Shown in pieces: positions 1 through 25,711 of a DNA stretch of 25,711 nt (positions are counted from its first letter, which is position 1; every line of letters begins with the position of its first letter). The notes under the pieces were generated by a model, which was not told the origin of the DNA, searched no databases, and saw nothing but the letters and a program-made list of their open reading frames with translations. The stretch is taken from the IMG/VR virus record IMGVR_UViG_3300042344_000204, positions 1-25,711 of that record; one strand, 5' to 3'. The DNA is from a virus. Both the position numbers and the translations under genes were made by a program.

Positions 1-1
1 C

Positions 2-505
2 CCCCAAATTAGCCCCCCTTATCGTGAACTAAATGGACGACGCCAAAGAGAGTCAACGGCTCAAGACCGTTTAAACGAGCTTGCAAGGGCTCAGGCAGAC
101 GCAGAGACGGCGTTAGTTAGGTCACAGCCTCACAGGCTAGGCCAAGCGTCACCAATGGCTGAAAGCGCTATTGGCCGCTTCATATTGCAATACGCTTTAC
201 CGCGTGAATTATTCGAAGCTGCTATGAACTACGCCCGCGTCAGAGGAATGTGGTTGTCTGCTATGGGCGCACCGCGAGACGAAAGACACGGTGGCAACGG
301 CGGTGATTTGCCGATGGAGACAGTTTGGAAATGGCGTGATGATGTCAGCGAGTGGCGCAAGGCTATGGGTGACGCTGGCGGCAAAGATGGAGCCGCTGCG
401 ATTGAATTAATGGTTTGCGATAATCTTGATTTGACTCCTAACTATGATCGTCTCTCTGCAATATCTGCATTAACAGCGTTGGGTAAAATTATGGGCAAAA
501 TTTAA
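2..505 (+). CDS. hypothetical phage protein, 5' partial
   Basis: This frame is open from the left edge to the TAA at 503-505, so the gene very likely starts outside the window. An in-frame ATG at 155 gives 116 aa, but the upstream frame reads as plausible charged protein sequence (RLNELARAQADAE, then QPHRLGQASPMAES). I see no catalytic motif or membrane segment. The order 'QPHR-G---AES--GRF' followed by 'LPRELFEA---Y' resembles proteins I recall just before the packaging genes in rhizobial phages and prophages, but I cannot name a family. It is followed by a terminator at 559-590, so it probably ends a transcription unit separate from the packaging genes. Function unknown. Confidence 0.7.
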   Translation, partial: PQISPPYRELNGRRQRESTAQDRLNELARAQADAETALVRSQPHRLGQASPMAESAIGRFILQYALPRELFEAAMNYARVRGMWLSAMGAPRDERHGGNGGDLPMETVWKWRDDVSEWRKAMGDAGGKDGAAAIELMVCDNLDLTPNYDRLSAISALTALGKIMGKI

Positions 506-558
506 TTTGCTTTTTTTTAGCAAATCATGTATGTCAGTTCACAACAATGCACTATTCG

Positions 559-590
559 CGCCCGGAGCTTAATTGCTTGCGGGCGTTTTT
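559..590 (+). terminator. Rho-independent terminator
   Basis: CGCCCG (559-564) pairs perfectly with CGGGCG (580-585). An inner AGC/GCT helix (566-568 with 575-577) lies in the loop, and TTTTT (586-590) follows at once. It sits 54 nt after the first gene and about 95 nt before the next, so it can isolate the late operon from upstream transcription. Confidence 0.7.
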
Positions 591-595
591 AGTTT

Positions 596-655
596 GAGCG
601 GGCGTCGGCTAAACATACGCAAACCCATTTGGCGATAGGCTCGATTGACCCGCTC
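596..655. repeat. 7-bp inverted repeat in the longest intergenic gap
   Basis: GAGCGGG (596-602) is the exact reverse complement of CCCGCTC (649-655), with 46 nt between. The right arm is followed by TTTCT. The gap 506-684 holds no supportable gene; it contains the terminator at 559-590 and this element. It may be a long-loop RNA structure or part of a packaging or regulatory site upstream of the terminase genes. I see no convincing sigma-70 promoter: TTGACC at 645-650 lacks a -10 partner. Confidence 0.35.
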
Positions 656-684
656 TTTCTAATCTCCCTGAGTTTTTCCCGACT

Positions 685-1944
685 ATGAATCAAACTTGGC
701 CCGCCGATAAAGTTGAGCGGCGTAAGGTCGCGTCACTTGTTCCATATGCGCGTAATGCGAGGACGCATTCGTCGGAGCAAGTGGATCAGATCGCCGCGTC
801 AATTAAGGAATGGGGTTGGACTGTCCCCGTTCTTGTTGATGAAGAAGGCGGGTTGATTGCGGGTCACGGTCGCGTCTTAGCTGCAAAGAAGCTAGGGCTA
901 AAAGAGATCCCCGTAATGACCGCCGCCGGTTGGTCAGAGGGCCAGAAGCGGGCTTACGTTCTGGCTGACAATAAGCTGGCGCTAAATGCTGGTTGGGATA
1001 ATGATTTGCTCAAGGTTGAGCTTGAGGAATTAAAAGAATTAAATTTTGATATTGATTTAACCGGCTTCGGCATAGACGAACTTGCTGATTTGCTGAGTGA
1101 TAAAACTGAAGGCTTAACCGACCCCGATGAAGTGCCAGAGCCACCAGCGGAGCCGATAACGGTTCTTGGCGATGTATGGCTGCTAGGCAATCATCGGATT
1201 ATTTGTGGTGATAGCACAGATATTAATATTGTTGAAAAATTATTGAATGGCGCTATCCCAGATATGGTCTATACAGACCCGCCTTATGGAATTTCAATAG
1301 TTCAAGGAGCCTCAGTTGGAGGATCCAAACCATTCGGCTCAAAAGACAAACAAGGTACTGTCGGGGGCGGAAAACTAGCTAAAGTTAATTCTTATTCTCC
1401 TGTAATAGGAGACGAAACTATTGATACAGCTATAAATGCAATAAATTTAATTACATATTATAACCCAAAAGTTCAAATTATTTGGGGTGGTAATTATTAT
1501 GCGTCATATCTACCAAATTCACCTTGTTGGATAGTTTGGGATAAGCAAAATACTGGTAATTTTGCTGATTGCGAATTGGCTTGGACAAATCAAAAAACTG
1601 CAGTTCGTCAATTTACACATATGTGGAACGGTATGCTTAGAGCTTCAGAAAAAGGCTCAAAAAGAGTTCATCCGACACAAAAACCAGTTGCTCTTGCTGA
1701 TTGGTGTATAGATAATTACGGTCAAGAATGTTCTTCAGTATTAGATTTGTTCTCAGGATCAGGTTCTACATTAATATCTTGCTGTAATAAGTTTAAAACC
1801 GCATTTCTTGCAGAATTATCTCCAGTTTATGTCGATGTTGCTATAACGCGCTGGCAAGACTTTACCGGCAATAAAGCAACTCATGCCGAAACTGGCAAAA
1901 CATTTGACGAAATGAAAGCAGAGCGGGCTAATGTCGGAAAATGA
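685..1944 (+). CDS. ParB-like nuclease domain / DNA methyltransferase fusion
   Basis: 419 aa. The N-terminal part (residues about 10-140) is a ParB/sulfiredoxin-like domain, with 'LIAGHGRVLAA' around residue 60 holding the GHGR box. A linker (DPDEVPEPPAEP) leads to an amino-methyltransferase domain: motif IV TDPPYG (197-202), HPTQKPVAL (329-337) and the SAM-binding motif I LDLFSGSGST (353-362). Motif IV before motif I is the beta-class order of N6-adenine and N4-cytosine methyltransferases, so it should methylate DNA on an exocyclic amine; the target cannot be read. No restriction endonuclease is adjacent. In phages such solitary enzymes usually protect DNA from host restriction or mark it before packaging. 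It ends 14 nt inside the small-terminase candidate. The catalytic half is clearly more AT-rich than the ParB half. Confidence 0.92.
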   Translation: MNQTWPADKVERRKVASLVPYARNARTHSSEQVDQIAASIKEWGWTVPVLVDEEGGLIAGHGRVLAAKKLGLKEIPVMTAAGWSEGQKRAYVLADNKLALNAGWDNDLLKVELEELKELNFDIDLTGFGIDELADLLSDKTEGLTDPDEVPEPPAEPITVLGDVWLLGNHRIICGDSTDINIVEKLLNGAIPDMVYTDPPYGISIVQGASVGGSKPFGSKDKQGTVGGGKLAKVNSYSPVIGDETIDTAINAINLITYYNPKVQIIWGGNYYASYLPNSPCWIVWDKQNTGNFADCELAWTNQKTAVRQFTHMWNGMLRASEKGSKRVHPTQKPVALADWCIDNYGQECSSVLDLFSGSGSTLISCCNKFKTAFLAELSPVYVDVAITRWQDFTGNKATHAETGKTFDEMKAERANVGK

Positions 1945-2344
1945 CATCGACCCGCCAAAGCATCCCGGCGGCAGACCGTCATATGAGCCAAACGAAGAGC
2001 ACCGCCGCCTAGTCAATGTGATGGCAGCGGGTGGCTTTCAGCAAACAGCTATATCTTATGCGCTTGGCATAGACGTTAAAACATTTCTTAAATACTACCG
2101 CGAAGAATGGGAATCCGGCGGCGCTAAAGCTCATGCAATGGTTGTCGCTAACCTATTTAAACAAGCCACCAAAGATGACCCAAGGGCCGCTGGCCCCGCT
2201 CAGTTTTGGAGTAAAACGCGGTTAGGCTGGAAAGAAAACAGCCAGATGGAATTAACTGGCCCCGATGGCGCGCCTATTCAACATGCTGTGCAAGTTTTGT
2301 TTGTCGGATTAGATGACGACGACGACGAACAAACCGCCAATTAA
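1931..2344 (+). CDS. candidate terminase small subunit (HTH protein)
   Basis: 137 aa. Residues about 13-60 ('GGRPSYEP', then 'MAAGGFQQTAISYALGIDVK' and 'TFLKYY') form a helix-turn-helix-like segment typical of small terminases and of small DNA-binding proteins encoded directly before PBSX-type large terminases. The C-terminus is acidic (DDDDDEQ). The small terminase recognises the packaging site and loads the large subunit. The gene overlaps the methyltransferase by 14 nt and the large terminase by 32 nt, so the three are almost certainly co-translated. The assignment rests on the HTH pattern, the size and the position. Confidence 0.7.
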   Translation: MSENDIDPPKHPGGRPSYEPNEEHRRLVNVMAAGGFQQTAISYALGIDVKTFLKYYREEWESGGAKAHAMVVANLFKQATKDDPRAAGPAQFWSKTRLGWKENSQMELTGPDGAPIQHAVQVLFVGLDDDDDEQTAN

Positions 2345-3521
2345 AATACCGAAGGCGTTTCGGGGTTTATTCAAGCCAGCGAGATATAAGGCATTTTATG
2401 GCGGTCGAGGTTCTGCAAAGAGCCACAGCATAGCCGCTGCGCTTTTATTGACGGCGGGTAAGATTCCGATCCGCGTTGCTTGTTATCGTGAAATACAGAA
2501 GTCGATCCGTGATAGCTCCAAGCGACTGCTAGACGATAAGATAGCGGCTTTGGGTTATTCGTATTTCTTTGAGTCAACTCAAAACGAGATACGCGGCAAG
2601 AACGGGTCGCTGTTTATTTTTGGTGGGCTTCGATCTAATCCAGAAGCGGTTAAATCGACCGAAGGGCTAGACATAGCTTGGGTTGAGGAAGCCGCAACGG
2701 TATCGCAAACATCGCTAGATATTCTTGTCCCGACGCTTCGTAAGCCGGGATCTGAATTGTGGTTTAGCTGGAATCCGCGTTTTGCGACTGATCCAGTTGA
2801 TGCAATGTTTAGAGGCGGGGAGCCGCCGCCTAATAGCATTATTAAGCGCGTCAACTTCGATCGTAATCCATTCTTCCCGCAAGTTCTTCGGGATGAAATG
2901 GAATGGGACAAGAGGCGCGATCCAGATAAATACAAGCATATCTGGCTTGGCGAATATCAAAGCAACTCTGAGGCGCGAGTATTTAAAAACTGGCGCATCG
3001 GGGACAGGGACGAGTTTAAGGAAGATCCAACGCGGCGTTATTACTACGGCGCGGATTGGGGCTTCTCTGTCGATCCTACGGTATTAATACGCTGCTACAT
3101 CGAAGGCCGGACGCTTTTCGTTGACCGCGAGGTTTACAAGGTCGGCTGCGAGATAGACGCAACGCCAGCTTTATTTGATCAAGTGCCGGGTTCGCGCAAA
3201 TGGCCGATAAGGGCTGATAGCGCAAGGCCGGAAACCATTTCTTACATGAACCGTCAGGGCTTTCAGATCGTTTCCGCTCTTAAAGGCGCGGGCAGCGTGG
3301 AAGACGGCGTTGAGTTCTTAAAATCACATGACATCGTTGTGCATCCAGATTGCCGACACACGATAGATGAATTGAGCCTGTATTCTTACAAGGTCGATAA
3401 ATTGACGGACGAGGTTTTGCCAGTGCTTGAAGATAAAGAAAACCACGTCATTGACGCACTTCGCTATGCCCTTGAGGGTGCCCGTCGTTCGATCTCTCAA
3501 CCAAGTATTCGGCGTATCTGA
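2313..3521 (+). CDS. terL: terminase large subunit (ATPase/nuclease)
   Basis: 402 aa, the usual size for the PBSX/Terminase_3 group. It is the motor that pumps DNA into the prohead and cuts the concatemer. Visible motifs: Walker A YGGRGSAKS (29-37), Walker B DIAWVEEA (120-127, with the catalytic Glu), the coupling segment FSWNPR (151-156), and the RNase H-like nuclease acidic residues in GADWG (D248), RADSA (D302) and HVIDALRYA (D381). Everything expected is intact. The start at 2313 overlaps the preceding gene, with a weak GGA about 5 nt upstream. The stop TGA (3519-3521) shares one base with the portal ATG. Confidence 0.96.
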   Translation: MTTTTNKPPIKIPKAFRGLFKPARYKAFYGGRGSAKSHSIAAALLLTAGKIPIRVACYREIQKSIRDSSKRLLDDKIAALGYSYFFESTQNEIRGKNGSLFIFGGLRSNPEAVKSTEGLDIAWVEEAATVSQTSLDILVPTLRKPGSELWFSWNPRFATDPVDAMFRGGEPPPNSIIKRVNFDRNPFFPQVLRDEMEWDKRRDPDKYKHIWLGEYQSNSEARVFKNWRIGDRDEFKEDPTRRYYYGADWGFSVDPTVLIRCYIEGRTLFVDREVYKVGCEIDATPALFDQVPGSRKWPIRADSARPETISYMNRQGFQIVSALKGAGSVEDGVEFLKSHDIVVHPDCRHTIDELSLYSYKVDKLTDEVLPVLEDKENHVIDALRYALEGARRSISQPSIRRI

Positions 3522-4846
3522 TGTGGCCCTTTTCTAGCCCAAAGGCAGAGCCGGTTGCTTTACCTGTTGAGAAAAAAGAGTCAGCAGTTGGCGCTATTAT
3601 ATCTGCCCGCGTTCTTCGCTTGCCTCAGTGGCCGTCGCGCTCTTTTGAGCAAATAGCCAAAGAGGGCTATCAGCAAAACCCGATAGTCAATGCTTGCGTC
3701 TATATGACGGCGCGGGCGGCGGCTTCGATCCCGCTCTGTATTCAACGCGGCGAGACGGAAACGGATATTCCAGAGCTTCGTGCTTTGATGAATAGGCCAA
3801 ATCCGATTCAAGACGGTGAAGCCTTTCGCATAGCGACAATCTCTGATTTGCTTTTAGCTGGCGAGTTCTTCGCAGAGCGCGTTGACGTTAGCAAAAAGCC
3901 AAAAGAGCTATACCGCTGGCAACCGGGACAAGTTTCAGTAGATCCCGGCCCTAATGGCTTCCCTAAAAGCTATACGTTTAAAATCGGTAATAGCGAACGG
4001 GTTGTTCCTATTGATGTGGTTAAGGGTATTATGCCCGTCCTACACGTTAAGGAATATAACCCGCTAAATGATTGGCGCGGTCAGCCTAATATTGATCCGG
4101 CTGCTTTTTCTATCGACATGCACACTGGCGCTTTGAGGTGGAACAATGCACTTCTTAATAATGGCGCTCAACCATCTGGCGCGCTTGTTTATGCTCCGAA
4201 AGAAGGCAGCGATAAGCTCACAGAAGAACAATGGATGCGGCTCAAGGCCGAATTGGATGAAAGTTTCTCCGGCACAAAGAACGCCGGGAAACCCGTTCTG
4301 CTAGACGGCGGCCTTGATTGGCGTGAAATGGGCTTTAGTCCAAAGGATATGAACTTTGGCGAAGGGTTACACGAAGCAGCGCGCTTAATTGCACTGGCCT
4401 TTGGTGTTCCTCCGCTTATTCTTGGTATTCCCGGCGATAATACCTACTCAAATTATACCGAAGCCAACAAAGCCTTTTACCGTCAGACTGTATTGCCTTT
4501 GCTAGGCCAATGGTGCCGCGCAATGTCGCACTGGTTAGGCAATGCTTACGGCGCAGATATTAGTATTGTTCCCGATGTTGATGACCTTGAGGTGTTCGCG
4601 GATGAGCGGGCAGAGCAATGGGATCGTATCGAGAAATCTAATGCAATGACGATCAACGAAAAGCGTGAGGCAATGGATTTGCCGCCCGTTCCCGGCGGTG
4701 ACGTTGTTCTTGTGCCTTCGTCAATGGTTCCGCTTGAAGTAGCGGGCTCAATGCCGGAAGGCGGGCCAGAGCCACAGGATATGACCGATGGCGAGAACGC
4801 CGACCAAGAAGATAGCGGCGACATCGGCAGCGAGAACGAGGAATAG
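3521..4846 (+). CDS. portal protein, HK97 family
   Basis: 441 aa. The dodecameric portal at one head vertex is the DNA channel and the docking point for terminase and connectors. Family features seen: 'NPIVNACVYMTARAAASIPL' near residue 50, the 'LMNRPNP' turn near 90, the 'GALRWNNALLNNGAQPSGAL' stretch around 200, 'HEAARLIALAFGVPPLILGI' near 285 and 'YSNYTEANKAFYRQTVLPLL' near 310. The C-terminus is acidic and low in complexity, as in many portals. The start overlaps the terminase stop by one base (TGATG). The 3' end overlaps the next gene by 59 nt. Confidence 0.96.
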   Translation: MWPFSSPKAEPVALPVEKKESAVGAIISARVLRLPQWPSRSFEQIAKEGYQQNPIVNACVYMTARAAASIPLCIQRGETETDIPELRALMNRPNPIQDGEAFRIATISDLLLAGEFFAERVDVSKKPKELYRWQPGQVSVDPGPNGFPKSYTFKIGNSERVVPIDVVKGIMPVLHVKEYNPLNDWRGQPNIDPAAFSIDMHTGALRWNNALLNNGAQPSGALVYAPKEGSDKLTEEQWMRLKAELDESFSGTKNAGKPVLLDGGLDWREMGFSPKDMNFGEGLHEAARLIALAFGVPPLILGIPGDNTYSNYTEANKAFYRQTVLPLLGQWCRAMSHWLGNAYGADISIVPDVDDLEVFADERAEQWDRIEKSNAMTINEKREAMDLPPVPGGDVVLVPSSMVPLEVAGSMPEGGPEPQDMTDGENADQEDSGDIGSENEE

Positions 4847-5609
4847 AACACAAAGGCGCGTTCAGCGTCATGTTTTATTAGCGGCAGCTTACGAGCGTGG
4901 GCTGCAAGCCGATATAGAAAAGATATTAAAGCGAATTGTTCGGGCGGCTTCAAAGCATGTCGCTAACGGTTCGCAGGAACAGGCTGAAAAGGTCGTTTCT
5001 GCTTATCAAGCAATACTAACCAGAGTATTCGAGGCGCGGTTAGAATCCGTCGCTATGGCAAGCGCAAAATTAGTCTTTGAGGAATTAGGGACTGAGAAAA
5101 GCGCGGGGCCAGTTGAGACTAAGTTTATCTCTTTATTTGAGATAGCACAGGCCGCAGTTCGAATTTGGTTGACGACTTACGGCGCGGCGAAAGTCACGCA
5201 GATCCTCGAAAATACAAGACTGCAAATACGCAGATCACTTGTAAGAGGAAACGAACAAAACGAGCCGCCTAGAGTTTTAGGCCGTCGAATTAGAGACGAG
5301 ACAGGCGGGCTTATTGCTCGACGCAGATCAGAAACGATAGCCAGAACCGAAACGCATACGGCGGCAAATGTCGGTTCTCACGAAGCTGCTAACGCTACTG
5401 GCTTGCTAATGGAGAAAGAATGGTGCGCGACGGAAGATCAGCGCACTAGGCCCGATCACCACGATGCAGACGGGCAAAGAGTAGATAAAAACGCAGATTT
5501 TATAGTTGGCGGTGAGCGCCTTCGTTTTCCCGGTGATCCAAAAGGATCAGCTAGGCAAATCATTAATTGCAGATGTGTCGTTTTATGGCATCCAAAGGTT
5601 CCAAAATGA
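4788..5609 (+). CDS. phage head morphogenesis protein (Mu F / SPP1 gp7-like)
   Basis: 273 aa. The C-terminal half carries the family signature: 'ARTETHTAANVGSHEAAN' near residue 185, 'CATEDQRTRPDHHDADGQ' near 215 and 'ARQIINCRCVV' near the end, with paired Cys and His residues. Relatives bind the portal and enter the procapsid in few copies; SPP1 gp7 affects DNA delivery. The N-terminal 40 residues are strongly basic (MARTPTKK, RTRNRTQRRVQR), which suggests nucleic-acid or portal contact. The start at 4788 gives a long overlap with the portal gene. I see no later ATG that would keep the domain whole, though a start further upstream cannot be excluded. Confidence 0.9.
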   Translation: MARTPTKKIAATSAARTRNRTQRRVQRHVLLAAAYERGLQADIEKILKRIVRAASKHVANGSQEQAEKVVSAYQAILTRVFEARLESVAMASAKLVFEELGTEKSAGPVETKFISLFEIAQAAVRIWLTTYGAAKVTQILENTRLQIRRSLVRGNEQNEPPRVLGRRIRDETGGLIARRRSETIARTETHTAANVGSHEAANATGLLMEKEWCATEDQRTRPDHHDADGQRVDKNADFIVGGERLRFPGDPKGSARQIINCRCVVLWHPKVPK

Positions 5610-6274
5610 AAGAATTAAAAACGCTTCCGATTGAGTTCGACGCTAAAGGCGTTCGGAATGATGGTTCGTTTGAAGGTTATGCTTCTACCTTTAATAATAT
5701 TGATAGCGGCTTTGATGTTGTTATGCCGGGAGCTTTTACAAAGTCATTAAACGAGCGTCCCGCTGGTAAGGTCAAAATGCTTTGGCAGCATGACCAGACG
5801 CAGCCAATAGGCATTTGGAAAACGGCTATTGAAGATAGTCGGGGCTTATTTGTTAAGGGCAAGATCCTTAAAGAAGTTCAAAAGGGCGCTGAAGCCTTCG
5901 CGCTGATGAAAGAGGGCGTGATCGACTCAATGTCGATTGGCTATAAAACGCTTGAATCAGATTACACTAAGAACGGTGTTCGCCAGCTTAAAGAGCTTGG
6001 CTTGATGGAAATTTCCTTAGTCACGTTTCCGATGAATGAACAAGCAACGGTTACGGGATTAAAGGAACTTAATTTACGAGAGTTGGAAAATGACCTGCGA
6101 GACGCTGGTTTCTCTCGTCCCGAAGCCAAAAGGGTTTTTGGGTTTTTCCGCGACCGACTGCGAGATGCTGGCGGTTTAACTAACGCTACAGACCTGCGAG
6201 ATGCTGGTCAGGCGGATCGGTCGGCTGAATTAGCCGCCGTCATGCAACGGCTTGAATCGAGCCTGCGCGCCTAA
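5606..6274 (+). CDS. prohead maturation protease (S78/U35, HK97-type)
   Basis: 222 aa from the ATG at 5606, which forms an ATGA overlap with the previous stop and has AAAGG 8 nt upstream. A longer reading from 5567 would add 13 unlikely residues. Serine protease of the herpesvirus-assemblin fold: 'FEGYASTFNNID' (22-33), the catalytic His in LWQHD (His62), the catalytic Ser in DSMSIGY (107-113) and 'LMEISLVTFPMN' (133-144). It cleaves the capsid delta domain during head maturation and then digests itself. The C-terminal 55 residues are an unusual extension in which LRDAG occurs three times (164, 185, 197). It lies directly before the capsid gene, as expected. Confidence 0.95.
   Translation: MKELKTLPIEFDAKGVRNDGSFEGYASTFNNIDSGFDVVMPGAFTKSLNERPAGKVKMLWQHDQTQPIGIWKTAIEDSRGLFVKGKILKEVQKGAEAFALMKEGVIDSMSIGYKTLESDYTKNGVRQLKELGLMEISLVTFPMNEQATVTGLKELNLRELENDLRDAGFSRPEAKRVFGFFRDRLRDAGGLTNATDLRDAGQADRSAELAAVMQRLESSLRA
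6092..6208 (+). repeat. three short direct repeats encoding (D/R)LRDAG
   Basis: GACCTGCGAGACGCTGGT (6092-6109), a close copy CGACTGCGAGATGCTGGC (about 6154-6172) and GACCTGCGAGATGCTGGT (6191-6208). All are in the same reading frame in the tail of the protease gene, each encoding LRDAG. The first and third differ at one position. Confidence 0.8.
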
Positions 6275-6289
6275 TCAGGAAATCACAAA

Positions 6290-7612
6290 ATGTCTATCCA
6301 CGTTGACCCTAAAAAGGTCGCGGTTGGAGCCTCGCGTCTTGAGCGCAAGGACGACAACGGCGGCGATCTTTCGATTATCCTCAATAAGTTTGAGGGTCTT
6401 AATAAAGCGTTCGAGGAATTTAAATCTAAGAACGATGCAGCTATTATCGAAGCTAAAAAAGGCTTTAACGACGTAGTTCGTCAGGACGAAATCAAGCGCA
6501 TCAATGAAGAACTTGCTAAAATGCAAGCCGCTTATGATGCTGAGATCGTCGCTCTGAAGCGCTCTGCCCGTCCGGCTGGCGATGAAGTGAAATCAGCGGA
6601 GCACGTTGAATACGCCAAAGGCTTCAATCAGTGGTTCCGTAAAGGCGAAAGCCGCGACTTCACTGAAAACGAGTTGCGCGCTCTTGAACGTAAGGCTCTC
6701 TCAGTTGGCTCAGACCCAGACGCCGGATTTACGGTTCTGCCAGAGATCGACCAAGTCATTGACGCTACGATTAAGATCGTATCGCCTATGCGTCAGGTTG
6801 CTTCCGTTCGTCAGATCGGCACAGCTTCCTATAAGCGTTTCATCAACATTCACGGCACGACTTCGGGGTGGGTTGGTGAATCTGATGGCCGTTCAGCTAC
6901 CACAACGCCAAGCCTCAAAGAAGTTGAAATCCCTGTAAACGAGATTTATGCGACGGCTACGGCTACGCAGTCACTTCTCGATGACAGCTTTATCAACATT
7001 GAGCAATGGCTGGCTGACGAAGTGCAGCTTGAATTTGCTTATCAAGAAGGCGTTGCTTTCATCAGCGGCACCGGCTTGAAGAAGCCAACGGGCATTCTGT
7101 CTCAGACGATTGCGGCTGATAGTGCAAACATTGCTTATGGCTCTGTTGGTTACTACGCTACCGGCACGTCAGGCGCTTTCACCACGACTTCAACTAGCCC
7201 GATTACGCAGGGCGCAGATTGCCTTCATAACGTAGTCTATGGCTTGAAGCCGGGATATCGCGCTAACGGTCAGTGGCTTGCTAATCGTCGCACGATGGCT
7301 GTTGTTCGTCAGTTAAAAGACGGTTACGCCAATTACCTTTGGCAGCCGGGCGCTGTTGCTGGTCAGCCTTCAACGCTGATGGGCTACGATGTTGTCGATA
7401 TGGAAGACATGCCAGATATTGCCGCAAACAGCTATTCGCTGGCTTTCGGTGATTGGCGTCGGGCTTATACGATTGTTGATCGTATTGGCACCCGCGTTCT
7501 GCGCGATCCATACACCAACAAGCCAAATGTGCTTTTCTATACGACAAAGCGCGTTGGCGGTGCGGTAACGATGCACGAAGCCTACAAGCTCCTGAAGTTC
7601 GCAGCTTCTTGA
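6290..7612 (+). CDS. major capsid protein, HK97 fold with delta domain
   Basis: 440 aa. Residues about 20-100 are charged and helical (KFEGLNKAFEEFKSKNDAAI, VRQDEIKRINEELAKMQAAY), the coiled-coil delta domain that acts as an internal scaffold and is removed by the protease encoded just upstream. The capsid fold starts near residue 138 with 'SDPDAGFTVLPEI', the classic motif just after the cleavage site. Later landmarks are 'GWVGESDGRSATTTPSLKEV', 'LLDDSFINIEQWLADEV' and 'FISGTGLKKPTGIL'. About 305 residues would remain in the mature shell. AGGAAA lies about 10 nt before the ATG. A strong terminator follows. Confidence 0.96.
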   Translation: MSIHVDPKKVAVGASRLERKDDNGGDLSIILNKFEGLNKAFEEFKSKNDAAIIEAKKGFNDVVRQDEIKRINEELAKMQAAYDAEIVALKRSARPAGDEVKSAEHVEYAKGFNQWFRKGESRDFTENELRALERKALSVGSDPDAGFTVLPEIDQVIDATIKIVSPMRQVASVRQIGTASYKRFINIHGTTSGWVGESDGRSATTTPSLKEVEIPVNEIYATATATQSLLDDSFINIEQWLADEVQLEFAYQEGVAFISGTGLKKPTGILSQTIAADSANIAYGSVGYYATGTSGAFTTTSTSPITQGADCLHNVVYGLKPGYRANGQWLANRRTMAVVRQLKDGYANYLWQPGAVAGQPSTLMGYDVVDMEDMPDIAANSYSLAFGDWRRAYTIVDRIGTRVLRDPYTNKPNVLFYTTKRVGGAVTMHEAYKLLKFAAS

Positions 7613-7623
7613 TCGACCTGATA

Positions 7624-7655
7624 GGGCGGGATTACCCGCCCTTTTCTTTCTCTTT
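7624..7655 (+). terminator. Rho-independent terminator after the capsid gene
   Basis: Perfect 7-bp GC stem GGGCGGG (7624-7630) / CCCGCCC (7635-7641) with an ATTA tetraloop, then the pyrimidine tract TTTTCTTTCTCTTT. It lies 11 nt after the capsid stop and before the next Shine-Dalgarno (AAGGA, 7658-7662). Partial termination here would make capsid mRNA more abundant than downstream connector mRNA. Confidence 0.85.
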
Positions 7656-7672
7656 ATAAGGAAACACTCGCT

Positions 7673-8107
7673 ATGATGCGCGATTTAGTCTCGCGGCTGG
7701 CAGAAAATCAGGTCATTGGGCCTGTCACTTTGTCGGCTGATAATACGCCGTCAGCAATCGACCTTGCTGGCTTTAATTCCGCTATGATCCTGATTTCGGT
7801 AGGCGCTGGCGGTATTACCTTCACGACCACAAATAAGATTGAGTTTGTTGTCACTCATTCCGATGATGACACGACATACACCAACGTAACTGATGCCGAT
7901 GTGCAGGGCGTTAGCGGTATTAGCAGCGGCATCGTTCGTTCGCTTACGGCTGCTAAAGCTGCGGCTGACACGGCCCCTACGGAAATCGGCTACATTGGTG
8001 GCAAACGCTATCTGAAAGTGCTTGCTGATTTCTCCGGCACCCACGCAACAGGAACGCCAGTTTCGGTTGTTCTTGTTAAGGGCAACGGCGTTTACAAGCC
8101 ATCGTGA
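7673..8107 (+). CDS. small head protein downstream of capsid, possible decoration protein
   Basis: 144 aa, beta-rich, without cysteines or membrane segments. The pattern 'MRDLVSRLA' at the start, then 'AIDLAGFNSAMILISVG', 'HSDDDTTYTNV' and 'GGKRYLKVLADFSGT', matches a protein type often encoded directly after HK97-type capsid genes in alphaproteobacterial phages. Position and composition fit a head decoration or stabilisation protein, but that is inference. The start at 7673 has AAGGA with a 10-nt spacer; a second ATG at 7676 is the alternative. Confidence 0.75.
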   Translation: MMRDLVSRLAENQVIGPVTLSADNTPSAIDLAGFNSAMILISVGAGGITFTTTNKIEFVVTHSDDDTTYTNVTDADVQGVSGISSGIVRSLTAAKAAADTAPTEIGYIGGKRYLKVLADFSGTHATGTPVSVVLVKGNGVYKPS

Positions 8108-8301
8108 TTATTAAAATGACGGCAGACTTTAGAGTAGCGATTGATGGATTCAGCGTTACCCTTTGGCCTGTTGACAGTATTCACGAATGTGATGACCAAC
8201 TCGGCGGCGATTTAATTGCCGCCGGGAAGGCTGAATTATTAAATCCTAATATGGAATCCGCTGCAAAACGGCGAGGCAGACCGCCAAAGGATGCGCTATG
8301 A
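8104..8301 (+). CDS. small protein with AT-hook-like C-terminus
   Basis: 65 aa from a GTG at 8104 that overlaps the previous TGA (GTGA). An ATG at 8116 would give 61 aa. The body (FRVAIDGFSVTLWPVDSIHE) looks like a small beta domain, followed by a Leu/Ala helix and a basic tail 'AAKRRGRPPKDAL'. RRGRPPK contains the RGRP core of AT-hook DNA-binding peptides. It ends in an ATGA overlap with the connector gene. Function unknown; it may contact packaged DNA or simply be a basic connector tail. Confidence 0.6.
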   Translation: MIIKMTADFRVAIDGFSVTLWPVDSIHECDDQLGGDLIAAGKAELLNPNMESAAKRRGRPPKDAL

Positions 8302-8972
8302 TCCGTTCCTCTGTGCCGCGTTTACGCCTCGTCACAGACGCTACAAGCGAGCCGATAACTCTAGCCGATGCAAAAGCGTTTTGTCGCGTAGATATTCCAG
8401 ATGAAGACGCTCTAATTACATCACTTATATCTGCGGCGCGTCGGTATGTAGAGAAAGAAACTGGCCTTGCGTTAAATACGCAGACTTGGGCGGCTGTGTT
8501 AGATCGTTGGCCAGAAGGTCAAGGGCAGGGCTTTGCTGGGCAATGGTGGGATGGCGTTCAACAACTGCCAATATCCCTAATTACATCTACAACCACAATC
8601 GAAATTCCAAAGCGGCCATTTCAGTCAATTACGCATGTCAAATTGCGAGACGCTTACGGAACGCTAACAACCGTTAATTCATCGGTTTATTTTACCGAAG
8701 TTTCAGATATGCGCGGGCGTGTTAATCGTGTTTTAGGCCAGATTTGGCCCGTAGTTATTTTAGCTAATTCTGGTGCCATAGAAATCACGTTCACCGCTGG
8801 TTTTGACGCCGCGCCTTATTCTGGATTGCCAGAAGATTTAAAACAGGCAATTTATATATTGGTCAAACACTGGTTTGATAATCGTGAGCCCGTTTCTGAT
8901 GGCCGGATGGCCTCTGTCCCCAGCCACATATTCCAAATTCTGCAACACTGGAAATCAGTGAGGCTTGCTTAA
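8298..8972 (+). CDS. head-tail connector, gp6 / phiE125 gp8-like
   Basis: 224 aa. The N-terminal region 'ITLADAKAFCRVDIPDEDAL' then 'ITSLISAARRYVEKETGLAL' (about 20-60) is the hallmark of the gp6-like adaptor family (phiE125 gp8 type). 'ITHVKLRDAYGTLTTVNSS' and 'YFTEVSDMRGRVNR' form the beta middle, and 'LPEDLKQAIYILVKHWFDNR' is the C-terminal helix. These proteins form the ring under the portal that closes the filled head. The ATG overlaps the preceding stop (ATGA), and the stop TAA shares a base with the next ATG (TAATG), so translation is probably coupled. Confidence 0.88.
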   Translation: MIRSSVPRLRLVTDATSEPITLADAKAFCRVDIPDEDALITSLISAARRYVEKETGLALNTQTWAAVLDRWPEGQGQGFAGQWWDGVQQLPISLITSTTTIEIPKRPFQSITHVKLRDAYGTLTTVNSSVYFTEVSDMRGRVNRVLGQIWPVVILANSGAIEITFTAGFDAAPYSGLPEDLKQAIYILVKHWFDNREPVSDGRMASVPSHIFQILQHWKSVRLA

Positions 8973-9382
8973 TGATTTCTCAAGTCGGCAAAATGCGCGA
9001 GCGAGTCGCCATATATTTGCAGACGCAAACTGTTAATGACGCTGGCGAAATAACGACTAGCTGGGATCAAACTACAAATTTTAACTGGGCCTCGACTAAC
9101 AATATTAATTGGGGCGACGGGGTAACTGTTAATTGGGCGGGTGGGGCAAGCCAGCCGTTGGCAGCTTGGGCGCGGGTAGAGCCTATGTCGGCTAGTTCTT
9201 TGACATTAGCTAATCGAGATGACGCGCAGCGGTTTTATAAAATGACCACAAGATACCGTACGGATATCACGACGAACAGTCGGATTATTTGGAGAGATCG
9301 CAAGTTCGACGTAACTGGCGTTATTGACGAAACCGAACAGCGCCAATTTTTGACGATATATCTCAAGGAAATCAACGCTTGA
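8972..9382 (+). CDS. head-tail joining (stopper) protein with an NW-repeat insertion
   Basis: 136 aa, head-tail joining family (SPP1 gp16 / HK97 stopper type). Family features: 'GKMRERVAIYLQTQTVNDAG' (6-25) at the start, 'AAWARVEPMSASS' (64-76), then 'RTDITTNSRIIWRDRKFDV' and 'FLTIYLKEIN' at the end. Between them, residues about 36-62 hold an unusual insertion with three copies of an aromatic/aliphatic-NW motif (FNWA, INWG, VNWA). A typical member goes almost directly from 'SW' to the 'WA.V.P' strand. The product would sit between the connector ring and the tail. Confidence 0.85.
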   Translation: MISQVGKMRERVAIYLQTQTVNDAGEITTSWDQTTNFNWASTNNINWGDGVTVNWAGGASQPLAAWARVEPMSASSLTLANRDDAQRFYKMTTRYRTDITTNSRIIWRDRKFDVTGVIDETEQRQFLTIYLKEINA

Positions 9383-9798
9383 TTAAAGTGGACATAAAAG
9401 AAATAAAGGTAAATGCTGATTTTGGGTCGGAAAATATCAAAAAGGGGATTGCTAACGGGCTTATGGCTATTGCGTTGATGGCGCAGGGCGAGGCTCAGAA
9501 ATCCATCTTGAAAGGCCCAAAAACAGGCAAATTATATAAAAGAGGCAAGAAAACCCACCAAGCCTCTGCTCCCGGCGAAGCACCTGCTAATGATTATGGG
9601 TTTTTAGCTAATAAAATTAATGCAGATATTGATTTTGAGAATATGGTGGCTAATCTACATAGTTCTGCGCCCTATTCGGCAAGTTTAGAGTATGGGACTC
9701 GCCATATGGCTGCTAGGCCGTTTCTGCGACCGGCAGTAGATAGAATAAAGCCACAAGCCGAAGGTATTTTAGTTGCCTACATCAAAGCGGCCGAATGA
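9379..9798 (+). CDS. HK97 gp10-like head-tail/tail completion protein
   Basis: 139 aa from a TTG start that overlaps the previous TGA (TTGA). AAGGA at 9365-9369, 9 nt upstream, supports this start; a GTG at 9388 is less well placed. Diagnostic stretch: 'HQASAPGEAPANDYGFLANK' near residue 60 and 'YSASLEYGTRHMAARPFLRP' near 97, the HK97 gp10 family pattern. A basic loop (KGPKTGKLYKRGKKTH) precedes it. The role is in joining heads to tails or completing the tail end. Confidence 0.88.
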   Translation: MIKVDIKEIKVNADFGSENIKKGIANGLMAIALMAQGEAQKSILKGPKTGKLYKRGKKTHQASAPGEAPANDYGFLANKINADIDFENMVANLHSSAPYSASLEYGTRHMAARPFLRPAVDRIKPQAEGILVAYIKAAE

Positions 9799-9964
9799 AG
9801 TTAAAGAAGAAATTATAAATCTGACCAAAACAATTAATATTTGGTTGGATGCGCAAACCAGTGAGCTTTGCGTAGAAATGGCTAATGGAATGAGGCTTGA
9901 AGTTCCTTTATCGCCAGAAGAATTTGAAGACCGAAAGAAACAAGGTATTCGGGTCGTAAAATAA
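9773..9964 (+). CDS. small hypothetical protein
   Basis: 63 aa. The only ribosome-binding support is GAAGG at 9760-9764, 8 nt before a TTG at 9773; there is no in-frame ATG. The gene overlaps the gp10-like gene by 26 nt. The sequence is charged and amphipathic ('EVKEEIINLTKTINIWLDAQ' then 'MRLEVPLSPEEFEDRKKQGI'), with no membrane segment, Cys cluster or recognised domain. It lies between tail-completion genes, so a connector-related accessory role is possible, but function is unknown. Confidence 0.5.
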   Translation: MPTSKRPNEVKEEIINLTKTINIWLDAQTSELCVEMANGMRLEVPLSPEEFEDRKKQGIRVVK

Positions 9965-9992
9965 TCTAATTATAATTCTGGAAGGCTTACCG

Positions 9993-10196
9993 ATGGAAAA
10001 TTCACCAGCGGAAACTACTGTTGCGCCTATTAAGGCTCAACATGTGGTTGAAGATACTTATCTTGATCTTGAAACAAAAGAAATTGTGAAAGTTTGGGAT
10101 AACACTACAAGCAGATATCGGGTTGGCGATACAGAGTTCAGCGTTTTAGTTGATTCAAAAGCCTATCAGACAGTAAATGCCCGCAAATCCTCTTGA
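9993..10196 (+). CDS. small hypothetical protein
   Basis: 67 aa with an ATG and GGAAGG about 9 nt upstream. The sequence ('VVEDTYLDLETKEIVKVWDN' then 'RYRVGDTEFSVLVDSKAY') looks like a small all-beta domain. No known motif. The 3' end overlaps the DUF3168-like gene by 20 nt. Its place between the gp10-like and tail-terminator genes suggests a late structural or assembly role, but I cannot name one. Confidence 0.6.
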   Translation: MENSPAETTVAPIKAQHVVEDTYLDLETKEIVKVWDNTTSRYRVGDTEFSVLVDSKAYQTVNARKSS

Positions 10197-10611
10197 TGCA
10201 ACTTATGCCTTAAAAGCGGCTGTAAGAACTGCCTTACTTGCTAACTCAACATTATCGACAACGCTTGTTGGCCTTAAAGTTGTAGATCTAGCTCCATCCA
10301 GCCACCCTACGCCGTATATTTCTATCGAAACGCGATCAAATGATTGGTCAACCGCGACAGAAGACGGTCAAGAAATACTTTTAGATATTAACGTCTGGCA
10401 CCAACCAGCAAGCCAGACTCCAGAAACAGTAACAGCGCGTAATTTAATGAGTGAAGTTAGGGTTGCGCTTCATACGGCGTCCCTATCTTTAGAAGCGCCG
10501 TTTAACTGTGTGCAAATCAGGGTTGATAACATGATTGGGCCATACCGTGACCCTGACGGAATGACACTACATGGTGTCGTTAGTGTTCGCGCATTGGTCG
10601 ATCATAGCTAA
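10177..10611 (+). CDS. tail terminator / completion protein (DUF3168-like)
   Basis: 144 aa. The N-terminal helix 'ALKAAVRTALLANSTLSTTL', the strand 'TPYISIETRSNDWSTATEDG' and then 'ILLDINVWHQPAS' with the helix 'ARNLMSEVRVALHTA' follow the order of DUF3168 tail-completion proteins, which cap the tail tube and join it to the head. Its position immediately before the tail-tube gene is where this family usually sits. The start at 10177 lies inside the preceding gene without a visible Shine-Dalgarno, so it may depend on translational coupling. Confidence 0.8.
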   Translation: MPANPLDATYALKAAVRTALLANSTLSTTLVGLKVVDLAPSSHPTPYISIETRSNDWSTATEDGQEILLDINVWHQPASQTPETVTARNLMSEVRVALHTASLSLEAPFNCVQIRVDNMIGPYRDPDGMTLHGVVSVRALVDHS

Positions 10612-10629
10612 TTCAAAGGAGTGATTTAA

Positions 10630-11073
10630 ATGGCTGGTCAAACTGGTCTTACATGGGCTTTAAGCGTTAGAACAGCAGCTACGCCTACATATACGGCAAT
10701 AGCAGGGATTCGTACTCGTAGCTTTAAAATTAATAATAACCCGGTTGATGTTACAACGGCTGAATCAACTGGCCGTTGGCGTGAACTACTTGGCGATACT
10801 GGAATTGTTGAGCTTGAGATTGACGCTAGTGGTCTTTACCAGAAAGACGCTCCGGGTCATCTTCTTCCGTCGCTAGTTGTTTCTGGCGCTTCAACGATAT
10901 TCCAACTTGTGTCTGCTTCTACCTCTGCAGGCATTACGATTGTTGGCTCGTTCATCGTTAGTGAATACGAGGCAGCAGCCACTTACAATGAGGCCGCGAC
11001 CTTCACGGTTAAGTTGATGTCAACTGGCGCTCCAACCATCACTTATAGCCCGGTTGCTACGACTCCGGCCTAA
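10630..11073 (+). CDS. major tail tube protein, copy 1
   Basis: 147 aa, TP901-1/phiE125-type major tail protein. Landmarks: 'IAGIRTRSFKINNNPVDVTT' (24-43), 'WRELLGDTGIVELEIDASGL' (50-69) and the C-terminal 'YNEAATFTVKLMSTGAPTIT'. It should polymerise into the tail tube around the tape measure. A near-ideal AAAGGAGTG precedes the ATG, fitting a protein needed in many copies. A paralogue follows after 35 nt and shares almost the whole length, differing mainly by one inserted domain. Confidence 0.88.
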   Translation: MAGQTGLTWALSVRTAATPTYTAIAGIRTRSFKINNNPVDVTTAESTGRWRELLGDTGIVELEIDASGLYQKDAPGHLLPSLVVSGASTIFQLVSASTSAGITIVGSFIVSEYEAAATYNEAATFTVKLMSTGAPTITYSPVATTPA

Positions 11074-11108
11074 TTAACGCTGTGATTGTAAAATTAACGA
11101 GGTAATAA

Positions 11109-11789
11109 ATGGCAGGCCAGACAGGAGCGCTTTTCGCGCTAGGCGTGAGAACGACAGGCGGGGGCTCTCCTGTCTATACTAACATTGCTGGCCTTAGAAC
11201 AAGATCGTTTAAGATCAGCAATAATCCTGTTGATGTTACAACTTCGCCAAATGCGTTTTTCTCGTGTTTGGCTACTATCGCATCATCTTCTGTAACGCTT
11301 CCAACCACGTTTTCCGATGGATCATCAGTCTCAACTGTGACTGGCTTTTACATAGGCGAAAACATTATCGTTGGTGGCGTTGCTTATCCTGTTACTGCCT
11401 ATAATGGTGGAACGCGAGTAGCTACTGTCACAGGAACGCCAACAGCCGGAAGTCAGTCAATTCAGATTGGAAACCCGGCATCAACGGATAATTGGCGCGA
11501 GCTTCTTGGTGATACAGGAACTGTTGAGCTAGAGATTTCTGCCGCTGGCCTTTATCAAAAAGATGCGCCAACACATTTGCTTCCTACGCTCGTTGCTTCT
11601 GGAGCAGATCAGGTATTTAGATTGGTTTCTAGTAATGTAACGCCCGGCATTACGATTGTGGGTAGTTTTGAAGTTACTGAATATGAGATGACGGCGACAT
11701 ATAATGAAGCTGTAACCTTCACTGTAAAGCTGATGTCAACCACTTCACCAACAATTACTTATAATCCTGCGGCGACAACCCCTGCTTAA
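11109..11789 (+). CDS. major tail tube protein paralogue, copy 2 with inserted domain
   Basis: 226 aa, a paralogue of the gene before it: same start (MAGQTG), same 'GLRTRSFKISNNPVDVTT' (28-45), 'WRELLGDTGTVELEISAAGL' (129-148), 'LYQKDAPTHLLPTLVASGA' and C-terminus. Between VDVTT and WRELL, where copy 1 has only about six residues, it carries about 80 extra residues (46-127). This Ser/Thr/Gly-rich beta stretch contains 'GFYIGENIIVGGVAYPVTAY' and resembles small beta domains found as surface insertions in phage structural proteins. The tube may be mixed, or this copy may serve a special position. Ribosome site GAGG; codon choice differs widely from copy 1, so the duplication is old. Confidence 0.87.
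   Translation: MAGQTGALFALGVRTTGGGSPVYTNIAGLRTRSFKISNNPVDVTTSPNAFFSCLATIASSSVTLPTTFSDGSSVSTVTGFYIGENIIVGGVAYPVTAYNGGTRVATVTGTPTAGSQSIQIGNPASTDNWRELLGDTGTVELEISAAGLYQKDAPTHLLPTLVASGADQVFRLVSSNVTPGITIVGSFEVTEYEMTATYNEAVTFTVKLMSTTSPTITYNPAATTPA
11244..11489 (+). other. inserted domain in tail tube copy 2
   Basis: Approximate DNA limits of the extra segment between the shared VDVTT and WRELLGDTG blocks. Its position is inferred by eye-aligning the two adjacent tail tube proteins. It encodes a Thr/Ser/Gly-rich beta-like domain ending in 'IQIGNPASTD'. Confidence 0.75.
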
Positions 11790-11799
11790 TTGAGGCTTT

Positions 11800-12174
11800 A
11801 TGGCTAATAGAGCGCGTGGTTATGCCGATGTATGTATCGGCAATGAAACATTTGAACTTGCTTTTGGTTTAGGCGTTTTAGCTGAAATCGAAAGCGAGTT
11901 TGATGTTGAATCATTTGAAGAGGCGCTTGACTTTGGAGACAAGGTTAGCGCCTCACGGCTTCGCAAACTCATGTTTGCGTTGTTGCGTGGAAATGAAGTT
12001 GAGCTAACGCCAGAACGCCGCAGGGCAGTCGATATGATGTCTCCTGCTGACTTTATGGAAAAGCTAACAGCCATAACTGGTTCATCTCCATTAACGCAGC
12101 AGCAAACACAAGAGCCAAAAGAAAAGGCGACCAAAACCCCTTTTCGGGCAAGGAACGCTGGCAGACGTGGATGA
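11800..12174 (+). CDS. tail assembly chaperone, upstream frame (GTA gp10-like)
   Basis: 124 aa. 'NETFELAFGLGVLAEIESEF' (15-34) followed by 'ASRLRKLMFALLRGNEVELT' (50-70) and 'ADFMEKLTAI' is the pattern of GTA-gp10-type tail proteins, which act as tape-measure chaperones. After residue 95 the sequence becomes a Gln/Lys-rich linker. The stop forms an ATGA overlap with the next gene. A slippery heptamer at 12138-12144 would allow a -1 shift into that next frame, giving a longer chaperone as in the lambda G/GT pair. GAGG precedes the ATG by about 6 nt. Confidence 0.82.
   Translation: MANRARGYADVCIGNETFELAFGLGVLAEIESEFDVESFEEALDFGDKVSASRLRKLMFALLRGNEVELTPERRRAVDMMSPADFMEKLTAITGSSPLTQQQTQEPKEKATKTPFRARNAGRRG
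12138..12144 (+). promoter_or_regulatory. candidate -1 programmed frameshift site C CCT TTT
   Basis: CCCTTTT fits X XXY YYZ in the frame of the upstream chaperone (zero-frame codons CCT at 12139, TTT at 12142). A -1 slip keeps pairing as CCC TTT and continues at TCG (12144), reading SGKERWQTW into the downstream gene's frame. That frame is open from 12051 to 12377 and has no ATG before 12171. The fusion would be 192 aa. A perfect 7-bp hairpin GTTAGGC/GCCTAAC lies at 12182-12202, further away than the usual 5-9 nt spacing of stimulatory structures. Confidence 0.7.
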
Positions 12175-12377
12175 AATTAGGGTTAGGCCATTTACGCCTA
12201 ACGCCTGACGCCTTTTGGCGCATGACGCTGACAGAGTTCTTCGCAGCTATTGACGGATATTTAGAAAGCAAGGGCGTCCGTAAGGGCGGGGGCGAATTAG
12301 AAGCGCCAACGTCTGAAGAAGTCGAAGCCCTATTTGCTGAATTAAACAAACAAAACAAGCAGGAACAAAATGGCTGA
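12171..12377 (+). CDS. tail assembly chaperone, downstream frame (phage TAC-like)
   Basis: 68 aa if it starts at the ATG at 12171 (ATGA overlap with the preceding stop). 'LGLGHLRLTPDAFWRMTLTE' (3-22) and 'FFAAIDGYL' match the small tail assembly chaperones that follow GTA gp10-like genes. In that family this motif is usually preceded by extra residues including a Trp; here those residues (ERWQTW) are encoded in the same frame upstream of the ATG and would be reached by the -1 frameshift from the preceding gene. It overlaps the tape-measure gene by 8 nt, which fits a role in keeping the tape measure soluble. Confidence 0.82.
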   Translation: MKLGLGHLRLTPDAFWRMTLTEFFAAIDGYLESKGVRKGGGELEAPTSEEVEALFAELNKQNKQEQNG

Positions 12378-14334
12378 AGCTGTTGCCGGAAGTCTCGTAT
12401 ATCAGTTTAAAGCTGATATTGCAGATTTAAAGAACGGCTTTGCCAATATTCAGACTGAGCTATCTAAGGTAAAGTCTGGTATTGGAACTGTTAATGATAA
12501 TTTTAAAAGTGTTGGCAAGGGCGCCTCAGAAAGCATTGGTCTTGCCAGACATGAAATGATTAATTTGTCTCGCCAAGTTGCAGACGTCGGCGTTAGTCTT
12601 GCTAGTGGTCAAAGTCCTTTTATGGTTTTGATTCAGCAAGGCGCTCAGATAAAGGATGTATTTTCTTCTAGTAAGGCTACATTTGCAGGATTAGCAGCAC
12701 AATTCATTACTGTCGGCAATATAGCAAAGATTGCCGCGCTTGGAATTGTCTCTATAGGCGCTGCTGCCTACTCAAGCCTTTCTAACTTAGAAAAGCTATC
12801 TGAGACAGCTAAGACGCTCGGAACAAATACACAGGCGCTTAGAGGGTTTAATCGTCAGGCATCTATTTTAGGCGTTGATCCTAAAGAATTAAATGAGCAA
12901 ATGGTCGCTCTTGCGCAACGAATACGCGAGGCGCAAACATCTGGCGGCGAATTAGCTGAAAAACTTGGCCGGATTGGCATTAATATAAAATCATTTGATC
13001 TAAGTAAGCCCGGCGAGTTTGCTCGGTTATTTGCTGAAATTGCGGAAAAGGTTCGCAATGGATCAAATGAAATTGATAAGTTAAATGCTTTAAAACTAAT
13101 CGGCTTTTCTTCTGAAATGCTTCGCGTATTTAGTGAGGGCGGGGCAGCGATTGATACATTTGTTAATAAATCTCGAGACGCCGCAGAAAATTCCACCACA
13201 CCTATTCGTGATAAGTGGAAAGAATTAAGAACATTATGGGATGAAATAGCAAATGCAATAGGTCAAAAATCTATTGATATTATTTCTAGCATTGTTGACT
13301 TTGTTAAAGATGCAATCAATCAAATAAATTCAGTTATAGATTATGTTAAAAGTAAATTTAACGAGCTTACAACATTTAAGTTTTCTGATGAAAAAGGGAT
13401 GGTTACAAACGGTGCCGGATCTTTAAGTAATTACGAAAACCGTTTAGGACTTCAAGATAAGCAAAAACTACCTGACATTAATATTAATGCGGCTTCTAAA
13501 CCAAAATCTGTCGATCTAAGTGGAATTTACAGCCTGCCCAAATCAAAAATGGATAAAGGCGTAGGTTCTCAAGTTGATCCATTAAAATCTTATATTGATA
13601 GCCTTAAAGAAGCCGCCGCAGTTTCTAAAGCAGAGGCAGATAATTGGGCGCTTGGTAATGTCGAAAAGGCAAAAGCTGAAGCACTCGCTAAAGCTAACGT
13701 CATTGCATCAAGAGAAGGTAAGACGCTTACCGATGGTATGCGCGATACAATTACGCAGTATGCAACGGGCGCTGCACAAGCAAAACTTCAAGTAGACAAT
13801 TTAAGAACGGCTCAGCAGGGGCTTAACCAGCTAATGAGCCAATTTGCTGATACAGCTATAAATGCCTTTGATGGTCTTATGGATCGCAGCAAGCGCATAA
13901 CAGATGTGTTGCGTGACCTAGTTAAAATGCTGGCTAATAACGCTTTAAAGGGCGCTTTAACGGGCGACGGCGCTTTTGGTCAGATGATGGGATTAGGCGG
14001 CAAAAACGGTAATACAGGTGGAATTTTGGGAATGCTTGGCGGCGCGGCAAAGTCGATGTTCGCAGGTTATTTTGCAGAAGGCGGGTCTATTCCATCTGGC
14101 AAATGGGGCATAGCTGGAGAAGCAGGGCCAGAGCTCATTCAAGGCCCGGCAAATATCATCCCTATGAATAATAATGGTGGATCTAAAATCACCATTCATA
14201 ATTATGCCAATGCCGAAGTTGATGCACGTCAAATGAGTGACGGGCAGATCATTGTGACTGTGCAAAAGATGATCAAAGACGGTTTGCGTCAGGTTCCGAA
14301 TATAATGGCTGAAGCACAACGGCGGTCTATTTAA
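12370..14334 (+). CDS. tail tape measure protein
   Basis: 654 aa. The N-terminal 60 residues are helical (YQFKADIADLKNGFANIQTE), followed by 'ARHEMINLSRQVADVGVSLA' and 'SPFMVLIQQGAQIKDVF' (about 60-98), the lambda-type tape-measure block, and a hydrophobic stretch about 104-137. A long helical, AT-rich, Lys/Asn-rich middle follows. Near the C-terminus 'FAEGGSIPSGKWGIAGEAGP' and 'ELIQGPANIIP' is the typical closing motif. It sets tail length and is expelled at infection. At about 0.15 nm per residue it predicts a tail near 100 nm (inference). The start overlaps the chaperone gene by 8 nt. Confidence 0.93.
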   Translation: MAEAVAGSLVYQFKADIADLKNGFANIQTELSKVKSGIGTVNDNFKSVGKGASESIGLARHEMINLSRQVADVGVSLASGQSPFMVLIQQGAQIKDVFSSSKATFAGLAAQFITVGNIAKIAALGIVSIGAAAYSSLSNLEKLSETAKTLGTNTQALRGFNRQASILGVDPKELNEQMVALAQRIREAQTSGGELAEKLGRIGINIKSFDLSKPGEFARLFAEIAEKVRNGSNEIDKLNALKLIGFSSEMLRVFSEGGAAIDTFVNKSRDAAENSTTPIRDKWKELRTLWDEIANAIGQKSIDIISSIVDFVKDAINQINSVIDYVKSKFNELTTFKFSDEKGMVTNGAGSLSNYENRLGLQDKQKLPDININAASKPKSVDLSGIYSLPKSKMDKGVGSQVDPLKSYIDSLKEAAAVSKAEADNWALGNVEKAKAEALAKANVIASREGKTLTDGMRDTITQYATGAAQAKLQVDNLRTAQQGLNQLMSQFADTAINAFDGLMDRSKRITDVLRDLVKMLANNALKGALTGDGAFGQMMGLGGKNGNTGGILGMLGGAAKSMFAGYFAEGGSIPSGKWGIAGEAGPELIQGPANIIPMNNNGGSKITIHNYANAEVDARQMSDGQIIVTVQKMIKDGLRQVPNIMAEAQRRSI

Positions 14335-15095
14335 TGCGTGATCCCACAATCGCTCTATGGCCAGATAACTTAGTTCCAATGAATATGACGGTGACGATTG
14401 ATCGTCCTGTCTTTAAGGGGCCAAAACCATTAGACGGTCGAGAGCAAGTTGTCGCGTCATCGTCGGGCGGGTGGTTAATATCTTACGAGGGTATTCCAGT
14501 TCATGGTAATAAATATCGCCAGTTTCGTTCTATCTGGTCTGCTATAGGCGCATTCGCTAAGCCTATATATGTAAAGCCAGAATTTTCGCCAAATATGCTG
14601 GCGAAGCGTAACGGTATATTACCTCAAACCACATATTTTGATCAGATCGGCACTTTAAAGAATGTTTTAGAATGGGCTTTAGCTGAACTAACGTGGGGAG
14701 GCGGCAACCCATTATGTTGGGGAACAACAGGAAGTGGTTGGTCAGATTTTCAAGATGGCGCAGTTTTTACTCAGTCAACTGGTGATTGCTATTTAAAATC
14801 TAGTGCGGTGCGCGGTGACGTTTATATCAGCGTAGAAAATTCCGCAGTCTCAAATTTAGAGGCTGGTGACTATTTTGAGATTAATGGCCGCTTACACCTT
14901 GTTCAAGGTATAGATGGCGACTCTTGGAGTATTTGGCCGCCTCTGCGTCAAAGCTATCCGTCAGGCACACAGCTTGAGATAGATGACCCGCGCATGGTTG
15001 GTTATCTCGTTACGGACTCAAGAGCTTTGTCTTTGTCAAACGACTTTGGCCGGGTTTCTCGCGTATCTGTTGACTTCATTGAGGCTAACTGGTGA
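14334..15095 (+). CDS. distal tail / tail tip protein (gp12 position)
   Basis: 253 aa, mainly beta. It starts in a TAATG overlap with the tape measure. Features: 'GGWLISYEGIPVHGNKYRQF' (45-65), 'LQTTYFDQIGT', a Gly/Trp-rich loop 'WGGGNPLCWGTTGSGWSDF' and 'AGDYFEINGRLHLVQGID' (a beta-barrel-like strand pair). The order tape measure, this gene, a second tip gene, a small Cys protein and a hub is that of GTA-type and many siphovirus tail tips, so this is probably the distal tail component attached to the tube end. No exact family recognised. Confidence 0.7.
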   Translation: MRDPTIALWPDNLVPMNMTVTIDRPVFKGPKPLDGREQVVASSSGGWLISYEGIPVHGNKYRQFRSIWSAIGAFAKPIYVKPEFSPNMLAKRNGILPQTTYFDQIGTLKNVLEWALAELTWGGGNPLCWGTTGSGWSDFQDGAVFTQSTGDCYLKSSAVRGDVYISVENSAVSNLEAGDYFEINGRLHLVQGIDGDSWSIWPPLRQSYPSGTQLEIDDPRMVGYLVTDSRALSLSNDFGRVSRVSVDFIEANW

Positions 15096-15673
15096 CGCAG
15101 GAAGTCTTTTTCTCCGAAACCGTTCAAGAGATGGTTTCGGGCCGTAATGTTCATGTCGCTATTGGCGTTAGGTTTGAGTTTGCTAGTGAAACAATTCAAT
15201 GCTGGATGGGGCGCGGAACATTTACAGCAAACGACAATACCGAATGGCTTGGACTTGGAGAGCTCGCGTCCATAGACGGCGTTCAGACTTCCGCGATTGT
15301 TTCTATTGAGCCTGTAACGATAACCCTATCAGGGCTAGATCCTGTTCTGATGGAATTAACACGTCAGCAAGCAACAGAAATACGCGGTAAGCGTTGTGGC
15401 GTTTATATCTTGTGCTTCGATGACAACTGGAAGCCGTTAGATGACCCTTATCTAGTCGAGCTATATTTGATGGATAAAGCGACTTTTTCGGTTGACGGAG
15501 AGTCGCGCACAATGTCGATCACTGTCACCGCAGAGCCTCTGTTCTATACAAAGCATGTGCCTTTAACCTCGTATATGACGGATCAAGATCAGCAGCGGAA
15601 ATATCCCGGCGATAAGGTGTTTGAGCGTGTGGCGCTTCTTGCTGGTCGTCAAACGGTTATTTGGTCGCAATGA
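15092..15673 (+). CDS. minor tail / tail tip protein (gp13 position)
   Basis: 193 aa from a GTG that overlaps the preceding TGA (GTGA), with GAGG 7 nt upstream. 'WMGRGTFTANDNTEWLGLGE' (38-57), 'AIVSIEPVTITLSGLDPVLM' (67-86) and 'MDKATFSVDGESRTMSITV' are the pattern of minor tail proteins encoded between the distal tail and the cysteine-protease-like gene. The C-terminal 'RKYPGDKVFERVALLAGRQT' recalls the end of tip proteins that contact the hub. It ends in an ATGA overlap. Role inferred from order. Confidence 0.72.
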   Translation: MTQEVFFSETVQEMVSGRNVHVAIGVRFEFASETIQCWMGRGTFTANDNTEWLGLGELASIDGVQTSAIVSIEPVTITLSGLDPVLMELTRQQATEIRGKRCGVYILCFDDNWKPLDDPYLVELYLMDKATFSVDGESRTMSITVTAEPLFYTKHVPLTSYMTDQDQQRKYPGDKVFERVALLAGRQTVIWSQ

Positions 15674-16029
15674 CGCTCGATCCCATTGCCTTTGCACGTT
15701 CACAGAAAACAAAGATCACTCCTTGTTATTCGCTCGTTTATGCGTGGCTAAAAGCTCACGGGGTAAACGAAACGCCTAGCGATAGCCAATCCCGCCGCTG
15801 GTGGATTGCTTTTGGTTCTGAACAAGGAATGGTCAAAGCCGCAGAATACATGAGCTTAACTTATTCAGAGGGTAAGCCGGGTGATGTCGCTGTCTTTGAT
15901 CAGCCGGGAAATGCGCCAATCTTAGGCGTTTTAGCTGAAAATGGTTTTGGCGTGGTGCGTTCATTTGGACGATTGGCTGTTTGGAAACCGACTATTCTCC
16001 GCGCTTGGGGGCTTACTTGGGAAAAGTAA
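15670..16029 (+). CDS. NlpC/P60-position tail protein (DUF6950-like)
   Basis: 119 aa from the ATG at 15670, which overlaps the previous stop (ATGA); a TTG at 15661 is the less likely alternative. 'KITPCYSLVYAWLKAHGVNE' (15-34) is the helix that carries the nucleophilic Cys in this fold, and 'SEGKPGDVAVF' then 'PILGVLAENGFGVVR' gives the 'PGDV...LGVL' core. The usual DC before the helix is PC here, and the catalytic His strand has no His. In GTA-like tails the gene in this place encodes a cell-wall peptidase. This copy looks like the degenerate DUF6950 type and may be structural rather than enzymatic. Confidence 0.68.
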   Translation: MTLDPIAFARSQKTKITPCYSLVYAWLKAHGVNETPSDSQSRRWWIAFGSEQGMVKAAEYMSLTYSEGKPGDVAVFDQPGNAPILGVLAENGFGVVRSFGRLAVWKPTILRAWGLTWEK

Positions 16030-18239
16030 TTGGGAAGGTCGCAGCCGGACTTGGTATAGCTGCTGCTGGACTCGCTACAGGCGGGCTTGCGTGGGCTGCT
16101 GGTGCGTCAGTATTCGGCGCGGTTTCTGCGGCGGCTTCTGTTGGCCTTATGGGTGCGCAGTATTTAATGGGCGGGGGATCGTCGAGCGCGGCTTCGTGGC
16201 TTCCGTTTATGTTGGCTCAACAACAGGCGTCTAGCCAATCAGCTGCACCAAAAAGCCAGCCTCCCGTTCCTTTAAAGAAAACTATACGCCAATCTGACGT
16301 TCCGCGATGCTTTATCTTTGGCCGCACTAAAACAGCCGGAAGTTATTTCTTTTATGAAACGGATATGGTCGTAACAACGACAGCAGGTGCGCCAGACGTT
16401 AAAGCATTGAACCTATATCAGGGAATCTATCTGTGTGACGGCCCAATAGACGGTTTTGATACGGTTCTATGTGATGATGAGGCGCTTGATGTTGGATCTA
16501 CTGGTGACGGAAAATTATCTGACTCACTAGACGGCGATAATAACGTATTTATCCCAAGAAGCGGGACAAAATATATTAGAACTAACACCACACTAATTAC
16601 TACAACAACGACGTGGAATGAATGGGTTTATGGCCCCGTATGCGTTGAATACAAGTGGGTTGATTGGGTAGGCTGGGTCTGCCAAAAGTCTGAAAACCAA
16701 TGGCATTGGGAAGCAAGGTCATCATCGACAACCGCTCTACAGCAAATAAATATCAATCAATCTTCATGTATTGCATTTGAGCCAGTAGTAGGCTCAGAGG
16801 ACGGATATCAATCATATATCCTCAATAGACTGATGCTTGATTACTCAGGCTCTGTTCTATCAGGCTTTTGGGGTGATAAGCATACAGGCAAAGGTATAAC
16901 GTGCCTTTATACATTTTGTTCCAATAATCCCGGCGGCACATCCAACAGACTTAAATATTTTCCGAATGGATGGCCGGAATGGGCTGCTGTTGTGCGCGGA
17001 GCAAGGGTCTATGATCCAAGAGATGCAAGACAGACGTATCTTGATCCGAAAAATAACAGATGGTCTATATACAATGTCACTTGGAAATGGACTGAGAACC
17101 CCGCGCTGATTGCAGCGCATTTTATATCGTGGCTTATTGAAGAAGAAACTACATCAATAACTGGTGTAGATTGGGAGTCAATTATAGTCGCCGCAAATGA
17201 TTGCGACATATTAAAGCCGACGACTCAAAACTATTTTGGCGGAGGTGAGTCGTATGAACCTTTTGCGCGAGTAAGCGGAGTTTATTATTTTAATACGTCG
17301 CCAAGAGAATTTCTGTCTAATATAATGGCGTCGTGCGACGGCACCTATGGTATAGATAAAAATGGCCGTTTCACGATGTGGATTGGAAAATGGGAAGATC
17401 CATCTGTTATATTTGATGAGACAGACATAAGCTCATTTACAGAAGAATTTGTAGAAGCTGCTTCTGAAGCAATTAACGAGTTCCATATTACTTATACAGA
17501 GCCTCGACAAGGGTATCAAAAGTTTGAAGCCCCTACATGGATAGATAACGACTCACAACTTGCTGTCGGCAAACGTATAAACTCTATCTCATTCGATATG
17601 GTGCCATCGGCTAATCAGGCTTATCGTTTGGCGCAAAGACATGCCCGCAGGATTAATGGCAAGAAAAAACTTACTGTAACGCTTGGGCCGCGTGGAATGC
17701 TGGCGATTAAGCAGCGTGTGGTTGGCCTAGATGCTCCTAACTTTGGCTTATCAGGAACATGGCGCGTTGAATCTTTAACGCCAGACGGTTCATTGCGCCA
17801 ATGGCAAGCGACGTTGCGCGAGATAGATCGTGATGTATTTGCAGACGATAAGCCATCTATTGACCCAATAACGAAAGTCAAAGTTGTAGCGCAAAACTCT
17901 ATTGCGGCTCCTCTATATTATTCGGCTACACCTACAAGTTCAGGTTCAGGATTAGGCCACGTCATAATATCCGTTGATGTTAATACCTATGACGCGACTG
18001 GAGACGCATTGTTCATATTTGAACAAGCATTTTTTCAAGATCAGACACTTGGCTTCGACGCTCAATATTCAATAGGCGGCGGCGGAACATGGAACGCAGT
18101 TAATATAATGGTTTCGCGTAACACGCTGCAAACACCAGATTTAATGACTGGCACAAGCGTATCAGTTCGGACGAGATGGGTTTCGCTCAATGGGAGCGTA
18201 TCAGCTTGGTCTGAAATTAAAACAGTCGTCATACCGTAA
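16017..18239 (+). CDS. central tail hub / tip attachment protein (gpJ-like)
   Basis: About 740 aa from a TTG at 16017 (GGGGG 5 nt upstream; product begins MGKVIGKVAAG). A TTG at 15981 would give 752 aa and a longer overlap. Residues about 3-55 are Gly/Ala-rich and hydrophobic, as in many hub proteins. 'QSDVPRCFIFGRTKTAGSYF' (near 92) is the characteristic hub motif, followed by a large beta domain with 'ISSFTEEFVEAASEAINEFH' and 'MVPSANQAYRLAQRHARRIN' in the middle. The last 110 residues look like a fibronectin-III-like domain (FDAQYSIGGGGTWNAVNI, then VRTRWVSLNGSVSAWSEI). It closes the tail end and carries the fibres. Confidence 0.85.
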   Translation: MGKVIGKVAAGLGIAAAGLATGGLAWAAGASVFGAVSAAASVGLMGAQYLMGGGSSSAASWLPFMLAQQQASSQSAAPKSQPPVPLKKTIRQSDVPRCFIFGRTKTAGSYFFYETDMVVTTTAGAPDVKALNLYQGIYLCDGPIDGFDTVLCDDEALDVGSTGDGKLSDSLDGDNNVFIPRSGTKYIRTNTTLITTTTTWNEWVYGPVCVEYKWVDWVGWVCQKSENQWHWEARSSSTTALQQININQSSCIAFEPVVGSEDGYQSYILNRLMLDYSGSVLSGFWGDKHTGKGITCLYTFCSNNPGGTSNRLKYFPNGWPEWAAVVRGARVYDPRDARQTYLDPKNNRWSIYNVTWKWTENPALIAAHFISWLIEEETTSITGVDWESIIVAANDCDILKPTTQNYFGGGESYEPFARVSGVYYFNTSPREFLSNIMASCDGTYGIDKNGRFTMWIGKWEDPSVIFDETDISSFTEEFVEAASEAINEFHITYTEPRQGYQKFEAPTWIDNDSQLAVGKRINSISFDMVPSANQAYRLAQRHARRINGKKKLTVTLGPRGMLAIKQRVVGLDAPNFGLSGTWRVESLTPDGSLRQWQATLREIDRDVFADDKPSIDPITKVKVVAQNSIAAPLYYSATPTSSGSGLGHVIISVDVNTYDATGDALFIFEQAFFQDQTLGFDAQYSIGGGGTWNAVNIMVSRNTLQTPDLMTGTSVSVRTRWVSLNGSVSAWSEIKTVVIP

Positions 18240-18249
18240 GGCGGGGCAA

Positions 18250-19161
18250 ATGGGAACCATCTCAACAGCATTTTCAAGCACATTCAGAGATTATAATACT
18301 GACGGAAATGCTGGCTCTGATATCAAACAAGTTTCTAAGTCTGATTGTCGCGCACTTGGCGGTGTCATTGAAACCTATATTACAGCCTCTTTTGCAGCCC
18401 CACTAACGATTTCAGCAAATACTTCTGCTGTTACTTCACCTCCTGCGGCTGATGCTGGACATATTTTCCGTTTAATCGGCAATGGCACATCAGCAAATCA
18501 GCATCTAGTGGTTGATGGATTTGGTGGCATTCCGGGAGTGCGGTTGCGCCGGGCAAATATCACTTCTGCCGCTGCATCGGCTATTCAATCTGGCGACGTT
18601 ATCGGGACATTTGATGTGCTTGGTTATGGCGCATCTGCCTATTCTTCCGCAGCCCGTGCTCAAATCCGTATGATGGCTACTCAAGCATGGACAGCAACGG
18701 CTCATGGCACAAAGATTGTTTTTGCCACGACTCCAAACGGCTCTACGACACTAACCGACGCCTTAACAATAGATCAGGATAATTCGGCGTCATTTGTTGG
18801 GGCAGTGACTATTGCTGGATCATTTACTCATGCTGCTACTGAAATTCACACAGGTATTGGATTTACCTCTATTACGGCGACAGGCCAGACGGTCACATTA
18901 GCTGCTACGACGCCTTATCATATTGCTCAATTATCAGCGGCCTACGCTGCTATGACTGTTAGCTTTCCATCTTCGCCAGTTAATGGCCAGACACAGTATT
19001 TGTCGATTAACGCAACTGGTGTCGGAGCGGGTTCTAGTGCCGTCACTACGCTTACGCTTTCAAACGGCACATTTTCACACGCCCACACATCTGCAACTGC
19101 TGGACAAGTTCTTGCTTATATTTACCGCACTGCCAACACGACTTGGTATCGCATAAACTAA
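18250..19161 (+). CDS. tail fibre / adsorption protein
   Basis: 303 aa. The ATG at 18250 lies 10 nt after the hub stop with GGCGGGG upstream; an in-frame start inside the hub gene (18190) is unlikely. The middle contains 'GIPGVRLRRANITSAAASAI', 'GDVIGTFDVLGYGASAYSSA' and 'TPNGSTTLTDALTIDQDNSA' (about 95-200), the common phage fibre module read as 'RLRRANGT--A--A--GDVIG-----GYGA'. The C-terminal 100 residues are Thr/Ser/Ala-rich beta repeats ending in a Trp/Tyr-rich tip (YIYRTANTTWYRIN). Likely trimeric and receptor-facing. Role inferred from motif and place. Confidence 0.8.
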   Translation: MGTISTAFSSTFRDYNTDGNAGSDIKQVSKSDCRALGGVIETYITASFAAPLTISANTSAVTSPPAADAGHIFRLIGNGTSANQHLVVDGFGGIPGVRLRRANITSAAASAIQSGDVIGTFDVLGYGASAYSSAARAQIRMMATQAWTATAHGTKIVFATTPNGSTTLTDALTIDQDNSASFVGAVTIAGSFTHAATEIHTGIGFTSITATGQTVTLAATTPYHIAQLSAAYAAMTVSFPSSPVNGQTQYLSINATGVGAGSSAVTTLTLSNGTFSHAHTSATAGQVLAYIYRTANTTWYRIN

Positions 19162-19176
19162 TCACGGAGCGTATAT

Positions 19177-19530
19177 ATGATTGAGGAACTGATCGCGCGT
19201 ATATTTGCGCTGCGAGACTATACCTATTTGCGCCACTGGGCGGAAAGAAATGGGGAAGCTCACAGGGCATTAGCATATTTTTACGACGCCATATCAGATG
19301 CGCTTGATCCATTCGTTGAGCAGTATCAAGGCTTGTTTGGCTTAATAGGCGAAGTTCCTGTTATTTCTATTCGATCTGGATTCTTAAGCGATGAAATAAG
19401 AGCACAGCGCGAATGGATATTAGCCAACATTGATACAATCACAAAAAATGATCCGCAGCTTGTGAATGAGTTGCATGGAATTTGCGCAATTTACGCTAAG
19501 ACACTCTACACGCTCGACTTCTTGGAATAA
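19177..19530 (+). CDS. small helical phage protein (DUF5856/Dps-like resemblance)
   Basis: 117 aa, mostly alpha-helical, placed between fibre genes. 'YTYLRHWAERNGEAHRALAY' then 'FYDAISDALDPFVEQYQGLF' (15-55) has the 'HW----G-AH-AL--FYD' spacing of short ferritin/Dps-like phage proteins (DUF5856, from memory). In Dps, His, Asp and Glu at such places bind iron. No DNA-binding tail is visible. GGAG about 10 nt before the ATG supports the start. It could be an accessory structural or metal-binding protein; function unproven. Confidence 0.65.
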   Translation: MIEELIARIFALRDYTYLRHWAERNGEAHRALAYFYDAISDALDPFVEQYQGLFGLIGEVPVISIRSGFLSDEIRAQREWILANIDTITKNDPQLVNELHGICAIYAKTLYTLDFLE

Positions 19531-19539
19531 AGGCAGATC

Positions 19540-19980
19540 ATGGCTTACGATCTTAAAACAGCGACTATAGATACAACGATTCCGATCAACGGGGTTTTCT
19601 TTGGGGCCGATAGTCAAGCGTCGGCTAATCCTAGCGTCTATAACGCAGTCAATGTTATTGGTGTTGCTCAAACGAGTAAATCAGCAGACTATACTATAAC
19701 GCTTGCTGATGCTGGAACGCATATTCTTCATCCGTCAACGGATGCTTCTGGCCGCACGTTTACGATACCATCAAATGCTTCAGTTGCATTCCCGATTGGC
19801 ACAGTCATTACCTTTATAAATGCTGGCGGCACGGTCACTATAGCTATTAATACTGACACAATGTTTCTAGCTGGTGCGGCTTCAACGACTGGAAGCCGGA
19901 CGCTAGACGCTTACGGTATGGCTTCAGCCATTAAAATCGGAGCGACAGCATGGGTTATTAGCGGTTCCAACCTATCGTAA
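19540..19980 (+). CDS. tail fibre-like / virion surface protein
   Basis: 146 aa, Thr/Ala/Gly-rich and beta. 'NVIGVAQTSKSADYTITLAD' near residue 40, 'HILHPSTDASGRTFTIPSNA' near 60 and 'PIGTVITFINAGGTVTIAIN' near 85 are the common 'tail fibre cap' repeat (a strand pair reading 'D-Y-L---D-G--I-H---D---TFTIP--A---F--GT-I-F'). The end 'GMASAIKIGATAWVISGSNL' is the usual closing strand. AAGG 8 nt before the ATG. Likely a virion surface or fibre component. Confidence 0.75.
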   Translation: MAYDLKTATIDTTIPINGVFFGADSQASANPSVYNAVNVIGVAQTSKSADYTITLADAGTHILHPSTDASGRTFTIPSNASVAFPIGTVITFINAGGTVTIAINTDTMFLAGAASTTGSRTLDAYGMASAIKIGATAWVISGSNLS

Positions 19981-20013
19981 AATCCTATTTAATTATTAGC
20001 TGCAACCGAAAAT

Positions 20014-20052
20014 AAGAGGGCGCGTCTGGAATCAGGCGCGTATTTTTGTATG
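20014..20052 (+). promoter_or_regulatory. hairpin between Shine-Dalgarno-like site and fibre start codon (or terminator)
   Basis: AAGAGGG (20014-20020) is followed directly by an 8-bp hairpin, CGCGTCTG (20021-20028) / CAGGCGCG (20033-20040) with one G-T wobble and a GAAT loop, then TATTTTTGT and the ATG at 20050. If the hairpin is looped out, AGAGGG lies 9 nt from the ATG, an ideal spacing. As plain sequence it is also a stem plus T-run, so it may be an intrinsic terminator. No other Shine-Dalgarno precedes this gene. Confidence 0.6.
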
Positions 20053-23000
20053 AGCGGAACATCTGCGTTAATGCTGACAAATCGTGGCTATCCGACGCCA
20101 GAAGTTTCTGCCATATTCGCTAAAAATGGATTTGATTGGCAGACGCTTCCTACGCTAACTTCTATGCCATCTGGCGGCTCTATTAACCGTTCTGGCAATG
20201 CAACCCTGTATGATAGCACTGGCAAGCTGACGTATGCGCCGAATAATATACTTACTTATTCGCAGCAATTCGACAACGCTGCTTGGGGCAAGGCAAATGT
20301 TTCTATAACAGCCGACACAACAACGGCTCCAGATGGAACAACAACTGCTGATAAAATCGTTGAAAACACGGCAAATGGCACACATCAAATTTGGCAAAAT
20401 TATTCTACGGCTTCTCCTGGTAATTATCTGTTTTCGTTTTACGCCAAGCCATCTGGAAGAAATCGGGCCTGGGTTACAATTTCCAATACGACAACGGGCG
20501 GGGCAAACGTAACCTTTGATTTTTCATCTGGAACTATAGCGACTGCCGCAGCAAACGGTGGAGATTTTACTAATGCTGTTGCTACGATAACCTCTGCTGG
20601 TAATGGTTGGTATAGATGTTCAATATCTGCTACAAAAGGCATTTCAAACTCAAATGTTTGGCCTTACATATTCTTAGATAATGGAAGTGGCGTAACTTAC
20701 ACAGGCGACGGAACGTCTGGCCTATTTGTCTGGGGCGCTCAACTAGAGATCGTCACCTACCAAACAACCCCATCCACTTATGTAGCGACAACTACAGCCG
20801 CCTACTACGGCCCTCGCTTTGATTACAACCCATCAACGCTTGCTGCTAAAGGCTTGCTGATTGAGGGGACGAGAACGAATTTAATTAATTATAGCGAGCA
20901 ATTAGATAATGCTTTTTGGGCTAAAACAGGATCAACAATAACAATAAATAATACGATATCACCAGATGGGACTAATAGCGCAGATAAAATTGTTGAGGAC
21001 ACATCAACGGGCATTCACACTGCGCACAACGTCTGTGCTTCAACCTCTAACAATATACACTCAGCATCATTCTTTGCAAAAGCCGCTGAACGCACGTTTA
21101 TATCTGTTCAGTTTGATAACGGGTCAACCGCTGGCGCGATTGGTGTAGTAAACCTTACAACTGGCGCGGTGACAAGTATTGCGGGAACGGGAAACCCTGT
21201 ATTTAATGTTGTTTCTGTCGGAAATGGATGGTGGAGAATTACAGTTGTATGTATTCCCGCAACTTCTGGCACTACAGTCAGATTATTAATATATTTAAAT
21301 AATGGTTCAGTGGCAAGTTACACTGGCAACGGCACGTCTGGGGCATATATTTGGGGCGCTCAAATAGAGCAAGCCAGTTTCCCGTCAAGCTACATTCCTA
21401 CAGCCACATCAACCTCTCGCGCCGCAGAAACCTTCGCCATTACTGGCTATAGCTCAAGCCTCATCAACGCATATTATATTGACGAGGCGACTGGCGTATC
21501 ATCTAGCTTACCGTATAACGCTGGCACCGCGCCTAGCCCGTCGTTCTCTTGGCTGACATCGTTAAGGCCATATACGAACGCATACGCTGGTAGCATAGCC
21601 TCGCCTAGCTGGCTGTCATTTAGCCGCGCTGGTAACGCGATGATGACGGATAGCACTGGTGAGTTGACCTACGCTCCAAATAACTTGCTGCTTAATACAG
21701 CAACATTATCTACACAGAGCGTTACAACGGCAGCTATTAGGTATGTTCTGTCGTTTAAAGGCACAGGCTCAGTTGCTCTTAGCGGCGCTTATACTGGCTC
21801 ATTAGCTGGAACTGGCGCATCTAATCGTGTTGCTCTTGCTTTTACATCTACCGCCGCAAGCCTGACACTCACCGTCACAGGAACGGTAACAGAAGCACAG
21901 CTAGAAGCTGTTACGTATGAGACACAACCAAGTCTGTATGTTGCGAACACATCCGCTGCTTACTACGGCCCCCGCTACGACTTCGACTCTTCTACTGTTC
22001 CAGCAACGCCGAGAGGATTGCTAATTGAGGAGAGTAGGACGAATTTAGTAACGTATAGTGAGCAGTTTGATAATGCGGCTTGGAGTAAGGTTAACTCAAC
22101 AATATCTGCAAATGCAACAACTGCACCTGATGGAACGGTAACAGCAGATAAGTTAGTAGAAAACACAGCTACCGCCAATCATGTTATGAATAGGTCAAAC
22201 CCAATTACTGTTGCAGCAAATACTTTGCATACTCTTACAGTCTATGCAAAGGCTGCTGAACGAACATCAATACAGCTTTTGTTAGTAAGTGGCACTTATA
22301 TGGCTGGCGTAAGCTATTTCTTTAATTTGTCTAATGGGACTGTATCTGCGCCAGCAATAACAGGTTCAACAGCAATCTATTCTAGTTCTATAACATCAGT
22401 CGGGAATGGATGGTATAGATGCGTTGTTACAGCTATTGTTGATACTACTTCAACTTCTATAAATTGGAACACTTCTATTTTAAGTGGAACTTCTACTACT
22501 GTTTACACTGGCGACGGCACATCTGGATTATTCATATGGGGCGCGCAATTAGAAGTCGGTTCTTTCCCAACAAGCTACATCCCCACAGTAGCCGCAAGCG
22601 TTACGAGAGCGGCTGATGTCGCACAATTGACAGGTAGTGCGCTGACGGCAATAGGAGGCACTAGCGTTTCTGCTATTGCTGAAATTGGCGGCACAAATAC
22701 ACCTTATGCTCAGATATTTACGCCAAACGGCGCTGTCACGTTGATAGGCAATTATGGCTCATCAACAACGCAAATATACGCCCTTAAATCAGACGCTACA
22801 AATTTGATTGCAACTGTAGGTTCTGGAAACACAACATCAACTTTTAGAAGCGCAGCTTCTTTTAATGCAAGCAGTATGAGCTTGGTCGCAAACAATGGAA
22901 CCGTTGCTACGGCTGTTTTAGGTTTTCAAGGAGCGCCAATAACAACTTGTAGATTGGGAAGCGCATCATCTGGGTTCTACATCAATAGTTGGTATCGCTC

Positions 23001-23073
23001 TTTGGGCCTATACAACCAGAAATTACCAGACGCCATTCTTAAACAAAAATCCTCCGTAGGAGCGCCATACTAA
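20050..23073 (+). CDS. giant modular tail fibre with duplicated carbohydrate-binding-like modules
   Basis: 1007 aa. Two large units (about 41-460 and 516-856) share one order: 'SR(A/S)GNA---DSTG-LTYAPNN', a lectin-like beta module, 'AAYYGPR-D', 'GLLIE--RTNL--YSEQ-DNA-W', a second lectin-like module with 'YTG(D/N)GTSG---WGAQ-E', and 'SYIPT----(S/T)RAA'. Full modules lie at about 66-240, 277-450 and 665-846; the third in order (545-625) is shortened to about half. The last 150 residues form a ConA-like tip ending 'FYINSWYRSLGLYNQKLPDA'. This fits sugar-binding jelly-roll modules that recognise cell-surface glycans. The stop overlaps the next ATG (TAATG). Confidence 0.88.
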   Translation: MSGTSALMLTNRGYPTPEVSAIFAKNGFDWQTLPTLTSMPSGGSINRSGNATLYDSTGKLTYAPNNILTYSQQFDNAAWGKANVSITADTTTAPDGTTTADKIVENTANGTHQIWQNYSTASPGNYLFSFYAKPSGRNRAWVTISNTTTGGANVTFDFSSGTIATAAANGGDFTNAVATITSAGNGWYRCSISATKGISNSNVWPYIFLDNGSGVTYTGDGTSGLFVWGAQLEIVTYQTTPSTYVATTTAAYYGPRFDYNPSTLAAKGLLIEGTRTNLINYSEQLDNAFWAKTGSTITINNTISPDGTNSADKIVEDTSTGIHTAHNVCASTSNNIHSASFFAKAAERTFISVQFDNGSTAGAIGVVNLTTGAVTSIAGTGNPVFNVVSVGNGWWRITVVCIPATSGTTVRLLIYLNNGSVASYTGNGTSGAYIWGAQIEQASFPSSYIPTATSTSRAAETFAITGYSSSLINAYYIDEATGVSSSLPYNAGTAPSPSFSWLTSLRPYTNAYAGSIASPSWLSFSRAGNAMMTDSTGELTYAPNNLLLNTATLSTQSVTTAAIRYVLSFKGTGSVALSGAYTGSLAGTGASNRVALAFTSTAASLTLTVTGTVTEAQLEAVTYETQPSLYVANTSAAYYGPRYDFDSSTVPATPRGLLIEESRTNLVTYSEQFDNAAWSKVNSTISANATTAPDGTVTADKLVENTATANHVMNRSNPITVAANTLHTLTVYAKAAERTSIQLLLVSGTYMAGVSYFFNLSNGTVSAPAITGSTAIYSSSITSVGNGWYRCVVTAIVDTTSTSINWNTSILSGTSTTVYTGDGTSGLFIWGAQLEVGSFPTSYIPTVAASVTRAADVAQLTGSALTAIGGTSVSAIAEIGGTNTPYAQIFTPNGAVTLIGNYGSSTTQIYALKSDATNLIATVGSGNTTSTFRSAASFNASSMSLVANNGTVATAVLGFQGAPITTCRLGSASSGFYINSWYRSLGLYNQKLPDAILKQKSSVGAPY
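20170..22617 (+). repeat. duplicated superunit in the fibre gene
   Basis: In-frame repeat units at about 20170-21429 and 21595-22617 encode the same module order. Related short blocks recur four times, for example the 'TGDGTSG...WGAQLE' block at about 20701, 21325 and 22507, and a degenerate 'TEAQLE' copy at about 21890. DNA similarity is partial, so the repeats are old and diverged rather than recent. Confidence 0.75.
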
Positions 23074-23471
23074 TGACCGACATTGTATTCAATAGTGGCG
23101 ACTACGCTACGCTTTTAGACGAAGCTACAACGCTTGGCTTTGTGACAACTGATGCTGAAGGCAACGAAGTAATTCAAACCAGCGGCACATTTGAAAGCGG
23201 CGGCGGGTGGTTTCTCAATGTAGTCGGCACGATCTATGAGCCAATAATACCGCCAGTTGACCCAGACAATCCGCCAGTTCCAGTGCCTCGCGCTGGCTAT
23301 TGGGGCAGATTACGTCTCAACGGAACGCCGGACGATATGCCGACCTTCTCTAGTGCAATTACGCAATATGTCTATGAGACTGGCGATATGAAGACGCAGG
23401 GCAAATGGGTTAACGCTGCAACGAGTGAAGCTGCGCCGGATTATGTTTCTACGATTGGCGTTATAGCCTAA
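23073..23471 (+). CDS. hypothetical protein downstream of the fibre gene
   Basis: 132 aa, in a TAATG overlap with the fibre gene, so probably co-translated. Two parts are visible: residues 1-55 ('IVFNSGDYATLLDEATTLGF' then 'FESGGGWFLNVVGTIYEP') and a C-terminal part ('RAGYWGRLRLNGTPDDMPTF' then 'AITQYVYETGDMKTQGKWVN'), joined by a Pro-rich linker (IPPVDPDNPPVPVPR). Proteins of this size after a fibre gene are often fibre chaperones or small tail-surface proteins, but no signature supports either. Function unknown. Confidence 0.7.
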   Translation: MTDIVFNSGDYATLLDEATTLGFVTTDAEGNEVIQTSGTFESGGGWFLNVVGTIYEPIIPPVDPDNPPVPVPRAGYWGRLRLNGTPDDMPTFSSAITQYVYETGDMKTQGKWVNAATSEAAPDYVSTIGVIA

Positions 23472-23480
23472 ATAATCCTA

Positions 23481-23501
23481 GCCAGCGGGAATTTAGCTGG
23501 C
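23481..23501 (+). other. hairpin between fibre and lysis genes
   Basis: GCCAGC (23481-23486) pairs perfectly with GCTGGC (23496-23501) around a 9-nt loop in the 44-nt gap between the fibre-associated gene and the lysis genes. No T-run follows (GCAACCC), so it is not a normal intrinsic terminator. It may be a processing or stability element at the module border. Confidence 0.4.
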
Positions 23502-23515
23502 GCAACCCATAGGAA

Positions 23516-24028
23516 ATGATGAATAAATTTTACATTGCTTTGGCGATGGCGGTTTTCTATTGCTCGCCAGCTATCGCATCCGTTGATCCTATTTCGGATT
23601 TCTTTGAAGACGTTTTTCAACAGTCCGCAGCTACGCAATCATATTCTGCAAAAGGCCAGCGCGGTTCACACCGTATCCATATAGATACAAATACAGGCGT
23701 CAATCAAATGATAGCCGATCATGTATCTAGCAGATTAGGCGCTGAATGGGTGCCGACTGCTTTACAGATTGCGCGTATTGAAAGCGGCGGGCGCTGCGGA
23801 GCGGTAAACGCTTCGGGGGCTACGGGCGTTTTCCAAGTAATGAATCCTTCTCGCTTTGGCATATCTCGTTCCTACGCCAGAACTTGTGAGGGCGGCATAC
23901 AGGCGGGCGTTTCTCATATGGCTGCTTGTATCGCTAAAGGCGCTCATACGCATAGTCAGATGTTGCGTTGTCATAACTCAGGTAGCCCATATGGTCGCGT
24001 AGAGCGCGCCTATAGGCGTTATGTCTAA
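23516..24028 (+). CDS. exported lytic transglycosylase-like muramidase
   Basis: 170 aa. Residues 1-22 form a Sec signal peptide (MNKFYIALAMAVFYCSPAIA after the first Met). The catalytic domain has 'ALQIARIESGGRCGAVNASG' (about 82-101), with the catalytic Glu in RIESGG, then 'ATGVFQVM', and 'HNSGSPYGRVERAYRRYV' at the end, the pattern of SLT-type transglycosylases that cut the glycan backbone. Four Cys residues in the mature domain suggest disulfides and periplasmic export. A second ATG at 23519 has better spacing from AGGA (23511-23514). It opens the lysis cassette; a host-wall-penetration role is the alternative. Confidence 0.85.
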   Translation: MMNKFYIALAMAVFYCSPAIASVDPISDFFEDVFQQSAATQSYSAKGQRGSHRIHIDTNTGVNQMIADHVSSRLGAEWVPTALQIARIESGGRCGAVNASGATGVFQVMNPSRFGISRSYARTCEGGIQAGVSHMAACIAKGAHTHSQMLRCHNSGSPYGRVERAYRRYV

Positions 24029-24144
24029 TGTTTCCTCCCGATATGTTGGAGCTCATAAAACGGCTTCTACATATCGGAATGACGTTTATCTGCGCGTCAT
24101 TTCTTATCAAAATTATTCTGCTTTGTGTTCGCGAGTTGCAATAG
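24028..24144 (+). CDS. 38-aa single-span membrane protein
   Basis: Small gene in a TAATG overlap with the transglycosylase stop; its own TAG (24142-24144) abuts the next ATG at 24145. The peptide begins MFPPDMLELIKRL and has one hydrophobic span (about 14-33: 'HIGMTFICASFLIKIILLCV') with two Cys, then a short charged tail (RELQ). Size, membrane span and location between two muralytic enzymes suit a holin-like or antiholin-like peptide, but the translation evidence is only the tight junctions on both sides. Confidence 0.5.
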   Translation: MFPPDMLELIKRLLHIGMTFICASFLIKIILLCVRELQ

Positions 24145-24351
24145 ATGCTCCCGCAAAATGAACCAGAATTATCCCGGCACGTAGAGCTTATCCTATCGCG
24201 CTGGATATTAGGTCACGATTATTCAGCAACAGCAATGCAGGGCGTTTGCTTGCGAATGAATATCAGCCGTGAAGATTTCTTACGGGTTGCCCGTCTTTAT
24301 TGCGACTTACAAACAGAAAATAGAACATTAGGAAAGAAGCACGATGAATAA
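24145..24351 (+). CDS. small hypothetical protein in the lysis cassette
   Basis: 68 aa, starting at the base after the preceding stop and overlapping the endolysin gene by 8 nt. It is soluble, helical and charged ('ELSRHVELILSRWILGHDYS' then 'RMNISREDFLRVARLYCDLQ'). No signal peptide or membrane span. 'AMQGVCLRMNISREDFLRVA' has an HTH-like spacing, so a small DNA-binding or regulatory protein is one possibility. Function unknown; the tight packing says it is a real gene. Confidence 0.6.
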   Translation: MLPQNEPELSRHVELILSRWILGHDYSATAMQGVCLRMNISREDFLRVARLYCDLQTENRTLGKKHDE

Positions 24352-24817
24352 ATGGCCTCTACAAAGCGAATGTTCATCTAAATTTGGTAATCCTTACTCT
24401 AAAGGATGGGGCCAAAAACATATCGTTCATGTTAAATGTGAATGGCCTCTTATGATGGGGCCAATTAAAGTTCCTTATATTAAAATTAATGCTGTAGCTG
24501 CGCCTTCTTTAAAGCGTGTTTTAGATTTTGTTTGGAATGATTGCGATAAGGATCTTGATAAAATTAAGGCCTATCACGCAGATCAATTCTCAGGCGATTG
24601 GGTAATTCGACAAGCTAGAGGTCTTAAAATGATCTCGATGCACTCATACGGATTAGCGATTGATTTTGATGCGCCACATAATCAGCTAGGCAGTAAAAAG
24701 TTCTTCTTTAATAAAAAAAATCCCTTAGTCGCAGCCTTCTTAGAAGAAGGGTGGACTTGGGGTGCAACTTGGTCGCGTCCTGACGCAATGCACTTTCAAG
24801 CGGCGAGGGTCAAATGA
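24344..24817 (+). CDS. endolysin, M15-family L-alanyl-D-glutamate/D-Ala-D-Ala peptidase
   Basis: 157 aa. Zinc-peptidase motifs of the M15 family: 'SMHSYGLAIDFD' (102-113, His and Asp zinc ligands in H----G-A-D) and 'DAMHFQ' (148-153, third zinc ligand His). Together with 'WVIRQARGLKMISMHSYGLA' this is the M15C type of phage endolysin that cuts peptidoglycan peptides. No signal peptide is visible, so release would need a holin; small membrane proteins are encoded nearby. AGGAAAG lies about 8 nt before the ATG. The gene is more AT-rich than its neighbours. The stop overlaps the next ATG (ATGA). Confidence 0.9.
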   Translation: MNKWPLQSECSSKFGNPYSKGWGQKHIVHVKCEWPLMMGPIKVPYIKINAVAAPSLKRVLDFVWNDCDKDLDKIKAYHADQFSGDWVIRQARGLKMISMHSYGLAIDFDAPHNQLGSKKFFFNKKNPLVAAFLEEGWTWGATWSRPDAMHFQAARVK

Positions 24818-24954
24818 TCCGGCAAACAATTCTAGCTATTATTATGTACGCGATATTTGCTTTAGCTTTATTTGGCGCGGCGTTTTTAGTCGGCTGCACT
24901 GAGTCAAAGTATGCTGTCAAATGCACTATAGCACAGTCCGAAAACTGCAACTAG
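24814..24954 (+). CDS. 46-aa putative lipoprotein
   Basis: In an ATGA overlap with the endolysin stop. The peptide starts MIRQ, then a hydrophobic stretch (TILAIIMYAIFALALFGAAF) and the lipobox LVGC (25-28); cleavage would leave a 19-residue lipid-anchored peptide (CTESKYAVKC...) with three Cys. This is too short for a usual o-spanin, and a better o-spanin candidate is encoded 370 nt downstream. It may be an antiholin-like or superinfection-exclusion lipoprotein; these ideas rest only on size and location. A strong AGGAGA for the following gene begins directly after its stop. Confidence 0.6.
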   Translation: MIRQTILAIIMYAIFALALFGAAFLVGCTESKYAVKCTIAQSENCN

Positions 24955-24964
24955 GAGATAAGAA

Positions 24965-25147
24965 ATGATAAACTTTATTGCTTCGTGGAAAACAACCATT
25001 GCTGGCGTTACGTTGCTTGCGATTGCTGGCCTTCGTATGGCTGGTATTACGCTTCCCGGTTTTGAAGGTGGTGATCCCGGCGCTCTTATTATGGGCGGTA
25101 TTGGTTTGATCTTCGCTAAAGACGCTAACGTAGCTGGCGTTAAGTGA
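24965..25147 (+). CDS. holin-like small membrane protein
   Basis: 60 aa with two hydrophobic segments: residues about 10-30 (TTIAGVTLLAIAGLRMAGIT) and about 39-50 (GALIMGGIGLIFA), joined by a short acidic loop (GFEGGDPG), and ending KDANVAGVK. Small proteins ending in 'GIGLIFAKDANV' are common beside endolysins in alphaproteobacterial phages and are usually considered candidate holins; that they form the pore is inference. The AGGAGATAAGAA before the ATG is a strong ribosome site. The stop TGA overlaps the GTG of the i-spanin. Confidence 0.72.
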   Translation: MINFIASWKTTIAGVTLLAIAGLRMAGITLPGFEGGDPGALIMGGIGLIFAKDANVAGVK

Positions 25148-25356
25148 GCTTAAATATATTCGCTTTGATCGGCGGCGTAATCGGTGTTTTTGCCGTTTAT
25201 GCCGTCATCAATTCTCTAAAACAATTAGGGCGGCTTGAACAACAAGCGTCTGACGAAAGGACTAAAGCTATTATCACCAAAAAACAGGGGGAGATAATGG
25301 CACAGTCAAGGGATTCAGAGGATGCGGCTGATCGTTTGGATACTGGTTCTTTTTAG
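25144..25356 (+). CDS. i-spanin-like inner-membrane protein (Rz type)
   Basis: 70 aa from a GTG overlapping the previous TGA (GTGA). One N-terminal membrane span (about 4-22: NIFALIGGVIGVFAVYAVI) is followed by a charged helical segment (LGRLEQQASDERTKAIITKK, then QGEIMAQSRDSEDAADRLD) that would extend into the periplasm. This N-in, C-out layout, with a lipoprotein gene overlapping its 3' end in another frame, is the Rz/Rz1 spanin arrangement used to fuse inner and outer membranes at lysis. It is short for an i-spanin, but similar lengths occur. Confidence 0.75.
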   Translation: MSLNIFALIGGVIGVFAVYAVINSLKQLGRLEQQASDERTKAIITKKQGEIMAQSRDSEDAADRLDTGSF

Positions 25357-25525
25357 TTTGGCCGCCTGTCAGTCAACAACTGTTGGTGGTTGCCCGCCTC
25401 TAATTAATTATTCAGCCGCTCAACAAAAACAAGCAGCAAAAGAACTGCGCGCTATTGTTGGCGAAACTCAACTAAAACGCATGATCGTCGATTACGGCAA
25501 AATGCGTGATGCGTGCCGACTATAA
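25322..25525 (+). CDS. o-spanin-like outer-membrane lipoprotein (Rz1 type)
   Basis: 67 aa. The signal peptide MRLIVWILVLFSLAAC holds the lipobox LAAC (13-16), so the mature lipoprotein would start at Cys16 (CQSTTVGGCPP). The remainder is helical: 'AAQQKQAAKELRAIVGETQL' and 'MIVDYGKMRDACRL', the closing pattern of o-spanins and lysis lipoproteins in alphaproteobacterial phages. It overlaps the i-spanin by 35 nt in a different frame. The mature form should bind the i-spanin across the periplasm. Confidence 0.8.
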   Translation: MRLIVWILVLFSLAACQSTTVGGCPPLINYSAAQQKQAAKELRAIVGETQLKRMIVDYGKMRDACRL

Positions 25526-25539
25526 GGAGCGGTCACATT

Positions 25540-25711
25540 ATGCCCGTTGAAGATACGCGCGATATTGCGATTGAAGTTCGCACTAAAGTTGAACGGCTTG
25601 AGACATCAGTTGAGCAAATCGAAAAAGATATGCGGAGACTGATGACGATCGTAGATCAAGGCAGCGGTGTCGCCGGGACATTGCGTGTTTTAGGTTATTC
25701 GTCAGGCGGCG
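25540..25711 (+). CDS. coiled-coil protein, 3' partial
   Basis: Open to the right edge. The ATG at 25540 has AAGGAG (25524-25529) with a 10-nt spacer. The first 57 codons read MPVEDTRDIAIEVRTKVERL, then ETSVEQIEKDMRRLMTI, a clear heptad-like coiled coil, then a Gly/Ser-rich turn (QGSGVAGTLRVLGYSSGG). Small phage proteins with this plan usually end in a membrane span and resemble XhlA-type hemolysin/lysis accessory proteins; the part that would decide is outside the window. Confidence 0.65.
   Translation, partial: MPVEDTRDIAIEVRTKVERLETSVEQIEKDMRRLMTIVDQGSGVAGTLRVLGYSSGG

Follow-up and report, generated by a model that had tools for sequence, protein, structure and literature searches.

A tandem pair of tail tube genes, the second with an insertion in its predicted ring-to-ring loop, suggests a phage tail of plain and domain-bearing subunits

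The window analysed here is a whole 25.7 kb virus record from IMG/VR (25,711 nucleotides) and has a phage-type structural gene order, in which genes for terminase, portal, head morphogenesis, prohead protease, capsid, head-tail adaptor, head closure and neck proteins are followed by those for the terminator, two tube proteins, two chaperones, tape measure, distal tail protein (Dit), hub/fibre proteins and endolysin. The tube gene pair is situated between the tail terminator and the chaperone and tape measure genes, the usual location of PF06199 tube genes (Table 1). Pfam and PHROG profile searches recognised no sheath gene in the window's tail module, which indicates that the tail is non-contractile. 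The nearest named relative, ctOK67 (L004, MW202613.1), is titled Myoviridae, yet its tail module is in the same siphophage/GTA order as the window's and has no annotated sheath within the stretch read. Elsewhere in the window, an ORF just upstream of the terminase genes (685-1944) joins a ParB-like N-terminal part to a C-terminal part of DNA methyltransferase type (phrog_498, E 1e-109), and a gene among the tail genes (19177-19530) matches phrog_858, a starvation-inducible transcriptional regulator (E 4e-11). Relatives of the window were found neither in the bacterial genome collection nor among plasmids.

Table 1. Features of the tube gene region, with positions in the window.
Feature	Position	Strand	Remarks
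Tail terminator, Tail_completion_gp17 type	10177..10611	+	PF11367 E 2e-18; phrog_176; upstream of copy 1
Copy 1 ribosome-binding region (AAAGGAGTGA)	10612..10629	+	anti-SD duplex -9.5 kcal/mol
Copy 1, plain tail tube protein	10630..11073	+	147 aa; PF06199 85.4 bits; RcGTA 6tba E 1.8e-12
Spacer and copy 2 ribosome-binding region (CGAGGTAA)	11074..11108	+	anti-SD duplex -7.3 kcal/mol
Copy 2, domain-bearing tail tube protein	11109..11789	+	226 aa; PF06199 53 bits, in two stretches
Insert, beta2-beta3 loop	11247..11492	+	copy 2 residues 47-128; 77 net extra residues; from alignments, model strands and hhalign
Tail assembly chaperone, GTA gp10-like (weak)	11800..12174	+	PF11836 E 0.008; phrog_2115 E 1e-5
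Second tail assembly chaperone	12171..12377	+	PF09550 E 1e-9; start overlaps preceding stop
Tape measure protein	12370..14334	+	654 aa; PF06791 E 9e-21; phrog_8892
Distal tail protein (Dit)	14334..15095	+	phrog_1302 E 1e-12

A sequence-only reading of this DNA had described two adjacent tail tube paralogues with a common core, and both open reading frames are indeed found at this place, each scoring above the curated PF06199 cut-off of 23.8 bits; the best solved relative of copy 1 by sequence is the tube protein of the Rhodobacter capsulatus GTA (RcGTA; 6tba). The two genes are separated by 35 bases and each has a Shine-Dalgarno-like site, that of copy 1 being the stronger in the window, but not in two of its relatives (L008 and L009). 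BLASTP aligns the copies in two collinear blocks of 70% identity each (E 3e-53) that break at VDVTT, where about 80 extra residues had been claimed for copy 2; by alignment there are 77 at this insert, and another two in an N-terminal loop near residue 18 make up the net difference of 79 residues. The C-termini of the two proteins align and the insert is internal. A frameshift origin of copy 2 was ruled out, as it is a separate complete gene. When the insert is left out of the comparison, protein identity between the cores is 73.5% and DNA identity 65.1%, and synonymous sites are saturated, in agreement with the wide DNA divergence noted earlier.

Structure prediction supports a tube fold for both copies, the monomer models matching tube proteins with moderate confidence over most of the core and poor confidence in the insert (pLDDT ~40-55). 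The model cores resemble GTA, monocin and lambda tube proteins; that of copy 1 matches 6tba/8qhs, and Foldseek matches both copies to 9j1j, 8qhs and 6toa (copy 2 VIA Z ~9). Consecutive strands are predicted at residues 21-34 and 62-71 of copy 1 and at 22-38 and 139-150 of copy 2, with the insert between the latter, in the position of the beta2-beta3 loop. Because confidence in the insert is poor, the model says no more than that it is probably mostly beta. In major tail proteins this loop folds onto the ring below and makes most of the ring-to-ring contacts, and T5 pb6 no longer forms tubes once such loops are deleted (PMC8718954), so that an 80-residue domain at this site is unusual; both RcGTA (PMC7296036) and R4C (PMC10276861) have a long loop that touches the following disc or Dit. 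Among the tube decorations covered by the reviews consulted, that of YSD1 is placed between alpha1 and beta4 (PMC8718954) and the others are at the C-terminus.

A small set of close relatives was taken from IMG/VR scans, their ORFs read and the neighbouring genes placed. These show three states of the tube locus within one conserved gene order. A single short tube gene is present in ctOK67, and a tandem of two short genes in L012 (with the same second copy in L014) and L013. A short gene followed by a long one is seen in the window and L006, whose proteins are identical, in L008/L019, in L009/L020, and in L010, whose contig opens inside a copy 1, of which 22 C-terminal residues remain (95% identical), and continues into the long copy. 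The long copy of L007 and of L011 is near a contig end, and the more distant tube proteins of L016-L018 and L036 are without the insert. The short-long pair recurs in contigs whose copy 2 proteins differ by ~20% and is therefore neither chance nor an assembly artefact; a chimeric assembly is ruled out on the same grounds. An ancestral insert lost from copy 1 was also considered and rejected, since ctOK67, all of the short relatives and RcGTA lack it. The description of the insert as an addition in copy 2 thus holds up against its own counter-test, in which the extra segment would be a regular feature of the family that copy 1 lacks. From the series of single, short-short and short-long loci, and with the short forms all free of the insert, it is shown by gene comparison that the insert was gained by the second-copy lineage and not lost from copy 1.

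The four long forms group together in the protein tree (86/98). The tree gives no order for the duplications, and the second copies of L012 and L013, both short, may or may not be direct orthologues of the long copy; a TGGGSP loop common to the L013 second copy and the window's long form gives only a hint that these two are akin. The tandem insert-free tube genes of L012 (1997-2904) and L013 (1687-2613) have 82-84% protein identity, with a synonymous distance that is saturated or near-saturated.

Comparison of copy 1 orthologues between the window and L008/L009 gives an omega of ~0.026, and the corresponding values are 0.09-0.12 for the copy 2 cores and 0.06-0.11 for the insert, all of them rough because synonymous distances are high. 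Across these coding sequences purifying selection is shown on copy 1, on the copy 2 core and on the insert, less strongly in copy 2, and together with the synonymous saturation this bears out the earlier view that both copies have been kept for a long time. Copy 2 could still be a redundant duplicate that adds dosage or is drifting, and that carries an insert tolerated without a specific role, as ctOK67 lives on one copy, short-short pairs exist and copy 2 evolves faster than copy 1. We consider this unlikely, however, given that the copies have diverged to synonymous saturation and yet both frames and the insert are constrained, whereas a useless tandem copy should vanish; the selection data therefore disfavour a relic of useless duplication.

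The earlier reading had also proposed a homology search with the insert residues. Such searches yielded nothing above threshold in Pfam, PHROG (best E 0.5) or PDB sequences and no convincing match among phage records, where the sole tblastn match was no better than chance (Mx8, E 9) and the insert of a relative gave no match. The wording of the insert (YVGE..IVGGTSYPITAYNGTTRVATV in relatives) is like a phrase of phage structural proteins, and a presumed consensus of that phrase served as a probe for the module (consensus TAQAG..TTITL..YNG..I.ITSGTGAGQ.R.I.DYVG.T.VATV). The probe fetched real instances, including T4-like gp8 proteins, a Microcystis phage tail protein and 80 IMG/VR loci, and the profile test was built only from such real sequences and not from the probe consensus. 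A profile of 18 instances aligns with the insert profile at an hhalign probability of 88-90% and a score of 34.4, compared with 20.1 for the best of 300 column shuffles and 9.8 for the reversed profile (cyclic shifts of the insert profile are unusable as a control because the alignment is local). By HMMER, three of the four insert variants score above all 2000 shuffles, and the window's own insert scores weakly, at 9.8 bits, a value exceeded by 3 of 2000 shuffles. The aligned part spans 45 columns, the GTGxGQ loop is shortened and the WTTTPDATS end is left unaligned, so the insert does not match the module as a whole. Its most likely identity is thus that of a divergent relative of the module seen in tail fibre/hub, spike and baseplate proteins; it is at most that, and we do not count it as a member of the module.

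The module itself (TAQAG..TTITL..YNG..ITSGTGAGQ.R.I.DYVG.TKVATV..WTTTPDATSTY) is beta-rich and is shared by phage proteins that are otherwise unrelated (tail, spike, fibre and T4-like gp8), at L050-L129 (about position 1501 in most) and L044-L048. It was not found in Pfam, PHROGs or the PDB, and none of the 18 members individually matches Pfam or PHROGs.

We see about an even chance that copy 2 provides a second tube subunit, which would assemble together with copy 1 and present the inserted module. Copy 1 would then be the plain tail tube subunit, and copy 2, from the same gene cluster, would display a small beta-rich module in its beta2-beta3 loop, giving a tube with plain and module-bearing subunits that either form rings of their own or share rings. 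The module would most likely lie on the outside near the ring joints, where it may provide weak multivalent contact with the cell envelope or stiffen the joints. The body needed for tube formation seems to be kept in copy 2: 84 of 150 core columns are invariant across all twelve genes compared and 99 of 150 within the short forms, so that the copy 2 core retains 84 of the 99 short-form invariant columns, and the fixed differences between long and short forms number three (T8L, S12G and D65S in copy 1 numbering). Co-assembly is also consistent with the purifying selection on core and insert, with the separate ribosome-binding site of each gene, with the relationship of the insert to a module of tail fibre/hub, spike and gp8 baseplate proteins, and with the lack of a recognised sheath gene whose product could collide with outward-facing domains. 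Against it, an 80-residue insert in the ring-contact loop may block normal stacking (PMC8718954), and the insert is poorly modelled. An insert able to block stacking would suit a regulator, and copy 2 might accordingly be an assembly factor, or an alternative tube protein replacing copy 1 under some conditions; this we regard as very unlikely, since its tube core is nearly unchanged and the two genes are neighbours in a single cluster that shows no sign of alternative regulation.

The conserved copy 2 core supports the co-assembly reading, as do precedents in SPP1, the lactococcal 936 phages and Hcp. As in the window, SPP1 has two tube proteins with a common core, one of them with an extra domain, in one siphophage tail (PMC8718954, PMC9022992), and its virion contains gp17.1 and gp17.1* at 3:1 (PMC8718954). 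In SPP1, however, both come from one gene, the longer through a frameshift that adds a C-terminal FN3 domain, whereas in the window each protein has its own gene and the insert is internal, in the ring-to-ring loop; copy 2 is thus not a frameshifted form with a C-terminal Ig-like domain. Some tube subunits of the 936 phages similarly bear an extra, cell-binding extension, TpeX, although this is C-terminal, made via a frameshift, and is a BppA-type carbohydrate-binding module (PMC6669499). The Bacteroides fragilis Hcp2-Hcp3 heterohexamer provides separately encoded paralogous tube proteins in mixed rings, but in type VI secretion and tied to effector loading (9vne; PMC13323088). YSD1_22 has an extra domain inside a tube protein from a single gene, with Domain2 placed between alpha1 and beta4 and stabilising the ring (PMC8718954), and RcGTA g9 is of the same family and gene order as the window's tube genes but is a single gene without the insert (6tba/6tea, PMC7296036). 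A tube-like core with an inserted peripheral domain is also found in Dit (PMC7296036, PMC10276861), which differs in building the distal ring and has its own gene in the window.

The main rival to a mixed tube is a single special ring of copy 2 at one end of the tail, where it would act as an adaptor or anchor tip proteins; we judge this to be rather improbable. Contractile systems have tube paralogues as special rings near the baseplate, such as T4 gp48/gp54 and Pvc5. The best place for such a ring would be as the first on Dit, because the long loop faces the ring below and the lowest loop meets Dit, and the insert does lie in the loop through which the RcGTA (PMC7296036) and R4C (PMC10276861) tube proteins contact the adjoining disc or Dit. 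Relative to the window, however, the single-copy ctOK67 (Dit 79.4% identical, terminator 74%) is as close as the duplicated relatives (78-79% and 72-75%), so no matching change is seen in the partners, and the presence of the insert is not tracked by Dit, terminator or tape measure, an independence that also fits a tube of two subunit kinds. As evidence against a special ring the Dit and terminator comparison is weak, since such interfaces may not change. The short-short pairs, with unaltered loops in both copies, also speak against it. The tape measures of L009 (4032-6663) and L010 (1163-3959) are 36% identical to that of the window over 745 columns, and these phages with diverged tape measures keep Dit 79% identical.

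Returning to a tube of two subunit kinds, we infer that both proteins would be present in virions and co-assemble in some ratio, with a module that would be exposed outwards and may bind. The pair suggests a tail of plain and domain-bearing subunits. It is possible, at somewhat under an even chance, that this is a siphophage-type tube built from two separately encoded paralogues with a mobile module in the ring-to-ring loop, forming hetero-rings or a patterned tube with the modules at the joints. Searches of the open-access literature found no siphophage described as having separate tandem tube genes of this kind. In most descriptions the tail tube is a homopolymer, and in the known decorated mixtures a frameshift adds a domain at the C-terminus; here the tube would instead be decorated through duplication of its gene and an insertion in the stacking loop. 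Because one lineage shows the single, short-short and short-long states in a conserved gene order, the steps to a heteromeric tube can be traced. The position of the insert, in a loop thought to be necessary for stacking, offers a direct test of loop tolerance, and its sequence points to an uncatalogued beta module common to many phage tail proteins.

Follow-up and report, generated by a model that had tools for sequence, protein, structure and literature searches.

Tail operon and chaperone genes

The window analysed here (25,711 bases) is an entire IMG/VR virus record and contains two overlapping tail-assembly chaperone frames between the genes for a tail tube protein (PF06199) and a tape measure protein (PF06791), the standard order of a tail operon. 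The features of the locus are as follows.

11109–11789, plus strand: tail tube protein, the upstream neighbour (PF06199, 4.8e-14)
11800–12174, plus strand: gene 1, a gpG-like tail assembly chaperone of 124 aa (GTA-gp10 / Phage_TAC_11-like; PF11836, phrog_2115 and AlphaFold model)
12051–12377, plus strand: open stretch in the −1 frame with a TAC_6 domain (PF09550, 1.3e-10), proposed to be expressed from 12144 via a shift
12120–12127, plus strand: Shine-Dalgarno-like AGAAAAGG, a probable frameshift stimulator (peak of anti-SD pairing across 21 loci)
12138–12144, plus strand: slippery heptamer C CCT TTT (phase read directly; CCCTTTN kept in 21/21 distinct relatives, with invariant codons)
12171–12377, plus strand: shorter ORF from ATG 12171, which may give a minor product by re-initiation (the ATG and the stop of gene 1 overlap as ATGA)
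12182–12202, plus strand: hairpin that folds in the window, not conserved and probably irrelevant to the shift
12370–14334, plus strand: tape measure protein, the downstream neighbour (PF06791, 8.9e-21; phrog_8892, 3.6e-24)

A preliminary description of this DNA had placed the open −1 frame at 12051–12377 and the heptamer at 12138–12144, and we confirm these and its other coordinates. The tail tube gene is one of two adjacent tail tube genes in the window (10630–11073 and 11109–11789), both flanks of which are 70% identical and the second of which carries an insertion of ~75 residues relative to the first; in a related phage sequence, MW202748, the chaperone is immediately preceded by a single tail tube gene, versus two in the window. 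Further downstream, an ORF of 1007 aa (20050–23073), probably a tail fibre, contains several module repeats, with a module start like NNILTYSQQFDNAAW. Scans for Rfam families and tRNA genes found nothing in the window.

The gene 1 protein of the window matched PF11836 with E = 0.0076 (16.7 bits, under the curated cut-off of 27.8), and the same profile matched all seven gene 1 family members tested at E ≤ 0.01 (best, 8.8e-9); the window protein also matched the phrog_2115 tail protein (1.2e-5). Its AlphaFold model has a mean pLDDT of 80, with values of <50 at residues 103–113, and according to the model the protein is ordered to approximately residue 100 and then continues as a disordered linker that contains the slip site. 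Searched against BFVD, the fold had a tail assembly chaperone as its top match (best E, 2.5e-3); a fold search against the PDB gave no match, and searches by sequence gave no credible match to a solved structure for either chaperone protein. We place gene 1 in the GTA-gp10 / Phage_TAC_11 group. The −1 frame stretch reached 42 bits against PF09550 (cut-off, 23.4), and gene 2 scored 43.7 bits against TIGR02216 (rcc01693 family), under the curated cut-off of 56.1. A PF11836-like protein and a PF09550 domain above cut-off, flanked by the genes for tail tube and tape measure proteins, bear out the earlier identification of a tail chaperone pair. A 19-base stretch in gene 1 (11869–11887) recurs identically in a later tail gene (15922–15940), probably by coincidence.

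A conserved slippery heptamer at the gene junction

The zero-frame codons at the proposed slip site are ACC CCT TTT CGG, and the heptamer thus has the phase C CCT TTT that had been assigned to it. The −1 frame, open from 12051 to 12377, contains no ATG before 12171, as noted previously, and also no GTG or TTG. A slip of one base would join 115 residues of gene 1 to 77 residues of the −1 frame, reading through ...TPFSGKERWQTWMKLGLGHLRL at the junction, and would yield the predicted fusion of 192 aa against 124 aa for the unshifted product. Heptamers of the form XXXYYYN (Y = A/T) occur at 2.6 per kb, from which we calculate a chance of roughly 10% for one in-phase heptamer in a 120-nt overlap; CCCTTT shows no enrichment within the window and is slightly rarer there than expected (9 occurrences versus 13.5 in shuffles). 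An in-phase heptamer in a single sequence is weak evidence alone, and the evidence for frameshifting is therefore comparative.

Relatives were collected using protein motifs that excluded the heptamer; once near-duplicates had been removed, the window's sub-family was represented by 21 distinct loci. All 21 keep both the open gene overlap and CCCTTTN in slip phase, contrary to the outcome that the preliminary description had named as a refutation, namely homologues without an open overlap or a slippery site. The last base of the heptamer varies among relatives (A, C, G or T), so that the zero frame encodes either Phe or Leu here, CCC TTT itself stays constant, and the −1 frame codons for Pro (CCC) and Phe (TTT) are invariant in 21/21 loci. 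This invariance is specific to the two codons: the −1 frame has 18 conserved-residue columns with synonymous alternatives, of which only CCC and TTT never vary and the other 16 do, and synonymous variation occurs in all 13 conserved-residue columns of gene 1. Given codon usage, the log10 probabilities of CCC and TTT invariance are −13.7 and −9.3, respectively, if lineages are independent, which they are not entirely. The nearest annotated relative, represented by GenBank entries MW202613 and MW202748 (Manatee Spring Caudoviricetes; 55% identity in gene 1 and 67% in gene 2), carries CCCTTTA in phase.

These comparisons leave little room for two explanations without ribosomal slippage. That the heptamer arose by chance in two decaying or mis-sequenced genes fits the lack of CCCTTT enrichment in the window and is contradicted by its conservation in 21 distinct loci and by the recurrence of the exact junction in L010 and L011, contigs that were assembled separately; we regard this as exceedingly improbable. 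Slippage of the transcribing polymerase at CCCCTTTT would draw on an 8-base two-letter run in the window. Transcriptional slippage requires longer single-base runs, however, and in the relatives the run is no longer than CCC TTT, the next base is mostly A, C or G, and the exact codon phase is kept, which makes this origin of the shift just as remote.

Evidence for translation of the −1 frame upstream of the internal ATG

Among relatives, divergence between the heptamer and the ATG is 0.31, 0.33 and 0.51 at the first, second and third bases of −1 frame codons, the same pattern as in the body of gene 2 (0.29, 0.27 and 0.57). The freest position in the overlap is the third base of the −1 frame, which is the second base of the zero frame. 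Judged from these substitutions, which follow the −1 frame, the overlap appears to be translated in that frame. The PF09550 match begins 5 residues upstream of ATG 12171, in agreement with the previous suggestion that the residues before this ATG are real family sequence, and conserved P, F, R, W and W residues stand before it in relatives. The predicted structures place the ATG midway along the first TAC_6 helix (residues 5–19), and the slip site where the disordered linker of gene 1 ends. The product of an ORF starting at ATG 12171 would thus be without the conserved PF..RW..W segment.

These data bear on translational coupling as the only mechanism, in which ribosomes would stop at TGA 12172 and restart at ATG 12171 to make a free TAC_6 protein of 68 aa with no frameshift. 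The window and most of its relatives have the ATGA overlap, and GenBank MW202748 annotates the chaperone pair in this way: MW202748.1 929–1491 (863–1425 in our locus L025) and MW202613.1 are annotated as two CDS, the second from an internal ATG, without a frameshift. However, the ATG splits the first predicted helix and lies downstream of both the start of the domain match and the conserved residues, and coupling leaves the invariant CCC TTT codons unexplained. The ATG is also missing from three relatives: its place is taken by CTC in L042, CTG in L051 (also recovered as L063) and CAA in L088. The first ATG, GTG or TTG in these loci comes 84 or 111 nt after the start of the heptamer, inside the domain, so that making the whole domain from a standard start codon requires the shift. 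M is common at this place in the family, so that retention of the ATG does not imply its use as a start. We consider coupling alone very unlikely. The annotation can be corrected for a group of environmental phages, in which the downstream gene appears to have been wrongly started at an internal ATG.

A combination, in which the −1 shift gives the fusion and re-initiation at ATG 12171 adds a minor free TAC_6 protein, is less improbable than coupling alone, and we still rate it as unlikely. In its favour, ATGA is retained in 17/21 loci, and bacteria commonly couple translation at such overlaps; the absence of the ATG from three relatives and the lack of a Shine-Dalgarno sequence at normal spacing for ATG 12171 (AAGGAA at 12150–12155 ends 15 nt before it) count against it.

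Elements flanking the heptamer

Across the 21 loci, pairing with the 16S rRNA tail (anti-SD) peaks in 8-nt windows that end 4–15 nt before the heptamer. The mean best energy of −7.24 kcal/mol compares with −4.35 for codon-order shuffles (0/400 as low) and with −5.85 for synonymous-codon shuffles (2/400 as low). The window's own element, AGAAAAGG (12120–12127), ends 10 nt before the heptamer and, at −3.5 kcal/mol, is weaker than those of most relatives. In bacterial dnaX and in insertion sequences, elements of this kind stimulate −1 shifting. This conserved element, absent from the preliminary description, lies >40 nt from ATG 12171 and is therefore unlikely to serve that ATG; it probably helps the slip.

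The hairpin that had been noted downstream of the heptamer does exist: a 7-bp stem (GTTAGGC/GCCTAAC at 12182–12188/12196–12202) folds stably in the window (z = −3.25). It has no counterpart in relatives, as no consensus structure was found downstream of the heptamer in 18 ungapped relatives and downstream pairing in relatives was no better than in shuffles. Frameshift stimulators usually lie 5–9 nt from the heptamer, and this hairpin lies 38 nt away. We therefore rejected it as a stimulator.

Proposed frameshift and its relation to known systems

On the combined evidence of gene overlap, heptamer phase, conservation, coding constraint in the −1 frame and upstream element, each of which is demonstrated by the aligned sequences, it is highly probable that the tail-assembly chaperone gene undergoes programmed −1 ribosomal frameshifting at CCCTTTT. 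We infer the occurrence of the shift, its efficiency and the roles of the two proteins as follows. Most ribosomes would read gene 1 to TGA 12172 and produce the 124-aa gpG-like chaperone. A minority, holding Pro-tRNA on CCT in the P site and Phe-tRNA on TTT in the A site, would slip back one base to CCC TTT, probably aided by mRNA–rRNA pairing ~10 nt upstream and not by the downstream hairpin, and would continue in the −1 frame to give the 192-aa fusion carrying the TAC_6 domain. By analogy with phage lambda, the short form may coat the tape measure protein, and recruitment of tail-tube subunits may fall to the rare long form. What began as a guess from a single sequence thus becomes a conserved, testable recoding site.

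Like lambda G/GT, the locus has two frames that overlap in the interval separating the tail-tube gene from the tape-measure gene, a proposed −1 slip close to where the first frame ends, and a short and a predicted long chaperone. The lambda heptamer is GGGAAAG, whereas the window has C CCT TTN with a Shine-Dalgarno-like element upstream. The window proteins belong to the PF11836 and PF09550 families, and the likeness to lambda is one of layout and proposed mechanism; we claim no sequence similarity to gpG/gpT. The lambda G/GT tail assembly chaperones have been reviewed (PMC5009743, citing Levin 1993 and Xu 2004). In an HK97-type tail chaperone cluster, defined by similarity to a phage HK97 protein and sharing gene slot and proposed mechanism with the window, reporter assays gave 6–7% frameshifting (PMC3711429). 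The Caulobacter phages phiCbK and Colossus, which infect Alphaproteobacteria, have annotated chaperone slip sites for a −1 shift before the tape measure gene (AAAAAAC and GGGAAAC, respectively; PMC3556154), with heptamers unlike that of the window. The mechanism has been known since lambda, and the comparisons strongly support the window's pair as a further case of it, one that brings a heptamer variant and a missed annotation.

Candidate interchangeable heptamers in the wider family

The same domain pair and gene order occur in the rcc01693 family, in which Phage_TAC_6 accompanies GTA-gp10 in gene transfer agents and alphaproteobacterial prophages; many members have an in-phase heptamer, and others use GGGAAAG/C or AAACCCT, or separate starts. 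In a wider set of more distant relatives, PF(P/S/G)W opens the second domain. Where gene 1 extends over this motif, PF is written CCC TTT (7/7 distant loci); where gene 1 has already ended before the motif, it is written CCG TTT, CCA TTT or CCC TTC (9/9 loci). This contrast of 7/7 versus 0/9 gives a Fisher p of ~9e-5, calculated by hand and with some of the nine loci closely related. Ratios of in-phase to out-of-phase sites in the wider set are 19:0 for GGGAAA, 10:0 for AAACCC and 7:0 for CCCTTT, with a few loci giving more than one site. Eleven loci of the set have no heptamer, and 8 of these have their own start codon upstream of the motif.

Alphaproteobacterial prophage or GTA-like loci (L096, L097, L098, L103, L104, L108, L131, L150 and others) have GGGAAAG/C in phase where gene 1 ends, and their second domain lies in the −1 frame. 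A GGGAAAC in L019 and L020 is far upstream and absent from sister loci, and was set aside as chance. AAACCCT is found in slip phase (zero frame, AAC CCT) at GTA-like TAC_6 junctions that have neither GGGAAA nor CCCTTT (L017, L018, L019, L020, L022, L028, L101, L113, L115 and L136), and at one of these sites a −1 frame stop directly precedes the heptamer. This sequence is a candidate third slippery heptamer, with Y = C.

We lean slightly towards viewing the GTA-gp10 / TAC_6 pairs of alphaproteobacterial phages and GTA-like prophages as one frameshifting family, in which GGGAAAG/C, CCCTTTN and AAACCCT would interchange at the junction and the slip site of the CCCTTTN branch would be the codon pair for PF(P/S)W of the second domain. 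Two of these heptamers are C-rich and unrecorded for the family in the accessible literature, in which we found no paper on CCCTTTN or AAACCCT in GTA-gp10 / TAC_6 pairs. The loci would amount to a natural collection of slippery heptamers that replace one another within a single gene family, and would allow C/U-rich heptamers to be compared with the lambda heptamer on alphaproteobacterial ribosomes. One locus (L139) has three successive in-phase GGGAAAG sites in a single gene 1–gene 2 linker.
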